A stretch of DNA of 64,000 nucleotides from Terriglobus saanensis SP1PR4 (GTDB lineage Bacteria; Acidobacteriota; Terriglobia; Terriglobales; Acidobacteriaceae): positions 4,154,001-4,218,000 of the forward strand of contig NC_014963.1 of assembly GCF_000179915.2 (NCBI RefSeq). Direction: 5' to 3'. The first letter of the stretch is position 1. Each line of letters starts with the position of its first letter. This document shows, one piece after another, positions 1 through 64,000 of the stretch. The position numbers were made by a program, and so were the translations under genes. The notes under the pieces were generated by a model, which saw only the letters and a list, made by a program, of their open reading frames with translations, was not told where the DNA came from and ran no database searches.

Positions 1-1192
1 AAAGGTCGCGGATGGACGCGACGTTTCCGGCAAGGAGAGTGCCGGTATCTGCGGCAGAGTTCGCGGCACGCACGAGATCGAAGATCGCGGCGCGAGCTTC
101 GGCCGTGTTCAGGTCGTTCGAAAGAGCAGCGTCGAAGAGGCGCAGCTTCTCGGTGGTAAGGGCCGCAAGGCCGGCGTTTTCGCCAACAGCAAATTCGCCC
201 TTGTCCAGACGCCGCGCAAACGTCCGCAGACGGTCGATGGCGTTGGCCGACTCCGTCAGTCCTTCGAAGGTGAAGTTCATCTGGTGGCGATACGGCACCG
301 AAAGCAGCAGAAAACGAATCGCAGAGGCGCGATAGCCCTTCAGCAGAAGGTCGCGCAGGGTATAGAAATTACCCTCCGACTTCGACATCTTCTTGCCTTC
401 CACCAGCAAAAAGCGGACGTGAAACCAATGCCTTGCCAGCGGCACATGCGAAGCCGCCTCCGACTGTGCGATCTCGTTCTCGTGGTGCGGAAACGTAAGA
501 TCCTCGCCACCGGCGTGCAGATCGAAGGTCGGACCAAGATGCTTCATCGCCATGGCGGAGCACTCGATATGCCAGCCCGGACGACCGATACCCAAGGACG
601 TATCCCAGCTATGCTCGTTCGGCTTCACGGCCTTCCAGAGAGCGAAGTCGCGTGCAGCATCCTTCTCGTACTCGTCCACATCCACGCGCGCGCCGTCTTC
701 GATTCCGTCGAAGTCCTTTTTTGAAAGCTTTCCGTAATCGGGAAAACGCGCGATCCGGAAGTACCAGGAGCCGTCTTCCGTCTTGTACGCAATGTCCTCG
801 GAGGCGAGCTTTTCAATCAGCGTCACCATGTCGCCGATGTTCTCCGTCGCGCGGGCAATGATCTCCGGACGCTGCACGCCGAGGGCGTCCATATCTTCAA
901 AAAAAGCGCGCTCGAACTTGGCCGTGTATTCGGCGATAGGCATGTTGGCGGCGGCGGCGTTGCGGATGATCTTGTCGTCCACATCCGTGACGTTCATGAC
1001 GTGCTTCAGCTTCATGCCCTTCAGAGCGGCGAAACGACGCAAAACGTCGACATGCAGGAAGGTGCGGAAGTTGCCGATATGGCCGTAATCGTAGACGGTG
1101 GGCCCGCAACAATACATGCGCAGTTCGTTGTCATGCTGCGGCACGAGCGCTTCCACGCGGCCGCCCAGGGTGTTGAAGAGGTCGATTGCCAT
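1..1192 (-). CDS. cysS: Cysteinyl-tRNA synthetase, N-terminal 397 residues (cut by window edge)
   Basis: Charges tRNA-Cys with cysteine in the cytoplasm. The frame is open from the ATG at 1192 to the window edge, so the C-terminal anticodon-binding end lies outside. Visible class I synthetase features are the CCGPTVYDYGHIGN signature (HIGH-type motif, first zinc Cys) near residue 28, the GWHIECSAM segment and HHENE zinc ligands near 230-260, and the KKMSKSEGN nucleotide loop near residue 285. The start was chosen by alignment to the family N-terminus (MAIDLFNTLGG); an AGGGG lies about 12 bases upstream. Divergence from other genes is not seen: tsaD lies upstream on the same strand, 107 bases away. 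Identity is secure; only the 3' end is unknown. Confidence 0.95.
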   Translation of the reverse strand, partial: MAIDLFNTLGGRVEALVPQHDNELRMYCCGPTVYDYGHIGNFRTFLHVDVLRRFAALKGMKLKHVMNVTDVDDKIIRNAAAANMPIAEYTAKFERAFFEDMDALGVQRPEIIARATENIGDMVTLIEKLASEDIAYKTEDGSWYFRIARFPDYGKLSKKDFDGIEDGARVDVDEYEKDAARDFALWKAVKPNEHSWDTSLGIGRPGWHIECSAMAMKHLGPTFDLHAGGEDLTFPHHENEIAQSEAASHVPLARHWFHVRFLLVEGKKMSKSEGNFYTLRDLLLKGYRASAIRFLLLSVPYRHQMNFTFEGLTESANAIDRLRTFARRLDKGEFAVGENAGLAALTTEKLRLFDAALSNDLNTAEARAAIFDLVRAANSAADTGTLLAGNVASIRDL

Positions 1193-1299
1193 CCGGTGTT
1201 GCTTGCCCCTCAAGACTTGCGCGCGTGCCGGAAGGTTTCCCTGCAAAAAGATCGTTTGCCGCCGCAGTACTGTGCCTAGTGATTTTAGCCCACGCAGCT

Positions 1300-2439
1300 C
1301 TATCCGAGACGCTGCTGCGGCGTGGCATTGAGCCCCGAACCCGCAAAATCGCCCGCAACAAAGCGAGGCCAAGCCGCCGCCGCGATCATCGCCGCATTGT
1401 CCGTAGACAGGGCAAGCTCCGGGAAGTGAACCGCAATGCCCTTTTCCGCCGCCAGCGAGGTCATTGTCGAACGGAGTTCCCGGTTCGCCGCGACTCCTCC
1501 CGAAACGAGAATCGTCCGAACCCCAAAATGGTCCGCTGCCCGCAGCGTCTGCTTCGCCAGATTGCCGACCACGGCGTTTTGAAAGCTGGCCAGCAGGTCA
1601 AGCGTCTGCCGATCCAGAAGGGACACGGCAGACGCAGGCTTCAGGTGAGCGAACTCGGCACGGCGCGCATCGATGGCAGGCTTCATCCCATGCGTCTCTA
1701 CATAGCGCAGAACAGCAGTCTTGATCCCGGAAAAGGAAAAATCAAAGGTAGGTTCGGCGCTCGGATCCGCGCCGCGATGCCTGATCTCCGCAAACCGGAA
1801 CGGAACGGCCTTCGGATTCCCATGCGGCGCAAGCGTATCGATCCAAGGTCCGCCGGGATACCCAAGCCCAAGCAGCTTCGCTACCTTGTCATACGCCTCG
1901 CCCGCCGCATCATCGACCGTCCGGCCCACGTTGCGGTAGTGCCACGTACCAGCGCGTTGCTTTGCGAGGTAAAGATGCGTGTGTCCACCCGAAACTACGA
2001 GTGCGAGCACCGGCACTTCCTCCTCTGACTCGCCGACTTGCCGACCCGCTGACTCGCTGCCCTGCATCAGCACGGCGTGGATGTGGCCTTCCAAATGGTT
2101 CACCGCCACCAGCGGCTTGTCGAGCGCAAACGCCAGCGACTTTGCGAAGGAAATCCCCACCAGAAGCGCGCCTGCCAGCCCCGGACCGGAGGTGACGGCG
2201 ATAGCATCCAGATCACCGTACGCAACACCTGCCTTGAACATCGCCTCCCGGATCACCGGGGTGATGTTGCGCAGATGCTCGCGCGAAGCCAGCTCCGGCA
2301 CCACGCCGCCATAAAGCGCATGCATCTGCATCTGCGAAGCCACGACGTTCGAAAGCACCTCCCGGCCGCCGCGCACCACGGAGGCAGCCGTCTCGTCACA
2401 CGAGCTTTCAATGCCGAGAATGAGTCCACCTGGGCGCAT
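1300..2439 (-). CDS. tsaD: tRNA N6-threonylcarbamoyladenosine transferase TsaD
   Basis: Transfers the threonylcarbamoyl group to A37 of ANN-decoding tRNAs, working with TsaB/TsaE/TsaC. The ASKHA-fold protein starts with the ILGIESSCDETAASVV phosphate-binding motif. The metal ligands are in NHLEGHIHAV (HxxxH) near residue 112, followed by VVSGGHTHLYL and a late LVSGGVAANRELR glycine motif. The 379-aa length is slightly above the family norm because of a hydrophilic Ser/Glu-rich stretch of about 16 residues between the HxxxH motif and the VSGGHTH strand. That stretch is encoded by an octamer repeat at 2025-2059. The start at 2439 is only 21 bases from the divergent cca start at 2461, so both promoters must be compressed or overlapping. 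Confidence 0.97.
   Translation of the reverse strand: MRPGGLILGIESSCDETAASVVRGGREVLSNVVASQMQMHALYGGVVPELASREHLRNITPVIREAMFKAGVAYGDLDAIAVTSGPGLAGALLVGISFAKSLAFALDKPLVAVNHLEGHIHAVLMQGSESAGRQVGESEEEVPVLALVVSGGHTHLYLAKQRAGTWHYRNVGRTVDDAAGEAYDKVAKLLGLGYPGGPWIDTLAPHGNPKAVPFRFAEIRHRGADPSAEPTFDFSFSGIKTAVLRYVETHGMKPAIDARRAEFAHLKPASAVSLLDRQTLDLLASFQNAVVGNLAKQTLRAADHFGVRTILVSGGVAANRELRSTMTSLAAEKGIAVHFPELALSTDNAAMIAAAAWPRFVAGDFAGSGLNATPQQRLG
2025..2059. repeat. Degenerate GTCAGCRA octamer repeat inside tsaD
   Basis: On the minus strand this stretch reads as about four imperfect copies of an octamer of the type GTCAGCGA/GTCGGCAA. It encodes the hydrophilic insertion of TsaD. The same octamer, in the opposite orientation, forms the start of cca at 2471-2505. 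It looks like a short-sequence repeat that has expanded or inserted in coding sequence. Confidence 0.6.
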
Positions 2440-2460
2440 CTGACTATAGTAGTGGACGAA

Positions 2461-3834
2461 ATGAGTACAGAGAGTCAGCAGGTCAGCGAGTCAGCAAGTC
2501 AGCAGAAAGCCGCTCTGCGCGTCGTCGAGCGGCTGCGTGGCGTGCAGTTTTCCGCCTATTTTGTCGGTGGATGCGTGCGCGATCTCCTCATGGGCCACGC
2601 GCCGAAAGACTACGACGTCGCCACGAACGCCTGCCCGGATGCCGTCATAAAACTCTTCCGTCGCACCTTCCCCGTCGGCGCGCACTTTGGCGTGGTGATC
2701 GTCTGCGACAACGACGGTTCGCAGACCGAAGTGGCGACCTTCCGCGCCGACGGAGCCTACGAAGACGGCCGCCGACCCACCGAGGTCCGCTACGCCGACA
2801 CGCCGCAGGTCGACGTACTCCGGCGCGACTTCACCATCAACGGCATGATGATGGATCCCGTGACCGGCGAGGTGCTGGACTTCGTCGGTGGGCGCGACGA
2901 TCTCGAAGCGAAAATCCTCCGCGCTATCGGCACACCGCAGGTGCGCTTCGAAGAAGACAAGCTCCGCATGCTGCGGGCAGTACGGTTCGCCGCACGCTTC
3001 GGCTTCACGCTCGAACCCCGTACGCTCCAGGCGATTCAGGCGCAGGCCCCCACCATCAACCAGGTCAGTAATGAGCGCGTGCGCGATGAACTGACGCGCA
3101 TGCTGACCGAGGGCCACGCACGGCGCGCCTTCGAGCTACTGGACGAAACCGGCCTACTGCGGGAAGTCCTTCCCGAAGTCGCAAAGATGAAGGGCGTGCA
3201 GCAACCGCCGCAGTTCCATCCCGAAGGCGATGTCTGGATACACACGCTTCTGCTGCTGGAAAAGCTGCAGGCAGGATGCTCCATGGAACTGGGATGGGCC
3301 GCTTTGCTGCACGACGTCGGAAAGCCTCCCACCTTCCGCGCACCCGACCCGACGCATGCCAAGCCGCGCATCCGCTTCGACGGCCATGCTGAGATCGGCA
3401 CCACCATGGCCCGCACCATCTGCAACCGCCTGCGCATGTCCAACGACGAGACCGAGCAGATCTGTCTCCTCGTCGCCAACCACATGCGCTTCGGCGACGT
3501 GATGCAGATGAAGCCCGCAACCCTGAAGCGCTTCTTCCGCCTGCCGAAGTTCGATGAACACCTGCGCCTCCACTGGATGGACGCCTCGTCGGCACACGGC
3601 GACCTGCGCCTCTACGACTTTGCCAAACAGCAGTACGAAAGCGCTCCCCCGGACACCATCAAACCCGCACTCTTTCTCACCGGACGCGACCTGATCGACG
3701 CTGGCCTGAAACCCGGCCCACGCTTCAAACTTCTGTTGGAACAAATCGAAGACGCGCAACTCGAAGGTCGCATTACGACAAAAGCCGAAGCCATCAATCT
3801 TCTTCGCGAACTTCTGGCGTCCAATCCCTCATGA
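2461..3834 (+). CDS. cca: CCA tRNA nucleotidyltransferase with HD domain
   Basis: Adds or repairs the 3' CCA (or its final A) of tRNAs. The 457-aa protein has the class II poly(A)-polymerase-like head: FVGGCVRDLLMG at about residue 36 and the catalytic DYDVAT acidic pair near 49. The FEEDKLRMLRAVRFAARF recognition segment lies near 165, and an HD phosphohydrolase domain follows with WAALLHDVGKPPTF near 280. The start at 2461 was chosen because upstream sequence is divergent tsaD; the first 17 residues are Ser/Gln-rich and encoded by an octamer repeat. The stop overlaps the next start as ATGA, so translation is coupled. All five tRNA genes in this window encode CCA, which fits a repair role. 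CCA-adding versus A-adding cannot be decided by eye. Confidence 0.93.
   Translation: MSTESQQVSESASQQKAALRVVERLRGVQFSAYFVGGCVRDLLMGHAPKDYDVATNACPDAVIKLFRRTFPVGAHFGVVIVCDNDGSQTEVATFRADGAYEDGRRPTEVRYADTPQVDVLRRDFTINGMMMDPVTGEVLDFVGGRDDLEAKILRAIGTPQVRFEEDKLRMLRAVRFAARFGFTLEPRTLQAIQAQAPTINQVSNERVRDELTRMLTEGHARRAFELLDETGLLREVLPEVAKMKGVQQPPQFHPEGDVWIHTLLLLEKLQAGCSMELGWAALLHDVGKPPTFRAPDPTHAKPRIRFDGHAEIGTTMARTICNRLRMSNDETEQICLLVANHMRFGDVMQMKPATLKRFFRLPKFDEHLRLHWMDASSAHGDLRLYDFAKQQYESAPPDTIKPALFLTGRDLIDAGLKPGPRFKLLLEQIEDAQLEGRITTKAEAINLLRELLASNPS
2471..2505. repeat. GTCAGCRA octamer repeat at the cca N-terminus
   Basis: About four tandem units of GTCAGC followed by GA, AA or AG, separated by 8 bases. 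They encode the Ser/Gln-rich head of Cca and match, in inverted orientation, the unit inside tsaD at 2025-2059. Confidence 0.65.
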
Positions 3835-5174
3835 GCGAAATCATCATTCTTGGAGCGGGCGTCGCGGGACTCTCCGCAGCGGTGCATCTGGCAGAGGCAG
3901 GCTACGCCGTCACCGTGCTGGAGGCGAAAGACTGCGTAGGCGGACGCATCCGTTCGGTGGAGACCGCAGGCATCGTGGTGGAGACCGGCGCTGAGTTCAT
4001 ACACGGCGTTCCGCCCGACACCTTTGCCTGGCTGCGTGAAGAAAACCTCGAGCACTATGAACTGGACGGCGAAGACCTTGTCTATGACCTGGACAACAGG
4101 GGACATCTCGATCTCCAGCAAGAGGGAGATGCGGAAGACGAATCGCCCCTGGATCTGCTGGAAAAGATGACCGAGTGGAGCGAGATGCATGCGCACCGCG
4201 ACATGACCTTCGCCGAATATCTCGCACAGGAAGGCACAAGCCCCGAAGACGCAGCAGGCGCGATCGGATATGTCGAAGGCTTCAACGCGGCGGACCATCG
4301 TGTGATCAGTATCCGCTCGCTGGCGATTCAGCAGCGCGCGGAAGATGCCACAGAAGGCGACCGCCTCTTCCACGTGCGCGGTGGTTACTCCCGACTGGCC
4401 GAGGCCATGGCTGCGAAGCTAATGCGTATCGGCGGGAAGATTGAACTGGGTGTAGTCGTGGATCGGATCGCATGGTCGCACGGTACGGTAAAGCTCCACG
4501 CAGACAACGGCAAAGAATTCGCGGGACAGGCCGCTCTGGTGACACTTCCCCTGGGCGTTTTGCAGAAGAAGTCCGTCACCTTCGACCCTGAGCCCGTAGA
4601 GTTCCTCCGGGAAACGGAGCGTATGCGGATGGGCCACGTCTGCCGTGTTTCCATGGTCTTCCGCACACGCTTCTGGGCGGAGATGAACCATGCGCAGCAC
4701 CATAAGCTGCAGAAGCTCTCCTTCCTTTTTCCTGAAAAGCGGCGCGTCCCGGAAGGCCCTGCCTTTGAAGCCTTCTGGACGCCTTACCCGTCCGTCGACC
4801 CGATCATGACGGCATGGACCGGTGGACCGGCGGCAATAGCTTTCGCCGGGTTGAATCCAAGCCAAATCGCCGAGATCGCCGTGCGCGATCTCGCCCTCGC
4901 TCTCGGCGTTCCCGTCGAGGCCGTTCGGCAAGAGCTTCTTGGCTATGGAACGCACGACTGGACCTCCGACCCCTTTGCCCACGGAGCTTACAGCTACGTC
5001 GCAGCGGGAGGTGCGGATGCCTCCGAACGCATGACGCAGCCGTTGGAAGGCACACTCTTCTTCGCCGGAGAGCATACCGACATCACCGGGCATTGGGGAA
5101 CGGTGCACGGCGCCATACGCTCCGGCATCCGCGCGGCTAAACAGCTGATCGAAATCCATCCTGCGGTGCGCTAA
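3831..5174 (+). CDS. FAD-dependent amine oxidase (flavin monoamine oxidase family)
   Basis: A 447-aa flavoprotein of the amine oxidase/LSD1-like superfamily, expected to oxidise amines (for example polyamines) to imines and aldehydes with oxygen as acceptor. The N-terminus holds the Rossmann dinucleotide motif IILGAGVAGLSAAVHLAEAG, then ETGAEFIHG, the substrate-domain opener. The C-terminus carries the second FAD motif LFFAGEHTDITGHWGTVHGA. No signal peptide is seen, so it is probably cytoplasmic. It overlaps cca by the four bases ATGA. Substrate is unknown; the plant polyamine oxidase-like layout is only a resemblance. Confidence 0.85.
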   Translation: MSEIIILGAGVAGLSAAVHLAEAGYAVTVLEAKDCVGGRIRSVETAGIVVETGAEFIHGVPPDTFAWLREENLEHYELDGEDLVYDLDNRGHLDLQQEGDAEDESPLDLLEKMTEWSEMHAHRDMTFAEYLAQEGTSPEDAAGAIGYVEGFNAADHRVISIRSLAIQQRAEDATEGDRLFHVRGGYSRLAEAMAAKLMRIGGKIELGVVVDRIAWSHGTVKLHADNGKEFAGQAALVTLPLGVLQKKSVTFDPEPVEFLRETERMRMGHVCRVSMVFRTRFWAEMNHAQHHKLQKLSFLFPEKRRVPEGPAFEAFWTPYPSVDPIMTAWTGGPAAIAFAGLNPSQIAEIAVRDLALALGVPVEAVRQELLGYGTHDWTSDPFAHGAYSYVAAGGADASERMTQPLEGTLFFAGEHTDITGHWGTVHGAIRSGIRAAKQLIEIHPAVR

Positions 5175-5224
5175 ACCCTCGAATCTTTTCTTTTGACACA
5201 GACCAGCAGCAGGAATAGGCTGCA

Positions 5225-6289
5225 ATGGAAAGCGAAGAAAAGGCGAATATGGGCGATGTATTATTTCCAATTCTGGGGCAGGCTCCCGTCGCCATCGCGA
5301 AGATGGCCGCTGAGAGCGACTGGCTCGATGCCGGGCACGACGTCGAGTTTCGCTCGCTCGGTGTGAAGTCCATCCTGAACAAGTCGGTCTCCAAACGGCT
5401 GAAGTGGATGGTCTGGAGCATTAATCCCTATCGCGGCTGCGAGTTCGGCTGCCGCTACTGCTACGCCCGCTACACGCACGAGTTCATGGAGCTGCGCGAC
5501 CCCGAAGCCTTCGAGCGAAAGATCTTCATCAAGCAGAACGCGGCGTGGCTGCTGGAGCAGGAGTTGCGCCGCATGGAGAAGCGCGGCACCATCCACGAAG
5601 AGATAGCCCTGGGAACCGCGACCGACCCATGGCAGCCCATCGAACGCAGGGAGCGCGTCACGCGATCTCTGCTGGAGGTCATGGCCAGGCGCTCCGGCCT
5701 GCAGCTGGGAGTCGTCACCAAGTCCACACTGATCGAACGCGACCTCGACCTGCTGCGCGAGATCGATGCGAAAAGCAGGCTCGTCATCCACCTGACCATC
5801 ACCACGCCCGACGTCGAACTGGCCCGCAAGCTGGAACCCCGCGCGCCACGCCCCGATCTGCGCATGCGCACGGTGCGGCGTTTCCGTGCAGCGGGAATTC
5901 GGATAGGCGTGTTGAACTCGCCGCTTCTGCCCGGCATCACCGACACGCCCGAAGCAATCGACGCCATGGCGAAGTGGAGCGCGGAGGCAGGGGCCAGCTT
6001 TTTCGCCGCACAGCCGCTCTTCCTCAAAAGCTGCTCACGCCCAACGTACTTCGACTTCGTGAAAGAGCACTTCCCTGCCTTGGAGAACGACTACGCGGAG
6101 CGCTTCCGCACGATGGACTTTGCCTCAGGGCCATACCGAGAACGTCTGCGCGCGCTCGTAGCGGCATCCTGCCGTAAATACCGCCTCAACGAACGCAGCA
6201 GAGATACCCTGCTGACCCGCGACGCAGGCGATACGAAGAAACCCGCGCAGCGGGAACCAGCAGCCGTGCAACAGCGGCTCTTTGCCTGA
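5225..6289 (+). CDS. Radical SAM protein of the PA0069/Rv2578c type
   Basis: A 354-aa radical S-adenosylmethionine protein. The 4Fe-4S cluster motif is CEFGCRYC in INPYRGCEFGCRYCYARYTH near residue 75, the layout of the spore-photoproduct-lyase-like PA0069/Rv2578c family, whose reaction is not established. GTATDPW near 127 and VVTKSTLIERD near 160 are further family-typical blocks. The start at 5225 has AGGA upstream; an in-frame ATG at 5249 is an alternative. It is 50 bases downstream of the amine oxidase, so co-transcription with cca and the oxidase is possible. Confidence 0.88.
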   Translation: MESEEKANMGDVLFPILGQAPVAIAKMAAESDWLDAGHDVEFRSLGVKSILNKSVSKRLKWMVWSINPYRGCEFGCRYCYARYTHEFMELRDPEAFERKIFIKQNAAWLLEQELRRMEKRGTIHEEIALGTATDPWQPIERRERVTRSLLEVMARRSGLQLGVVTKSTLIERDLDLLREIDAKSRLVIHLTITTPDVELARKLEPRAPRPDLRMRTVRRFRAAGIRIGVLNSPLLPGITDTPEAIDAMAKWSAEAGASFFAAQPLFLKSCSRPTYFDFVKEHFPALENDYAERFRTMDFASGPYRERLRALVAASCRKYRLNERSRDTLLTRDAGDTKKPAQREPAAVQQRLFA

Positions 6290-6316
6290 AGCATCGAAGT
6301 CATACACTGGAAGCTC

Positions 6317-7093
6317 ATGCTTCGTTCCGTTGCAGCAACGCGTTACGTTCTGGCCCTCCGCGAGGGCGGCTCTCTGCCTGCCATTGTGGAGGCCGATGAC
6401 CTCGGTCTCTACGTCGTGAAGTTTCGCGGCGCGGGACAGGGCGCGCTCGCGCTGGTTGCGGAACTGGTGACCGGTGAGATCGGTCGCGCCCTTGGCCTCC
6501 GCGTACCGGAACTGGTCTTTGTTGAGGTCGATGCCGTCCTGGGACGCAGCGATCCCGACGCCGAGATTCGCCACTTGCTCAAAGCCAGCGTCGGCCTGAA
6601 CCTCGCGCTCGACTATCTCCCCGGATCGACCATGTTCGATCCAGCTGCGGGCGACATCGCTTCTCCAGAAATCGCTTCGATGGCCGTCTGGTTCGATGCG
6701 TTCGTCCAGAACGTCGACCGCACTGCGCGCAATGCCAATCTGCTGATGTGGCACAGGCAGACCTACTTCATCGACCACGGCGCAGCGCTCTTCTTTCACC
6801 ACAACTGGGAGACCGCTGAGGAGAAGATCGCCTCGCCCTTCGCGGCGAGCCAGCACCACGTTCTGCTCCCCTGGGCGAGCGAGATCGCAATCTCCGGAGC
6901 CAAGGCAAAAATCATCATCACAGCGGATCTGCTCCGAGAGATTCTGGCGATGGTCCCCGAAGCGTGGCTTGAAACGCCAATCTCCTCTGCGGCCGTGCGA
7001 CGCGAAGCGTACCTCGATTACCTGATGCGCCGCCTCGCTGCGTCCCCAATCTTTGAAGAGGAGGCGATCCGTGCCCACCAACGCCTCGTTTGA
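6317..7093 (+). CDS. HipA-like kinase-fold protein (HipA_2 family)
   Basis: A 258-aa protein resembling the stand-alone HipA-like kinase family that pairs with DUF3037 proteins. Visible features are a YVVKF lysine strand near residue 34, LNLALDYLPGSTMF near 95, and a catalytic-loop-like FDAFVQNVDRTARNANLL (D and N positions like the kinase HxDxxxxN block) near 128-145. YFIDHGAALFFHH near 153 corresponds to the metal-binding Asp strand. Its end overlaps the next gene by 23 bases, with the ribosome site inside this gene, so the two products are made together. Known HipA kinases inhibit translation by phosphorylating GltX; whether this short family does so is unknown. Confidence 0.75.
   Translation: MLRSVAATRYVLALREGGSLPAIVEADDLGLYVVKFRGAGQGALALVAELVTGEIGRALGLRVPELVFVEVDAVLGRSDPDAEIRHLLKASVGLNLALDYLPGSTMFDPAAGDIASPEIASMAVWFDAFVQNVDRTARNANLLMWHRQTYFIDHGAALFFHHNWETAEEKIASPFAASQHHVLLPWASEIAISGAKAKIIITADLLREILAMVPEAWLETPISSAAVRREAYLDYLMRRLAASPIFEEEAIRAHQRLV
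7056..7065 (+). promoter_or_regulatory. Ribosome binding site that decides the GTG start of the DUF3037 gene
   Basis: GAAGAGGAGGCG lies 6-8 bases before the GTG at 7071, inside the end of the HipA-like gene. An upstream ATG at 7053 in the same frame has no such site. Confidence 0.7.
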
Positions 7094-7457
7094 TTACGCC
7101 GTCCTCCGCGTTGTGCCACGCGTGGAGCGGCAGGAGTTCGTCAACATCGGCGTCATCGTCTTCTGCCTGGAGAAGCGCTACCTCGCCGCCAAAGTACACG
7201 TAGACGAACAACGCCTCCGCGCCCTCTGGCCTTCCCTGGACATCCCCATGGTGCAGCAACATGCGAAAGCCGTCGTGCGCATCTGCGAAGGCGACCTCTC
7301 CGCAGGCCCCATCGCAAAGCTCTCGCAACGCGAACGCTTCCACTGGCTGATCTCGCCACGAAGCACAGTCATCCAGACTTCAGCGGCCCATACGGGAGTT
7401 TGTTCGGAGACGCACGGCGTCCTAGAGAGATTGTTTGCTCAGCTGGTAAGTCAGTAG
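7071..7457 (+). CDS. DUF3037 family protein, partner of the HipA-like protein
   Basis: A 128-aa protein of the DUF3037 family, recognised by the opening FDYAVLRVVPRVERQEFVNIG and the following VIVFCLEKRYLAAKV strand. The central RERFHWLISPRSTVIQTSAAH block is also typical. GTG start chosen from the strong GAGGAGG site. The gene overlaps the HipA-like kinase gene by 23 bases; the pairing recurs in bacteria according to family knowledge, and its function is undetermined. The pair could be a toxin-antitoxin-like or signalling module, but nothing in the sequence proves that. Confidence 0.8.
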   Translation: MPTNASFDYAVLRVVPRVERQEFVNIGVIVFCLEKRYLAAKVHVDEQRLRALWPSLDIPMVQQHAKAVVRICEGDLSAGPIAKLSQRERFHWLISPRSTVIQTSAAHTGVCSETHGVLERLFAQLVSQ

Positions 7458-7473
7458 ACGCTGACGGCTTCAC

Positions 7474-9281
7474 CTAGTCCTGGTGGAGCGGTTCGTAGAC
7501 TTTCATGCCCGCCAATGGCGATGCGTATTCCGAGAGCTGATAATTCTGTCGGATGTACTGGCAAACAGGTTGGAACGGCTGGTACGGATGCTTCACGGTG
7601 GGCGCGTACGGTGCTTTAAAAACGTCCTTCATCGTCGAGCGCAGGTTCTCTGGATTAATAACGCATCCCCCTTGCCAGTCCTGAGCCAGGAGAAGAGGAC
7701 GCGTTGGATTGCGCTGCATGTCTCCGATTTTTTCTTCGGAAAAGTTATTGGACGTGAGCAAGCTTCCTGGATAACGGCCGGAGAAAATTCGTACGCCGCG
7801 CTCCGGGGGATGGAGGCCGACACTCGATCCCAAAGGTGCGAGCAGCGCTGTTCCATCGGGAAGCCGTTTTCCTTCAGGAAGGTCAACGACAAGGTGCATC
7901 TTGCGAATTCTTTCGCCTGCGACCACCTGCCCGTGCATTCGCATCTCCATCCATTCGTAGAGACGAGCAATTTTAGGATAACGCTCAGGCTGCGCAGCCA
8001 TCTCCTGAAATGGCACTGAGAGCGTTTTATCTGGCCATACCGACGAGATGTAAAGGAAGGCCAGCAGACCAGCAAAGGGAAGCGTACCCAGACGGAAAAA
8101 ACCTTGTGTTGAGCGAAAACCACCATGACCGCGAGCGCTGCACCGATGGTGTTGATGAAGATATGTCCGGGATCACACCGTCCCATAGCTGGCGGCATGG
8201 TGATCAAGGCGAGAGCCAAAAGATAAATGAGTGGATGATCGAGTTGTTTGTTCCGATAAGCCGCAATAGCGATCGCTCCAGCGAAGACCACATAGAGAAG
8301 AACAATGACGCTCGTCAGGCTGAAGAGGAGTGGAAAGTTCAACGCTCCGCCACCGATTCTCACGAAGTATTTGAACTCTCCCAACCTCCATCCAAGGGCG
8401 ACAGCCGCCACCGAGAACAGGCAAAACAGGATCAGCGCAGGGTAAAGACCTTTGCGCGGGTTGCGCTGGCATAAGGTGAAGTAGAGCAATGTCCCGATCA
8501 TGAATTGAATGCCCTGGTCGGGAGAGAAGAGGAGTACAAGAGTTGCGCCGACTCCCGCAATAGAGAAGACAAGAAAGAGATTCTTACCGGACCGGTACGC
8601 GCGTTCCACCCAGAGGGCAAGGATGATCGAACTAAGGAACCGGACAGGAGTGTACTGCATTCCTTCGCCTTGGATTGCCAGGAAGAAGAATCCCGCGATA
8701 AGCAGGAAGATGCTTTTAGCGCGCGGAACTGCCCCAGCCGTCCAGTCAACGGCCTTCCAGATAAAATACACGCCAATGATGGACTCGATGGTCCAGATGG
8801 GAAGTAAGCATCGACGTAGAGCATGCCAGTGAAGCGCACCAGGAGAACAGCAGGATAGAACATCAGTGGACCGTAGACGAAGTCAAAGTCCCGGTAAAGT
8901 GCTTCTCCAAGCCTGTAGTTTTCGTACTGCGGAATAAAGAAGTAGAAGGCTTCATTGAGCCCTCCACGCTCGCGCGTATATGCCCAGAGCAGGACACACG
9001 CTCCAGCTACGAGCAGCGAGACAAGAACGGGGAGTCTCTGCGAAAAGGACTTTGTTCGTTGAATGGGAACCGGAATGGGAAGGGAAAGCCCAAACCCTCG
9101 CGTGAAGATACCGAAGGCCAGCGAGAAGATCAACAGAATCGCGAGACCCGCAGAGGTGTTGTAGCCAAGAAGATAGGCCTCTGATAAGGCAGGCTTGTGG
9201 GATGAAGTACGGGACAGTAAACAAAATGGAAAAACCAGCGATGAGAAAAAGCACCACCGACCAGGCTGGCCTTCTCTGCAT
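7474..9281 (-). pseudogene. Frameshifted integral membrane protein gene (possible glycosyltransferase-like)
   Basis: Three reading frames must be joined to recover one protein of about 600 residues. Read from the ATG at 9281, the frame breaks near 9190-9200 (FIPQA to ALSEAY), near 8799-8801 in a GGG run (VDAYF to PIWTIES) and at the six-A run 8096-8101 (AQHKV to FFRLG). The rejoined product has about ten hydrophobic helices, an early periplasmic motif DFDFVYGPLMFYPA, and a soluble C-terminal domain of about 180 residues. The layout resembles polytopic lipid-linked-sugar glycosyltransferases, but no catalytic motif is certain. All neighbours are intact, which favours true decay over poor sequence, although two of the breaks are in homopolymers. 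Confidence 0.75.
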
Positions 9282-9407
9282 TTTAGTTGGTTCCACCCCG
9301 TTCACCTCGCTCCAGCAAAAGCATAGCAGGCTAAGATTTCCGCCTCTGCCGTCAGCGATGTAGCGGTGTGCACGTTCCACGAAGAAGAACACAGAAGAAC
9401 ACACAAA

Positions 9408-9438
9408 GACGCTCCGGCTATATCTAGGCCGGAGCGTC
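9408..9438 (-). terminator. Intrinsic terminator after the PQQ-type dehydrogenase gene
   Basis: Perfect 11-bp inverted repeat GACGCTCCGGC (9408-9418) and GCCGGAGCGTC (9428-9438) with a 9-base loop. On the minus strand it follows the dehydrogenase stop by about 20 bases and is followed by a T-rich stretch. Confidence 0.8.
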
Positions 9439-9457
9439 ACCGCTTAGAACGATTCGC

Positions 9458-10834
9458 CTACTTCTTGCCCGTATAGCTAACCCGCCAGATCGTCTTGGCA
9501 CCATCTTCCACCACAATAAGTGAACCATCCTTGGCGACCGTGACACCTACAGGACGACCCCAGACCTGCCCGTCCGGTGTGAGAAAGCCCGTCAGGAAGT
9601 CTTCATACTCACCGGTAGCCTTACCGTTCTTCACGATGCCGCGAACGACCTCGTACCCGGCGCGGTTCTTGCGGTTCCAGCTGCCATGTTCGGCGGCGAA
9701 GATGTCTCCCGTGTAGCTCGCGGGGAACATGTTGCCGTTGTAGAAGAGCATCTCCAGCGAGGCCATGTGGGGCTGCACCAGAATATCCGGGGTAATGACC
9801 TTCGCCTTCAGCTCGGGATGCTTGCCCGCATGGCGCGGATCCTGCTGCTGGCCCATGTAGTACCACGGCCAGCCGTAGAAACCACCCTCTTCGACGTGCG
9901 TGATGTAATCGGGCACAAGGTGATTGCCCAGACGGTCACGCTCGTTGGTGGAACACCAGAGCTGCCCGGTGATCGGGTTGATGGCCTCGCCCACGCAGTT
10001 ACGAATGCCGTAGGCGTAGACCTTGGTGAACTTGCCGGACGGGTTGTACTCCAGCACATCGGCGCGGTGGAACTCCTTGGGATTAGGAACAATCTTGCCG
10101 GAACATTGTTCGCGATCAAAGGTGCCATCCACGGCCTTGTTCGTTCCACCCTCGCAGATCTCGGTGTCGTCCACGTTCGACCCCGAACCGACCGAGACGA
10201 ACATCCTGCTGCCATCCTTGGAGAAGACCACATCGCGCGTCCAGTGACCTCCGCCGCGAAGCTGGGCGTATCCCGGCAGCGTCTGAACCACGGTCTCCGG
10301 CGCACCGGAGGCCTTCATGTCCCCGGCTTTATATGCAAAGCGGACGACGGAAGTCGTGTTGGCGACATACACCCACTTGGGATTCACCGCCGGGTAGAAG
10401 TTGATGCCAAAGGGATGATCCAGACCTGTGGCAAAATCCATCCGTTCGGCGACAGAGCCATCCGCCTTCATGCCGCGAAGGACGATGACCTTACCTGCGC
10501 CGGAGTCTGCGAGAAAGAAGTCCCCATTGGGTGCGGTGCGGATCAGGCGGGGCTGATTGAAGTCCCCCTGCGCATAAAGGGAGACGGTAAAGCCTTCGGG
10601 CGCAACCGGAGTAGCGCCCTCGGGACGCGGGACGACCGAGGGGCCGTTGTCCACGGACTCCTCTGGATTCGGTGCGGGAAGATCCTGAACGGTGAGATGG
10701 ACGCGGGTTCCAGGCTTCTGCTGGTTCCAGTCGTGGAAGGCGTCCTGTCCGGTGGCGGCGGTCTGCGCCATTGCGTTTGTCGAAACAAGCGGCGCTGCAA
10801 GGAGGGCGAGTGCGGCGATGTGTGAGAAGCGCAT
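9458..10834 (-). CDS. Secreted PQQ-dependent sugar dehydrogenase-like protein (GSDH/sorbosone family)
   Basis: A 458-aa exported beta-propeller protein of the soluble glucose/sorbosone dehydrogenase family, expected to oxidise sugars or aldoses in the periplasm with PQQ. MRFSHIAALALLAAPLVSTN followed by AMAQ is a clear Sec signal peptide and sets the start at 10834; in-frame codons further upstream (to 10942) would bury it. Family blocks are PRLIRTAPNGDFFLADSG near residue 95, HWTRDVVFSKDGSRMFVSVG near 195, and the late HVEEGGFYGWPWYYMG and AEHGSWNR segments. Cys pairs near CEGGTNK and NCVGEAIN may form disulfides. Cofactor binding residues were not verified, so the exact substrate and cofactor use are inferred. 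Confidence 0.85.
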   Translation of the reverse strand: MRFSHIAALALLAAPLVSTNAMAQTAATGQDAFHDWNQQKPGTRVHLTVQDLPAPNPEESVDNGPSVVPRPEGATPVAPEGFTVSLYAQGDFNQPRLIRTAPNGDFFLADSGAGKVIVLRGMKADGSVAERMDFATGLDHPFGINFYPAVNPKWVYVANTTSVVRFAYKAGDMKASGAPETVVQTLPGYAQLRGGGHWTRDVVFSKDGSRMFVSVGSGSNVDDTEICEGGTNKAVDGTFDREQCSGKIVPNPKEFHRADVLEYNPSGKFTKVYAYGIRNCVGEAINPITGQLWCSTNERDRLGNHLVPDYITHVEEGGFYGWPWYYMGQQQDPRHAGKHPELKAKVITPDILVQPHMASLEMLFYNGNMFPASYTGDIFAAEHGSWNRKNRAGYEVVRGIVKNGKATGEYEDFLTGFLTPDGQVWGRPVGVTVAKDGSLIVVEDGAKTIWRVSYTGKK

Positions 10835-10903
10835 AATGACTAGCATCCTAGCGCACGAGGCGCGACGCGCGCATCCATTCGAGACTCTAGTCGCAAAACG
10901 GCG

Positions 10904-10931
10904 AAAGCGGAACGCCTGGGCGTTCCGCTTT
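10904..10931 (-). terminator. Intrinsic terminator directly after rplK
   Basis: Twelve-bp perfect stem AAAGCGGAACGC (10904-10915) and GCGTTCCGCTTT (10920-10931), 4-base loop, about 20 bases after the rplK stop on the minus strand, followed by CGCCGTTTTG. It ends the secE-nusG-rplK transcript and also lies before the dehydrogenase gene. Confidence 0.8.
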
Positions 10932-10950
10932 GCTGAATACATGGTGCAGA

Positions 10951-11385
10951 TTAGCCGATGACTTCGATGCCCATGGAGCGGGCGGTACCGCGGATGGACT
11001 TCATTGCAGTCTCAACCGAGCTGGCATTGAGGTCAGGCATCTTCTGGGTCGCGATCTCACGAATCTGAGCCTCAGTGACCTTGCCGACCTTGTCCTTGTT
11101 CGGTGTACCGGATCCCTTGGCCAGACCGGCAACCTTCTTCAGCAGGACGGCCGCGGGCGGCGTCTTGGTGACGAAGGTGAAAGTACGGTCGGCGAAGACG
11201 GTGATGACAACGGGGATCGTAAGACCCGCCATCTCCGGTGCCTTGGTACGGTCGTTGAACTGCTTGCAGAACTCCATGATGTTGACCTGCGCCTGACCGA
11301 GCGCGGGACCAATTGGGGGCGCGGGCGTTGCCTTGGCGGCCATGACCTGGAGCTTGACGTAACCTGTGATCTTCTTCGGTGCCAT
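10951..11385 (-). CDS. rplK: 50S ribosomal protein L11
   Basis: L11 (144 aa) binds the GTPase-associated region of 23S rRNA and is needed for stringent-factor activation. The N-terminal domain carries the invariant [22 protein letters not shown] block and the C-terminal RNA-binding domain ends with [26 protein letters not shown] precedes the ATG. It follows nusG after 126 bases. Unlike the usual rplK-rplA-rplJ-rplL order, a strong terminator and a sugar dehydrogenase gene follow instead of rplA. Confidence 0.98.
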
Positions 11386-11511
11386 TGGTTTCTTCCTTAT
11401 TTGATGGGCCGCGTTTTCCGCCGCAGTCCGGGTTGGTTCGAGTTGCCGCTTCGGCTATCCCAGGGCGGCGGTAGAAGCCACGCAAGCCCGGGGAAGTACA
11501 AGCCTTACCAA

Positions 11512-12141
11512 CTACTCGACAATCTTGTCTACCTTCGAAAATTCAATCTCTACCGGCGTGGAACGACCGAAGATGGAGACCATGACCTTCAGGGTCTGCT
11601 TGTCTTCGTTCACATCGTCGACCGCGCCGTTGAAGTTGGCGAACGGGCCGTCGGTGATCTTGACCATCTCGCCCTTTTCGAACTTCACCTTAAGCTTCGG
11701 CTTGTCCTTCGAAACATCGGTGCGGAAGATGATGGAGCTGACTTCCTGCTCGGAGAGCGCAACCGGTGAATCTCCGGTACCGAGGAATCCGGTGACGCGG
11801 GGCGTGTTCTTGATGGTGTGCCAGAGGTCGTTGTCGAGGTCCATCTCCACCAGCACGTAGCCGGGAAGGAAGACGCGCTCGATGACGTACTTCTTGCCGT
11901 TACGAACCTCGGTAACAGGCTCCGTGGGAATCATCACGCGGCCGATCTTGTGCTGCAGACCGTAAGCCTGGATGCGGCTCTCAAGCGACTCTTTGACCTT
12001 GCGCTCGAAGCCGGAGTAGGCGTGAATGATGTACCACTTGAATTTTTCGTTCACCGGCGGTGGCAGCGTCTCGGCGCCTTCAACAGCGGGCGCGGGCGTT
12101 TCTACTGCGGTTGGTTCTACCGGATTCAATTCGTCTGCCAT
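11512..12141 (-). CDS. nusG: Transcription termination/antitermination protein NusG
   Basis: NusG (209 aa) binds RNA polymerase and couples it to Rho or the ribosome. The NGN domain begins at about residue 32 with KWYIIHAYSGFERKVKESL, followed by EVRNGKKYVIERVFLPGYV, and the KOW domain holds FEKGEMVKITDGPFANFNG near 150. The first 30 residues are an acidic/Pro-rich extension not needed for the fold. The ATG at 12141 has AAGGA five bases upstream; a GTG at 12153 in the same frame would lie on that site and is rejected. It lies 43 bases after secE. Confidence 0.97.
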   Translation of the reverse strand: MADELNPVEPTAVETPAPAVEGAETLPPPVNEKFKWYIIHAYSGFERKVKESLESRIQAYGLQHKIGRVMIPTEPVTEVRNGKKYVIERVFLPGYVLVEMDLDNDLWHTIKNTPRVTGFLGTGDSPVALSEQEVSSIIFRTDVSKDKPKLKVKFEKGEMVKITDGPFANFNGAVDDVNEDKQTLKVMVSIFGRSTPVEIEFSKVDKIVE

Positions 12142-12184
12142 GGTGTCCTTCACTTCAGATCTCGTTCGTTAGGTGCACAACATC

Positions 12185-12445
12185 TTAGTGCTGTGTCAGC
12201 TTCTCAAGCAATGCACCTACGGTGTGGCTCGCGATGTAGTCCACGACGGCAAAATAAGCCGCGAAGACAAACACGGTGACGAGAACGACGATCGTAGTCG
12301 ACTTGACTTCTGCACCGGTCGGAGTCGAAAGCTTCTTGGTCTCATTGCGGACGTCTTCCAGGAAGGTGCGCAAACGCGCCGGTCCGCTCTTCAGCCGATC
12401 CATACCGTCATTGGAAGTTTCCGCCACTGCGATTGCCTTGGCCAT
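12185..12445 (-). CDS. secE: Preprotein translocase subunit SecE
   Basis: SecE (86 aa) clamps SecY in the Sec translocon. After an N-terminal amphipathic stretch (RLRTFLEDVRNETKKLSTPT, the conserved cytoplasmic helix) there is one transmembrane helix, STTIVVLVTVFVFAAYFAVV. This is the single-helix form common outside the enterobacteria. It sits between tRNA-Trp and nusG, the usual bacterial location. Confidence 0.95.
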   Translation of the reverse strand: MAKAIAVAETSNDGMDRLKSGPARLRTFLEDVRNETKKLSTPTGAEVKSTTIVVLVTVFVFAAYFAVVDYIASHTVGALLEKLTQH

Positions 12446-12479
12446 ATTGCCTCTTTTGTTACCTTCGTTGAATCGAAAC

Positions 12480-12556
12480 TGGCAGGGGCGCTCGGATTCG
12501 AACCGAGAAGTTCGGTTTTGGAGACCGACAGTTTAACCGTTGAGCTTACGCCCCTA
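12480..12556 (-). tRNA. tRNA-Trp (anticodon CCA)
   Basis: Cloverleaf with acceptor AGGGGCG/CGCCCCT, anticodon loop CTCCAAA, T arm CGGTTCGAATCCG and an encoded 3' CCA. Lies between rpmG and secE, a widely conserved place for tRNA-Trp. Confidence 0.97.
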
Positions 12557-12558
12557 TG

Positions 12559-12634
12559 TTGCAGTTGCTAGTTCTTAGTTGTTGGAAGAAACGTAACCAC
12601 TAATAAACTAGCAACTAAAAAACTAAGAACTACT
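12559..12634. repeat. Inverted clusters of AGTTNNT-type heptads between rpmG and tRNA-Trp
   Basis: The left arm contains AGTTGCTAGTTCTTAGTTG; the right arm, read on the other strand, contains AGTTCTTAGTT and AGTTGCTAGTT. The AT-rich heptad units stand out against the GC-rich surroundings. The right end reaches into the last codons of rpmG. Confidence 0.6.
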
Positions 12635-12779
12635 TTGTTTCCCGGTGAGGGGTGTGTTTGCGGCAGAAGTTGCAGAACTTTTTGAACTCAAGACGGCCCG
12701 TGGTGGTCTTCTTGTTCTTCGTCGTTGAGTAGTTCCGGTTCTTACAGTCCGGGCACTGAAGAGTGACAATTTCGCGCAT
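12630..12779 (-). CDS. rpmG: 50S ribosomal protein L33
   Basis: L33 (49 aa) of the large subunit. It is the zinc-ribbon form, with CPDC near residue 9 and CNFC near 36; the middle [15 protein letters not shown] is family-typical. The ATG at 12779 has AGAAGGAGA eight bases upstream, an excellent ribosome site. It stands between tuf and tRNA-Trp/secE as in many bacteria. A zinc-free paralogue may exist elsewhere, not visible here. Confidence 0.96.
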
Positions 12780-12978
12780 GATGAATCTCCTTCTAACGTG
12801 ACCAACCACAACGGTTGGCAAGCAGTCGTGCTGGATTACTCCTGACACGCCGCGACGCAGGGCTTAACGACCCCTGCTGCCGAATCCTGAGTTGTGTTCC
12901 AAAGGAAGAGCGGTCAGGCCGCACTCTTCCTCTCTCTATTATGCCTGAAGTGGCACTTTTGCTTCTACTACGCCCTTC

Positions 12979-13013
12979 GGGGAGGGTGGAGGCCGTTTCG
13001 CCTCTACCTCCCC
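12979..13013 (-). terminator. Probable hairpin after tuf
   Basis: GGGGAGG-GTGGAGGC (12979-12993) pairs with GCCTCTAC-CTCCCC (13000-13013), with one bulge and a 6-base loop, 13 bases after the tuf stop. No strong T-run follows, so it may be a weak terminator or an RNA processing site before rpmG. The rest of 12780-13025 shows no gene. Confidence 0.5.
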
Positions 13014-13025
13014 GTCGGTGATTCT

Positions 13026-14213
13026 TTACTTGATGATCTCGGAGATGGTACCGGCTCCGACGGTACGTCCACCCTCACGGATGGCGAAGCGCAGACCCTT
13101 TTCCATCGCCACCGGCGTGTGCAGCGTGATCTCCAGCGAGATGTTGTCGCCCGGCATCACCATCTCTGTACCTGCTGGCAGCTTTGCCGATCCCGTCACG
13201 TCCGTGGTCCGGAAGTAGAACTGGGGACGGTAGCCGTCGAAGAACGGGGTATGACGTCCGCCCTCTTCCTTCGAAAGAACATAGATCTCGCCCTTGAACG
13301 TCGTGTGCGGCGTGATCGATCCCGGCTTGGCCAACACCATGCCGCGCTCCACATCTTCCTTCGCGATACCGCGTAGAAGAAGACCAGCGTTATCGCCCGC
13401 AAGACCCTCGTCCAACTGCTTCTTGAACATCTCAACGCCCGTCACAACCGTCTGGCGCGTCTCGCGGAAGCCAACGATCTCCGCAGGTCCACCCACGTTG
13501 ATGCGGCCACGCTCGATACGGCCCGTCACCACAGTTCCGCGGCCGGAGATCGAGAAGATATCTTCGATCGGCATCAGGAACGGCAGGTCCACGAGACGGT
13601 CAGGCTGGGGAACGTTCGCGTCCACAGCGGCCATCAGCTCGTCTACGGAGGCTTCCCACTGCGCTTCGCCGTTCAGAGCGCCGAGGGCAGAGCCGCGGAT
13701 CACGGGAACGTCGTCGCCAGGGAAGTCATACTTGCTCAGAAGCTCGCGCACTTCCATCTCGACCAGGTCGATCAGCTCCGTGTCTTCCACAGCATCGCAC
13801 TTGTTCAGGAACACAACGATGTACGGTACGCCTACCTGGCGCGCCAGGAGAACGTGCTCCTTGGTCTGGGGCATCGGTCCGTCGGTCGCTGCCACCACGA
13901 GGATCGCGCCGTCCATCTGCGCTGCGCCCGTGATCATGTTCTTGATGTAATCGGCGTGGCCCGGGCAGTCGACGTGGGCATAGTGACGGTTCGCCGTCTC
14001 ATACTCCACGTGCGAGGTCGCAATCGTAATGCCGCGCTCGCGCTCTTCCGGTGCGTTGTCAATCGTGTCGAACGAACGGAAGCTGTTCTTCGGGTTGTGC
14101 TTCGACAATACCTTCGTGATCGCCGCCGTCAACGTCGTCTTGCCATGATCAATATGACCAATCGTTCCTACGTTTACGTGCGGCTTAGACCGGTCAAACT
14201 TTTCCTTCGCCAT
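13026..14213 (-). CDS. tuf: Translation elongation factor Tu
   Basis: EF-Tu (395 aa) carries aminoacyl-tRNA to the ribosome in its GTP form. G1 motif is [10 protein letters not shown] near residue 19, switch I ends with ERERGITI, G3 is VDCPGHADY near 81, and G4 is LNKCD near 136. Domains 2 and 3 follow with [16 protein letters not shown] and the C-terminal [15 protein letters not shown]. Whether a second tuf copy exists elsewhere is unknown. It is preceded by a 102-aa gene and the Thr/Gly/Tyr tRNA genes. Confidence 0.99.
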
Positions 14214-14318
14214 GTTGCTCTCGTCTCCTGGTTATCTGAGCCCTGCCGTACAGGCGAAGCCCTTGGGTGAACTGATGTCGAAGCAACGATCGCTCCGAAA
14301 ATTTATGGGATCTGCGTC

Positions 14319-14627
14319 TCAGTAGTACGCGTAGACCTTCAGATATTTACGCCGAAGCTCCGGATCGACCTTCTCCAGCAAGCTCAGGTAGAGCTCGCGG
14401 ATCATACCCTGATCGCCGTTGCCGAGACGGGCATAGTCGCTTCCCGTCGTGGAGCCCAGCTTGCCAGCCTTCAACACATCTTCAAAGTCGCGTATGCGCA
14501 GCTTGGCACTCTTCAGCGCGCGCAAAAAATCATCGACCTTGGACGACGAAAACGCCGCGTCGACCGCCTGCTTTACTGCGCCAAACTGCTGCGCATTCTC
14601 TACCGGGATGACTGCCTGCTCATACAT
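14319..14627 (-). CDS. Conserved small protein of unknown function between tRNA-Gly and tuf
   Basis: A 102-aa hydrophilic, mostly helical protein with no signal peptide, membrane segment or motif I can name. It begins MYEQAVIPVENAQQFGAVKQ and ends in a Tyr-rich tail (RRKYLKVYAYY). The middle holds a conserved-looking LGSTTGSDYARLGNGDQGMIRELY. It is read in the same direction as tuf and the upstream tRNA-Gly, 26 bases from the tRNA, and so belongs to the translation transcript. Composition and clean start support a real gene. Function unknown. Confidence 0.7.
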   Translation of the reverse strand: MYEQAVIPVENAQQFGAVKQAVDAAFSSSKVDDFLRALKSAKLRIRDFEDVLKAGKLGSTTGSDYARLGNGDQGMIRELYLSLLEKVDPELRRKYLKVYAYY

Positions 14628-14655
14628 GCGACGCTTACAACCTCACTTCAAAATC

Positions 14656-14730
14656 TGGAGCGGGAGACGGGGATCGAACCCGCGACCAACAGCTTGGAAG
14701 GCTGTGACTCTACCACTGAGTTACTCCCGC
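14656..14730 (-). tRNA. tRNA-Gly (anticodon TCC)
   Basis: Acceptor GCGGGAG/CTCCCGC, D arm ACTCAGTGGTAGAGT, anticodon loop CTTCCAA, T arm CGGGTTCGATCCCCG, discriminator T and encoded CCA. Confidence 0.97.
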
Positions 14731-14736
14731 ACCTTA

Positions 14737-14808
14737 TGAGCTTTTAGCTTCTAGCCATTAGCTCGTTCATTGAAGCTAAGAGCTAAGAGCTAATGGCTAA
14801 AAGCTAAA
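14737..14808. repeat. Inverted clusters of AGCTAA-type units between tRNA-Thr and tRNA-Gly
   Basis: The left arm contains TTTTAGCTTCTAGCCATTAG and the right arm GAGCTAATGGCTAAAAGC; the arms pair over about 20 bases with small differences. In the right arm the unit GCTAAGA is repeated in tandem. The whole spacer between the two tRNA genes is this element, so the tRNA precursor can form a long hairpin there. Confidence 0.65.
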
Positions 14809-14812
14809 TTTC

Positions 14813-14887
<75 letters not shown>

Positions 14888-14947
14888 CTACCTGCTGCCG
14901 GAGCGACGATCGGGAAGCCAAAGCCACCCGGTTACCGCTCTACCAGC

Positions 14948-15133
14948 CTACCGCGTTTCGCTTCTGCTTGCCTTCACCCGGCCAATCAGAACACGAAATG
15001 CGAAGAACCCTAACAATACCCAGACCAAAGACCTGTACTTCCCGGGCTCCATTGTGCGCCAAACTCCCAGCGCCGCAAAGGCGATCACCGCAAGCGCAAC
15101 GAACATTCGCTGCTGTGATCCCGGTCCATTCAT
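14948..15133 (-). CDS. Small two-helix membrane protein within the tRNA cluster
   Basis: A 61-aa protein with two hydrophobic helices, [15 protein letters not shown] at residues 11-25 and [16 protein letters not shown] at 35-50, separated by RTMEPGKYR and ended by a basic tail. The ATG at 15133 is 28 bases from the tRNA-Tyr 3' end; the frame continues upstream only through tRNA sequence, so longer starts are rejected. A second ATG at 15106 is possible. No family recognised. It lies between tRNA-Tyr and tRNA-Thr(GGT) on their strand and would have to be translated from the tRNA precursor transcript or a processed piece. Confidence 0.6.
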
Positions 15134-15160
15134 GGTGCTACCGCCTGGCCGTACAAAAAA

Positions 15161-15247
15161 TGGTGCACAGGGGAGGATTCGAACCTCCGTAACGCTTAGC
15201 GTGGCAGATTTACAGTCTGCTGCCATTAACCACTCGGCCACCTGTGC
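15161..15247 (-). tRNA. tRNA-Tyr (anticodon GTA)
   Basis: Class II tRNA of 87 bases with a long variable arm (CACGCTAAGCGTTA), anticodon loop CTGTAAA, acceptor GCACAGG/CCTGTGC, encoded CCA. Confidence 0.97.
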
Positions 15248-15399
15248 ACATCCTGCGCCCTGACCCTGCAAGCTCCTGTCCAGCTCTTCTCCACGCGCGC
15301 AGACGCCGCAACGGGGGAAAGTACCTCATGCTGGGAAGGAGACCCTGCAGAAACGCAAACGCAGTCCTACCAAATCCGACCGCCTGTGTGGGCAGAAAC

Positions 15400-15475
15400 T
15401 GGAGCTGGCGAAGGGACTTGAACCCCCGACCCTCTGATTACAAATCAGATGCTCTACCAGCTGAGCTACGCCAGC
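15400..15475 (-). tRNA. tRNA-Thr (anticodon TGT)
   Basis: Acceptor GCTGGCG/CGCCAGC, anticodon loop TTTGTAA, T arm GGGGGTTCAAGTCCC, encoded CCA. It is the first gene of the tRNA-tuf block on the minus strand. The spacer 15248-15399 towards tRNA-Tyr shows no gene. Confidence 0.97.
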
Positions 15476-15644
15476 CCAAACAGACGTTTGCGCTGCCCGT
15501 TTGGCGCAGCGCTTACCTAGAAGATTACCACAAGATCCCGAAGCCTCTGTCCACAGCAGATCCGGATTTCCCTTCCCTTTCTGGGCCATCATTCTGAATC
15601 CCGCCCACGCCTGCACCGCTCTGATACGCAGGAGAAGGCACACC

Positions 15645-16382
15645 ATGGCACAGTCTCACAAAGGTCATATCGCCCTGATTACGGGCGCAAATAAGGGAAT
15701 CGGTTACGAGGTCGCCCGCCAGCTCGGCAAAGAGGGCATCACGGTCCTCGTCACCGCCCGCAACCCCGAACTCGGCGAAGCCGCCACAGCCAAGCTGAAA
15801 GCCGACGGCGCAGACGCCCATTTCATCGAACTCGACGTCTCGAAGCCCGAAACCATCGCCAAGGCGGCGGAGCAGGTCAAAGCAAAGTTCGGCCACATCG
15901 ACATCCTCGTCAATAATGCTGGAATTATTGATCCCAAGGACGGTCTTCCTGGCACCGCCGAGATCGACGCCGTCCGCCGCGTTCTGGAGGTCAACTTCTT
16001 TGGCGTACTTGCAGTCACGCAGGCCTTTCTTCCCTTGGTCCGCGAGTCAAAATCCGGACGGATCGTCAACGTCTCCAGCGGTCTCGGCTCTCTCACCCAG
16101 AACGCCGATCCAAACTGGCCCTTCGCCGCATACAAGCCCATCGGCTACAACGGTTCGAAGGCCATCCTCAACATGATGACCATCCAGCTCGCCTACGAAC
16201 TGAAGGACACTTCTATCAAGGTCAACACCGTCGATCCCGGCTACACCGCGACCGATATCAACGGAAACAGCGGCCACCAGACCGTAGAAGAAGGCGCTGC
16301 CGAGACCGTTCGCATGGCCCTCATCCCCGACGAAGGCCCGACCGGCGGGTACACCAACAACGAAGGCATCGTTCCCTGGTAA
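15645..16382 (+). CDS. Short-chain dehydrogenase/reductase (carbonyl-reductase type)
   Basis: A 245-aa NADP(H)-type short-chain dehydrogenase. It has the TGxxxGIG cofactor motif (ALITGANKGIGYEVARQ) at residue 13, NNAG near 90 and a catalytic Ser in VNVSSGLGSL. The Tyr/Lys pair is YNGSKAIL rather than YxASK but keeps YxxxK. The NKGIGYEVAR start and the C-terminal VDPGYTATDINGNSG resemble plant-like carbonyl/salutaridine reductases, so reduction of an aldehyde or ketone is likely. GGAGAAGG nine bases before the ATG supports the start. Substrate unknown; it stands alone, divergent from the tRNA cluster. Confidence 0.9.
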   Translation: MAQSHKGHIALITGANKGIGYEVARQLGKEGITVLVTARNPELGEAATAKLKADGADAHFIELDVSKPETIAKAAEQVKAKFGHIDILVNNAGIIDPKDGLPGTAEIDAVRRVLEVNFFGVLAVTQAFLPLVRESKSGRIVNVSSGLGSLTQNADPNWPFAAYKPIGYNGSKAILNMMTIQLAYELKDTSIKVNTVDPGYTATDINGNSGHQTVEEGAAETVRMALIPDEGPTGGYTNNEGIVPW

Positions 16383-16467
16383 CTCGCTGTTATAAAGCGT
16401 CCGTACACGGAGTGGCGGCTGAATCGTCCAATGGTATGCTGGCGGCTCAGCCACCCTCCGAGGTCTT

Positions 16468-17286
16468 ATGCGACTCCGCTCCACCCTTCTGGCACTCGCC
16501 CTGACGACCGCCTCCCTGCACGCGCAGGAGCCCGTCGAAGGCCCGCTCCCACCGCCGCCCGCGCAGACGGGCCTGAATAACCAGACCGTCATCAAGATGA
16601 CGAAGGCCGGCCTGGAGGACTCCATCATCCTGGAGACCGTGCGTTCGCACGTAGGCCACTACGCCACCGGCCCCGACGATCTGATCGCCCTGAAGAGCGC
16701 AGGGGTAGCTCCGGCCGTCATCGCGGCCATGCAGGCGAAGAACTCCGGCTTCGCAACCCACACTCCTGAGGCTCCGGTAAACCTTACCCCCGTCTCTCCC
16801 AACGTGGACGACATCGGCGTCTACTACAAAGACCACGACGCCCAGTGGCAGAACATGCCCCTCGAGCTGGTGAACTATCGCCAGGGCGGCGCCCTAAAAA
16901 GCGTGCTGACCAACAACATTGTGAAAAAGGATATGAACGGCCACGTCAACGGCCCCTCGGCCAAGCTGGAACTCAAGGCAGGCGACCAGGTCCTGCTCTT
17001 CGCACCCGCTGGAGTCGAAGCCGAGGAATATCTCCTGATCCACTTCCGCCAGCACCAGGACAACCGCGAGTTCCGTACCGAAACGGGAAATGTCTTCCAC
17101 ACGCAGACCGGCGCGGACCGCGACTCCCTGCTGTTCGTTGCAAAAAAAGTAGCGCCGCACATGTTTCAGTTCAGCCTCCCCGCCGACATCAAGCCCGGCG
17201 AGTACGGCGTCCTGCCGCCGGGCGGCGCCAACGTCCGCGGCATGGCCAACGCCGGAAAGATCTACACCTTTGCCGTCAGCAAGTAG
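16468..17286 (+). CDS. Secreted protein of unknown function, acidobacterial type
   Basis: A 272-aa protein with a Sec signal peptide (MRLRSTLLALALTTASLHAQ). A short helical module near 35-90, LNNQTVIKMTKAGLEDSIIL followed later by DDLIALKSAGVAPAVIAAM, is a pattern seen repeatedly at the start of secreted proteins in this phylum. The rest (about residues 105-270) looks like a beta-rich domain without a nameable motif. The start follows a purine-poor region, so the ribosome site is weak. Probably periplasmic; function unknown. Confidence 0.7.
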   Translation: MRLRSTLLALALTTASLHAQEPVEGPLPPPPAQTGLNNQTVIKMTKAGLEDSIILETVRSHVGHYATGPDDLIALKSAGVAPAVIAAMQAKNSGFATHTPEAPVNLTPVSPNVDDIGVYYKDHDAQWQNMPLELVNYRQGGALKSVLTNNIVKKDMNGHVNGPSAKLELKAGDQVLLFAPAGVEAEEYLLIHFRQHQDNREFRTETGNVFHTQTGADRDSLLFVAKKVAPHMFQFSLPADIKPGEYGVLPPGGANVRGMANAGKIYTFAVSK

Positions 17287-17292
17287 TCTCGT

Positions 17293-18648
17293 CTATCCAA
17301 ATAAAACCGTCTGCAGAAATTCGTTGCGGAACTTGCCCTGCGGATCGTACTTGGCCACCAGCGCCTTGAAGTCGTTGGCCTTCGGGTAAAGCTTGTCGAT
17401 CTGCGCCGCCTTCAACGCAAACATCTTCGCCCAATGCGGACGCGCCTGGAACGGAGCCAGCTTCGCTTCGATCTGCGGAAGGATCTTCTGCACCGCCTCC
17501 CACTCCGGCTTCCATGTGAAGTGGATCGCAAGCGACTTCCGCTGGTACGCCATGCTCATCCAGAGGTCGTCCGCCGCGATGGCGCGAACTTCCGTCACAA
17601 AAATGTGCGGCGTAATCTGCTTACGCAGACTCTCCACGGCCAGCACCGCCTCATACGCGTGCTCGAAGGGCACGAAGTACTCCGTCTGGATCTCTTTGCC
17701 CGTGGAGGGCGTGAACTCCATCTTGAAGTGAGGCAGGCGCTCGTACCACTTGCCGACGGTATTCATCTGCTCGGTCGTCTTCTCGGCGGACTGGCCCACA
17801 ACGGGATGCAGCTTCTTCGTCGCCAGCGTCGCACCGTAGAACATCGGCGGCGGCGTGGCGTCCCCACCCTGGTCGACGCGGCGCTTGATCCACACCTCCC
17901 ACGCCTGGTGCTTCTGCCAGTTGGTAAACAGCGACAGGCTATAGCCCGTTCCCATAATGGCTGCGAAGTTATGCTCCAGCTGGCCGAAGTCCAGATCCTC
18001 ATAGACCACCTGCGTCATCTGGTAACTCGGCTGCACATCCAGCGTCACATGCGTCACCACACCCAGCGCGCCCAGGCCAACCACAGCGCCCAGAAACTCT
18101 TCGCCATCCTTCGCCCGCGAAAGCGTATGCACCGCGCCATCCGCTGCGACCAACTCGATCGCCGAAACCGCCGTCGCCAGATTGCCGTTGCGTACACCAG
18201 AGCCATGCGTCGCCGTGGCAATGGATCCGGCCACCGAGATATGCGGGAGCGATGCGAGGTTATGCAGTGCAAATCCCTTGGCATCCAGTTGCTGCGCCAA
18301 CTCGCCGTACTTGATGCCTCCACCGACCTTCACCGTCTTCGCCGCCGCGTCCAGCAAGACATCCTTCAGCCCCAGCGTGGAGATCTGCGCCACCGTGGAA
18401 TCCGCAATGCCGTTGAAGGAGTGCCGCGTCCCCAAGGCGCGCGCATGGTTCACACTGCGCACAGCATCCTGCACCTCGGCAACGTTCGCAGGCTGCAGTA
18501 CTTTGTTGGTGTGGTAGTGAAACGTCCCGCTCCAGTTTTCGCGCGGCACGGGCGTTGGCGCAGGAGAATCCGTCGCATCTGCAATCCCTGCAACGGCCAT
18601 CGTGGCTGCCAGCGCGGCAGACCCCTTCAGAAAATCTCGCTTATCCAT
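17293..18648 (-). CDS. FAD-linked alditol/aldonolactone oxidase, Tat-type leader
   Basis: A 451-aa oxidase of the vanillyl-alcohol-oxidase fold. It has an FAD-binding domain with GTRHSFN near residue 70, where the His is the usual covalent flavin attachment site of alditol and gulonolactone oxidases, and ATATHGSGVRNGNLA near 137. The C-terminal sugar-lactone oxidase domain ends with PFQARPHWAKMFAL and LYPKANDF. The leader MDKRDFLKGSAALAATMAVA resembles a Tat signal, though it has KR instead of RR. The start at 18648 gives this leader; ATG at 18666 is an alternative. It converges tail-to-tail with the preceding secreted protein, 6 bases apart. Substrate probably an alditol or aldonolactone. 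Confidence 0.85.
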   Translation of the reverse strand: MDKRDFLKGSAALAATMAVAGIADATDSPAPTPVPRENWSGTFHYHTNKVLQPANVAEVQDAVRSVNHARALGTRHSFNGIADSTVAQISTLGLKDVLLDAAAKTVKVGGGIKYGELAQQLDAKGFALHNLASLPHISVAGSIATATHGSGVRNGNLATAVSAIELVAADGAVHTLSRAKDGEEFLGAVVGLGALGVVTHVTLDVQPSYQMTQVVYEDLDFGQLEHNFAAIMGTGYSLSLFTNWQKHQAWEVWIKRRVDQGGDATPPPMFYGATLATKKLHPVVGQSAEKTTEQMNTVGKWYERLPHFKMEFTPSTGKEIQTEYFVPFEHAYEAVLAVESLRKQITPHIFVTEVRAIAADDLWMSMAYQRKSLAIHFTWKPEWEAVQKILPQIEAKLAPFQARPHWAKMFALKAAQIDKLYPKANDFKALVAKYDPQGKFRNEFLQTVLFG

Positions 18649-18703
18649 CGGGTCTATGGGCTCCATTCTGTTGCAGATTCTAGACCCGTCGCCAAACCTT
18701 TGG

Positions 18704-18729
18704 CTCCAGCGAGATACTCCAGCGAGATA
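18704..18729. repeat. Exact 13-bp tandem duplication before the GNAT gene
   Basis: CTCCAGCGAGATA occurs twice back to back, ending 8 bases before the acetyltransferase ATG at 18738, in the divergent promoter region of the oxidase and acetyltransferase. Confidence 0.8.
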
Positions 18730-18737
18730 ATAGTGCG

Positions 18738-19199
18738 ATGGATACCTCCTCCCCAGATCTGACCATTCGGCACGCCGAGCTCCAGGATGCCCTGGAGATC
18801 TCCCGGCTCGCATGGCAGCTCGGCTACGAACGCAGTCCCGAAGCCGTGCGCGTCTGGATCGAATGCCTCGGAACGCGCACCGATCATCAGGCTGCCTTCG
18901 TCGCCTGCACGGAAGAAGAGGTCGTCGGCTGGATTGAGGTGTCGGTCGAAAACCGCATCCAGACACCTCCCTTCGCTCTCATCGGAGGCCTGGTCGTAAA
19001 AGATGGCATACGCGGGGCGGGCATAGGCCGGCGGCTTTGTGAAGAAGCAGAGATCTGGGCCCGGCAGCACGGGTTGGAGCGCATTCGTGTCACTTCCCGC
19101 AGCACACGCGAAGCCGCACACCGGTTTTATCTGCGGGACGGGTATCGCGAGGTCAAAACCTCCCTGGTCTTTGAAAAGAAACTCTCGGAGAAAGCCTGA
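18738..19199 (+). CDS. GNAT family N-acetyltransferase
   Basis: A 153-aa acetyl-CoA dependent acyltransferase. The GNAT fold is visible as LTIRHAELQDALEISRLAWQ at the N-terminus, VGWIEVSVE strand near 60, and the acetyl-CoA pyrophosphate loop VVKDGIRGAGIGRRLCEEAE near 88 (RGxGxGRxL). A final RVTSRSTREAAHRFYLRDGY follows, typical of aminoglycoside/amine acetyltransferase-like members. Substrate unknown. It is divergent from the FAD oxidase with 89 bases between. Confidence 0.88.
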   Translation: MDTSSPDLTIRHAELQDALEISRLAWQLGYERSPEAVRVWIECLGTRTDHQAAFVACTEEEVVGWIEVSVENRIQTPPFALIGGLVVKDGIRGAGIGRRLCEEAEIWARQHGLERIRVTSRSTREAAHRFYLRDGYREVKTSLVFEKKLSEKA

Positions 19200-19287
19200 G
19201 GTGCCAACAGCCGATCCGTAACAGATTCCAGACGAACTTTCTCTATCATTTCCACGCCGAGGCCGCAGAAGCGGTATAAAGGGGCAG

Positions 19288-20250
19288 ATGCGCCGCCGCA
19301 CACGTTACTCCGTTCTGATCGCGCTCTCCATCTTCGCCCTCATTGGCGTGGCCGTTTTCCTTCGCTTCCATGCGCCACCAGAGGTGGCCCGTCTTCTGCC
19401 CGAGTCGGACGCCATCGTCTACTTCAACCTGAAGCCGATCCGCGCCGCCTCGCGCTTTGACCAGAAGCCCATCACACCCTCGCCCGAGTACAAGAAGTTC
19501 CTCGACGCCACCGGCATCCGCTTCGACCGCGACCTCGACCGCGCCGCCTTTTCGCTCCATCGCATGCCCGATCCCAACGGACCGAACGGTCCCGTGGCTT
19601 ACTCCGAGGTCATGGAAGGCCGCTTCGATGCGAACCGGCTCCTGGCATGGTTCGACGCCAACGCCACCTCGCGCGAGACCTACGCAGGACACACGATCTA
19701 CACCATTCCTGTGGAAGGCCGCAGCTTCCGCGTGACGACGCTCGGATACGACATGGTGGCCGGGTCCAACATGCCCACGGTCGAACAGATCCACTCCATC
19801 ATCGACCGCTACGCCTCCGCAGCCTCGCCCTTCTCAGGATCTTCGCTTCTTTCCGCGCGCTATCGCGAAGTACCGATCTTCGCTCTGGCCTGGGGCATCG
19901 GCCATGTCGGTCTTCCCTTCTCCGACAATGGAAAAATCAAGGTCTACGGCCTCACCCTTCCGCTCGGCGAAGATACGGAGCTGATCGCTTCGGTCACCTT
20001 CCGCGGCTCGCTCCATCTGCGCGTGGAAGAGATCGCTCCTTCGGAAGACATCGCTAAGCACACAGAACTGAATCTCAGCACCTTGCTGAACCTGGTGCGC
20101 GGCTTCGCTCCGCAGACCGCAACGACGCCGGAAGACATGGCAACACGCGATCTGCTGAACTCACTCAAGATCGATCGCCACGAGGACCGCGTTCTGATCA
20201 CAGGCACCGTACCCACCGCCGTCCTCGAAAGCGCCGCCGCCAGCCACTAG
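19288..20250 (+). CDS. Membrane-anchored protein of unknown function
   Basis: A 320-aa protein with one N-terminal membrane anchor (YSVLIALSIFALIGVAVFL, residues 7-25) and a large extracytoplasmic domain. The domain starts ARLLPESDAIVYFNLKPIR, a pattern I associate with conserved acidobacterial proteins of unknown role whose domain resembles DUF3352-like folds. Near 45-150 it alternates beta strands with GRFDANRLLAWFDANA. No catalytic motif is seen. Stop is followed by a cluster of palindromic repeats. Function unknown. Confidence 0.65.
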   Translation: MRRRTRYSVLIALSIFALIGVAVFLRFHAPPEVARLLPESDAIVYFNLKPIRAASRFDQKPITPSPEYKKFLDATGIRFDRDLDRAAFSLHRMPDPNGPNGPVAYSEVMEGRFDANRLLAWFDANATSRETYAGHTIYTIPVEGRSFRVTTLGYDMVAGSNMPTVEQIHSIIDRYASAASPFSGSSLLSARYREVPIFALAWGIGHVGLPFSDNGKIKVYGLTLPLGEDTELIASVTFRGSLHLRVEEIAPSEDIAKHTELNLSTLLNLVRGFAPQTATTPEDMATRDLLNSLKIDRHEDRVLITGTVPTAVLESAAASH

Positions 20251-20265
20251 AACGCAACATCATTT

Positions 20266-20500
20266 TTTGTCATCCCATAGGGATCTGCTTTTGCCTTTGT
20301 GCCCCATTCTTTCGCGCTCTTTGAAAGTGGGGTCGCGCAGAGCGCACAAATCGGATTTATCAGGAAGCCAAACCCGGATGCCCCATGTCCCGCTTTTGGG
20401 ACATGGGTATTCGCGCGAAAGCGCGAACCTATAAAACCACAAGCGTCCCACCCGCACATCGCAAAAAACGCGATGTACGGGGCACCCAGTTTTTGGGCAG
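20266..20500. repeat. Cluster of palindromic repeat units between two genes
   Basis: The 251-base gap is almost entirely repeats. A shortened copy of the GTCATTCCGTAG family lies at about 20266-20292. A GCCCCATTCTTTCGC-family arm lies at about 20299-20335. A 10-bp hairpin CCCATGTCCC/GGGACATGGG spans 20382-20407, a TTCGCGC/GCGCGAA hairpin 20410-20427, and ACATCGC/GCGATGT about 20456-20475. They may terminate transcription from both converging genes. No gene is visible. Confidence 0.7.
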
Positions 20501-20501
20501 C

Positions 20502-22886
20502 CTAAGCAATCTCAGCTTCTCCCGGCGTCAACGTAAACGCAACGCTCTGCACCCCAAGCGTCGGATGCTTCGCCTTCAACGTCACCGTCCCCGCCACCTC
20601 ACCCGCACGGACCCAGATCGCACCCGTCCCACCCACAAGCGCAAACGGATTGTCACCGATCAGCTCCGCATTGCCCTCCAGCGTGAACTCGATCGCATCC
20701 GCCGCAAAGGGACGGATCTTACCGAACTCATCGTTCACACGCAGGACCACACGCACCGAATCCGCTCCATCCGCCACAAGCGTCGTCTCATCCGGCACCA
20801 GGACAAACTCCTGATCCACACCCTTGCCGCTGTACTTCTTGGAGAGCGCCAGCTTGCCGCCAATGTATCCATCAATCCGCAGATCGCCCCAGACAGCCTC
20901 CTTCATCTCCACCGGAATGGAGAACGGCGGATGCTTCAAGCTAGGAAACTGCTTACGGTCCGGATCGCCTTCACCGACAACAAACTCGCCCTTCGCATTC
21001 GTCACCGTGAGCTTCAGGTGATCGCAGTTGGAGCTGATCAGGGCGTACGTAAAGCCGATAGACTCATCACCCTTCGCCCAGTGAAACGCGGGTTCGATGA
21101 CAATTTCCTCCGCAGGTTCGCAGAGCGATTTGTAGAAGCCCGCCGCGGGCTTCGGCGTGCGGAAGATGTCCATCACACCGTGGTAGCAGATGCGGTCACC
21201 GGAGCCGAAGTTGTCGTGCGTGTTGTAGTCGAAGGCGCACCATGCAATGCCGCCCGCATACTGCGGATCGCTGGCAAGCTGATCGTGCACGCGCGCGTGA
21301 CGGATCGTGTGTTCGCGCAGCCGCTCTTCCTGGTCGATCGTCTTCGTCGGATAGGTGTGGCCGACAAACTCCGTGTTCAGGTAACGCGGATGGTTGGGCT
21401 TCTTGAGCGGCCAGCCAAAGTCGTTCATCGTGAAGACGTCTTCCAGGAACTCCGACTCCTGGAAGTAGCGGATGCCGCCCGTCTGCCGCGACGTATCCAG
21501 CGCGTGCGAGAGCGCATTGGTGCGCGTGTAGAAGTCGTGGTTGTCCCGCGACTCGTTGATGCGCACGCCCCAAAGAATCACCGAGGGATGGTTCCAGTCG
21601 CGGCGCACCATGCGGCGAACGTTGTCCACGGCAACATCCTGCCATGCCTTGTCGCCGATATGCTGCCATCCCGGGATCTCTTCCAGCACCAGCAGACCCA
21701 TCTCATCGCAGGCGTCCAGAAAGTGTCGGCTCTGCGGATAGTGTGAGGTGCGGACGATGTTGCAGCGCAGGTCCTGGCGAAGGATCTTCGCGTCCTGCCG
21801 CTGCGCACGCGCGGGCATCGCCTGCCCCACCCACGGAAACGTCTGATGGCGATCCAGACCATGCAGCTTCACGATCTTGCCGTTCAGCGAGAAACCCTGC
21901 TCCGTAAACATCGCCTCACGGAAGCCGATGCGGCGCGCATCTTCGTCGATGACCTTGCCGTTCTCCAGCACCTCGACATGCACCGTGTAGAGCTTCGGAT
22001 GGTCCAGACTCCAGAGGTCGAACTTCCCTGCAAGCTTATCGAAGGTCACCGTAGCCGTCGGCGCGTCGGTAGCAGGATTAAACGCCATCGCTCCATTCGC
22101 CTGATCGTCGTCGGTGGCGTTGTGCCGCTTCACGGCGGGCTGTGCGATCTTCCCTGCCGCCTTGGCCAGGACGCGCTCGCCATCCCGCAACTCTGCGCGA
22201 ACGGAGAGCGGGCCATGCGTGGAGTTCGCGGCACGTTCGAGATAGAGATTCACATCCACCGTCGGAGCGGCGCCGAGAACGTTCTTCGGCTGCACATGAA
22301 TGTTTTCGAGAAAAGTCTGCGGCACGATGCGCAAAGCAACTTCGCGGTAGATGCCGCCGAAGGTGAGGTAATCGACCTCGTAGCCAAAGGGAGGAATGTC
22401 CTTGCGCTCCGTCGAATCCACCGCAACCGAAAGCAGGTTCGTTCCACTGGGGTCGAGATGTTCCGTCAACTCGAAGCTGAAGGGTGTGTAGCCTCCGCGA
22501 TACTCTCCCAGCCGCTTGCCATTCAGGTAAACCGTAGACGCCGTCATGACGCCTTCAAAGTCCACGAAGACACGGCGTCCCTTCGCATCCGCAGGAACCT
22601 TCAGCATGCGCCGGTAGACCGAGACGAACTCGTAACTGCGGTCATCGAAGCCATGCCACGGCAGGCGAACATTCGTGTGCGGCACCGTCACCTCGGCAAA
22701 CGTAGAGTCGTCAAACCCAGGCTGATGCGCCTCTGCCGTGTTCGTGTTGCGATAGCGCCAACCGCGATTGATCGGAAGGATCGTGCGTCCGCTCTGCATG
22801 CTGGCAGGTGCTGCAACAGCCTTTGCTGCTACCGTCGCACCTGCGACGAGGGTTCCACTGGTCTTCAAAAAACTGCGACGGTCCAT
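20502..22886 (-). CDS. Tat-exported glycoside hydrolase family 2 protein (beta-galactosidase-like)
   Basis: A 794-aa GH2 enzyme expected to release beta-linked galactose, mannose or glucuronate residues outside the cytoplasm. The leader MDRRSFLKTSGTLVAGATVA is a textbook Tat signal. Order of domains: sugar-binding jelly roll (about 45-190, with GVMTASTVYLNGKRLGEYRGG), immunoglobulin-like domain, then a TIM barrel with HGLDRHQTFPWVGQAM. The acid/base site is in WGVRINESRDN (NE) and the probable nucleophile in LNTEFVGH. C-terminal DUF4982/invasin-like Ig domains end in GVQSVAFTLTPGEAEIA. It precedes no gene in-strand; GH1 lies 14 bases upstream, so the two are an operon. Exact substrate is not predictable. 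Confidence 0.9.
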   Translation of the reverse strand: MDRRSFLKTSGTLVAGATVAAKAVAAPASMQSGRTILPINRGWRYRNTNTAEAHQPGFDDSTFAEVTVPHTNVRLPWHGFDDRSYEFVSVYRRMLKVPADAKGRRVFVDFEGVMTASTVYLNGKRLGEYRGGYTPFSFELTEHLDPSGTNLLSVAVDSTERKDIPPFGYEVDYLTFGGIYREVALRIVPQTFLENIHVQPKNVLGAAPTVDVNLYLERAANSTHGPLSVRAELRDGERVLAKAAGKIAQPAVKRHNATDDDQANGAMAFNPATDAPTATVTFDKLAGKFDLWSLDHPKLYTVHVEVLENGKVIDEDARRIGFREAMFTEQGFSLNGKIVKLHGLDRHQTFPWVGQAMPARAQRQDAKILRQDLRCNIVRTSHYPQSRHFLDACDEMGLLVLEEIPGWQHIGDKAWQDVAVDNVRRMVRRDWNHPSVILWGVRINESRDNHDFYTRTNALSHALDTSRQTGGIRYFQESEFLEDVFTMNDFGWPLKKPNHPRYLNTEFVGHTYPTKTIDQEERLREHTIRHARVHDQLASDPQYAGGIAWCAFDYNTHDNFGSGDRICYHGVMDIFRTPKPAAGFYKSLCEPAEEIVIEPAFHWAKGDESIGFTYALISSNCDHLKLTVTNAKGEFVVGEGDPDRKQFPSLKHPPFSIPVEMKEAVWGDLRIDGYIGGKLALSKKYSGKGVDQEFVLVPDETTLVADGADSVRVVLRVNDEFGKIRPFAADAIEFTLEGNAELIGDNPFALVGGTGAIWVRAGEVAGTVTLKAKHPTLGVQSVAFTLTPGEAEIA

Positions 22887-22900
22887 CGTTCTCCCCTGGG

Positions 22901-24352
22901 TTATACGAGCGAATTATGCGCGATGATGTTCTTGTAAAAGTCGGACGAGAGCTTGGGCGTCCGCTTCTGCGTTGCGAAGTCGACATAGGTAATCCCGAAG
23001 CGCTTCTCATAGCCGTCGGCCCACTCGTAGTTGTCCAGCAGACTCCAAAGGAAGTACCCCTTGACCGGTGCTCCCTCCGTGATGCCGCGATGAAGCTGCG
23101 TCAGATACTGGCGCAGGAACATGACGCGGTCGGAGTCCAGAACGCATCCCTTGCTGTCCACCACATCATCCGCAGAACAGCCGTTCTCCGTGATGTAGAT
23201 CTCTTTCACGCCCCACAGCTTGGCCGCGAACTTCGGCGCCCAGCGCAACGCCTCGGGACCTATATACAGCCACGGCGAAGCCATGTGCGGATAGCTCTTC
23301 GGATTCTTCACGTGCATGTAGCCAAGCGGCGTATCGTCCGCGATGACGGGCGTCGCCGTGTAGCAGTTGAGACCGGCGAAATCCAGCGGCGAAGCAATGA
23401 TCTTCAACTCCTCCGGCGTAAACTTCGGTGCGTCCGCGCCGAGGTTTGCAAGATAGTGGTCCGTGTAGCGACCCTCCTGGATCACGGTCATGTACATCGC
23501 GTTCTCTTCGCGGAAGGCAATCTCGGCTGCATGAACGTTCGCGGGCGTCTCGATCGCAGGAACCGCATTCTCGCAGTTCTCTGCCAGGCCGACCTTCGTG
23601 CCCTTCTTCGCCGCAGCGCGAATCGCCTGCACCGCCATGCCGTGGCCCAACACCGCGTGATGCCTCACCTGCGCCAGCTTGCCACGCGAAACGTTCAGAC
23701 CGGGAGCATGGCGTCCACCGCCGTAACCGATCTCCACGAACGAACGCATCTCGTTCATCGTCATGAAGTGGCTGATGCGGTCCGAGAGCTTGCCCGCCAC
23801 ATAGCCGCAGTAATCCGCGAACCACTTGGTAATGTCGTGGTTCTGCCAGCCGCCCTTGTCTTCGAGCACCTGCGGCAGGTCCCAGTGGTAGAGCGTGCAG
23901 TAGGGCGCAATGCCGTTCGCATGCAACTCATCCAGAATACGGTTGTAGAAGTCCAGGCCCTGCGGATTGGGTGTGCCGGTGCCGTTGGGAAAGACGCGCG
24001 GCCAGGCGATCGAGAAGCGCACCACGGTGAGACCGAGGTCCTTCATCAGCGCGATGTCTTTTTTATAAAGGTGAAAACTGTCGTCGGCTACATCGCCCGT
24101 ATCGCCGTTGTGCGTCTTGCCGGGCGTGTGCGAGAAGGTGTCCCAGATCGATGGGCCACGGCCTTCTTCGTGAATCGCGCCTTCTACCTGGTAGGAGGCA
24201 GTCGCCGATCCCCACAGAAATCCCTGCGGGAAGACAAGTCCCTTGCCCTCGACATCCCGCGTCGTGGACTTTGCGGCAGCTTCGACAAATCCTGTGGATC
24301 CGAGGGCTGCGACGGCGGCGGCACCTGTGGTGAGAAAACTTCTGCGCTTCAT
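22901..24352 (-). CDS. Tat-exported glycoside hydrolase family 1 beta-glucosidase
   Basis: A 483-aa GH1 enzyme, likely hydrolysing cellobiose or other beta-glucosides. Leader MKRRSFLTTGAAAVAALGS is a Tat signal; the ATG at 24352 has GGAGAGG right upstream, which rules out the longer frame from 24379. FPQGFLWGSATASYQVEGA is the GH1 N-terminal signature, nucleophile Glu is in IYITENGCS, and the acid/base Glu in FMTMNEMRSF, where the usual NEP has become NEM. WSLLDNYEWADGYEKRFG is the C-terminal substrate-binding block. It is 14 bases upstream of the GH2 gene on the same strand. Confidence 0.93.
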   Translation of the reverse strand: MKRRSFLTTGAAAVAALGSTGFVEAAAKSTTRDVEGKGLVFPQGFLWGSATASYQVEGAIHEEGRGPSIWDTFSHTPGKTHNGDTGDVADDSFHLYKKDIALMKDLGLTVVRFSIAWPRVFPNGTGTPNPQGLDFYNRILDELHANGIAPYCTLYHWDLPQVLEDKGGWQNHDITKWFADYCGYVAGKLSDRISHFMTMNEMRSFVEIGYGGGRHAPGLNVSRGKLAQVRHHAVLGHGMAVQAIRAAAKKGTKVGLAENCENAVPAIETPANVHAAEIAFREENAMYMTVIQEGRYTDHYLANLGADAPKFTPEELKIIASPLDFAGLNCYTATPVIADDTPLGYMHVKNPKSYPHMASPWLYIGPEALRWAPKFAAKLWGVKEIYITENGCSADDVVDSKGCVLDSDRVMFLRQYLTQLHRGITEGAPVKGYFLWSLLDNYEWADGYEKRFGITYVDFATQKRTPKLSSDFYKNIIAHNSLV

Positions 24353-24421
24353 AACCTCTCCTGCGAACGCGATCTGCAATCGCAGACAAGAGTAACCGAA
24401 ACACGGAAGGGATGAATCAGA

Positions 24422-25414
24422 CTAATGGGCGATCGTCGCCACGTCCGCCATGGTGCTGCGCAGATACTTATGGGGATTGACCGGCGTATTGCGGATGCGG
24501 ACCTCATAGTGGCAGTGATAGCCCGTCGTGCGTCCGCTGGACCCCACAAAACCGATCACTTGACCGCGCGTCACCTGCTGGCCCGAGACGACAGCGAAGC
24601 CCGACATATGACCGTACAGCGTCTTGATGCCGTTGCCGTGATCGATCAGCACCTCACGGCCATAGCCGTTGCCGAACGCCGCAGTGTCCACGACGCCGTC
24701 GGCTGCTGCATGGATCGGCGTTCCCTGCGGAGCGGAGATGTCTACGCCCTTGTGAAACTCGCCTTCACCCGCTCCCAGAACGGGATCTTCCCGCTGTCCG
24801 AAGGGCGAACTGATCGGCCCCATCACCGGCCAGAGCGAGGGTCCACTCGACACCAGCGAAAGATCGCTCAGCGGATCCAGGCTGCGCAGAGGGCTGGTGG
24901 AAAAGGTGCTCGAGATCACACGGCTCGCCGAGCCGTTCATCGCCGTAGACCGTAGAGCGTAGAAGTCTTCGACCGACTTGTAGTAATTCTCCTCGGTAAA
25001 CGTCGCCGTCGAACCGGAAGCGAGCTGCGCCGTGGCCTGCACTCCCGCCGACTTGGGAGCGTTCTTCTGAAGTCCCTTGGTCGTGGTCGTGAGCTTATTG
25101 ACCGTCAAACCGTATAGAGCGGAGACCTCGCTCGCCAACGACCCCAGCGAAGCCACCTGAACGTCTTTTTCGTGCGTCACCTTTTCCAGGTTCGCGTAGT
25201 CCTTGCGGAGCGAATTCTGCTCCTGCCGCATCTGGTTGAAACGAGCGGTCTTAAGCAGCATGCGCGAATACGACCCCGCCATCCCCGTGATGGTGAAAAG
25301 ACCAATCACAGCCGCCGCTACGAACATGTAGGCGTAATGCAGCGGCACAGGAAGCTTATTGAGCGTGCCGTCCTCGTCGCGAGAGACGAAGACGATATAA
25401 AAGCGCTTCTTCAA
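24422..25414 (-). CDS. M23 family peptidoglycan peptidase, membrane-anchored
   Basis: A 330-aa cell-wall endopeptidase (lysostaphin/LytM fold). A single membrane helix lies near residues 28-48 (YMFVAAAVIGLFTITGMAG), followed by a coiled-coil region (about 58-100), a Ser/Ala-rich linker and the C-terminal M23 domain. The zinc site is seen as FHKGVDISAPQGTP (HxxxD) and YHCHYEVRI (HxH), with LYGHMSGF between. All zinc ligands are present, so it should be active on peptide cross-links in the periplasm. It ends 69 bases upstream of the GH1 start, possibly the same transcript. Confidence 0.93.
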   Translation of the reverse strand: MKKRFYIVFVSRDEDGTLNKLPVPLHYAYMFVAAAVIGLFTITGMAGSYSRMLLKTARFNQMRQEQNSLRKDYANLEKVTHEKDVQVASLGSLASEVSALYGLTVNKLTTTTKGLQKNAPKSAGVQATAQLASGSTATFTEENYYKSVEDFYALRSTAMNGSASRVISSTFSTSPLRSLDPLSDLSLVSSGPSLWPVMGPISSPFGQREDPVLGAGEGEFHKGVDISAPQGTPIHAAADGVVDTAAFGNGYGREVLIDHGNGIKTLYGHMSGFAVVSGQQVTRGQVIGFVGSSGRTTGYHCHYEVRIRNTPVNPHKYLRSTMADVATIAH

Positions 25415-25648
25415 ATCAAATCAACCTTGCCTTCGGGCTCTTCGTGCTGTCTCTGCGGTTGGCAGAGAATCGGTCGGGGTATATGAGAAACGCCGATCTC
25501 GATTTGCATGCATCGATTCCCTGTTGGGCTTGGACGAGTTTAGCCCTTTCGAGGGGGTGGGGCAACCGGTTCCTAAGGCTTGGCAAAACGTTCCATCTTT
25601 GGCACTAAGGTTTCACCCGAGCACGGCATCTGGCGGTATTCTTACCGT

Positions 25649-26641
25649 GTGAACAAACAACATCATCAGGGCGAACGTAAATTCATTCAATCGGTACGGA
25701 CCCGTGCCGGGCGAGCCGGTGGACCTTTGCGGGTCGGCATCGGTGACGATGCCGCCGTTTTACGGCCTAAGGGCAAATCAGAGATCGTCGTCACCACGGA
25801 CTTTTCTCTGGAAAATACCCATTTCCGCCGTGACTGGCACCCGGCCAAAGCCGCGGGACACCGCTGCCTCGCGCGCGGTCTCAGCGACCTGGCCGCCATG
25901 GGCGCACGTCCCATGGGCGTCTTCCTCTCGCTTGCCTTACCCGTCGGCACCATGGACAAGGCCCCCGGCCGCAAGTGGGTCGACAACTTCCTCGAAGGCG
26001 TCCTGGAGCTTGCCAAGGCCAGCGGCGTGAAGCTGGGCGGAGGCGACACCGCCACGGCCCCCGGCAAAGAGATCCTCGCCGACATCGTCCTCCTCGGCTC
26101 CGTCCCCCGTGGAAAAGCCCTTCTCCGTTCCGGCGCGAAGGTCGGCGACGGCATCTACGTCACCGGAACCCTGGGCGCAGCCGCCGTCGAGCTCGAAGTT
26201 CTCTCCGACGACCCCAAGAAGTTCACCCGCGCCAAAGTCACCGACAAAGACGGTCATCCTCATCTCTTTCCCAAACCGCGCCTGAACGTCGGCCGCGCCC
26301 TGATTCGTCGCGCAGGGACCAGCAAGATCAACTCCGCCATCGATCTCAGCGACGGCCTCTCCACCGATCTCGCCCACCTCTGTGCCGAATCTGGCGTCGC
26401 CGCGATCATCGATGCCAAGTTGATTCCCCTCGGCGGTACCCTTCTGCACGCGCTCCACGGCGGCGAAGACTATGAACTCCTCTTCACCGGCAAGAAGGTT
26501 CCCAAACAGATTGCAGGCGTGAAGGTCACACGCATCGGCAAGATCCAGAAGGCCAAGAAGAACCAGCCTCCTGTGGTCATCCGCATGCCCGATGGCAGCG
26601 AGACTCCCCTGCTGGCCCGTGGTTGGGAGCACCAGATCTGA
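25649..26641 (+). CDS. thiL: Thiamine-monophosphate kinase
   Basis: Phosphorylates thiamine phosphate to thiamine diphosphate with ATP, the last step of thiamine synthesis. The 330-aa protein has the PurM/AIR-synthetase fold: GERKFIQSV opening helix, VGIGDDAAVL nucleotide/metal loop near 30, TTDFSLENTHF, ARGLSDLAAMGARP near 75, and KLGGGDTATAPG near 125. IDLSDGLSTDLAHLC near 230 and HGGEDYELLFTG follow. The GTG at 25649 was chosen because the family N-terminus starts just after it; an in-frame codon at 25580 would add 23 atypical residues. The 234 bases upstream hold no gene and no recognisable riboswitch. Confidence 0.93.
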   Translation: MNKQHHQGERKFIQSVRTRAGRAGGPLRVGIGDDAAVLRPKGKSEIVVTTDFSLENTHFRRDWHPAKAAGHRCLARGLSDLAAMGARPMGVFLSLALPVGTMDKAPGRKWVDNFLEGVLELAKASGVKLGGGDTATAPGKEILADIVLLGSVPRGKALLRSGAKVGDGIYVTGTLGAAAVELEVLSDDPKKFTRAKVTDKDGHPHLFPKPRLNVGRALIRRAGTSKINSAIDLSDGLSTDLAHLCAESGVAAIIDAKLIPLGGTLLHALHGGEDYELLFTGKKVPKQIAGVKVTRIGKIQKAKKNQPPVVIRMPDGSETPLLARGWEHQI

Positions 26642-26688
26642 GCAGCTTCTCCCCCAGTTGGAAGGCGACCACCCTCTCCGGTCCGCCC

Positions 26689-27207
26689 ATGATCGCTCCC
26701 GCGCGCCAGTTCACCTGGCCCGTCCCCGTCCCCGGCGAAGAAGACGCCCTGGCGCGCGGAGCCTTGTTCCTTAACGTTCAACCACGCGAGGGCGGCAGCT
26801 TTCTGGCCCTCTGCGCCCTCGGCTTTTCGACCGGCTCCGTCGCAACCGGCGTCTTCGCCATGCCGGAGCCGGATGAACTCTGCGCCGTAGCGGGCGGCTA
26901 CGCCTACCTCGTCGACACCCTCCATCCCGACCAGATCGAACAGGTCCCCCTTCGCCCCGTAGTGCAGGTCTTGCCCGTACCCGAGAGCGACGCCGTCGTC
27001 TTCGTCGGCTTCCACTCTATCTATGTGCGAGGTGCAGGCGATGTACGCTGGCAGACGCCTCGCCTGAGCTGGGAAGGCATCATCCTCGGCCATGCGGAAA
27101 ACGACATCCTCCACGGCACCGGCTGGGATATAAAGACGGACAAAGAGTTCCCCTTCACCGTAAATCTGCGCACACAGGCCTGCGAAGGCGGCGGCTTCCG
27201 AGGCTAA
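26689..27207 (+). CDS. Conserved protein of unknown function after thiL
   Basis: A protein of 172 residues from the ATG at 26689. An upstream TTG at 26623, overlapping thiL, would add 22 residues that end in ATTLSGPP and look plausible, so the start is uncertain. The sequence is beta-strand rich (FLALCALGFSTGSVATGVFA, YAYLVDTLHPDQIEQVPLRP), without signal peptide or named motif. It converges with rsmD, their stop codons overlapping by 4 bases. Function unknown. Confidence 0.6.
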   Translation: MIAPARQFTWPVPVPGEEDALARGALFLNVQPREGGSFLALCALGFSTGSVATGVFAMPEPDELCAVAGGYAYLVDTLHPDQIEQVPLRPVVQVLPVPESDAVVFVGFHSIYVRGAGDVRWQTPRLSWEGIILGHAENDILHGTGWDIKTDKEFPFTVNLRTQACEGGGFRG

Positions 27208-27809
27208 TCAACCAACGCTGGAAGCTCCACCACCGGTTCCCCAATCGAGTAGAACGAGAGAGCCGCATCTCCCTGCAGCAGCGTGCGCGTCCGCGCCAAG
27301 CGTCCATATCGATCAGACAACGGCTGCTTCCGCGTATGCTCCGCAAGCACCAACACATCCTCCGCAAGCGAGGCCGCAAAACCTTCGCTCCCAAGCGTTG
27401 AAAGGGTCCGGGTATATTCTTCGGCCTCGTCGTACGGCGGGTCCAGAAAGACCACATCCAGCACATTGCCCTGCTTCACGATCCGCTTCAAGAGCGTGGC
27501 CGTGCCCGCTGGCTCCAGCGTGTAGCCAGAGCGAAGGTCGAGCGATTTAAGATTCGCGCGGATCGCCGTAAGCGCCTTCGCGTTCGTCTCCGAAAAGAAG
27601 ACATGCTCCGCTCCCCGGCTGATCGCTTCGATCCCGACAGCGCCGGTACCTGCATAGAGATCGGCAAACCGTGTACCCGCGATTCGCAGGGCAAGGACGT
27701 TGAAGAGCGTCTCGCGCAGGCGGTCGCTGGTGGGACGCGTCGCCGTTCCCGGAGGTGCAACCAGGGGCCGCGATCGATATGTACCTGCTATCACCCGCAC
27801 TCTCTGCAT
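27204..27809 (-). CDS. rsmD: 16S rRNA (guanine966-N2)-methyltransferase
   Basis: Methylates G966 of 16S rRNA during 30S assembly using S-adenosylmethionine. The 201-aa protein starts VRVIAGTYRSRPLVAPPG, the RsmD signature, then RPTSDRLRETLFNVL, the SAM-binding FADLYAGTGAVGIEAISRGA near 50, and the catalytic VVFLDPPYDEAEEY (DPPY) near 118. The ATG at 27809 is preferred over 27854 because the conserved domain begins at residue 3. Promoter region is shared with the divergent M50-like gene 57 bases away. Confidence 0.94.
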   Translation of the reverse strand: MQRVRVIAGTYRSRPLVAPPGTATRPTSDRLRETLFNVLALRIAGTRFADLYAGTGAVGIEAISRGAEHVFFSETNAKALTAIRANLKSLDLRSGYTLEPAGTATLLKRIVKQGNVLDVVFLDPPYDEAEEYTRTLSTLGSEGFAASLAEDVLVLAEHTRKQPLSDRYGRLARTRTLLQGDAALSFYSIGEPVVELPALVD

Positions 27810-27865
27810 GATACAAGGCCGTCGCCTGCGCAATGAGCGTCCGGAAACGGGCATACAATCGAGGT

Positions 27866-29005
27866 ATGCGCACGCCTTCCCTGCGGATTGGAGTTCTGTT
27901 CGGCGTCGAAATTCGCCTGCATGTGCTTTGGATCCTGTTCCTGTTTTTCAGCATGACCTACGCGGCCTTTACCGGCGCGACCGCCATTCGCGGCTTTGCC
28001 CTCTGGCTCCTGATGCTGGTCGCCGTGATGGTCCGCGAAGTGGCACGCTCCATCGCCTTCGCCGCCTCGGGAGCGAAGCTCTCTTCCCTGCTCATCCTTC
28101 CTGCGGGAGCGGTGCCTTCCTTTTCCAGTGGCTCAAAGAAGGAAGCACAGGAAAGCCACCTCGTGGCCCTCGCGGGTCCTCTGGCGAACTTCTTCGTCGG
28201 CATCACGCTTGCGCTTCTGCTCTACATGGCGACGAATCAGGTCAATCTCTTCGAGCGCCCGTGGGTTACGCCCGCTTATCTCCTGCGCTCACTCATCTGG
28301 ACACAGGTCCTCCTCGGCGGCCTGCACCTCATCCCCGCCGCTCCGCTCGATGCCGGAGTCGCCCTTCGGCAGCGGTTTGCAAAGATCCGGGGCACTGTGC
28401 GCGGCGCGCGCGCCATGGCAGGCATCAGCCAGACCGTCTCCATGGCCCTCGTCATCGCCGGTATCTCCATGCAGAACGTCTGGTTAATGGTGATGGGTGC
28501 GTTCCTGATGGTGGGCGCGCAGATGGAAGCCGCCACCGCCGTCGGCGCTGAAACAGCGACCGGCGAAAGCGTCCTGATGCGCGACGTCATGCTCACCGAC
28601 TTCACCACCATCTCCTCCGCCGACACATTGGAGATGGCCATGGACCGCAGCGTCCACTCCCTGCAGGACATCTTCCCCGTCGTGCGCGGCTCACTGCTTG
28701 TGGGAACCGTCTCGCGGCAGACCCTCTCCGACGCCCTCAGCCAGGGCAACGGTTACGTGCAGGGCGTCATGGCACGGACCTTTCCCGTAGCCGCCGCGGA
28801 AGACTCTCTCTCCGCCACGCTTGCGCGCATCGGCGGTGGCGGAACCCAGATGGTGCCCATCATCGAGCGCAACAGCGACAACGGCGCAGGCGACCGCGTC
28901 CTCGGCATTGTGACCCCGCAGAGTCTTTCGCTCGCGATGCATCTCCTGGGCCGGTCACGCCGCATCCTGGAACGGGCCTCGCGGACGGACCAGCGTGACC
29001 AGTAG
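27866..29005 (+). CDS. M50 (site-2 protease)-like membrane protein with CBS-like tail, catalytic site lost
   Basis: A 379-aa polytopic protein with the Rip3-type layout: first helix after RIGVLFGVEIRLHVLW, six or so hydrophobic segments, then a C-terminal pair of CBS-like repeats (VLMRDVMLTDFTTISSADTL and TFPVAAAEDSLSATLARIGG). The HELGHA zinc motif expected in LLMLVAVMVREVARSIAFAA reads REVARS, so both zinc His are Arg. The second motif is IPAAPLDAG, keeping the Asp. It is therefore unlikely to be a protease; a sensor or scaffold role is an inference. The start is uncertain: ATG at 27833 is also possible. It overlaps rsmI by 11 bases. Confidence 0.8.
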   Translation: MRTPSLRIGVLFGVEIRLHVLWILFLFFSMTYAAFTGATAIRGFALWLLMLVAVMVREVARSIAFAASGAKLSSLLILPAGAVPSFSSGSKKEAQESHLVALAGPLANFFVGITLALLLYMATNQVNLFERPWVTPAYLLRSLIWTQVLLGGLHLIPAAPLDAGVALRQRFAKIRGTVRGARAMAGISQTVSMALVIAGISMQNVWLMVMGAFLMVGAQMEAATAVGAETATGESVLMRDVMLTDFTTISSADTLEMAMDRSVHSLQDIFPVVRGSLLVGTVSRQTLSDALSQGNGYVQGVMARTFPVAAAEDSLSATLARIGGGGTQMVPIIERNSDNGAGDRVLGIVTPQSLSLAMHLLGRSRRILERASRTDQRDQ

Positions 29006-29876
29006 CTTAGACGATGCCAAACCGCTGGCGCCGGGCCTCTACCTGGTCGCCACGCCCATCGGCAACCTCGAAGACATCACACTCCGCGCCCTGCGTGTGC
29101 TCAAGAGCGTGGACAAGATCGCCTGCGAAGACACCCGGCAGACCATCAAGCTGCTCAACCACTTCGGCATCAAGGCGCCGATGGTCAGCTACCACCTGCA
29201 TAACGAACGCTCGCGCGCCGAAGAGCTCGTAGCCGAACTGAAATCCGGGGCCCGCATCGCCATCGTGAGCGACGCAGGCATGCCCGGCATCGCCGATCCC
29301 GGAGGCGAGATCGCCTCTGCCGCCATCGCCGCCGGTCTTCCCGTCTTTCCCGTACCCGGCGCAAACGCCGCCCTCAGCGCCCTGATCGCGAGCGGCCTGG
29401 GAACGGAGAGCTTCGCCTTCCGTGGATTTCTTCCCTCCAAGTCGGGCGAACGCAAGTCCCTGCTGGAGACGCTGCGCGGCGAGATGCTCTCCGCCTCCAC
29501 CCCCGCGACGCAGATCTTCTACGAGACCCCGCACCGCATCGTCGACGCCCTCACCGACGTGGAAGCTGTCTTCGGCGCGGAGCACCGCATCGCCCTCGCC
29601 CGCGAACTCACCAAGCTGCACGAGGAGTTTCTCCGTGGCTCAGTCAGCGAAGTGCGGGCCGTCATCGCCAAACGCGACAGCCTGCGCGGCGAGATGGTGC
29701 TTCTCCTCTCAGGAGAGATTGCCGCTACCGCAGTGACCTCTGGAAGCGTCTATCAGGCAGTGCGCGCCTTGATGCAGGCCGAGGGTCTGGAAGAAAAGGA
29801 TGCTCTGAAACGTGTCGCGAAAGAACGCGGCATCGGTAAAAGCGAAGCCTATCGCGAGTGGCAGCGTAGGCGATAA
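28995..29876 (+). CDS. rsmI: 16S rRNA (cytidine1402-2'-O)-methyltransferase
   Basis: Methylates the 2'-OH of C1402 in 16S rRNA, tuning the P site. The 293-aa tetrapyrrole-methylase-fold protein carries YLVATPIGNLEDITLRAL near residue 16, CEDTRQT near 41, VSDAGMPGIADPGGEI near 90, and FPVPGANAALSALIASGL near 118. FYETPHRIVDAL near 175 is also conserved, with a C-terminal helical domain ending RGIGKSEAYREWQR. The GTG at 28995 overlaps the preceding stop, so translation is coupled to the M50-like gene. Confidence 0.96.
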   Translation: MTSSLDDAKPLAPGLYLVATPIGNLEDITLRALRVLKSVDKIACEDTRQTIKLLNHFGIKAPMVSYHLHNERSRAEELVAELKSGARIAIVSDAGMPGIADPGGEIASAAIAAGLPVFPVPGANAALSALIASGLGTESFAFRGFLPSKSGERKSLLETLRGEMLSASTPATQIFYETPHRIVDALTDVEAVFGAEHRIALARELTKLHEEFLRGSVSEVRAVIAKRDSLRGEMVLLLSGEIAATAVTSGSVYQAVRALMQAEGLEEKDALKRVAKERGIGKSEAYREWQRRR

Positions 29877-29894
29877 CCCTGCAGTGAGGTAAGC

Positions 29895-30371
29895 ATGAGC
29901 GAAAAAGCCCCCGTCAGTCTGGTCCCTCCCTTTACGCGCGAAACCGCCATCGCCAAGGTCCGCAAGGCGGAAGACGGCTGGAACTCCCGCGATCCCGAGC
30001 GCGTCTCTTTGGCCTACACGCCGGAGAGCGAGTGGCGCAACCGCAGCGAGTTTGTACACGGGCGTGCGGAGATCGTCGCCTTCCTCACACGCAAGTGGCA
30101 GCGCGAACTGGAGTATCGCCTGATCAAAGAACTCTGGGCCTTTGACGGAAACCGCATCGGCGTCCGCTTCGCCTACGAGTGGCACGACGACTCCGGCAAC
30201 TGGTTCCGCTCGTACGGCAATGAAAACTGGCTCTTCGACGCCGAAGGCATCATGGAGCGGCGCTACGCCTGCATCAACGACCTCCCTATCCGCCCTGAAG
30301 ACCGGCTCTTCTTCTGGCCGCAGGGACGGAGACCGGACGACCACCCCAGCCTGAGCGACCTCGGCCTCTAG
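29895..30371 (+). CDS. DUF1348 family protein (NTF2-like fold)
   Basis: A 158-aa protein of the DUF1348 family, a SnoaL/NTF2-like alpha+beta barrel of unknown function. Typical blocks are [20 protein letters not shown] near 22, [18 protein letters not shown] near 50, [19 protein letters not shown] near 92 and the C-terminal [11 protein letters not shown]. The last 30 codons plus the following spacer and gene are duplicated at 32611-33012. It lies 18 bases after rsmI and may be co-transcribed. Confidence 0.9.
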
Positions 30372-30700
30372 GCGATGTCAAAAGGCGGAACTTTTCGCCA
30401 GGGGCCTGCGTAAGAATCTTCAAGCCGCCACGGAGGCGACCCGGATGATCACACTCACATTGATGCTCGCGCTGTACTTCCTTCCCACCATCGTGGCCTC
30501 GCACCGCGGCCACAACCTCGGCGGCATCCTGGTGTTGAACTTCTTTTTTGGATGGACAGGAATCGGCTGGATGGCGCTGCTGCTCTGGTCTCTGCTCGCG
30601 GACCCGCCACGGTGGTGCGTGGTGCCGTACGGCGGCACCTATATCCCCTACGGAGCCTATACGCCCTACTCGCCTTATGGGGTTTGGCGGAGGTACTAAC
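30276..30700 (+). repeat. Direct duplication, copy 1 (end of DUF1348 gene plus immunity-like gene)
   Basis: The stretch from the last codons of the DUF1348 gene through the small membrane protein gene recurs at 32611-33012. Long blocks are identical, including the ribosome-site region CCGCCACGGAGGCGACCCGG before both ATGs. The two copies lie about 2.3 kb apart in the same orientation. Confidence 0.85.
30445..30699 (+). CDS. Superinfection immunity-like small membrane protein, copy 1
   Basis: An 84-aa protein with two membrane helices, LTLMLALYFLPTIVAS and GILVLNFFFGWTGIGWMALL, joined by the short loop HRGHNLGG, and a Tyr/Pro-rich tail (YIPYGAYTPYSPYG). This is the T4 Imm-like 'superinfection immunity' family (Imm_superinfect), widespread in bacteria outside phages. 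In T4 the protein blocks DNA entry of related phages; here the role is unknown. GGAGGCGACCCGG before the ATG is a strong ribosome site. A near-identical paralogue lies at 32760. Confidence 0.85.
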   Translation: MITLTLMLALYFLPTIVASHRGHNLGGILVLNFFFGWTGIGWMALLLWSLLADPPRWCVVPYGGTYIPYGAYTPYSPYGVWRRY

Positions 30701-30773
30701 TCTGGCACAGCCCGCTTGTATCTTTTTCATCCCGTAGCATTTACATTTTTGTCATTTCGTAGCATTGCTATAC

Positions 30774-30807
30774 TTTGTCATTCCGTAGCGAAGCGGAGGA
30801 ATCTGCT
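30774..30807 (+). repeat. 34-bp interspersed repeat, GTCATTCCGTAGCGAAGCGG type
   Basis: Identical over 34 bases to 50135-50168 and present inverted with one mismatch at 50262-50295. Two shortened versions (TTCATCCCGTAGCA, TTGTCATTTCGTAGCA) precede it at about 30725-30765. Nothing else is visible in the 300-base gap 30700-30999. Confidence 0.85.
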
Positions 30808-30999
30808 GTTTTCATCCCCTCATGCCGTTGGTATCGTGCTGCCATAAAACAAGTTCTGGTGAAGCCGACAGTAATAAGTCACTCAATTTATCTCGACGCA
30901 TCGGTACATCCTGAGCGCCTCTTCCTCTCACCTGTAGGCGCTCAGGCTTCCGGCTATCAGTACGCGACGATCATTGCGGCGTTGCTTGTCAAACCCAGC

Positions 31000-32490
31000 C
31001 TACTTAGTCGCTACGAGGAACTGCGCCAGGTTCATGCGATGGGCACTGTCCGACGCGTTCAGCATTTGATAGCCAAAGGGTTTGGGCACGGACGCGTTCA
31101 AGATCCACGAAATCTTGCCGCTGAAGGCGACAGGCCCCGCAGTCGCGGTTGTGTAAACTGCGCATCCCGAAAGGTTGTTCGAGTTGTAGACTCCACCCGT
31201 GACGGTAACGCCCGGTGCCGCACCCTCGACTGTTAGGGAACAACCGTAAACATCGATGATCGTGTTGTTGACATAGCGGGCATGGTCACCGCCATTGCCG
31301 TCGATGCCGTTGTATAGCTTGCCATCGGTGCTGATACCCAGGTGCATCATGACGTTGTTTGCGGCATAGCCGTAGGACTGAACCTGGAACCCAAAGCCAC
31401 GGCTGTTCGTGATGGTGTTGCTCAGAACCTGGTCGTATGCCGTCTCTGCTGAGATGTTGCCTTCGTTATCCGTGAGCGTGTTGCTTTGGATGATGTTGTA
31501 TCCGCAGGAAGAAGCCAGACCATAGCAGCGTTCCTGAATCCCCATCGCGTTCGTGGTCTTGACCTGATTGCCCTTCACCAGCGCACCGTAGAGACCACGC
31601 AGTTGGATGCCGCCGATGTTGTAGTTCAACCCCGCAACCGAGTCCAGCCTGCCAATGTAGTTGTTCGTAATCTGCCAACCACGCAGGGCGAGCGATCCGG
31701 CCGAAGTGTTTGCGCGGACCAGGATGCCGCCGTCGAAGCCAAAGGGCATGGCTGCGGACGAGCCGGTATTGAAGATAATCAGCGCATTCAGCGTGTTGTA
31801 CTGGTTGGTGCTTGTCCCCAAATTGTTCGCATAGTCCAGGACAAAGGCGACACCGGAGTTCGTGGTGCGCATGATCGCGAGGTTCTGCACAGTGACATAG
31901 GATTTGTTCGAGGCAACAATGCCGGTCTGATGACCGGTCCCAGAGACCTCGATGGTGTGCTTCGACGGGTTGGAACCGTCGGCAAGATGCACATAGAGCG
32001 TATCGGCGTCGGTGTAAAACGAACCCGGCTCATTGATTGCCGCTGTGAGATTGCCCTCTCGGATCAAAGGAACCGTCTGCGTGTAGAGCGCATCGACAAA
32101 GACTTTATAGCTGGGGATGGTGCGACGCACCTGGTAGGTGTCAGCCGAAATCAGTTTCCAGCCGGTGACAGGATCCGCCCCGTCGAGGATGGGCACCCTG
32201 CCACTGCCATAGGCGTCAATGAGGAATCTGCTCTTTGTAGAAGTCCCGGAACTGGGGACGATGAGCTCTTCATGCCAGACATCGCCACGCTTCAGGAGGA
32301 TGGAATCGCCACCTTTGAGGCTCGTGAGAGTATTCGCTTTTGCAAGCGTCTTAAATGCTGCCGCCTGACTGAGGCCGCTATTGGTGTCACTGCCGGTTGA
32401 CTGGGAGATGTAGTAGGTCGTCGCCGAAACGGGGATCGAAGCAATCATGAGCAGGAGTGCGGGCGCAAAATGGCGCCTAAAGTTGAACAT
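31000..32490 (-). CDS. Secreted right-handed parallel beta-helix protein
   Basis: A 496-aa exported protein. MFNFRRHFAPALLLMIASIP followed by VSA is a Sec signal; the start at 32490 has GGGAG six bases upstream. The TYYISQSTGSDTNSGLSQAA opening is typical of DUF1565/pectate-lyase-like beta-helix proteins. Then Asn/Thr/Val-rich repeats follow from about residue 150 to 430 (SYVTVQNLAIMRTTNSGVAF, NYIGRLDSVAGLNYNIGGIQ, QVLSNTITNSRGFGFQVQSY). Likely a polysaccharide-binding or lyase protein; no catalytic residues could be assigned. It lies between the two copies of a direct duplication and is read against the flanking genes. Confidence 0.82.
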   Translation of the reverse strand: MFNFRRHFAPALLLMIASIPVSATTYYISQSTGSDTNSGLSQAAAFKTLAKANTLTSLKGGDSILLKRGDVWHEELIVPSSGTSTKSRFLIDAYGSGRVPILDGADPVTGWKLISADTYQVRRTIPSYKVFVDALYTQTVPLIREGNLTAAINEPGSFYTDADTLYVHLADGSNPSKHTIEVSGTGHQTGIVASNKSYVTVQNLAIMRTTNSGVAFVLDYANNLGTSTNQYNTLNALIIFNTGSSAAMPFGFDGGILVRANTSAGSLALRGWQITNNYIGRLDSVAGLNYNIGGIQLRGLYGALVKGNQVKTTNAMGIQERCYGLASSCGYNIIQSNTLTDNEGNISAETAYDQVLSNTITNSRGFGFQVQSYGYAANNVMMHLGISTDGKLYNGIDGNGGDHARYVNNTIIDVYGCSLTVEGAAPGVTVTGGVYNSNNLSGCAVYTTATAGPVAFSGKISWILNASVPKPFGYQMLNASDSAHRMNLAQFLVATK

Positions 32491-32610
32491 GTGTCTCCCA
32501 ATAGTCTTAGAAGTTACGCTCAGGCGTACAACGTTTATATCCCGCATGGCATCCCTATGCGGGACGAAGACGGACTTTTCACGAGAAATTCTTTTGGCCT
32601 AGAACTAATG

Positions 32611-32700
32611 GTGGGCGATCTGCCCACCCGAAGACCGCCTCTTCTTCTGACCCGGGGGGACCGGACGACCCATCCCGTCCTGAGCGACCTCGGTCTCTAG
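32611..32700 (+). pseudogene. Duplicated 3' fragment of the DUF1348 gene
   Basis: Thirty codons ending HPVLSDLGL and a stop match the end of the intact DUF1348 gene ([11 protein letters not shown]) at 30282-30371, with substitutions. The rest of the gene is missing; sequence upstream is the beta-helix leader region. Confidence 0.8.
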
Positions 32701-33012
32701 CGGAACTCTTCGCCAAAATGCCTGCGTAGAGAATTCAAGCCGCCACGGAGGCGACCCGGATGATCACACTCACGTTACTGCTCGCGCTGTACTTCCTTCC
32801 CACCATCGTGGCTTCGCACCGCGGCCATAACCTCGGCGGCATTCTGCTGCTGAACTTCTTCTTTGGATGGACGGGAATCGGATGGATGGCGCTGCTGCTC
32901 TGGGCTCTGCTCGCAGATCCGCCACGGTGGTGCGTGGTGCCATACGGAGGCACCTATATCCCCTGCGGAGCCTATACGCCTTACTCGCCTTATGGGCTTG
33001 GCGCAGGTACTA
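32611..33012 (+). repeat. Direct duplication, copy 2
   Basis: Second copy of the 30276-30700 segment. Its right end coincides with a change to lower-GC sequence that carries the putative toxin-antitoxin pair. Confidence 0.8.
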
Positions 33013-33125
33013 AGGCTGGGCGTCAGGCGGGCTTTTGTGGAGAACAAGGTGCAGGCTACTCAAAGTGCTGCGGAGGAACACGGAAAACCCCTTTGATCAT
33101 ATTGGGAGAAATCACACAGATTTGA
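32760..33125 (+). CDS. Superinfection immunity-like small membrane protein, copy 2 with altered tail
   Basis: The first 78 residues match copy 1 almost perfectly, including both helices and the same ribosome site. Near 32995 one base is missing relative to copy 1 (GGGCTTGG against GGGGTTTGG), so the frame misses the TAA at copy 1's end. It continues for about 43 unrelated residues to 33125, overlapping the 3' end of the antisense ADP-ribosyltransferase-like gene by 70 bases. The membrane part should be functional; the tail looks accidental. Confidence 0.7.
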   Translation: MITLTLLLALYFLPTIVASHRGHNLGGILLLNFFFGWTGIGWMALLLWALLADPPRWCVVPYGGTYIPCGAYTPYSPYGLGAGTKAGRQAGFCGEQGAGYSKCCGGTRKTPLIILGEITQI

Positions 33126-33649
33126 ATGTGGGTTTTCCGTCGGAATCCCGAATTTTCGTACAAAGGCTTAGCTTCTGTAAAAACACCGCGAACAGTATCA
33201 AATTCGGGTTCATTTTGTTTTTTACGCGCGGCATGCAAGTACTGAATCACGGCACAATCAAGTCTACGAAGGAGCAGATCGTCGCCACCTTCGTTCACGG
33301 GAAGAGTGAAATGTGTCGAGAGTGCTGTAGCGACAAGTCCCTTATGGGCTTGCTCCACAGCCTGAATGCCATTCGAAGTAATGAGATCTAAACAAAAACC
33401 CAAATTAATGACTGCACCGACGACAAAGGGTTTGAATGTGCCACTTCCCCTTCGAGCCTTCCGCTTCCCTAAGTCGTGTGCCCAATCCAGGGCGCGCCTG
33501 GGGTTGGCTTCCCAAAAGTAAATCCCAGGTCCAAGCCAATCGTAGTCATTTTCACTTTGTTTAAAGGGTTCATTGTTCAACAGCTTTTCGCCGGTAGTGG
33601 CATCACATCCGTGATACCCGAGAACAAACGAAGTGGAAAGGCTATGCAA
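33056..33649 (-). CDS. Putative ADP-ribosyltransferase-fold protein, possible toxin
   Basis: A 197-aa protein beginning LHSLSTSFVLGYHGCDATTG with a TTG start at 33649 that overlaps the stop of the preceding small gene by 8 bases. FVLGYHGCD, then YDWLGPGIYFWEANPRRALDWA, then KTHIQICVISPNMIKGVF give the order H - Y - Q/E expected of PARP/diphtheria-toxin-like ADP-ribosyltransferase clefts (YHG strand, GIYF strand, and a late acidic/amide strand). I recall hypothetical proteins with the same three blocks but no assigned function. No signal peptide. The upstream 51-aa gene suggests an antitoxin; base composition is clearly poorer in GC than the neighbourhood. Fold assignment is by motif only. Confidence 0.6.
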   Translation of the reverse strand: MHSLSTSFVLGYHGCDATTGEKLLNNEPFKQSENDYDWLGPGIYFWEANPRRALDWAHDLGKRKARRGSGTFKPFVVGAVINLGFCLDLITSNGIQAVEQAHKGLVATALSTHFTLPVNEGGDDLLLRRLDCAVIQYLHAARKKQNEPEFDTVRGVFTEAKPLYENSGFRRKTHIQICVISPNMIKGVFRVPPQHFE

Positions 33650-33797
33650 TCTGCTTGTAAGGTTTCGCTAGCTTCCCGGTTTTGGTGGCGATTCCTGCTT
33701 TTACTAAGAAAGCCAGAGCCTTCGCAGGTGAAGCTTCGTGTACTTCCTGAAGAGACTTCATGGCTTTCACTGTTTTCTTCAAATCTTGATCGCTCAT
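33642..33797 (-). CDS. 51-aa protein preceding the ADP-ribosyltransferase-like gene, possible antitoxin
   Basis: MSDQDLKKTVKAMKSLQEVH and then SPAKALAFLVKAGIATKTGK, a helical, lysine-rich protein without membrane segment. The ATG at 33797 has GGAAGGAAGGG upstream, a very strong ribosome site, so the longer frame to 33941 is rejected. Its last bases overlap the TTG start of the next gene (TTGCATAG), so the partner is translated by coupling. Size, order and overlap fit an antitoxin, but that is inference; a DNA-binding motif is not obvious. Confidence 0.6.
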   Translation of the reverse strand: MSDQDLKKTVKAMKSLQEVHEASPAKALAFLVKAGIATKTGKLAKPYKQIA

Positions 33798-34100
33798 GAA
33801 ACCCTTCCTTCCATTCCCCAAGAAGGAGCATAAAACCTGCTCCAATCTTTCGGTCATCTTCCATAAGTTTAGGGAACCACAGGGAGGTGTGTAAAGAAGT
33901 TTGTCGCACTCCGCATGAAAGTTTTTACCAAAACAGAACAAGGGAAGAGCAAATTTCTGTCAAGCCCTTGGCCTACGTTCTAGTTTACAAATCCAAGAAA
34001 GCAGAGAAGATAGAAGTTCCGGAAACCTGGCAGACTTACCCCACCCAGCTTGCTAGACTTTAAACAGAACAAGACAAGACAAGAGAAGACCTGAAGCGGA
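33798..34100. other. AT-richer intergenic stretch with a decayed reading frame
   Basis: Upstream region of the 51-aa gene. On the plus strand about 33915-34063 reads without stops as a protein-like C-terminus (PLAYVLVYKSKKAEKIEVPE and on to a TAA) but has no start or ribosome site. It may be a remnant carried in with the low-GC segment. A short ACAAG tandem run lies at about 34067-34082. Confidence 0.35.
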
Positions 34101-34514
34101 CTACTCCCGCCCCTGCACCCGGTCGTACATGTACTTGTCGCTTGTCGTCCCGAGCGACTCGTTATAGAGCGACATCGAACCGGTGGCCTCTTTGAACTCT
34201 TCCGAAAAATGGTGAATCGAGCGGAGGTGGTCGGCGGTGGCGGCGATCTCCAGTTTGGGCGTCTTCAGAAACTTCTGGTAGCCCCGGTCCAGGATCGTGG
34301 CAATCTGGCCGTTCAGCAGAAATCCGGCGCGATGGGTGATTTCCACGGTCCCGTCGGTATCTTTGGCGATCTCGGCGGCGCAGCCGTACTTGGTAACGCG
34401 GTAGGCCGTGCCCTTGGTTGCACCTTCGGAGGCACGCACAACATCAAATCTTTCCTTGCCCAGCAGGGAGATCACGTCGTCAAAGGTGCGTTGTTCGGTC
34501 TTCTTCTTTGCCAT
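34101..34514 (-). CDS. Conserved hypothetical protein
   Basis: A 137-aa soluble protein, MAKKKTEQRTFDDVISLLGK at the start, with VTKYGCAAEIAKDTDGTVEI and a AGFLLNGQIATILDRGYQKF block. The pattern suggests a small alpha/beta domain. I cannot name a family. It is divergent from cysM with a 10-bp hairpin between. Confidence 0.6.
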   Translation of the reverse strand: MAKKKTEQRTFDDVISLLGKERFDVVRASEGATKGTAYRVTKYGCAAEIAKDTDGTVEITHRAGFLLNGQIATILDRGYQKFLKTPKLEIAATADHLRSIHHFSEEFKEATGSMSLYNESLGTTSDKYMYDRVQGRE

Positions 34515-34577
34515 GTGGATCCTCGGTCTGGTGCTCGATTGGGACTGATGTGAGCCTGTCAGGTACGATTAACTTTC

Positions 34578-34610
34578 GCACACCCTTGGGGCTCGCAGCA
34601 AAGGGTGTGC
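34578..34610. promoter_or_regulatory. Perfect 10-bp dyad in the cysM leader
   Basis: GCACACCCTT (34578-34587) and AAGGGTGTGC (34601-34610), 13-base loop, ending 18 bases before the cysM ATG. As RNA it could affect ribosome access; as DNA it could be an operator between divergent genes. No poly-T follows. Confidence 0.5.
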
Positions 34611-34628
34611 ACCGGTAACGAAAACAGA

Positions 34629-35606
34629 ATGACGACGATGACCTCCAACTCGACCGACCTCCCTATGGATCTCAAGACCCACCTGCTGGGCAGGTCCATC
34701 CTGGACCGCATTGGCAACACGCCCATGGTGCGTCTGGAACGCCTGGCCGCCCATCTGCCCGGCATTACGCTGCTCGCCAAGGGCGAGTTTGCCAACCCCG
34801 GCGGAAGCGTGAAGGACCGGCCCGCCTCCTACATCGTGAAAGATGCCTTCGCGCGCGGCGAACTCGGCCCGACGCGCCCCGGACGCGGTCTTCTGGACGC
34901 GACCAGCGGAAACACCGGCATCGCCTACGCCATGCTGGGCGCGGCGCTACAGTTCCCCGTGACGCTCTGCATGCCGGGTAACGTCTCGCCGGAGCGGAAG
35001 AAGATTCTCCAGGCCTACGGTGCCTCGATCCAGTGGTCGGCACCCGACGAAGGCTCGGACGGCGCGATCCGTCTGGCGCGCAAACTCTCCGCCGAAAGCG
35101 GAGATGAGTTCTACTACGCCGACCAGTACGGCAACGACAACAACTGGCGCGCGCACTACGAAACCACCGCCGAAGAGATCTGGTTCCAGACCGAAGGCCG
35201 CGTCACGCACTTCGTCGCCGGCCTGGGAACGAGCGGCACCTTTACCGGAACGACGCGGCGTCTGCGCGAACTGAACCACGAGATCAAATGCATCAGCATG
35301 CAGCCCGATTCGCCCTTCAACGGCCTCGAAGGCCTTAAGCACATGCCGACCGCCATCGTTCCGCCGATCTACGACGAGACGCTGGCCGACCGCAATCTCT
35401 GGGCGGACACCGAAGTGGCCTACACCATGGCCAAGCTCCTTGGGCGCGAAGAGGGCATCCTGGTGGGCATCAGCGCCGCATCCAACGTGGCAACGGCCCT
35501 GCAGATTGCCGAAGAAGAGCATGCGGCAGGACGGGAAGCCGTCATCGTCACCATCCTCTGCGATGGCGCGGACAAGTATCTGAGCGAAAGGTTCTGGACC
35601 GAGTAA
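34629..35606 (+). CDS. cysM: Cysteine synthase B-type, probable partner of a protein-thiocarboxylate sulfur donor
   Basis: A 325-aa PLP enzyme of the O-acetylserine/O-phosphoserine sulfhydrylase family. The PLP lysine is in ANPGGSVKDRPASYIV (SxKDR) near residue 57, TSGNTGIAYAML follows near 97, and the phosphate-binding glycine loop VAGLGTSGTFTGTTRRL near 200. The next genes encode a JAMM peptidase and a ubiquitin-like carrier fused to its E1, the same set as Mycobacterium CysM-CysO-Mec, so thiocarboxylate-dependent cysteine synthesis is the best reading. ATG 34629 or 34638 are both possible. It abuts the JAMM gene with no gap. Confidence 0.9.
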   Translation: MTTMTSNSTDLPMDLKTHLLGRSILDRIGNTPMVRLERLAAHLPGITLLAKGEFANPGGSVKDRPASYIVKDAFARGELGPTRPGRGLLDATSGNTGIAYAMLGAALQFPVTLCMPGNVSPERKKILQAYGASIQWSAPDEGSDGAIRLARKLSAESGDEFYYADQYGNDNNWRAHYETTAEEIWFQTEGRVTHFVAGLGTSGTFTGTTRRLRELNHEIKCISMQPDSPFNGLEGLKHMPTAIVPPIYDETLADRNLWADTEVAYTMAKLLGREEGILVGISAASNVATALQIAEEEHAAGREAVIVTILCDGADKYLSERFWTE

Positions 35607-36044
35607 ATGCTGAAGATCAAGCAGGCCGATTACGACGCGATGCGCCAGCATGGCGAGGAGACCTATCCCCACGAGTGCTGCGGCATCATGCTGGGACGCC
35701 CCGTCATCCCGGGCGAAAACGAAGTCGTGGAACTCATGCGCGCAGGCAACACACGCACCGATTCGGCGCACAATCGTTACCACATTGCGCCGCAGGAGTT
35801 GATCAAGGCGCAGCGCGAGGGACGAAAGAAGGATCTTGAGATCGTCGGTTTTTACCACTCGCATCCCGACCACCCGGCGCACTGGTCCAAGACGGACTTC
35901 GACGAAGCGCACTGGTACGGTTGTAGTTACGTCATCACGGCCGTGGCGCAGGGGAAGGCCGAGGTGACGAATTCGTTCCTGCTTCGGGGCTCCAACGAGG
36001 ACGACAAGGTTTTTGACCACGAAAAGATCGAAGTAGAAGCCTAA
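35607..36044 (+). CDS. M67 (JAMM/MPN+) metallopeptidase, Mec-like
   Basis: A 145-aa zinc peptidase. The JAMM signature is intact: Glu in YPHECCG near residue 23 and HSHPDHPAHWSKTD near 83 (HxHPx6SxxD). In Mycobacterium the homologue Mec releases cysteine from the CysO carrier. Here the carrier is fused to its E1 in the next gene, so this enzyme might also cut the fusion after its Gly-Gly; that is inference. Starts immediately after the cysM stop (TAAATG) and precedes the fusion gene by 54 bases with AAAGGAAATT as ribosome site. Confidence 0.92.
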   Translation: MLKIKQADYDAMRQHGEETYPHECCGIMLGRPVIPGENEVVELMRAGNTRTDSAHNRYHIAPQELIKAQREGRKKDLEIVGFYHSHPDHPAHWSKTDFDEAHWYGCSYVITAVAQGKAEVTNSFLLRGSNEDDKVFDHEKIEVEA

Positions 36045-36098
36045 AGCGATTTCAGAACCAGGCGAGCAGAACGCGACGCCCAGCAAGAAAAGGAAATT

Positions 36099-37595
36099 AT
36101 GAAGATCCTGATCCCTACCCCGTTACGCCAGTTTGCGAATGGACAGAACGATGCCACCATCGACGAAAAGACCGTAGAAGCAGGCCTGACGAAGCTCGTG
36201 GAGCTTTACCCTGCGCTCAAAGCGAACCTCTTCAATCCCGAAGGGAAGCTGCGCTCCTTCGTGAACGTCTATGTGAACGACGACGATGTCCGCGACCTTC
36301 CCAACGGCCTGCAGACGGAAGTCACCGGCAAGGACGACATCTCCATCATTCCTTCGATCGCCGGTGGAGCGACGCCTGTAGCAGAAGCTCCCTCTGCTGC
36401 CGCGGAAGAGGTCACACTTTCGAACGACGAGATCGCGCGCTACTCGCGCCACCTCATCCTGCCCGAGGTCGGCATGGAAGGGCAGAAGAAGCTGAAGGCG
36501 GCCAAGGTGCTCTGCGTAGGCACGGGCGGTCTGGGCGCGCCGATGGCGCTTTACCTCGCTGCCGCGGGTGTCGGCACCATCGGCCTGGTGGACTTCGACA
36601 CCGTGGATGAGTCCAACCTGCAGCGTCAGATCATTCATTCCCAGTCGACTGTCGGCAAATTGAAAGTCGACTCCGCCGAGATCATGCTGAATGGTCTGAA
36701 CAAGACCACAAAGATCGTGAAGTACAACACCATGCTGACGAGCGCGAACGCCCTGGACATCTTCAAGGACTTCGACATCATCGCCGACGGCACGGACAAC
36801 TTTCAGACGCGCTATCTCGTCAACGACGCCTGCGTTCTGACCGGCAAGCCGAACGTCTACGGCTCGATCTTCCGGTTTGAAGGACAGGCAAGCATCTTCG
36901 CCGCGGAGAACGGTCCCTGCTACCGCTGCCTGTATCCCGAACCGCCACCGCCGGGACTGGTTCCATCCTGCGCGGAAGGCGGCGTGCTGGGCGTTCTCCC
37001 TGGCCTGATCGGAACGATCCAGGCGACCGAGGTGCTCAAGCTGATCCTCGGCATCGGCGAGCCGCTCATCGGCCGTCTACTGCTGATCGATACGCTCGCC
37101 ATGAGCTTCCGCACGCTGAAGCTGCGCAAGAACCCCGAATGCCCCGCCTGCGGAACGCACGAGATCAAGGAACTGATCGACTACGACCAGTTCTGCGGTA
37201 TCGCGCCGCCGTCGTCCGTTGGACCTCTGGAGGTCTCTTCGCACGGCGCTGTGACGGCTGCCTCCGAAGTCGAAGGCATTCCCCAGGTCTCGGTGGAAGA
37301 GCTGCAGGCACGGATGAAGAAGGGCGATGTCTTCGTCCTCGACGTCCGCGAGCCGCACGAAGCACAGATCGCAACGCTAGGCGCTCCGCTGATTCCTGTG
37401 GGATCGCTGGAGTCTCGTCTGGCGGAGTTGGCTCCTCATAAGAACGAGGAGATCTTCGTCCATTGCAAGACCGGTGGTCGAAGCCAGAAGGCGGCGTTGA
37501 TTCTCAAAGCTGCCGGCTTTACGCATGTGTCGAACGTGCAGGGCGGCATCACCGCCTGGGCCGAGCGTATCGATCCTACTGTAGCCAAGTACTGA
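36099..37595 (+). CDS. Fusion: ubiquitin-like sulfur carrier - MoeB/ThiF E1-like enzyme - rhodanese
   Basis: A 498-aa three-domain protein. Residues 1-90 are a MoaD/CysO-like beta-grasp domain (MKILIPTPLRQFANGQNDAT) ending DDISIIPSIAGGATPVAEAP, where the Gly-Gly normally forms the free C-terminus. Residues 110-375 are the adenylating E1 domain: ARYSRHLILPEVGMEGQKKL, nucleotide loop VLCVGTGGLGAPM, ADGTDNFQTRYLVND, and zinc Cys pairs CYRC and CPAC. Residues 390-498 are a rhodanese with active Cys in FVHCKTGGRSQKA. The set activates and thiolates the carrier for cysteine synthesis by CysM. The internal Gly-Gly must be exposed by cleavage or bypassed. An intrinsic terminator follows. Confidence 0.93.
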   Translation: MKILIPTPLRQFANGQNDATIDEKTVEAGLTKLVELYPALKANLFNPEGKLRSFVNVYVNDDDVRDLPNGLQTEVTGKDDISIIPSIAGGATPVAEAPSAAAEEVTLSNDEIARYSRHLILPEVGMEGQKKLKAAKVLCVGTGGLGAPMALYLAAAGVGTIGLVDFDTVDESNLQRQIIHSQSTVGKLKVDSAEIMLNGLNKTTKIVKYNTMLTSANALDIFKDFDIIADGTDNFQTRYLVNDACVLTGKPNVYGSIFRFEGQASIFAAENGPCYRCLYPEPPPPGLVPSCAEGGVLGVLPGLIGTIQATEVLKLILGIGEPLIGRLLLIDTLAMSFRTLKLRKNPECPACGTHEIKELIDYDQFCGIAPPSSVGPLEVSSHGAVTAASEVEGIPQVSVEELQARMKKGDVFVLDVREPHEAQIATLGAPLIPVGSLESRLAELAPHKNEEIFVHCKTGGRSQKAALILKAAGFTHVSNVQGGITAWAERIDPTVAKY

Positions 37596-37611
37596 TTCTC
37601 TTTAAAATCCA

Positions 37612-37641
37612 AAAAGCCTCGGAGACCTCTCCGGGGCTTTT
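37612..37641 (+). terminator. Terminator of the cysM-JAMM-E1 operon
   Basis: AAAAGCCTCGGAGA (37612-37625) pairs with TCTCCGGGGCTTTT (37628-37641) except for one T-G pair, then TCTATTTCTC. Confidence 0.85.
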
Positions 37642-37657
37642 CTATTTCTCACTCTTC

Positions 37658-37700
37658 GTGGCCCATTCTTTCGCAGCTTTATCGCGAAAGAATGGGCCAC
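37658..37700. repeat. 17-bp perfect palindromic repeat, GGCCCATTCTTTCGC family
   Basis: GTGGCCCATTCTTTCGC (37658-37674) and its exact complement (37684-37700) around a 9-base loop. Related, less perfect copies lie at 20299-20335, 50074-50110 and 50197-50251. Confidence 0.85.
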
Positions 37701-37707
37701 GGGTCCC

Positions 37708-38082
37708 TTATGCTTTTGCCTTACGTGCTGCGGAGCGTCTGGCTTTGGCCTCATCCGCCAGCTGGACTTCATGGGCCTGCACAATCGTCGAGATCAGTTT
37801 CGGATACCGTGCCTCCACCTCGGCGCACCGTGAGGTGTTGTGCATCTCAACGCCCTTCCGCTCGCTGTAAATCAGTCCGGCTTCACGCAGGATCTTGAAG
37901 TGCTGCGAGAGGGTCGACTTCGGAATCGGTTTGTCGTCCACCTTCAAAAACGTCGAGCAGTTCTGCGAGCAGTCCTGGCCCACGATCTCGGCGTAGATCG
38001 CCACACGCACCGGGTCCGAAAGCGCGTGCAGAATCGCTTCTACCGTCACTTCTTCAATCGCGGGATGGAACAGAGGGCGCAT
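37708..38082 (-). CDS. ArsR-family winged-helix regulator
   Basis: A 124-aa repressor-type protein. LHALSDPVRVAIYAEIVGQD is the ArsR opening, KSTLSQHFKILREAGLIYSE the recognition helix and wing entry near residue 55, and a basic tail (KARRSAARKAKA) closes it. A CSQNC Cys pair near 38-42 could sense metal or oxidants, but the usual ArsR ELCVCDL metal box is absent. Divergent from a short-chain dehydrogenase with a dyad operator between, so it probably represses that gene and itself. Confidence 0.9.
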   Translation of the reverse strand: MRPLFHPAIEEVTVEAILHALSDPVRVAIYAEIVGQDCSQNCSTFLKVDDKPIPKSTLSQHFKILREAGLIYSERKGVEMHNTSRCAEVEARYPKLISTIVQAHEVQLADEAKARRSAARKAKA

Positions 38083-38112
38083 CTGTAGATTCGATTGTAT
38101 GCGCGGGGATAG

Positions 38113-38153
38113 GATTCATAGACGTTAGTTCGTTATTCCTGAACTAATGAATC
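38113..38153. promoter_or_regulatory. Candidate operator of the ArsR-type regulator
   Basis: Perfect dyad TTAGTTC (38125-38131) and GAACTAA (38141-38147) with a 9-base spacer, flanked by GATTCAT (38113) and ATGAATC (38147) half-sites that are not exactly concentric. Sits between the divergent ArsR gene (start 38082) and dehydrogenase gene (start 38241). Confidence 0.65.
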
Positions 38154-38240
38154 TAACGCATCCGGCCTGTCATCAGATGGTGCAGAAGACGACCTGAAGC
38201 TTCACGCGCAGTGCGAGCCAGGTACGAAAGGATACGCATC

Positions 38241-38972
38241 ATGGGTAAACTCGAAGGGAAAGTAGCCGTCATTACAGCAGCCACCTCCGGCATGGCGTTG
38301 GCGACCGCCAAGCTCTTTGTAGAAGAGGGCGCATATGTCTACATCACCGGTCGCCGCCAGGAGACACTCGATAAGGCCGTCAAGGAAATCGGACGCAACG
38401 TGACCGGTGTGCAGGGAGACGCAGCCGTTCTCGCCGATCTCGACCGTCTTTATGACACCGTCAAGCGCGAAAAGGGAAAGATCGATGTCCTCTTCGCCAG
38501 CGCGGGAGACGGAGTGTTCGCCACCATCGGCAACGTGACGGAAGAGGGCTTCGATAAGACCTTCGACCTCAATGTACGCGGCACACTTTTCACCGTGCAG
38601 AAGGCGCTTCCGCTCTTCAACGATGGCGGATCCATCTTCCTGAATGGATCGATCGCAGGCAGCAAAGGCATTCCTAGCTTTGGCGTCTACTCCGCCAGCA
38701 AAGCCGCGGTTCGCTCCTTCGCCCGCACTTGGCTTCTGGAGTTGAAGGACCGCAACATCCGCGTCAACGTGCTCAGCCCCGGAACGATCGACACACCGAT
38801 CCTTGACCAGTTCGGATCGGAGGGGAAGGAAGCCTTCAAGGCCAACATCCCTCTCGGTCGGATGGGACGTCCCGAAGAGATCGCCACCGCTGCGCTCTTC
38901 CTCGCTTCCAGCGATTCGAGCTTCGTAAATGGTATCGAGCTCTTCGTCGATGGCGGCACGGCGCAGATCTAA
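38241..38972 (+). CDS. Short-chain dehydrogenase/reductase with atypical cofactor loop
   Basis: A 243-aa classical SDR. Active-site blocks are [10 protein letters not shown] (Ser), [11 protein letters not shown] (YxxxK) and [10 protein letters not shown]. The nucleotide loop reads [15 protein letters not shown] where TGxxxGIGxA is expected: the first Gly is Ala and the Ile-Gly is Met-Ala. The replacement may change cofactor preference or affinity. ATG at 38241 has AAGGA upstream; longer frame from 38211 is rejected. Probably controlled by the divergent ArsR regulator. Substrate unknown. Confidence 0.9.
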
Positions 38973-38988
38973 AACTACACGCTTGTCG

Positions 38989-39027
38989 AAAAGAATCAGG
39001 GCACCTCCTCGGTGCCCTGATTCTTTT
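38989..39027. terminator. Bidirectional terminator between convergent genes
   Basis: AAAAGAATCAGGGCACC (38989-39005) and its exact complement (39011-39027) with a 5-base loop; A-run on one side and T-run on the other serve both the dehydrogenase and the phosphodiesterase genes. Confidence 0.9.
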
Positions 39028-39039
39028 GCTCTGTGCTGC

Positions 39040-40287
39040 TTACGGATGCTTGAGCGCGGGTAGAAGTGGGGCCAGAGATCCGTCGTTCGGGGCTGGGGTA
39101 AGGCCAAGAAGCTTCGCGACAAAATCATAGACCGCTGTGTTCTGGAAGGTGGGCAGATTTACGCCCTTGCGAATATCCGGGCCTTCGGCGAAGAAGATCG
39201 CCTTCATCTCCGGCATGGTGAGAGGGTCGTAACCATGTTCGCCATGCGGGCGTTTTTTGGGCGCGGTGGTGGTGTCGAAGCGTACGTCGGTGGGGACATG
39301 AAAGACGAGATAAGGATCGCCGAGACGGGGATTCTCGCGCACCTCAAGCGATGCCGGTGTATCGGCAAGGCGGTACGCGGTAAAGCGTGGATCGGGATGC
39401 GCGCGGAAGCCTTCATAAATAGCTTCACGCTGCGCCTCGGTTTCGGGATACAGCAGAATGCCTTCGTGGCGCACACCCGCCAGCAGCGGAGCCATGCCGG
39501 GAAGCTCACTCAATGTCACCACGGGACCAACCATGTCGATCATGCCGTGGTCCGCGGTGACGATCAGATCGACCGAAAGGTGCAGCGCGCGGAGACGGCG
39601 CGAGAGCTCTCCCATGAGAACGTCAACATGGTGGACAGCAGCGACCAGTTCGGGCGACTCGACGCCAAAGTCGTGTCCTCCGTGGTCTGTATCAGCGAAG
39701 TAGAGGGTGATGAAGTGCGGACGTTCGGAGGGCGGAAGCTGCAGCCAGGTGATGACCTGGTCGATGCGTTTTTCGCCATCGTACTTGTCCAGATACTCGG
39801 CCCAGAAGGTGGGACGATGACCAGCGATCTTAGCCTCCGAACCCGGCCAGAACATGGCGGCGGAGCGCATGCCATTCTCTTCCGCGAGTGACCAGAGAGG
39901 CGTGCCGGAGTAGAAGCTGCCGTCGTTGCTGTTCTTTTTGTACTCGTAGGTCTTATGGGTCGCAGGGTCGTAAAAGCTGTTCCAGAGAATGCCGTTATGC
40001 TCCGGCAGCAGGCCGGTGACGAGTGTCGTATGGTTGGGGAACGTGATCGACGGATAGGACGGACGCATTCCCTGCGGCGTCGATGCGCCGCTCTTGCCCA
40101 TCGCAAGAAGATGGGTGGCATCGTGGAGTTTTGCATAGTCGTACCGGAAGCCATCAAGCGAGACCAGGACGACATAGTGCTTGCGCTGCTGCGCCGGGGT
40201 GTTGAGAGGATTTTGCTCGGTATGAAGAACAACCTGCGCGGAAGCGGCGAAGGTACAAGCGAGTACAAGTGCAAGAAGGCGACGCAT
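39040..40287 (-). CDS. Secreted nucleotide pyrophosphatase/phosphodiesterase (NPP, alkaline-phosphatase fold)
   Basis: A 415-aa exported phosphodiesterase. MRRLLALVLACTFAASAQ is a Sec signal and places the start at 40287. VVLVSLDGFRYDY gives the first metal Asp, PSYPSITFPNHTTLVTGLLP the nucleophile Thr and Asn, YFADTDHGGHDFG the second metal pair, and VTADHGMIDM the Asp-His. C-terminal PHGEHGYDPLTMPEMKAIFF carries the last His. All metal ligands of the ectonucleotide pyrophosphatase family are present, so it should cleave nucleotide or phospholipid diesters in the periplasm. Confidence 0.92.
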   Translation of the reverse strand: MRRLLALVLACTFAASAQVVLHTEQNPLNTPAQQRKHYVVLVSLDGFRYDYAKLHDATHLLAMGKSGASTPQGMRPSYPSITFPNHTTLVTGLLPEHNGILWNSFYDPATHKTYEYKKNSNDGSFYSGTPLWSLAEENGMRSAAMFWPGSEAKIAGHRPTFWAEYLDKYDGEKRIDQVITWLQLPPSERPHFITLYFADTDHGGHDFGVESPELVAAVHHVDVLMGELSRRLRALHLSVDLIVTADHGMIDMVGPVVTLSELPGMAPLLAGVRHEGILLYPETEAQREAIYEGFRAHPDPRFTAYRLADTPASLEVRENPRLGDPYLVFHVPTDVRFDTTTAPKKRPHGEHGYDPLTMPEMKAIFFAEGPDIRKGVNLPTFQNTAVYDFVAKLLGLTPAPNDGSLAPLLPALKHP

Positions 40288-40360
40288 GCAGCTATGGTAT
40301 CGCCCGGTGGTATTAGTGGATGTCACTGGAAAGGTGCAGGCCTCGACTACCAAACCCACC

Positions 40361-40491
40361 CCGTCATTTCGACCGACCGGAGCAAAGCGGAGGGAGTGGA
40401 GAAATCTGCTTCTGCCATGTGCCAGAGGCACATCGGATCGCGCTTTGCGCGATAACAAAAGCAGATCTCTCCACTTCGGTCGAGATGACGG
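40361..40491. repeat. 131-bp palindromic element, CCGTCATTTCGACCG type
   Basis: Left arm starts CCGTCATTTCGACCGACCGG and ends GTGGAGAAATCTGCTT; right arm is its imperfect complement (AAGCAGATCTCTCCAC to TCGAGATGACGG), with inner dyads GTGCC/GGCAC and GATCGCGC/GCGCGATA. It shares the AATCTGCT end with the 34-bp repeat family. It lies after hom and before the phosphodiesterase start, filling most of 40288-40506. Confidence 0.8.
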
Positions 40492-40506
40492 AGTTTTTAC
40501 AAAAAC

Positions 40507-41856
40507 CTAGTCTTCGGCCTTGTCGTCCACGGTCAGGATCTGCAGGCAGAGCGGAGCGTCGAGGATGAAGCTGAACTTCTGGATGGCGCGGAGCGCTTTT
40601 TCAATCGTCGAGGTCAGGCAGGCTTCCGTGGTGATAACAAAAGGCAGACAGTCCTTGGGATATCCCGGACGCTGCAGAATGCTGTCGATGTTGATGCCTA
40701 CCTTGCCGAGCGCGCCTGTAATGGCACCAACGATTCCGGGCTCATCCGCAACCACAAAGCGGAGATAGCGCGGCGCGAGGAACTCGCCCGCAACCTGGCG
40801 CTTCTTGGTAGGTAGAGAAACCGGTATGCCGCCATGCGCGACCGCGAGCAGATCGCTGACGATGGCAACAGCCGTGGGATGTCCGCCGGCTCCGTGGCCG
40901 GAGAAGACCACATCGCCGCCGAACTTACCTGAGGTAACCACCATGTTTTGTGTGCCGTGCGACCAGGCAATGGGCGAAGTGGAGGGAACGAGCATGGGAC
41001 CAACGCACGCACGGATCTGGCGGCCATCGACCTCGGCGCGGGAGATCTGGCGAATCGTGCAGTTCAGCTCCTGCGCATAATGGAAGTCCACGGCAGAGAC
41101 CTGCGCGATCGTCTGCGTTGGGATGGCGTCAGGATCGAGTTCCGCATGCAGCGCAATGCGTGCCAGAATGCAGAGCTTGGCACGGGCGTCATAGCCGTCC
41201 ACGTCGGCGGAGGGATTGGCCTCTGCATAGCCTGCGGCCTGTGCCTTTTCCAGCACTTCGCCGTAGTCCTCTCCCGCTTCCATATGCGAAAGGATGAAGT
41301 TGCAGGTGCCGTTGAGGATGCCGGAGAGCCGTGTAATGCGGTCGCCCTGCAAACCCTGCAGCGTTGCGGGGATAACGGGAACTCCACCCGCGACAGCGGC
41401 GTTGTAGGCGAGAGAAGCCTTGTTCTTCTGCGCGAGACGTGTGAGCGCAGCGCCCCGATAGGCGATGAGCTGCTTGTTCGCCGTCACCACGGATTTGCCG
41501 CTACTGAGGGCGCGGCGGATCCACTTCTCCATGGGGTCGAGGCCGCCGATGGTCTCGATGATGATATCGACCCTGGAGTTCAGGACGTCGTCGATGTTCT
41601 CCGTCCACTTGGCCGTATCGGGAACGAACTTGGCCGCGGCATGCGCGCGCTTGCGGTCGATGTCGCGGTTGTAGATCCATGTGAGTTCAATGCCGGGGAA
41701 CTTCTGCGCGGCGAGCACCTGCGCGACCGAGCTGCCGACTGTGCCGAAGCCGAGGATGGCGACGCGGAAGATTTTTTCTTTGGCGACGGTCTTTTTTGCA
41801 ACAGACTTCTTAGCAACGGTCTTGGCGGCTGTCTTCTTCACTGCGGGCTTGCTCAT
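40507..41856 (-). CDS. hom: Homoserine dehydrogenase with a basic histone-H1-like N-terminal tail
   Basis: Reduces aspartate semialdehyde to homoserine for threonine and methionine synthesis. After the tail, FRVAILGFGTVGSSVAQVL is the NAD(P) loop near residue 31, VTANKQLIAYRG near 125 and NAAVAGGVPVIPATLQGLQG near 150. GILNGTCNFILSHME near 178 and ANPSADVDGYDARAKLCIL near 210 follow. A C-terminal ACT domain (LRFVVADEPGIVGAITGALG) suggests feedback by threonine. Residues 3-28 consist of KKTAAKTVAKKSVAKKTVAK-type repeats, unusual for this enzyme. It follows the deaminase gene by 3 bases. Confidence 0.95.
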   Translation of the reverse strand: MSKPAVKKTAAKTVAKKSVAKKTVAKEKIFRVAILGFGTVGSSVAQVLAAQKFPGIELTWIYNRDIDRKRAHAAAKFVPDTAKWTENIDDVLNSRVDIIIETIGGLDPMEKWIRRALSSGKSVVTANKQLIAYRGAALTRLAQKNKASLAYNAAVAGGVPVIPATLQGLQGDRITRLSGILNGTCNFILSHMEAGEDYGEVLEKAQAAGYAEANPSADVDGYDARAKLCILARIALHAELDPDAIPTQTIAQVSAVDFHYAQELNCTIRQISRAEVDGRQIRACVGPMLVPSTSPIAWSHGTQNMVVTSGKFGGDVVFSGHGAGGHPTAVAIVSDLLAVAHGGIPVSLPTKKRQVAGEFLAPRYLRFVVADEPGIVGAITGALGKVGINIDSILQRPGYPKDCLPFVITTEACLTSTIEKALRAIQKFSFILDAPLCLQILTVDDKAED

Positions 41857-41859
41857 GAT

Positions 41860-42345
41860 TTAGTAGTCGATTCTCTCTGTAGTTTCACGCCAGATGTTGA
41901 AGCTTTCAACGGCTTCGTCGGACAGAAGGGGTTGGATGGGGATGGAGCGCTCGGAGATGGGGCGCTGGATCTCCGCGTAGAGAAAGCTGTCATCGAAACC
42001 GGCTTCGGCGGCATCCTGCGCGGTGTTGCCAAAGTAGATGCTGCGGCAGCGCGCCCAGTAGATCGCGGCAAGGCACATGGGGCAGGGCTCGCAGGAGGTG
42101 TAGACATCGCAGCCGGTGAGCTGAAACGTACCAAGCGCGGCGCAGGCAGCGCGAATGGCGTTGACCTCCGCGTGGGCCGTGGGATCGTTGGTGGCCGTCA
42201 CGGAGTTGGCGCGGGCGGCAATCACTTCGCCGTCGCGCACGATGACGCAGCCAAACGGGCCTCCGCGACCGGAGGTGACGTTCTCCGTCGCAAGGCGGAT
42301 GGCCTGCTGCATGAACTGCGCATGTTGGGTGTTGGATATGGGCAT
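41860..42345 (-). CDS. Nucleoside/guanine deaminase (cytidine-deaminase fold)
   Basis: A 161-aa zinc deaminase. THAEVNAIRAAC (HAE) near residue 57 and YTSCEPCPMCLAAIYWAR (PCxxC) near 86 form the zinc site; GGPFGCVIVRDGEVIAARAN near 28 and FDDSFLYAEI near 125 match the bacterial guanine deaminase type. It would turn guanine into xanthine, feeding the purine catabolic operon transcribed in the opposite direction 59 bases away. AGGAAAAA right before the ATG at 42345 supports the start; the frame beyond it is rejected. Confidence 0.88.
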   Translation of the reverse strand: MPISNTQHAQFMQQAIRLATENVTSGRGGPFGCVIVRDGEVIAARANSVTATNDPTAHAEVNAIRAACAALGTFQLTGCDVYTSCEPCPMCLAAIYWARCRSIYFGNTAQDAAEAGFDDSFLYAEIQRPISERSIPIQPLLSDEAVESFNIWRETTERIDY

Positions 42346-42404
42346 TTTTTCCTGACGGCTCCAAAAGTATCGCATGGGGGGCGCGGATTCTGGATAATCA
42401 GAGC

Positions 42405-43772
42405 ATGGTTCCAAGGAAACATCCAAGGGTACAAGAGTGCTGGGTTTCGACGCGCGTGGTGACACCCGAAGGTGTTCGCCCGGCGGCCGTAGTGGTCGAA
42501 GACGGCGTCATTGTCGCCGTGCTGGATACCGCTCCTGCGGGCACGCGCGTCCACGACTGGGGCGACGATGCCCTTCTGCCCGGCCTCGTCGATCCCCATG
42601 TCCACATCAACGAGCCGGGACGAACCGAGTGGGAGGGCTTTGAGACAGCCACCCGCGCCGCGGCCGCGGGCGGCTTTACCACCGTGGTGGATATGCCTCT
42701 AAACTGTCTGCCGGAGACGACGACGGTGGCTTCTCTGGAGATCAAACGGGCTGCCGCCGCGGGCAAGTGCTGGGTGGACTGGGCGGCGTGGGGAGGGGCG
42801 GTCGATGGCAACCAGGAACACATCCTCCCCCTCGCGCGTGCGGGTGTTCTGGGATACAAGTGCTTCCTCGTCTATCCGGGATGCGATGGATTCACGTCTA
42901 TCGACGCGGAGAATCTGGAACGTGCGCTCCCAGCGATTGCGGAAAGCGGTCTGCCGCTGCTGGTGCACGCGGAGCTGCAGGGGCCAATCGACGCCGCCTG
43001 CGCCAGGCTGCACGGTGCGGACTGGCGGAAGTACGCGACTTATCTTGCCTCGCGCCCGGATGAGGCGGAACTGGATGCGATTGCTTTCCTCATCGGGCTC
43101 TGCCGCAAGTATCGGTTCAAACTGCATATCGTGCATCTGGCGACGGCGCTCGCCCTGCCCATGTTGCGAGAAGCCAAGGCCGAAGGTCTGCCGATTACGG
43201 TGGAGACCTGTCCGCACTACCTGCACCTTTCTGCGGAAGAGATTGCCGATGGAGCGACGGAGTTCAAATGCGCTCCTCCGGTGCGGAGCGCGGCGAACCG
43301 CGAAGGCTTATGGGAAGGCCTGCGAGAGGGTGTCATCGATCTGGTCGCGACCGACCACTCGCCCTGTCCGCCGGAGATGAAGAAGTTTGGCGGTCGTTTC
43401 GATGAGGCGTGGGGCGGGATTGCCAGCCTCTCGACGGCGCTGAGCGTGATGTGGACGGAGGCCGAGGCGCGTGGGTTTTCGCTAACCGACATTGCCCGGT
43501 GGATGAGTGCCGCGCCCGCCACTCTGGCGGGGCTGGAGAGCAAAGTCGGGGCCATCGCCATGGGGCGGCACGCAAATTTTGTGCGATTTGCTCCGCAATC
43601 TGCGCGTTTTATCGAAAAGAACTGTCTGCATTACCGGCACAAAGTCTCTCCCTATCTGGGAAAAAATCTGCGCGGAGTCGTGAAAACAACCGTGCTGCGA
43701 GGGGTTCCCGCCTATCTGGACGGCAAGTTTGCGGAAGGAGCGGCGGGACGCGAGTATGCTGAAATTACATGA
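42405..43772 (+). CDS. allB: Allantoinase
   Basis: Hydrolyses (S)-allantoin to allantoate. The 455-aa amidohydrolase has the metal motif GLVDPHVHINEPGRTEWEGF near residue 60, the carbamylated-Lys region GVLGYKCFLVYPG near 145, HIVHLATALALPML near 245 with metal His, ETCPHYL near 268 and DLVATDHSPCPPEM near 317. First gene of a tightly overlapping operon for urate breakdown; its stop overlaps the next start as ATGA. Confidence 0.94.
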   Translation: MVPRKHPRVQECWVSTRVVTPEGVRPAAVVVEDGVIVAVLDTAPAGTRVHDWGDDALLPGLVDPHVHINEPGRTEWEGFETATRAAAAGGFTTVVDMPLNCLPETTTVASLEIKRAAAAGKCWVDWAAWGGAVDGNQEHILPLARAGVLGYKCFLVYPGCDGFTSIDAENLERALPAIAESGLPLLVHAELQGPIDAACARLHGADWRKYATYLASRPDEAELDAIAFLIGLCRKYRFKLHIVHLATALALPMLREAKAEGLPITVETCPHYLHLSAEEIADGATEFKCAPPVRSAANREGLWEGLREGVIDLVATDHSPCPPEMKKFGGRFDEAWGGIASLSTALSVMWTEAEARGFSLTDIARWMSAAPATLAGLESKVGAIAMGRHANFVRFAPQSARFIEKNCLHYRHKVSPYLGKNLRGVVKTTVLRGVPAYLDGKFAEGAAGREYAEIT

Positions 43773-44284
43773 ATGATGTGTTGACACGCTGGAATCGGAT
43801 GTCCGTAGAGGACGCGATCGGGGAGATTTTGCCCTGTTGCGGATCAAGGGCCTGGGCACGTGGACTCGCTGGCTTACGTCCGGTGATGCTGGAAGATTCG
43901 CTTTTGCAGCGGAGCGACCGCATCTGGTGGGGGCTTTCGGAGACGGATTGGAATGAAGCGTTTCGCAGCCATCCCCGGATCGGCGAAAAGAACGCCGCGG
44001 GCGAAACGACCCCCCAGGCGGTGCATTGGAGCGCCAAAGAGCAGAGCAATGCTGCAGATCTCTACTCCGTGAAAGAGCTGATGGCCGAGGGACAACGAGC
44101 GTACGAGGAGAAGTTTGGCCGCATCTTTATTGTCTGCGCGACCGGCAAGAGCGCGTCGGAGATGCTGGCCATGCTTGATACACGCATGCACAACGATCCT
44201 GCAACGGAACTGCGCAATGCTGCCGAGCAGCAGCGGCAGATCACGCAGCTGCGTCTGCGGAAGTGGATGCGGGGCGAGCGATGA
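43769..44284 (+). CDS. uraD: 2-oxo-4-hydroxy-4-carboxy-5-ureidoimidazoline (OHCU) decarboxylase
   Basis: Third step from urate to (S)-allantoin. The 171-aa helical protein shows SRAWARGLAGLRP near 26, FRSHPRIGEKN near 65 (catalytic His in HPRIG) and EKFGRIFIVCATGKSASEML near 112, all family signatures. Both ends overlap neighbours as ATGA, so translation is coupled with allB and uraH. Confidence 0.94.
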   Translation: MNDVLTRWNRMSVEDAIGEILPCCGSRAWARGLAGLRPVMLEDSLLQRSDRIWWGLSETDWNEAFRSHPRIGEKNAAGETTPQAVHWSAKEQSNAADLYSVKELMAEGQRAYEEKFGRIFIVCATGKSASEMLAMLDTRMHNDPATELRNAAEQQRQITQLRLRKWMRGER

Positions 44285-44619
44285 GCATTTCGACCCACGT
44301 CCTGGATACGGCCAGCGGCAGACCCGCCGTGGGTATGGGCGTCGAACTGGAGCTGAACCAGGACGGCGAGTGGCTGACGCTGAACGCGGCGCATACGGAT
44401 GCCGACGGTCGCGTCAAGTTCCTGCTGCCCGAGGGCGAGATCATGGTGCCCGGCGTCTACTGCGCGCGGTTCGCCACAGCAGCGTGGTTTGTGGCCCATG
44501 GCATGAAAGGGCTCTATCCCATTGTGGAGATTACTTTCACGGTAGAGGCGGGACAGGCACATTATCACGTGCCGCTTTTGCTTACGTCCAATGGGTACAC
44601 CACCTACCGGGGTAGTTGA
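44281..44619 (+). CDS. uraH: 5-hydroxyisourate hydrolase (transthyretin-like)
   Basis: Second step from urate to allantoin. The 112-aa protein has all three hallmarks: STHVLDTASGRPA with the catalytic His at the N-terminus, AHTDADGR near 40, and the C-terminal YRGS. The ATG at 44281 overlaps the uraD stop. No Tat or Sec leader, so cytoplasmic. Confidence 0.96.
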   Translation: MSISTHVLDTASGRPAVGMGVELELNQDGEWLTLNAAHTDADGRVKFLLPEGEIMVPGVYCARFATAAWFVAHGMKGLYPIVEITFTVEAGQAHYHVPLLLTSNGYTTYRGS

Positions 44620-44635
44620 AAAGGAGTAAGGAACT

Positions 44636-45478
44636 GTGGCAAAACTAATCGACAGCCGATACGGCAAGGCGCGTGTGCGTGTGATGAAGCTGGACCGCTC
44701 GCAGCCGCAGCATCAACTGCTGGAGTGGACGGTGCGTGTTCTACTGGAAGGCGACTTCGAGACCGCGCACACGGTCGGCGACAACTCCAACATCCTGCCG
44801 ACGGACACGATGAAGAACACGGTCTACTCGCGCGCGAAAGAGTCGAAGGCGGAGACGCCGGAAGAGTTTGCAATAGAGCTTGCGGAGTTCCTTCTGGGAC
44901 GCAATCCTCAGGTGCACACCGTCGAAGTAAAGATCGAGACGGCGATGTGGAAGCGCCTGGTGGTGGACGGCAAGCCTCACGGCTCGTCGTTTATGCGGGG
45001 CTCGGATGAGCTGGGAACGGTGCTCCACCACGCAACGCGCGAGACGAAGACGATGGTCTGCGGTGTGGAGAACATGGTGATCCTGAAGTCACAGAACTCC
45101 AGTTTTGAAGGCTATATCCAGGATGATCTGACAACGCTGAAGCCAACGGCGGACCGGCTCTTCGCCACGGCAATGACGGCGGACTGGGACTACACCGACG
45201 GAGGCTCTGCGTTTGCCGCACGACGCGAAGCGATCCGCGAAGCCATGCTGAAGGCGTTCGCCGAGCACGATTCGAAGTCGGTGCAACAGACGCTCTACGC
45301 CATGGCCGAAGCTGCAATGGCGGCGGTGCCTGCAGTAAATCGCGTGCATATGGTGATGCCGAACAAGCACTGCCTCCTGGTGGACCTGAAGCACTTCGGT
45401 CAGGAAAACAACAACGAAATCTTTGTGCCTACGGAAGATCCGCACGGATACATTGAGGCGACGGTGGTGCGCGAGTAG
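44636..45478 (+). CDS. pucL: Urate oxidase (factor-independent uricase)
   Basis: Oxidises urate to 5-hydroxyisourate with oxygen. The 280-aa tunnel-fold protein has YGKARVRVMKL near 9, DNSNILPTDTMKNTVY near 49 (Thr of the catalytic dyad), FMRGSDELGTVLH, and LKSQNSSFEGYIQDDLTTLK near 150 with the urate-binding Phe/Gln region. The GTG at 44636 is preceded by AAGGAGTAAGG. Stop TAG overlaps the next GTG by one base. Confidence 0.95.
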   Translation: MAKLIDSRYGKARVRVMKLDRSQPQHQLLEWTVRVLLEGDFETAHTVGDNSNILPTDTMKNTVYSRAKESKAETPEEFAIELAEFLLGRNPQVHTVEVKIETAMWKRLVVDGKPHGSSFMRGSDELGTVLHHATRETKTMVCGVENMVILKSQNSSFEGYIQDDLTTLKPTADRLFATAMTADWDYTDGGSAFAARREAIREAMLKAFAEHDSKSVQQTLYAMAEAAMAAVPAVNRVHMVMPNKHCLLVDLKHFGQENNNEIFVPTEDPHGYIEATVVRE

Positions 45479-46686
45479 TGAGCGCCGACGCACAGCGGGT
45501 GATGGAGCGTTGCTCTGCTTTGGCCAGTGTGACGGATGTCGCCGGAGAGACGACACGGACGTTTCTCTCCCCCGCCATGGCACGGGCCAACGCCGTTGTA
45601 GGCGAATGGATGCAGGCGGCTGGAATGAGTATCCGCATGGATGCTGCGGGGAACCTTCGTGGACATCGTGGAGAAGCCGCTAAGACTTTGGTGATGGCTT
45701 CGCATCTCGATACGGTGCCAAATGCCGGAGCCTACGACGGTATCCTGGGCGTCGTGATGGCGATTGAAGTCGCCGAAGCGATGCGGGAGACAGCGCTTCC
45801 CTTCTCGATCGAAGTGATTGGATTCTCGGAAGAAGAGGGCGTGCGCTTTGGCGTTCCCTTTATCGGCTCACGCGCTCTCGTGGGAACTTGCGATGACGTC
45901 TTGTTGGCTACGAAAGACGCGGACGGCGTGACTGTGCGCGAGGCCATCGCAGCTTACGGACTCTCCTGCGATGCGTTGCCCGAAGCGATGTTGCAGGATG
46001 CCTTTGCCTATCTGGAGTTTCACATCGAGCAGGGGCCTGTGCTCGAAGCCGAGGGGTGCGCTCTGGGCGTAGTGGAGGCCATCGCCGGGCAGAGCCGTTA
46101 TGTGCTGACGTTTACCGGCAAGGCGAATCACGCGGGCACGACGCCGATGAAGCTGCGGCAGGATGCGATGTCTGCGGCAGCGGAGTGGATCGTCGCCGCG
46201 GAAGCCCTTGCGCAGGAGAAAGGCGGTCTGGTGGCGACCGTCGGTTCCGTCTCCACGATTCCCGGTGCCGGGAATGTGATTGCAGGTGAGGTCAGGGTTA
46301 CGCTCGATGTCCGCAGCGCGAAGGACAAGGTGCGCCGCGAAGCTGTCTCTGCTTTACTTGCAAAGGCGGAAGCTTGCGGCCTCGGCCGTGGCGTGCGCGT
46401 CGAGACAAAGCTACGCATGGATCAGACGGCGGTGGCGATGGATGCTTCCCTGACCGCCACTCTGACGAAAGCAGTGGGAGACGATGCGCGTAGGATGATC
46501 AGCGGAGCCGGGCATGATGCGATGATCGTAGCGCCACACATTCCGAGTGCGATGCTCTTTCTACGGTCGCCCGGAGGTCTGAGCCATCATCCGGACGAAA
46601 GTGTTCTGATGGACGATGTACAAGCGGGGCTGGACGCTGGCGTCCGCTTTGTGGAGTTGCTGGCGGTGAAGGAGAACAATGCATAA
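45478..46686 (+). CDS. allC: Allantoate amidohydrolase (M20 family)
   Basis: Converts allantoate to ureidoglycine with release of ammonia and CO2. The 402-aa binuclear metallohydrolase has VMASHLDTVPNAGAYDGILG (metal His/Asp), FSEEEGVRFG (Glu pair), FHIEQGPVLE and GKANHAGTTPM in the dimerisation domain, then SGAGHDAM and LSHHPDE at the end. GTG start at 45478 overlaps the uricase stop. Its last 8 bases overlap allE. Confidence 0.9.
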   Translation: MSADAQRVMERCSALASVTDVAGETTRTFLSPAMARANAVVGEWMQAAGMSIRMDAAGNLRGHRGEAAKTLVMASHLDTVPNAGAYDGILGVVMAIEVAEAMRETALPFSIEVIGFSEEEGVRFGVPFIGSRALVGTCDDVLLATKDADGVTVREAIAAYGLSCDALPEAMLQDAFAYLEFHIEQGPVLEAEGCALGVVEAIAGQSRYVLTFTGKANHAGTTPMKLRQDAMSAAAEWIVAAEALAQEKGGLVATVGSVSTIPGAGNVIAGEVRVTLDVRSAKDKVRREAVSALLAKAEACGLGRGVRVETKLRMDQTAVAMDASLTATLTKAVGDDARRMISGAGHDAMIVAPHIPSAMLFLRSPGGLSHHPDESVLMDDVQAGLDAGVRFVELLAVKENNA

Positions 46687-47419
46687 GTTAGGCGAAACAC
46701 GCAGCCGCTTGCGGCACGATCATCTTCTGCAGACGCCGGATACCTTTGTGCGCGCTGCACTGCCCGGCATGGTGAAGTCAGTAGCCGTGGTACACGCCGC
46801 GACCGCGCTGGGCGCGGGATTTACGCAGTACACCGCGGAAATGGAAGCAGGCGGGCGGCTAGGCGGTGCGATGGGCACACGCTTTCTCTACGTGCTCGAA
46901 GGACATCTGCAGGTGGACCAGGAAGAGTTGTTGCCGGGTGGCTATGTGCTGTTGCCCTCGGGCCATCCGCTGGAGGTCACGGCGAAGTCCGCGTCGCGTG
47001 TTGCTGTAATCGAAAAAGAGTATGTCGCCCTGAAGGGCGTGGGCGCTCCTCAGTTTTTCGTTGGCCGCGAGAGCGACATCGTGTACACCCCACTGATGGG
47101 CGACGAAGATCTGCAAGTGCGACAGCTTCTGCCTGACGATCTGGCGTTGGATTTTGCGGTGAATACGATGACCTACATGCCCGGCGCTGCGCTGAGCATG
47201 GTCGAGGTCCACGTCATGGAGCATGGTCTGCTGATGCTCGAAGGCGGAGGCATCTATCGTCTGGGTGAGAGCTGGTATCCCGTGACCAAGGGCGACTTCA
47301 TCTGGATGGCTCCGTACTGCCCGCAGTGGTTTGGAGCGATTGGGAAAGTGCCCGCGAAGTACCTCATCTACAAGGACTGGAACCGGCACCCGCTGGCCGC
47401 GCGTGGAGAAGCGCGATGA
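46679..47419 (+). CDS. allE: (S)-ureidoglycine aminohydrolase (bicupin)
   Basis: Releases ammonia from ureidoglycine giving (S)-ureidoglycolate. The 246-aa protein has two cupin domains: TRFLYVLEGHLQVDQEELLP near 67 and MVEVHVMEHGLLMLEGGGIY near 175, the latter with metal-binding Glu-His-Glu-type ligands; KGDFIWMAPYCPQWF closes the site. AAGGAG before the ATG at 46679. Overlaps both neighbours. Confidence 0.93.
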   Translation: MHKLGETRSRLRHDHLLQTPDTFVRAALPGMVKSVAVVHAATALGAGFTQYTAEMEAGGRLGGAMGTRFLYVLEGHLQVDQEELLPGGYVLLPSGHPLEVTAKSASRVAVIEKEYVALKGVGAPQFFVGRESDIVYTPLMGDEDLQVRQLLPDDLALDFAVNTMTYMPGAALSMVEVHVMEHGLLMLEGGGIYRLGESWYPVTKGDFIWMAPYCPQWFGAIGKVPAKYLIYKDWNRHPLAARGEAR

Positions 47420-48675
47420 AGATCGTCGTCGACGCCCAGCGCCTGCAAAGCGAACTGGCTATGCTGGCGTCGTTTACCCATGTGGAGCAGACGGGTAAAG
47501 ACGGCGAGACCGCCGTTACGCGCGTTGTCTTTACCGAGGATGACCTGCGCGCGCGGATGTGGCTCCGTGGTTTATATGAAGAGGCAGGATTAGCCATCCG
47601 CGAAGACGCCGTAGGAAACGTCTTTGCGCGTTGGATAGGTTCGGAGCCTGAGCTGCCTGCAGTCGCGACGGGTTCGCACACGGATGCCATTCCTCACGCG
47701 GGCATGTACGACGGCACCGTTGGCGTACTGGGTGGATTGGAGGCGATTCGCTCTCTGCAGCGCGCCGGTGTGAAACCGAAGCGGTCGATTGAATTGCTGA
47801 TGTTTACCTCGGAGGAGCCGACGCGATTTGGGATCGGCTGCCTGGGAAGTCGCTTGCTGGCCGGCGTTCTGGATGCTTCTGCTGCGGACCAGTTGAAAGA
47901 TGCTGAAGGCCTGACTCTGGCGGAGGTCCGCGCGAGTGCTGGGTTTACGGGATCACTCGATGAGGTGCTGCTCCCCACCGGCTACTACAGTGCCTGGGCG
48001 GAGTTGCATATCGAACAGGGGCCCCTGCTGGAGCGCGACGGAATCCAGATCGGCGTAGTCACCGATATTGCTGCGCCCGCAAGCTACCGCATCATCATCG
48101 AAGGCTTTGGCGGACATGCTGGAGCCCTGTTGATGCCCGACCGAAGAGACGCACTCTGCGCAGCGGCGGAGATCGTTCTGGCAGTGGAGAGGTTTGCACT
48201 CGCGACCGGTGCGATCGATACGGTGGCCACCGTCGGTACGGTGAAGGTACACCCCGGCGCGGTGAACAGTGTGCCCAGCCGCGTGGAGCTGGCGCTGGAT
48301 GTGCGCGACACAGACCCCGAGCGGCGCGAGAGCGTGATGCGCGGCGTACGCGCGGTCTGCGAGGAGTTACGGGAACGGCGCGGTGTCTCGATCGTCGAGG
48401 AGCGCATCAATGCCGATCCTCCGGCGCAGAGCGACGCGCGCATCGTCGCAGCCATCGAAGCGGCGTGCGTGCAACACGGCTATTCGTATCGCCGCATGGT
48501 AAGCCGGGCTTACCATGACTCGCTCTTCATGGCGTGCGTCGCTCCGGTGGCGATGCTCTTCATTCCATGCCGCGGCGGCGTGAGCCACAGGCCGGATGAG
48601 TTTGCGAGTTTGGATGCCATGGCCGCAGGCATTACAGTGCTTGCGGAGACTCTGTTGCATTTCTCGGCGATGTGA
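47416..48675 (+). CDS. Ureidoglycolate amidohydrolase (M20 family, plant-UAH-like)
   Basis: Expected to hydrolyse (S)-ureidoglycolate to glyoxylate, ammonia and CO2. The 419-aa enzyme has ATGSHTDAIPHAGMYDG near residue 78, LLMFTSEEPTRFGIGCLGSR near 128 and LHIEQGPLLERDG near 198. The SHxDAIP...GxYDG and EEPTRFGIxCLGSRLLAG strings match what I recall of plant ureidoglycolate amidohydrolase better than allantoate amidohydrolase. Start at 47416 overlaps allE as ATGA. It is distinct from the allantoate enzyme two genes upstream, giving the operon both M20 steps. Confidence 0.85.
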   Translation: MKIVVDAQRLQSELAMLASFTHVEQTGKDGETAVTRVVFTEDDLRARMWLRGLYEEAGLAIREDAVGNVFARWIGSEPELPAVATGSHTDAIPHAGMYDGTVGVLGGLEAIRSLQRAGVKPKRSIELLMFTSEEPTRFGIGCLGSRLLAGVLDASAADQLKDAEGLTLAEVRASAGFTGSLDEVLLPTGYYSAWAELHIEQGPLLERDGIQIGVVTDIAAPASYRIIIEGFGGHAGALLMPDRRDALCAAAEIVLAVERFALATGAIDTVATVGTVKVHPGAVNSVPSRVELALDVRDTDPERRESVMRGVRAVCEELRERRGVSIVEERINADPPAQSDARIVAAIEAACVQHGYSYRRMVSRAYHDSLFMACVAPVAMLFIPCRGGVSHRPDEFASLDAMAAGITVLAETLLHFSAM

Positions 48676-48701
48676 GCGATGTTCGTGCAGAATAAGGGGA
48701 T

Positions 48702-50066
48702 ATGGCGATAGCTTCGATTAATCCGGCGAATGGCACGACGCTGAAGACGTTTGAGCCGTTGACGGCGGAGCGGCTTGAAGAGAAGCTTGCGCTGGCTGCG
48801 AAGGCCTTTCGCGACTTCCAGAAGATGCCCGTGGAACATCGCGCCCTGTGTATGCGGAAGCTCGCGACGCTGCTCGAAGAAGACGTCGAAGATTTGGCCC
48901 AGACCATGATGCAGGAGACGGGTAAGCCTCTGCGCGTGGGCCGCGAAGAGATTGAAAAATGCGCGACCTGCTGCCGCTACTATGCCGAAAACGCGGCGCG
49001 CATCCTGGCTCCTGAAGCGATTCCGACGGGCACGGGAAAGAGCTATGTGCGCTGGGACCCGCTTGGCGTCCTCCTTGCGGTAATGCCGTGGAACTATCCG
49101 TTCTGGCAGGTCTTTCGCTTCCTCGCACCGGCCCTGATGGCGGGCAATGTGGGCCTGTTGAAACATGCGCCCAGCGTGCCGCAGTGTGCGTTTGCGATTG
49201 AGACCCTGACACGACGCGCTGGATTTCCGCGCGGAACATTTCAGACGCTCTTCCTCGAAACAGAGCAGGTAGAAGGCGTGATCGGCGATCCTCGCGTGGC
49301 TGCCGTCACAGTGACGGGAAGCCAACGCGCCGGGCGCTCTATCGCCGCGAAGGCTGGTGCCTGCCTGAAGAAGACAGTACTCGAACTCGGTGGGAGCGAT
49401 CCCTTTGTCGTGATGCCGACGGGAGATCTAGCCACGGCGGTAGAGGTCGCAGCGCAGTCGCGCACGGTGAACAGCGGGCAATCCTGCATCGCCGCCAAAC
49501 GCTTCATCGTGCACGCCAGCATCTACGAAGAGTTCGTGCGTCGCTTTGCACGGAAGATGGGATCGCTGAAGGTAGGCGATCCATCGCGCGAGGATACCGA
49601 AGTTGGCCCACTGGCCTCCGCGCAAGGGCTGGCTGAAGTCGAGCGGCAGGTTGCCGATGCGATAGCGGCAGGCGGACGCATCGTGGTCGGCGGTGGGAAG
49701 CTTTTGAGCCGCGGCTTCTACTTTGAACCAACGGTGATCGTGGATGTCCCGAGGACAAGTGCTGTCTATCGCGAAGAGATCTTTGGACCGGTAGCGATGG
49801 TCTTCTCCGCGCGCGATACGTCCGAGGCCATCCAGATCGCAAACGACACGGACTTCGGTCTCGGCGCTTCTGTGTGGACAAGCGATCCGGCCGAGCAGCA
49901 GCGGATGGTCTCAGAGATCGAAGCGGGAATGGTGTTCCTTAATGCGATGGTCGCCAGCGATCCGCGCATGCCCTTCGGTGGGGTAAAGGGTTCAGGCTAT
50001 GGACGGGAGTTAAGCGCTGCGGGCATGCGTGAGTTTCTGAATGCGAAGTCCGTTGTTGTGGCTTGA
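48702..50066 (+). CDS. NAD(P)-dependent aldehyde dehydrogenase (succinate-semialdehyde type)
   Basis: A 454-aa dehydrogenase. Cofactor and catalytic blocks are AVMPWNYPFWQVFRFLAPAL near 127, VTGSQRAGRSIAAKAG near 205, VLELGGSDPFVV (catalytic Glu) near 228 and NSGQSCIAAKRF with the nucleophile Cys near 262. PFGGVKGSGYGRELSAAGMR closes it. Similar to succinate-semialdehyde dehydrogenases of the GabD/Sad group. 26 bases after the ureidoglycolate gene with AAGGGGAT as ribosome site, so it is probably part of the operon; its link with ureide breakdown is not obvious. Confidence 0.9.
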   Translation: MAIASINPANGTTLKTFEPLTAERLEEKLALAAKAFRDFQKMPVEHRALCMRKLATLLEEDVEDLAQTMMQETGKPLRVGREEIEKCATCCRYYAENAARILAPEAIPTGTGKSYVRWDPLGVLLAVMPWNYPFWQVFRFLAPALMAGNVGLLKHAPSVPQCAFAIETLTRRAGFPRGTFQTLFLETEQVEGVIGDPRVAAVTVTGSQRAGRSIAAKAGACLKKTVLELGGSDPFVVMPTGDLATAVEVAAQSRTVNSGQSCIAAKRFIVHASIYEEFVRRFARKMGSLKVGDPSREDTEVGPLASAQGLAEVERQVADAIAAGGRIVVGGGKLLSRGFYFEPTVIVDVPRTSAVYREEIFGPVAMVFSARDTSEAIQIANDTDFGLGASVWTSDPAEQQRMVSEIEAGMVFLNAMVASDPRMPFGGVKGSGYGRELSAAGMREFLNAKSVVVA

Positions 50067-50073
50067 AAGCCTT

Positions 50074-50295
50074 GTGCGCCATTCTTTCGCGTTTTTTGCG
50101 AAAGGGTGGGGTAAGTTCGCTACGAATCTCTCCCTTTGTCATTCCGTAGCGAAGCGGAGGAATCTGCTTCGCTCACCTTCCTCACAGATCAGGTTTGTGC
50201 GCCCCGCGCGACCCCACCCTTTCGCGATGAAGCCGCGAAAGAATGGGGCACGAAAAGCAACAGCAGATTCCTTCGCTTCGCTACGGAATGACAAA
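50074..50295. repeat. Nested repeat block with two repeat families
   Basis: Outer arms are the 34-bp repeat at 50135-50168 and its inverted copy at 50262-50295 (one mismatch). Between them lies a GCGAAAGAATGGGGCAC palindrome (50197-50251). Before them stands another CATTCTTTCGC/GCGAAAGGGT hairpin (50081-50107), which may end the purine operon. This fills the 284-base gap. Confidence 0.85.
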
Positions 50296-50302
50296 ATTAA
50301 AC

Positions 50303-50335
50303 AGAAAGGCCCGACGCAGGCGCGTCGGGCCTTCT
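50303..50335 (-). terminator. Terminator of the TonB-dependent receptor gene
   Basis: AGAAAGGCCCGACGC (50303-50317) pairs with GCGTCGGGCCTTCT (50322-50335) with a 4-base loop and one bulge; on the minus strand it is followed by GTTTAATTTTG. Confidence 0.85.
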
Positions 50336-50350
50336 GTTGCTACTGTTCGT

Positions 50351-53272
50351 TTAGAAGTTGAACGAAAGCTGCAACTGGATGCGACGAACGGCAGAGTTGG
50401 TGCCACCGAACCCGCCCTGCGCAAGAGCGATGGATTTACCGAAGTTGGTTGGATTGCTGAGGTATCCAACGGGAGCGGCGTACGGTACGACGTTGAAGAG
50501 ATTGAATGCCTGCACGCCAAGATTGAAGTTATAACGATGGGCATTGCTTCCGCCACCGCCGAAGGGACCACCAGGGCCACCAGGACCTCCGCCGCCTGGG
50601 CCACCACGACCACCACCGCCACCACCACCACCACCACGGCGTGAGCCTGGTGCCGGGGCAGCCCCGCCGTCAGCAGCCGCTACAGCACCGGCGCGCTTGC
50701 CGAAGCCGAAGGCCTTCGAGACGCGAAGGTTGAAGCTGAAGTTAGCCGGTCCAAGGCAGGAGTTAACCGGAATGGGCGTGTAAGAAGTTCCAGCGCCAGG
50801 GACCGTATAGCTTGCAACGCTGGTGCAGCTTGCGTTGGAAGAGTTCACGCCGGGCGCGAAGGCTGGACGATCGTTGAACTGCGAATCGCCGTTGACGTCC
50901 GTACCAGTCGTGACGCTGTAAGGGGTACCGGAGTTCACGATCATGAACGGGCTCAGGCTGATCGCATAGGGCACAGTAAAGTTGCCGAAGAGAAACAGGC
51001 GGTTGGAGTTATTGAACGCGGCGCGGCCATAGTCCGTGCGCGGATTGGTGGAATCCGAGGGAAAGGACGTCGCTCCGTTGGCGTTTGAATTCGCCACGCT
51101 ATAGACGTAGTAGCCGAAGAGAGAGAAGTTGCGCGAAGGACGGTAGTTGCCGTTCACGATCAGCTGATGCTGGCGGTAGACGCCTTCGGATTGAAACTGG
51201 TAGTTCAACGCAGTGGCGGTGACGCCCGTAACGCGGGACATGAACTCGTGGATGCCATGGGAGTTGATGTAATTCACCGACAGTGAAGCCGTCTTCGAGA
51301 GTTGCTGATCCACGCCGATTGCCCACTGCATGTTGTATTCGCTGCGCAGACTGGGAGCCAGCGTATAGATCGTGTTCTGTGTGGTGGTCGCGCTAGCGGT
51401 ACAAGCGGAGGGGGTCGCGGGCGTGCAGCCAGCAGGCGGTGCACTTACAACCTGCTGGATCTGGTTGATGCCATTCTGACGAACGGTCGTCACGACATTG
51501 CCAATGTCGAAGCGGTCGCTGAAAATGCCGAAGCCAGTCCGGATGACGGTGACGGGCGCACCGGATTTGCGCGGGATGCCGTACGCGGCAGAGATGCGTG
51601 GCGCAAAGTCATGGCTGCTGTTGATGTTGGTCTGGGCTTCGAAGCGTGTGCCGTAGCTGATGGTCAGGTTCTGCTTCGGCTTCCAGTCGTCTTCAATATA
51701 CAGACCGACATCCGTCAGACGGTTTTCGACGTTGGCCTGATTGATGATTGTTTTTGTGAACTGGCTGGGAAGGTTCGCGGTGTATGCAGCCTGCGAGGTG
51801 TAGGTAAACGTTCCGTTGGAACCGGCCGTGGAATTGAGTGCCTCGCGCGTAGTGCGGAGACGTCCACCCATCCGAATGAAATTCTTGGCAAGCTGAATCG
51901 AAGTGTAGTTCTGCACTTCGACGTGGTCCGTGTGCGTGGAGGAGGTTCCGCTGCTCGTACCGCCGCCCGTAAAAAAGCCCGAAACCAGAAGTCCTGGATC
52001 GGTGGAGACGGGTGTCTGTGCTGCGCGCGCACGCTGGTACTCGAAGCGAAGTTCATTGATCACGCGCGGGCTGAAGATATGGCTGTCGGAGATCTGAATT
52101 TCACCTTCGCTACTGTTGCTGTTGGTTCCCGTAGAGGGAAGCAGAAGGCCGCCGTTGAACGAGTTCTGCTGGTCCGAGTGCTCGTACTGGTAACGAACGA
52201 TGAGGGTGTTCTTCTCACTGAGAGCGAGATCGATCCGAGGTGTGAAGTCGTACCGCTTGCGCGGCTGGGAGATCGCACTACGCAATTGAGTAAAGGTGCA
52301 GGTGACATTACCCGGTTGGCAAAAGGCGCCCGTAGCGTCCTCCGGAGTCGTTGCGTTCACAACAGCATTGTCTTCGATGTCGCGATAGCTTCCCGCAGCG
52401 GAGAACGAAGCACTCTTCGAGAGCGGGCCCGTAAGGGAGCCGAGGAAGAAGAGCGTGTGATACGCCGGGAAGTTCTGTCCACTGAGGAACGGGTTCGCTG
52501 TGTTGAGCTGCGACGCGATGCCCTGAATATTCGCCTGTCCGTGGAACGTATCTGTACCCGGCTTCGTGAGCACTTCGACACGGCCGTAGCCGGGGCGCTC
52601 ATATTGCGCGGAGAACGGGTTTTGGTTCACGCGGATTTCGCGGATGGAAGATTTGGGAGGAAGCTGGCCGCCGGTGAAACCGTCGACGTAAATCTGGCCG
52701 CCGTTCGGACCTGCGGACGGTCCAGCAAGAGCGGACAGTTCGCTGGAGAGTTCATCGGGATCATCCGAGAGGGCGTCGAGGTCCTTGCCTTTGATCGTGA
52801 CAGCGCTGGCGTTCGAATCGGCGTCGACCGAAACCTGATTGGAGGAGGTCGTGACGCTGATCTCGGTATTGTTCTCCTGGATGGCCAGTTTGACATCCAT
52901 GTTGACGACCTGGCCGAGGCCAAACTTCTGTCCCTGGCGCACCACGGAGGCGAAGCCGGGCATGGTGATCGTGACGGCGTAGGTGCCTGCTGGAATATTC
53001 GAGATTTTATAGGAGCCGTCCGCGCCAGAGGTCGTCATCAGCGCTGGCCCTTTGGGCGGTGTGACGGTAATGGTCGCACCGGGTACGACCGCAAGGTCAG
53101 GGTCGGTCACGGTGCCGCGCAGAACGGTAGGAGTCGTGGCGGACGCAGCCGCCGTGGTCTGGGTGGTGGCTGAACTTATGGGCGCCGGAGCGGCCGTAGT
53201 CTGTGCCATGAGGGCAGTGGCGCAGAGAAGGACGGGAAGGGACGCAAGGTTCAGCAGTTTGGAAGACGGCAC
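50351..53272 (-). CDS. Oar-like TonB-dependent outer-membrane receptor with carboxypeptidase-regulatory domain
   Basis: A 973-aa outer-membrane protein. Signal peptide 1-23 (LPVLLCATALMAQ), then a Ala/Thr linker, a carboxypeptidase-regulatory-like domain at about 50-130 (VLRGTVTDPDLAVVPGATIT, GSYKISNIPAGTYAVTITMP) and a plug-like region near 150-240 with PPKSSIREIRVNQNPFSAQY and GRVEVLTKPGTD. A 22-strand-type barrel to the C-terminal aromatic RRIQLQLSFNF follows. A Gly-rich loop (about 878-910) with nine consecutive Gly lies before the last strands. The class is very abundant in Acidobacteria and is thought to import or bind oligosaccharides; ligand unknown. Gene downstream on the strand: none; the DUF5666-like gene lies upstream. 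Confidence 0.9.
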   Translation of the reverse strand: MPSSKLLNLASLPVLLCATALMAQTTAAPAPISSATTQTTAAASATTPTVLRGTVTDPDLAVVPGATITVTPPKGPALMTTSGADGSYKISNIPAGTYAVTITMPGFASVVRQGQKFGLGQVVNMDVKLAIQENNTEISVTTSSNQVSVDADSNASAVTIKGKDLDALSDDPDELSSELSALAGPSAGPNGGQIYVDGFTGGQLPPKSSIREIRVNQNPFSAQYERPGYGRVEVLTKPGTDTFHGQANIQGIASQLNTANPFLSGQNFPAYHTLFFLGSLTGPLSKSASFSAAGSYRDIEDNAVVNATTPEDATGAFCQPGNVTCTFTQLRSAISQPRKRYDFTPRIDLALSEKNTLIVRYQYEHSDQQNSFNGGLLLPSTGTNSNSSEGEIQISDSHIFSPRVINELRFEYQRARAAQTPVSTDPGLLVSGFFTGGGTSSGTSSTHTDHVEVQNYTSIQLAKNFIRMGGRLRTTREALNSTAGSNGTFTYTSQAAYTANLPSQFTKTIINQANVENRLTDVGLYIEDDWKPKQNLTISYGTRFEAQTNINSSHDFAPRISAAYGIPRKSGAPVTVIRTGFGIFSDRFDIGNVVTTVRQNGINQIQQVVSAPPAGCTPATPSACTASATTTQNTIYTLAPSLRSEYNMQWAIGVDQQLSKTASLSVNYINSHGIHEFMSRVTGVTATALNYQFQSEGVYRQHQLIVNGNYRPSRNFSLFGYYVYSVANSNANGATSFPSDSTNPRTDYGRAAFNNSNRLFLFGNFTVPYAISLSPFMIVNSGTPYSVTTGTDVNGDSQFNDRPAFAPGVNSSNASCTSVASYTVPGAGTSYTPIPVNSCLGPANFSFNLRVSKAFGFGKRAGAVAAADGGAAPAPGSRRGGGGGGGGGRGGPGGGGPGGPGGPFGGGGSNAHRYNFNLGVQAFNLFNVVPYAAPVGYLSNPTNFGKSIALAQGGFGGTNSAVRRIQLQLSFNF

Positions 53273-53333
53273 GCATTACTCCTAGAGAAAAATCTGCACA
53301 CTAAAATAAGGACGCAGGAAATCGAAAAAAACG

Positions 53334-54539
53334 TTACTGCGGCCCGCCGCCACCGGCTTCGGCACCACCGGCGCCAAGGTTCCAGGGGGAAAGGGACATG
53401 GGCTGCGAGCCCGAAGGCGTCGCGGCAAGGATAGGCTCAACACCAGAGAGAACCGTCACAGCGGTGAGCGGATCGGAGGGTGCGCCCTGAGAAGCGACAA
53501 TCATGAGAGCTGCGCCGGGCTTGAGTTCGGTAAGTGTAGTCGCTGGAAGACGGGCGATCATCTGGGAGAGATCTCCTCCACCCGCACGACCTGCTCCCAT
53601 ACCGCGACCTGCGCCTGGACCACCAGGTCCCGGTGCGGCTGCGCCCTCGGCGGGTGCGGGAGTAGCAGCGGCAGGTGCACCAGCGGGACGTTGGCCGCCT
53701 GCTCCTGCTGCTCCACCACGGTTGCGTGCGGCGAGCATCGTCGCCATCTGGGCGGGAAGGTTGCGCAGATCGCTCTCCGGCGTAAGGTGAACGACGACGT
53801 TCTTCTTCGTCGCGAGGTCCTTCACGGTAAGCGAAGAGTTTGCGGCATCAATGGAGGCGATGGTTCCGGCAACATTGCGGAAGGCGCCACTGACGATCTC
53901 TTCAGCGGTAATGGAGGTGCCGTCTTCGGACTTATCGCCACGAACGCGAAGCTGGTCGCCCACCATGATCTGCTGCAGATTGCTGGCCGTGGCCTCTTCA
54001 AACTTGACCGAGCCGGGAGCATAGCGGCGATAGATCGTCTTCGGCGAGGTGACGAGTTGTAGCGTGCGCGAGCCAACTTTGATGGTGATGGAGCCGGTGC
54101 CGGGATCGACCGCAGAGACGATGCCGCCGGAGCCGCGATGCTGCCAGTCGGCCTGCTGCGCTGCGTTGCGTTGCGCGATGTCGGCAGAGCGCATCACGAT
54201 GACGCGCAGGGCCATGATCGCGTTAGCGTCGCCGGGCTTGCCTGAGACCAGGACACGGTCTCCGACGGAGATGCTCTCCAGCGTGCCGGGCTCGGCTGTC
54301 TTGAGGTCGGTGCTGCCGGGAGCGAGAACGACGACCTTCGCCGGGGCATCCGCGGAAACGGTGTACTGCACGCCCGCATCGGTCGCGATCACGAGTGTCG
54401 TTCCCGTAATTGACTTAACCGTACCGCGCTGGCTGGTACGGGCCGCCGCTACGGAAGCGTCGGGTGCGGCCTGAGCGTACACAATGGAGGTGGCGGAGAA
54501 AATAAGTGCCACGGCAAAGGTGTGTTGGAGAACGCGCAT
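53334..54539 (-). CDS. Secreted DUF5666-like repeat protein with Gly/Pro/Ala-rich region
   Basis: A 401-aa exported protein. MRVLQHTFAVALIFSATSIVYAQ without its last residues is a Sec signal, cut near residue 23. Three similar beta-barrel modules follow: RGTVKSITGTTLVIATDAG near 37, GGIVSAVDPGTGSITIKVGS near 140, VAGTIASIDAANSSLTVKDL near 222, each with a VGDRVLV-type or VGDQLRV strand. This is the repeated small beta-fold of DUF5666. Residues about 277-330 are a Gly/Pro/Ala-rich spacer. It ends 61 bases upstream of the TonB-dependent receptor and may be co-expressed. Function unknown. Confidence 0.75.
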   Translation of the reverse strand: MRVLQHTFAVALIFSATSIVYAQAAPDASVAAARTSQRGTVKSITGTTLVIATDAGVQYTVSADAPAKVVVLAPGSTDLKTAEPGTLESISVGDRVLVSGKPGDANAIMALRVIVMRSADIAQRNAAQQADWQHRGSGGIVSAVDPGTGSITIKVGSRTLQLVTSPKTIYRRYAPGSVKFEEATASNLQQIMVGDQLRVRGDKSEDGTSITAEEIVSGAFRNVAGTIASIDAANSSLTVKDLATKKNVVVHLTPESDLRNLPAQMATMLAARNRGGAAGAGGQRPAGAPAAATPAPAEGAAAPGPGGPGAGRGMGAGRAGGGDLSQMIARLPATTLTELKPGAALMIVASQGAPSDPLTAVTVLSGVEPILAATPSGSQPMSLSPWNLGAGGAEAGGGGPQ

Positions 54540-54735
54540 ACGATAGGAATCCTGAAAGACATCTCGGCGACGTGTGGAGGGAGCGATCACACGAATCCGG
54601 CCGAACCTACTGAGGTACGTTACTGAGATACGTTTCCAGAACCTAAAAGTTTCCCCCGCAAAGGAATAAGATCTGGAATTTCGTGTCTCAGTTATTCGTG
54701 TCGTGAAGGAACGGTGAGTTCTATTTTAGGACTTA

Positions 54736-56484
54736 TCAGCTTAAGCCCTGCTTAAATTCCAGAATGACCACGGTTCCCGGCGGTAAAGTCACCATCCCCG
54801 GCTGAAGATCGAGCCCATCCCGATTGGCGAGCAGGATCGTCGCGGGGCTATCCAGCTTGAACGTTTGCGTGGTTTCTCCAAGGTTTACGAGCGTCATCAC
54901 TCTGTGTCGAGCGATTTCGATGGTTCGCGCCTCCGGACGGATCTTCACCGAAACCGAACCATACTCGCCACGGTTCAGATCGTGTGTAGAGCGGCGCAGG
55001 CGGATCAGATCGCGGTACCAGGCGAGCATGGTGGAGTGCGGGGCCTGCTTCACTTCATCCCATTTGAGTTTGGAGACCTCAAACGCCGCTGGCTCTTCGG
55101 GATTGGGAACATCTTCCGGCTTCCAGCCAAAGGCGGCAAACTCGCGCTTGCGGCCTTCCGCTACATTCTTGCGGAGTTCCGGGTCCTGGTGATCCGCAAA
55201 GTATTGAAAGGGCGTGGATGCCGCCCACTCTTCGCCCTGGAAGAGCATGGGAACGAAGGGCGCTGTGAGGACAATCGCAGCAGCGATCTGGGCACACTCA
55301 AACGAGACGATGTCGGTAAGACGATCTCCCTTGGCGCGGTTGCCAACCTGATCGTGGTTCTGGATGTAGCCGAGGAAGCGGTGAAACGAAAGACCTGCGA
55401 CGGGACGGCCGTGGTCGCGGGAGCGGTTGCGAGCATACTTGCCATCGAAGACGAAGACACATTCAAGGGATTTAGCAAGGTCGTCAAGATCGCCATAGTC
55501 CACGTAATAACCCGCCTGCTCGCCGGTGATGACCGAGAAGAGAGCGTGATGGAAATCATCGGACCATTGCGCTTCGAGACCGAGACCGTTCGCAGCGCGG
55601 GGCGTCACGACGCGAGGGTCGTTCAGATCGCTCTCGCCAATAAGCACGAGCTTCTTGCCCATGGCAGCGGAGAGGTCTTCGACCTCCGAAGACATCTGTT
55701 CCAGAATGTGGATCGCGGAGCGGTCGACGAACTCGTGGATCGCGTCCAGGCGCAGGCCGTCAAAGTGATAGTCGCGAAGCCACAGAAGGACGTTGTCCAC
55801 GAAGAAACGCCGAGACTGATCGGCCCCCGTGCTTTCAAAGTTGATGGCCGCACCCCATGGCGTGTGGTGGTGCTCGTTGAGGTACTGGCCGAAGATACCG
55901 GTGTAGTTTCCCGTCGGTCCGAAATGGTTATAGACGACATCCAGAAGGACAGCCAGACCACGCTTATGGCAGGCATCGACAAAGCGCTTGGCGGCGTCCG
56001 GGCCTCCGTACGGCTCGTGCGGAGCGTAGAGCGCCACACCGTCATAACCCCAGCCGTGATGGCCTTCAAAGGAAGCGATCGGGAGAAGCTCCACGTGCGT
56101 GATGCCGAGATCGACGAGATAGTCGAGGTGCTCGATCGCCGCATCGAAGGTTCCTTCGGGCGTGAAGGTGCCGACATGCATCTCGTACAAGATCGCAGAG
56201 GCGAGAGGTGTGGGCTGAAAGTTTTTATCGGACCACTGGAAGAGCGAATGGTCGTAGACACGGGAGGTCTTATGCACGCCCTCGGGCTGCCAAGGTGAGC
56301 GCGGATCGGGATAGTCGGCCTCATCGTCATCGACGCGGAAGGCATAATCGGTGCCGTGGGCGGCGGTAGGATGGTCGAGCGACCACCAACCGCGGTCGTC
56401 GGGACCGATGAGCGGAAGAACGCTGCCGCCTACGTGGACGGAGACAGTTTTGCGTTGTGGGGCCCAGACGGAGAAGCGATTCAT
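54736..56484 (-). CDS. treZ: Malto-oligosyltrehalose trehalohydrolase
   Basis: Releases trehalose from the end of maltooligosyltrehalose. The 582-aa GH13 enzyme has an N-terminal E-set domain (FSVWAPQRKTVSVHVGG), then the barrel: YEMHVGTFTPEGTFDAAIEH near 109, VVYNHFGPTGNY near 195, GLRLDAIHEF with the nucleophile Asp near 240, VLIGESDLNDPRV (acid/base Glu) near 275 and FLGYIQNHDQVGNRA near 370. 30 bases downstream of treY. Confidence 0.96.
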   Translation of the reverse strand: MNRFSVWAPQRKTVSVHVGGSVLPLIGPDDRGWWSLDHPTAAHGTDYAFRVDDDEADYPDPRSPWQPEGVHKTSRVYDHSLFQWSDKNFQPTPLASAILYEMHVGTFTPEGTFDAAIEHLDYLVDLGITHVELLPIASFEGHHGWGYDGVALYAPHEPYGGPDAAKRFVDACHKRGLAVLLDVVYNHFGPTGNYTGIFGQYLNEHHHTPWGAAINFESTGADQSRRFFVDNVLLWLRDYHFDGLRLDAIHEFVDRSAIHILEQMSSEVEDLSAAMGKKLVLIGESDLNDPRVVTPRAANGLGLEAQWSDDFHHALFSVITGEQAGYYVDYGDLDDLAKSLECVFVFDGKYARNRSRDHGRPVAGLSFHRFLGYIQNHDQVGNRAKGDRLTDIVSFECAQIAAAIVLTAPFVPMLFQGEEWAASTPFQYFADHQDPELRKNVAEGRKREFAAFGWKPEDVPNPEEPAAFEVSKLKWDEVKQAPHSTMLAWYRDLIRLRRSTHDLNRGEYGSVSVKIRPEARTIEIARHRVMTLVNLGETTQTFKLDSPATILLANRDGLDLQPGMVTLPPGTVVILEFKQGLS

Positions 56485-56514
56485 TGGATTCCTCAGAAGA
56501 CGTGTGGCTTCTCG

Positions 56515-59184
56515 TTAAGGCTCGCGGACGAGCAGGGCAACAGGAAAGCGGTCAAGAAGATTGCCGACGCGCACGCGGCCCCCGGCGACCGTGATGCCGG
56601 TGAGACGGTTGGTCCATCGGCCGGGAGGAACGACGAGCGTGGTGACTGGCCACGCCCCGGCGGTCTTGTATGGAAAACGTTGCGTCAGGCTGAGCACCTC
56701 GCCTCCGCGCGTAAACGCGACGACGTTGTCGACGCGGGGTCCTGCTACCTCGCAGGGTACGTAAGCGGCCTCCGCACCAAAGGCATGCGGACGTTCGTTG
56801 CGCAGACGAAGCGCCTGGTAAATGGTCCAGAGCTTGGGGCTTCCGTCTTCGAAGCGCGACTCGAGATTCTCCGTGAACTCCGAGGGCGAGAGGTTCTTGA
56901 TCTCTCCAAGAAGCCAGCGGCGCAGATCATAGTCGACCGGGCGGCGGTTGTCGGGATCGACAAGCGAGTGGTCCCAGAGTTCGCTGCCCTGGTAGAGATC
57001 GGGCATGCCGGGAGCGGTGTATTTGATCAGCGTCTGAGAGAGAGAGTTGATCCTGCCCGCCCGATTGATCCGGGCAACAAAGGCTTCCAGATCTGTAATG
57101 AAGGGCTCGTGCTGCAGGATGCTGGCGATGAAGTTGTGCATCGCGTCTTCGAAGTCGGCGTTCTGGGCGGTCCATGCGGTTTCGAGCTTGGCTTCGCGCA
57201 TGGCCTTGGTCATGTACTCCTGCGCGCGCTCAACGGTGATAGGCCACGCGCCAATGAGCGTCTGATAGAGGAAGTACTCCGAGTTGGCGTCGGGAAAACG
57301 TCCCGTCCGGAAGCTGTGATTCATGCGCGACCAGCGCCGAATCGCGAGGCGGAAGCGGTCGGGAATCTCCGCCAGCACGGCAAGGCGGGCGCGGACGTCG
57401 TCCGACCGCTTCGTGTCGTGCGTGGACAGCGCCGTCATGGTGATGGGGTGCGTCGCCTGCATCGTCTCCTGATAGGAGTGGAAGTCGGCGAGGGCGAGAC
57501 CATTACGCGAAGGATTTCCGCCGACCTCGTTCATGCCAACGTGACGGTTGTAGGTATAGAAGGCAGTGTCTTCGATGCCCTTGGCCATGACCGGGCTGGT
57601 GAACTGCTGGAAGCGGGCGATGAATTCAGATTCGAGCGGTCCACGGTTCCGCAGGCTGAGGATGTCCGCCATGAAGTCGTAGAGACTGGTGTCGATGTCA
57701 GGCTTGCGGATCTTGGCTTCGGCGACGGCTTCGGCGATCTGCTGGCGGTCCTCGTCGGTAATCTCGTCGGGGCCATCGGAGGCAGCAACAACATAGGTGC
57801 GATAGACGCCAAAGCAGGCGGCGACGGCACGGATGGCACGGCGGATCTCCGAGCGCGTGAAGTCGCGGAAGTCGCGGTTGTTTTCGCAGATTTCGACGAA
57901 GAGATTCGCCAGACGATTGACGTCCGAGGCGAGCGTCTCGCGTTCGATGGCGCTCTTCTTCTCGTAGGCGATCTGCGGGAAGTCCGTGGGCATCTTGGTG
58001 AAATCGCGGTAGATGGACTCCAGCTCCGCGATGCCTTCGGGATGCACGAGGAGCGCGTTGCAGACGTTCATAAAGTCGTAGCCGGTAGTGCCCTCCACAG
58101 GCCACGTGGTCCGAAGGAATTCGCCGGGTTCGAGGATCTTTTCCGCGACGACATACGCCTTCGGGGCGTGCTTGCGCAGACGCTCGAAGTACTGCGAGGG
58201 GTCGCGGAGGCCATCGGGGTGATCGACGCGGACGCCATCGAGGACGCCTTCCTGAAGCCAATGGAAGATCAGTTCGTGGGTCTCTTCGAAGACATGCTCG
58301 CGCTCCTGGCGAAGACCGACGAGGTTATTTACGTCGAAGAAGCGGCGGTAGCCAAGCTCCTGGTCCGAGGTGCGCCAGAAGGCGAGACGGTAGTTTTGCT
58401 GGTTGAGCAGATCGTCCAGGGCATCGGTGCTGCCGTTCACCTCGGCCAGGGTCTCGTCAATCGCCTTGCAGACACCCTCCTCTTCGGAGCAAAGCCGGTC
58501 GAGCATGCCGCGGAGAACAGTCTTGTCCCGGTGGCGGGCGTGCTGGGAGAGGCGATCGGTGGAGTCGGGCGAGGGGAGACGGCGGAAGGACTCCGCGAGG
58601 AAGTTGAGCGTGTCGGAGGCTGCAATCGTTGCCGCTCGCGTGAGCAGATGGGCGGTGCTGCGCGGCTCCAGGGGATAACTGTTCTCGAAGTACTGGACAG
58701 CGAAGGCGCTTCCCTGTCGTCCTACTTTAAGTTCTCCCTTGGAGAGGACGCGGCCGTACTGGTCGCCGAGAACCGGGAGCATGACCTTGTCGCGCAGGCG
58801 CTGTTCGGCGGAGTTCCAGTCGATATCGAAAAACGAGGCGAAGCGGCTGGAGGGACCGTTCTCCAGAACGTCCAGCCAGATCTTGTTCTTGCCGGAGATC
58901 GACATGTGATTTGGGACGATGTCCAGAATCTGACCCAAGCCCAATTCCTTCAAACGGTTACAGAGACGCTCGTGTTCTTCGCGGCCACCGAGTTCCTGGT
59001 TGACGGTGTGGTGATCGACGACGTCGTAGCCGTGCATACTTCCGGCCTGGGCCTGGAGATACGGGGAACTGTACATGTGCGTGATGCCGAGGTCGCGAAG
59101 ATAATCTGCCATGGCAGTGGCCGCGCGGAAATCGAATCCAGCGTGGATCTGCAGGCGGTAGGTCGATAAAGGCGTACGAGGCAT
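56515..59184 (-). CDS. treY: Malto-oligosyltrehalose synthase
   Basis: Rearranges the reducing-end alpha-1,4 bond of maltodextrins into a trehalose bond. The 889-aa GH13 protein shows PLSTYRLQIHAGFDFRAATA at the start, ITHMYSSPYLQAQAGSMHGY near 33, VPNHMSISGKNKIW near 84, GVRVDHPDGLRDP near 325 (nucleophile), VVAEKILEPGEFL near 350 and the late STHDTKRSDDVRARL near 590. With treZ, four bases of spacing apart in function only (30-base gap), it makes trehalose from alpha-glucan. Divergent from glgE over 233 bases with no other gene. Confidence 0.96.
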   Translation of the reverse strand: MPRTPLSTYRLQIHAGFDFRAATAMADYLRDLGITHMYSSPYLQAQAGSMHGYDVVDHHTVNQELGGREEHERLCNRLKELGLGQILDIVPNHMSISGKNKIWLDVLENGPSSRFASFFDIDWNSAEQRLRDKVMLPVLGDQYGRVLSKGELKVGRQGSAFAVQYFENSYPLEPRSTAHLLTRAATIAASDTLNFLAESFRRLPSPDSTDRLSQHARHRDKTVLRGMLDRLCSEEEGVCKAIDETLAEVNGSTDALDDLLNQQNYRLAFWRTSDQELGYRRFFDVNNLVGLRQEREHVFEETHELIFHWLQEGVLDGVRVDHPDGLRDPSQYFERLRKHAPKAYVVAEKILEPGEFLRTTWPVEGTTGYDFMNVCNALLVHPEGIAELESIYRDFTKMPTDFPQIAYEKKSAIERETLASDVNRLANLFVEICENNRDFRDFTRSEIRRAIRAVAACFGVYRTYVVAASDGPDEITDEDRQQIAEAVAEAKIRKPDIDTSLYDFMADILSLRNRGPLESEFIARFQQFTSPVMAKGIEDTAFYTYNRHVGMNEVGGNPSRNGLALADFHSYQETMQATHPITMTALSTHDTKRSDDVRARLAVLAEIPDRFRLAIRRWSRMNHSFRTGRFPDANSEYFLYQTLIGAWPITVERAQEYMTKAMREAKLETAWTAQNADFEDAMHNFIASILQHEPFITDLEAFVARINRAGRINSLSQTLIKYTAPGMPDLYQGSELWDHSLVDPDNRRPVDYDLRRWLLGEIKNLSPSEFTENLESRFEDGSPKLWTIYQALRLRNERPHAFGAEAAYVPCEVAGPRVDNVVAFTRGGEVLSLTQRFPYKTAGAWPVTTLVVPPGRWTNRLTGITVAGGRVRVGNLLDRFPVALLVREP

Positions 59185-59406
59185 GAATTTCCTGGGCTCT
59201 ATGGTTATTTTGTCCTGAGGGAAAGGTACGTGACGGGGTGACGAGTCTCTTTCTGGCTTAGAGCCTTATGCCAAGGCGCGGGTTGCACTTTTAAAGACAG
59301 GTAGACCAAAGTGGCCGAGGAAACGGGAATTTGGAGATCAAGGCAAACGCGGTTGGGATAGGCAGCATCCTTCAGGAAACAGGCGACACTTTGAGTTCCA
59401 GGTCGC

Positions 59407-59412
59407 AGGGGG
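59407..59412 (+). promoter_or_regulatory. Ribosome binding site favouring a TTG start for glgE
   Basis: AGGGGG lies 5 bases before TTG at 59418, whereas the alternative TTG at 59331 has only a GAGG ten bases away. Confidence 0.55.
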
Positions 59413-59417
59413 TTGCG

Positions 59418-61433
59418 TTGAAGCCGTCCGAAGGTAGAAATCGTGTTGTAGTTGAGGGTGTTAAGCCTCAGGTTGAGTGTGGCCGATTTCCGGTGAAGCG
59501 CGTTGTGGGCGACATGGTGGATGTGGCCGCAGCCGTATATGGCGATGGACACGATCATGTAGCAGCGCGGGTGCTCTACCGGAAGAGCGACGCCTCCAAA
59601 TGGAGTGAGGTGCGCCTGAAGGATGTCGGCAACGACCTTTGGCAGGCGAGCTTTCCCGTGGACGCCATCGGAAGTTGGGAGTTCAAGGTGCAGGGATGGG
59701 TGGACCACTTCGATACCTGGCGGTCGGACCTGGCGAAGCGGATTGCGGCACAGCCTGCGCCTACCGGTACCGGAGAGATTTCGAAAGACATTCCCCTGGC
59801 GTTTCTCTCCGGGGCCCTCTTGCTGGATGCGGCCTCTGTTCGGGCCGAGGGCGACGATGCACAACAATTGAAAGGTTTTGCAAGTTCTCTGCGATGGCTG
59901 GCGGACAAGAAGCTGGAGCGCTACGACGATCCCCTGACGGAAGAGATCGTCGCTCTGGCCGATAAGTATCCCGATCTGGAGTTTGCAACGACCGGCGAAG
60001 AGATGCCGCTCTGGGTGGACCGCGAGCGCGCACGGTTTTCGAGCTGGTACGAGTTTTTTCCGCGCTCTGCGGGGCCCGCTGGAAAGCACGGAACTTTGCG
60101 TGATGCGGCGAAGCTTCTTCCTGAGCTAGGGCAGATGGGCTTCGATGTAATTTACTTTCCTCCCATCCATCCGGTGGGTACAGCTTTTCGTAAGGGCAAG
60201 AACAACAGCACGGAGGCGGCTGCGGACGATGTCGGCAGCCCTTGGGCCATCGGCAACAAGCAGGGCGGCCATACGGAGATCGCTCCCGAACTCGGAACCT
60301 TCGCGGACTTTGACTCGCTGGTAACTGCTGCTCAACACTCCGGCATGGAAATCGCTCTCGATATCGCCTTTCAATGTTCGCCGGACCATCCCTGGGTGAA
60401 AAAGCACCCGGAGTGGTTTTCCATCCGTCCCGACGGAACGATTCAATACGCGGAGAATCCGCCGAAGAAGTACCAGGACATTTATCCGCTGAACTTCGAG
60501 TCGAGCGATTGGCAAGGGTTGTGGAATGAACTGGCTGGCGTCTTCCTCTTCTGGGCGAAGCGTGGCGTCAGAATCTTCCGTGTGGACAACCCCCACACCA
60601 AGGCGCTTCCCTTCTGGGATTGGTGTTTGAACCGTGTGCAGGAGCAGTATCCCGACGCGATCTTTCTGGCCGAAGCGTTTACACGTCCGCACGTGATGTA
60701 TGGTCTGGCCAAGCGTGGATTTTCGCAGAGCTACACCTACTTCACCTGGCGCGAGTCCAAGGAAGAGATTACGGAGTACATGATCGAGATCACGACCGAG
60801 CCTGTGCGGGACTTCTTCCGCGGGAATCTCTGGCCGAATACGCCGGATATTCTTCCAGGTTCGCTGAAGATCGGCGGACGGGCGGCGTTTGCGGTGAGGG
60901 CGGTTCTGGCCGCGACCCTCGGAGCCAACTATGGCGTCTATGGGCCTGCGTTTGAGTTGATGGATTCGATTCCGGTGAAACCGGGAAGCGAAGAGTATCT
61001 GGACAGCGAGAAGTATCAACTCCGCGAGTGGAACCGCGCCAGCGAAGATTCTCTGATGCCCTTCCTCGGAAAACTGAACTGGGGACGAAGGCTGCATCCG
61101 GCGCTCCAACGGGACGACACGCTGAGATTTCATCCTATCGATAACCCCAAATTGCTCTGCTACAGCAAACAGGCGGGCACGGATATCATCCTGGTGGTTG
61201 TGAACCTCGATCTGGAAAATCCGCAGAGCTCCATGACGGACCTGCCGATGGCAGAGTTCGGTTTCGGGCAGGATGAACACTTCGAAGCACATGATCTTTT
61301 GACCGATGCGGTGTTTCCATGGAGCGGGCCGCATAATTATGTCTTGCTGGACCCGCAGCAGATGCCAGCGCATGTGCTGCATCTGCACCGCGCTCCCACA
61401 GAGCAAGAACAGCAGGACGGAGTAACGGCGTGA
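59418..61433 (+). CDS. glgE: Alpha-1,4-glucan:maltose-1-phosphate maltosyltransferase
   Basis: Extends alpha-1,4-glucan with maltose from maltose-1-phosphate. From the TTG at 59418 it has 671 aa; a TTG at 59331 would give 700. N-terminal beta domain starts [20 protein letters not shown], helical insert near 130-180, then GH13 barrel: [20 protein letters not shown] near 247, the family-specific [20 protein letters not shown] near 345, [20 protein letters not shown] with the nucleophile Asp near 390, and [10 protein letters not shown] (acid/base Glu) near 420. Overlaps treS by four bases (GTGA). Confidence 0.94.
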
Positions 61434-64000
61434 GTGAGTTTGCAACGAAGAAGCAGGGGAGCGCGACCGATCCGCTCTGGTACAAAGATGCCGTTATCTA
61501 TGAACTGCATGTGAAGGCGTTCGCCGACGGAAATGGCGACGGCATCGGCGATTTCCAGGGGTTGATGGAGAAGCTGGACTACCTGCAAGCGTTGGGCGTC
61601 ACGTGCATCTGGCTTCTGCCGTTCTTTCCCTCGCCGGGACGCGATGACGGCTACGACATCTCCGATTACATGAGCGTGAACCCGAATTACGGGACAGTGG
61701 AAGACTTCCAGGCGTTCCTGGAAGCCGCCCATGCACGCGATATGCAGGTGATGATCGAACTCGTCATCAATCACACGAGCGATCAACATCCGTGGTTTCA
61801 GCAGGCGCGTCTGGCTCCTCCAGGATCTCCCGAGCGCGACATGTACGTTTGGAGCGAGACGGACAAGCTGTACAGCGGCGTCCGCATCATCTTTACCGAT
61901 ACGGAAAAATCGAACTGGACGTGGGACGAGACGGCACAGGCTTACTACTGGCACCGTTTCTTTTCGCATCAGCCCGATTTGAACTTCGATCATCCGCGCG
62001 TTTTGGAAGAAGTCCTGAATGCCATGCGCTTCTGGATGGATATGGGCGTCGACGGCCTGCGTCTGGATGCAATTCCCTATCTTGTGGAACGCGATGGAAC
62101 GAGTTGCGAAAACGTTCCGGAGACGCACGTCATCATCAAGAAGATCCGCGCGGCCATCGATGCGGAGTATGACAACCGCCTGATCCTGGCTGAGGCCAAC
62201 ATGTGGCCCGCCGATGTGCGCCCCTACTTTGGCGATGGCGACGAGTGCCAGATGGCCTTCCATTTTCCGTTGATGCCACGTATCTACATGGCGCTGCGAC
62301 AGGAAGACCGCCTTCCGATTACCGAAATCATGGCCCAGACACCGGCGATTCCGGATTCGTGCCAATGGGGACTTTTCCTACGCAACCACGATGAACTGAC
62401 GCTGGAGATGGTGACGGACGACGAGCGCGACTATATGTACCTCGCCTACTCGGGCGATCCGCGCATGCGCATCAACGTGGGCATTCGCCGCAGGCTCGCA
62501 CCGTTGCTGGACAACAATCGCCGCCGCATTGAGTTGCTGAACTCGCTTCTGTTTTCCTTCCCGGGAACGCCGATCCTTTACTACGGCGATGAGATTGGGA
62601 TGGGCGACAACATCTATCTTGGCGACCGCAACGGCGTACGTACGCCGATGCAGTGGAACAGCGATCGCAATGCGGGCTTCTCCCGTGCTGTGCCTGCGGC
62701 CCTGTATTCGCCGGTGATCATGGACCCGATCTGGGGCTACCAGGCGATCAACGTGGAAGCGCAGGAGCAGGACACCTCTTCCCTTCTGCACTGGACGCGC
62801 AACATGATTGCGCTACGGAAACTCTTCCAGGTCTTTGGCAGAGGGACGCAGGAGTTCCTCAAGCCGGAGAATCGCAAAGTGCTCGCCTATGTGCGCGAGT
62901 ACAACGGCGAGCGCGTCGTCTGCGTAGCGAACCTCTCGCGTTTTGCGCAGCCTGTGACATTGGATCTCTCGCGCTGGGAGGGCATGGTGCCGGTAGAGAT
63001 GCTGGGCTATGTCCCTTTTCCGCCGATCGACAAGTCAGCTTACGCCATCACACTTGGGCCCTACGCGTTCCTATGGCTGGAGTTGCAAGACGCGCCGAAG
63101 GCTGCGGAGACCTTGCCGAGCGCACCGCCTGAGGTCGTCATTCCCGCGAGCGATATCGTGGGCGTGTTGAGCGGACCGGGCCTTGAACTCCTGCAGGAAG
63201 CCATTCTGCCGAAGTACATGGCGCGGCAACGGTGGTTCGGCGCGAAGACGCGCACGATCCAGAGCACGACCGTCGCTGACTGGGTTCTTTTGCCAGTAGA
63301 AGATGCGGCCATTCTGCTTGTGGACGTTTGCTATGTGGAAGGCCCAAGCGAACGGTACACCCTGCCGGTAGCGGTGCGTTTTGACGACACAGTCGTAGAC
63401 GATCGCTTCGTCCTGACGAAGGTGCGTGGTGGCAGTGATGCGGGCTCCGTGGCTCCTTCTGTAGCAGGCGCGAGTCTGCATGAAGGTGTCCTGGTGGACG
63501 CGCTCTCGATTCAAGCCGTCCGCGATGCCGTGCTCGCTCTGATCGAAAAGAACGAGACGCTAACGACGCAGCACGGTACTCTGCAGGGCCTTCGTGGCAC
63601 AGCGGTGAAAGCAGCGGACGGCCTGGTCTCGCGTTTGACCTCTGCCGAGCAGAGCAACACCTCGGTGCTCTATGGCGATCAGCTCATTCTGAAGATGTTC
63701 CGCAGAATCGAAGAGGGCGTGAATCCGGATGTGGAGCTTGGACGCTTCCTGACCGAAGAGACCGGGTTTGCCTACACCGCCGCGTTTGCAGGAGAGATCG
63801 CTTACACGGTTCCGGGCGTAGAAGATGCACCGGAGAAACGCTACACGCTGGGACTTCTGCAGGCCCAGGTGAAGAACGTGGGCGATGGGTGGGAGTGGAC
63901 GCAGGCGGAACTTGCCCGCATCGGCACGGTCAGCCAGCCGGGCATAAAGGAGTTCGCTTCGTATATCGCTGCGGCACGCGTTCTGGCAGAGCGTACGGCG
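61430..64000 (+). CDS. treS: Trehalose synthase fused to maltokinase (cut by window edge)
   Basis: Interconverts trehalose and maltose; the C-terminal kinase domain would make maltose-1-phosphate for GlgE. GTG start overlaps the glgE stop. TreS blocks: [20 protein letters not shown] near 20, [11 protein letters not shown] near 108, [15 protein letters not shown] (nucleophile) near 208, [20 protein letters not shown] near 250, and [13 protein letters not shown] near 320. From about residue 590 ([20 protein letters not shown]) the maltokinase N-terminal cap begins, and [20 protein letters not shown] near 745 is its nucleotide-binding lobe. The frame is open at the window end after 857 codons, so the kinase catalytic loop is not visible. 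Confidence 0.94.

Follow-up and report, generated by a model that had tools for sequence, protein, structure and literature searches.

The locus examined here raises the question of what an intramembrane protease does for its host once both of its zinc-binding histidines have been replaced. The available text of a review on bacterial site-2 proteases (S2Ps) assigns the motifs HExxH and LDG to all S2Ps and defines group III by a C-terminal CBS domain and the lack of a PDZ domain (PMC10202637). The gene under study lies within a 64,000-nucleotide stretch of the Terriglobus saanensis SP1PR4 genome (contig NC_014963.1), hereafter the window, and encodes an S2P homologue in which the HExxH site reads REVAR. 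The features on which the analysis draws are as follows, in window positions.

27866..29005 (+): coding sequence of a CBS-type (group III) S2P homologue, predicted pseudoprotease, 379 aa (open frame; Pfam M50 and CBS; mjS2P match; dN/dS)
28034..28048 (+): REVAR, residues 57-61, at the HExxH zinc-motif site (mjS2P alignment; clade counts)
28034-28036 (+): Arg57 codon, CGC
28037-28039 (+): Glu58 codon, GAA
28046-28048 (+): Arg61 codon, CGC
28088..28114 (+): LLILPAGAV, residues 75-83, putatively equivalent to the re-entrant membrane loop that docks substrate (LLLPIGGVA in the mjS2P alignment; loop role as reported in PMC11486902)
28343..28357 (+): PLDAG, residues 160-164, residual LDG motif with the zinc-ligand Asp162 kept (sequence; clade rows)
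28349-28351 (+): Asp162 codon, GAT
28580..28738 (+): first CBS repeat, residues 239-291 (Pfam CBS, 31.0 bits; 5g5r tail match)
28769..28936 (+): second, degenerate CBS repeat, approximately residues 302-357 (within the 5g5r profile match; missed by Pfam in the window protein)
27204..27854 (-): divergent upstream neighbour, presumed rsmD-like methyltransferase (frame list)
28995..29876 (+): downstream neighbour, rsmI-like (TP_methylase) (frame list; Pfam)

A Group III S2P Homologue Without Zinc-Binding Histidines

The window protein fits the group III architecture, having a C-terminal CBS region and no PDZ domain among Pfam matches up to E 1; both Peptidase_M50 (31.4 bits, cut-off 27.2) and CBS (cut-off 24) were recognised by Pfam, and no rhomboid was found by sequence among Pfam matches up to E 1 or the 60 best PDB profile matches. 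An alternative in-frame ATG is present at 27833, and the family alignment begins at the ATG at 27866, with Met in column 1 in 96% of 98 aligned sequences (rows) carrying R57-E58 (RE rows). A profile of 17 members of the clade described below matched mjS2P (3b4r) over almost the whole length (E 1.9e-34), placing RevaR over HElgH, PldaG over PmdGG, and D162 on the LDG Asp; with the same profile, the tail matched the S2P CBS structure 5g5r at E 1.9e-12, and SpoIVFB (8vjl) was matched at E 6.4e-6. In the second motif, PLDAG, the Asp is present and the first Gly of the motif has become Ala. The sequence-only reading, by which both zinc histidines are Arg while the Glu and the Asp of PLDAG are retained, is borne out by the sequence and the 3b4r alignment; the window protein is an S2P homologue without either zinc-binding histidine, and judging from these residues it is very probably unable to cut by the S2P mechanism. 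AlphaFold, run on the window protein and the homologue on contig L034 only (97% identical), returned a pLDDT of 36 and a pTM of 0.23 and gave nothing usable as a structure.

Distribution of the Altered Motif Among Relatives

A scan of genome contigs with the window protein recovered one relative, from Terriglobus sp. isolate nzgw68. Even sampling of a larger group gave 298 genomes of the order, of which 284 had a match at E 1e-8, comprising 277 in the window's family (f1) and seven in a second family (f2). The family of the clade is taken to be Acidobacteriaceae, judged from its one named relative. Motifs were read in 170 f1 orthologues, from 168 genomes (one read twice) and contig L034: RExxR was present in 107, HExxH in 54, RExxH in three, and HEAAR, QETAR, QEVAR, HELVQ, HQLML, and RECGQ in one each. 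The RE clade consists of 110 rows from 19 coded genera, with R57 and E58 in 110/110 and R61 in 107/110. When 150 rows (97 RE, 49 HExxH, and four other) were sorted by genus, 19 genera carried RE forms, 40 carried HExxH, and three carried other forms, and RE and HExxH never occurred in one genus; 20 rows added later brought one exception, a RECGQ in genus g6, which otherwise has HExxH in the rows read. One draft genome of genus g32 (G217) yielded two RExxR copies (L177 and L178), and in the tree one of the two clusters with genus g2; either mixing in the draft assembly or gene transfer would account for this.

The HExxH orthologues are approximately 35-43% identical to the window protein and all fall outside the RE clade. 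HExxH was also read in 17/17 loci of the second family, some of which are shorter M50 paralogues and not orthologues, and in 20/20 more distant homologues, from families elsewhere in the class. Conservation of the REVAR form, which had been left to be checked in homologues, thus extends as RExx[R/H] to every row of the clade. Close homologues with HExxH, named beforehand as the finding that would make this a strain-specific loss, did not appear: the nearest homologues, from all 19 clade genera, have RExx[R/H] and HExxH occurs only outside the clade, so the loss is old and clade-wide. A strain-specific loss is ruled out by the 110-row clade.

Phylogeny and History of Zinc-Ligand Loss

For phylogenetic analysis the columns of both motifs were excluded. 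Rows were labelled by R57-E58, but these residues played no part in recovering the clade, inside which no other form fell. All 77 RE rows of a 146-row tree formed one clade (SH-aLRT 100), as did all 47 in a careful 97-row tree (support 100/100, with bootstrap not fully settled) and all 110 in a 174-row FastTree phylogeny, in which several long branches were flagged. Among 124 rows in a tree of the neighbouring rsmD, the 76 RE rows again grouped together as this clade (support 100); the RE change therefore followed vertical descent. A CBS-type S2P that was once active became a conserved pseudoprotease, with one origin, on the branch ancestral to the 19 or more genera of the clade. Three REVGH rows from the window's genus (L016, L022, and L027) lie deep inside the clade and together look like a single back-change of Arg61 to His; with RExxH in three rows, R61 is replaceable.

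The likely sister of the RE clade is genus g30, a placement that is not firm (bootstrap 98, SH-aLRT 77). Its three rows (L072, L139, and L215) read HEAAR, QETAR, and QEVAR, with PLAAG as the second motif; these forms suggest that H61 was lost before H57, and g30 could also represent a separate loss. Outside the RE clade, HELVQ (L154, genus g26), HQLML (L160, genus g51, loosely placed), and RECGQ (L218, genus g6, 78% identical to an HExxH row) are further zinc-ligand losses in the same orthologue. By these motif readings, besides the main conversion there are three or four smaller losses elsewhere in the family.

Selection and Residue Conservation

Comparison of the window gene with L034 gave a dN/dS of 0.042 (13 nonsynonymous and 88 synonymous differences); values ranged from 0 to 0.105 over 14 clade pairs, with 0.116 in one active pair and 0.193 in one paralogue pair. 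Purifying selection on the clade gene is strong, and the expectation that the gene is maintained held, given this dN/dS and the open frame. Five different Arg codons encode R57 across 98 rows, and five encode R61; with R57 and E58 invariant in 110/110 and R57 encoded in five ways, the motif is neither chance nor a sequencing slip. Catalytic residues have thus been lost in a clade under purifying selection, as is generally expected of a pseudoprotease.

Across the 97 RE rows, 18 columns never vary: H19, R57, E58, P79, G81, W145, P157, G199, G211, M242, T254, A258, P271, R274, G280, L291, Q299, and M302. The sole invariant His, H19, is equally invariant in the 49 active forms; no replacement zinc site was seen in these rows, which have no new invariant His and no invariant Cys or Asp, and an alternative zinc site was rejected on that ground. 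From these patterns the clade protein may be expected to have lost both zinc binding and peptide-bond cleavage. P79 and G81 of the docking loop are kept in 97/97 RE rows, the loop reading P-A-G-A in the window protein where P-x-G-G is usual. Other positions have drifted: N154 is found in 47/49 active versus 63/97 RE rows, Y159 in 45/49 versus 35/97, and G163 in 44/49 versus 37/97. D162 is present in 100/110 clade rows and absent from all 10 rows of genus g7 (L053, L055, L126, L127, L138, L148, L156, L224, L225, and L227), which keep R57, E58, and R61.

The CBS tail, previously described as intact, does exist, but a single CBS stretch is recognised in it by Pfam, against two in both active relatives scanned, and the Asp of the nucleotide motif is missing. 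The usual CBS nucleotide motif carries an Asp, in the second CBS motif; at this position RE clade members and active relatives mostly have Asn (98% of the active relatives) and the window protein has Ser. Nucleotide sensing is therefore not claimed for the tail, and nucleotide binding by this domain, proposed earlier as something to check, draws no support from the sequence with that Asp absent.

Neighbouring Genes and Other S2Ps

The divergent upstream gene, which we take to be rsmD-like by recognition and not by family search, is shared by 97/98 RE rows (one row being a duplicate), 45/49 HExxH rows, and 4/4 others. Downstream, within a span of approximately 1.5 kb and with some loci stopping at contig ends, rsmI was found in 89/98 RE rows, 1/49 HExxH rows, and 0/4 others, and in the later 20-row set it was found in 13/13 RE-clade rows and 0/7 others. 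The window protein had been described as having rsmI for a coupled neighbour, and the rsmI start at 28995 does overlap its stop by 11 bases (28995-29005); the linkage is, however, a derived feature of the clade. With rsmI absent downstream in 48/49 active orthologues, it was rejected as an ancestral operon partner. Downstream frames at nine non-RE loci included five serA-like genes and one aminotransferase-like gene on the other strand, all named by eye. No conserved partner gene marking a pathway was found within the approximately 1.5 kb span, in which rsmI was the only clade-specific neighbour sought and found.

A remaining active paralogue, which the sequence-only reading had suggested looking for, has two candidates in the window genome: an RseP-like M50 (HEFGH) and a small M50 (HEASH), both with intact motifs. 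Raw M50 match counts were not taken as gene counts, as one gene may yield two pieces. A further S2P of approximately 350 aa (e.g., L204:755-1864 (-)), with HExxH in 10/10 copies read, had no match in the window genome at E 0.01. At E 1e-10 it was found outside the clade in 40/40 and 12/13 genomes (52/53 together) and inside it in 5/40 and 16/50 (one genome being in both lists, hence 21/89 distinct, or 21/90 with the window genome); nine genomes in these counts were classed by genus, with G069, G080, G091, G145, and G206 outside and G198, G143, G200, and G128 inside. The association is striking, yet it rests on one RE origin and is not independent evidence.

Possible Functions of the Clade Protein

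Strict preservation of a presumably dead protease probably means a non-cutting job in the membrane. In SpoIVFB, according to the available text of one study, substrate adds a strand to a membrane re-entrant loop ahead of HExxH and is bound, too, along the linker leading into the CBS domain (PMC11486902). With P79-x-G81 invariant and the zinc ligands gone without a visible substitute, a non-cutting binder of transmembrane segments is favoured, and our best guess, by analogy and with somewhat better than even confidence, is that the clade protein acts as a binder or adaptor of membrane proteins. The buried side chains of Arg57 and Arg61 would pair with Glu58, as well as with Asp162 in the proteins that have it, and would thereby take over from the metal in stabilising the former catalytic pocket. 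This pocket and the re-entrant beta loop could then still accept transmembrane segments of client proteins, which might be shielded or passed to a second protease, either RseP or an AAA protease like FtsH, while the CBS/linker tail would serve as a cytosolic contact. Client binding and any protease partner are conjectural parts of this scheme, and with Asp162 gone in all 10 g7 rows, Arg-Asp pairing cannot be essential. The full proposal, that a swap of Arg for zinc, with one origin and fixed in the clade, made of a bacterial S2P a receptor for membrane proteins whose R57 and R61 replace the metal and whose beta-augmentation loop binds transmembrane clients and hands them to another protease, is put forward only tentatively.

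The S2P membrane core might alternatively be a scaffold that anchors a functional CBS tail, with RExxR as a fold-stabilising patch replacing zinc. Nine of the 18 invariant columns fall in the CBS half (M242 to M302) and the catalytic neighbours have drifted, as N154 and G163 illustrate, but a plain anchor need not hold R57, E58, P79, G81, W145, and P157 invariant in 97 rows, and ligand sensing by the tail is doubtful when the second-CBS Asp is already Asn in nearly all active relatives; we regard this explanation as rather doubtful. Less likely again is a decoy or inhibitor that oligomerises with active S2Ps (RseP or the small M50) or competes against them, a role nearer to that of iRhoms opposing rhomboid signalling. 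The two intact M50s of the window genome would provide targets, and the contrast in the further S2P (52/53 outside versus 21/90 inside the clade) points to a rearranged S2P network in the clade; its patchy retention, however, indicates no fixed one-to-one partner, and the clade genomes share one origin of the trait and are non-independent.

Continued peptidase activity through Glu58 and Asp162, with arginine or an unusual metal, would agree with the retention of Glu58 in 110/110 and Asp162 in 100/110 rows. It is nonetheless very improbable: both zinc histidines are lost, no His or Cys has newly become invariant, and genus g7 manages without Asp162. In addition, the available text of the review links mutations in HExxH or LDG to lowered activity in several species (PMC10202637). 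In favour of a decaying gene or assembly artefact are isolated losses in other lineages (HELVQ, HQLML, and RECGQ), but for the RE clade such an origin is scarcely credible and is already refuted by the dN/dS of 0.042, the same motif in 110 rows, the open frame, and rsmD in the same place in 97/98 RE rows.

Active and apparently dead versions of one orthologue stand beside the same rsmD in related genera, together with an apparent half-way form, HEAAR, and amount to a natural experiment on the route from an intramembrane protease to a non-cutting protein. A family-level annotation as "site-2 protease" would mislead for the RExxR proteins.

Comparison With Known Systems

No bacterial S2P pseudoprotease was found in the literature searched, which included few subscription papers and was covered in part by the best 20 of 28 and the best 20 of 155 matches; papers naming both "Acidobacteri" and "site-2 protease" included none that was relevant by title. 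With the group III S2Ps mjS2P (3b4r) and SpoIVFB, the clade protein has in common the membrane core, the C-terminal CBS tail, and the re-entrant loop motif; unlike them, it has Arg for both zinc histidines, and neither zinc binding nor cutting is expected.

The proposal of a pseudoprotease analogous to iRhoms holds in its first part, as the clade-wide motif loss under selection supports a pseudoprotease, while the likeness to iRhoms is a functional analogy only. iRhoms and Derlins have a serine-protease fold unrelated to S2P and are eukaryotic. What they have in common with the presumed role of the clade protein is that they are non-catalytic relatives of intramembrane proteases, reported to act on other membrane proteins (PMC3149277, PMC8641752). 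If the receptor proposal is true, Derlin/iRhom function would have in the clade protein a bacterial counterpart built on an S2P.

EGY3, as a member of the same protease family, is a closer precedent than iRhoms. An S2P pseudoprotease is already known from plants in this protein, which the accessible text describes as an S2P homologue without HExxH that helps to stabilise other chloroplast proteins (PMC10978774) and, in a second source, as found only in plant cells (PMC9355673). Compared by description, EGY3 and the clade protein are alike in lacking HExxH, but EGY3 is a plant chloroplast protein, whereas the clade protein is of the CBS type and arose within a bacterial CBS-S2P orthologue group. 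YqgP of Bacillus subtilis, which with a mutated active site is reported still to serve as an FtsH adaptor (PMC7231995), is a bacterial intramembrane protease that can act without catalysis as a substrate adaptor; it differs in being an active rhomboid that combines both roles and in having another fold.
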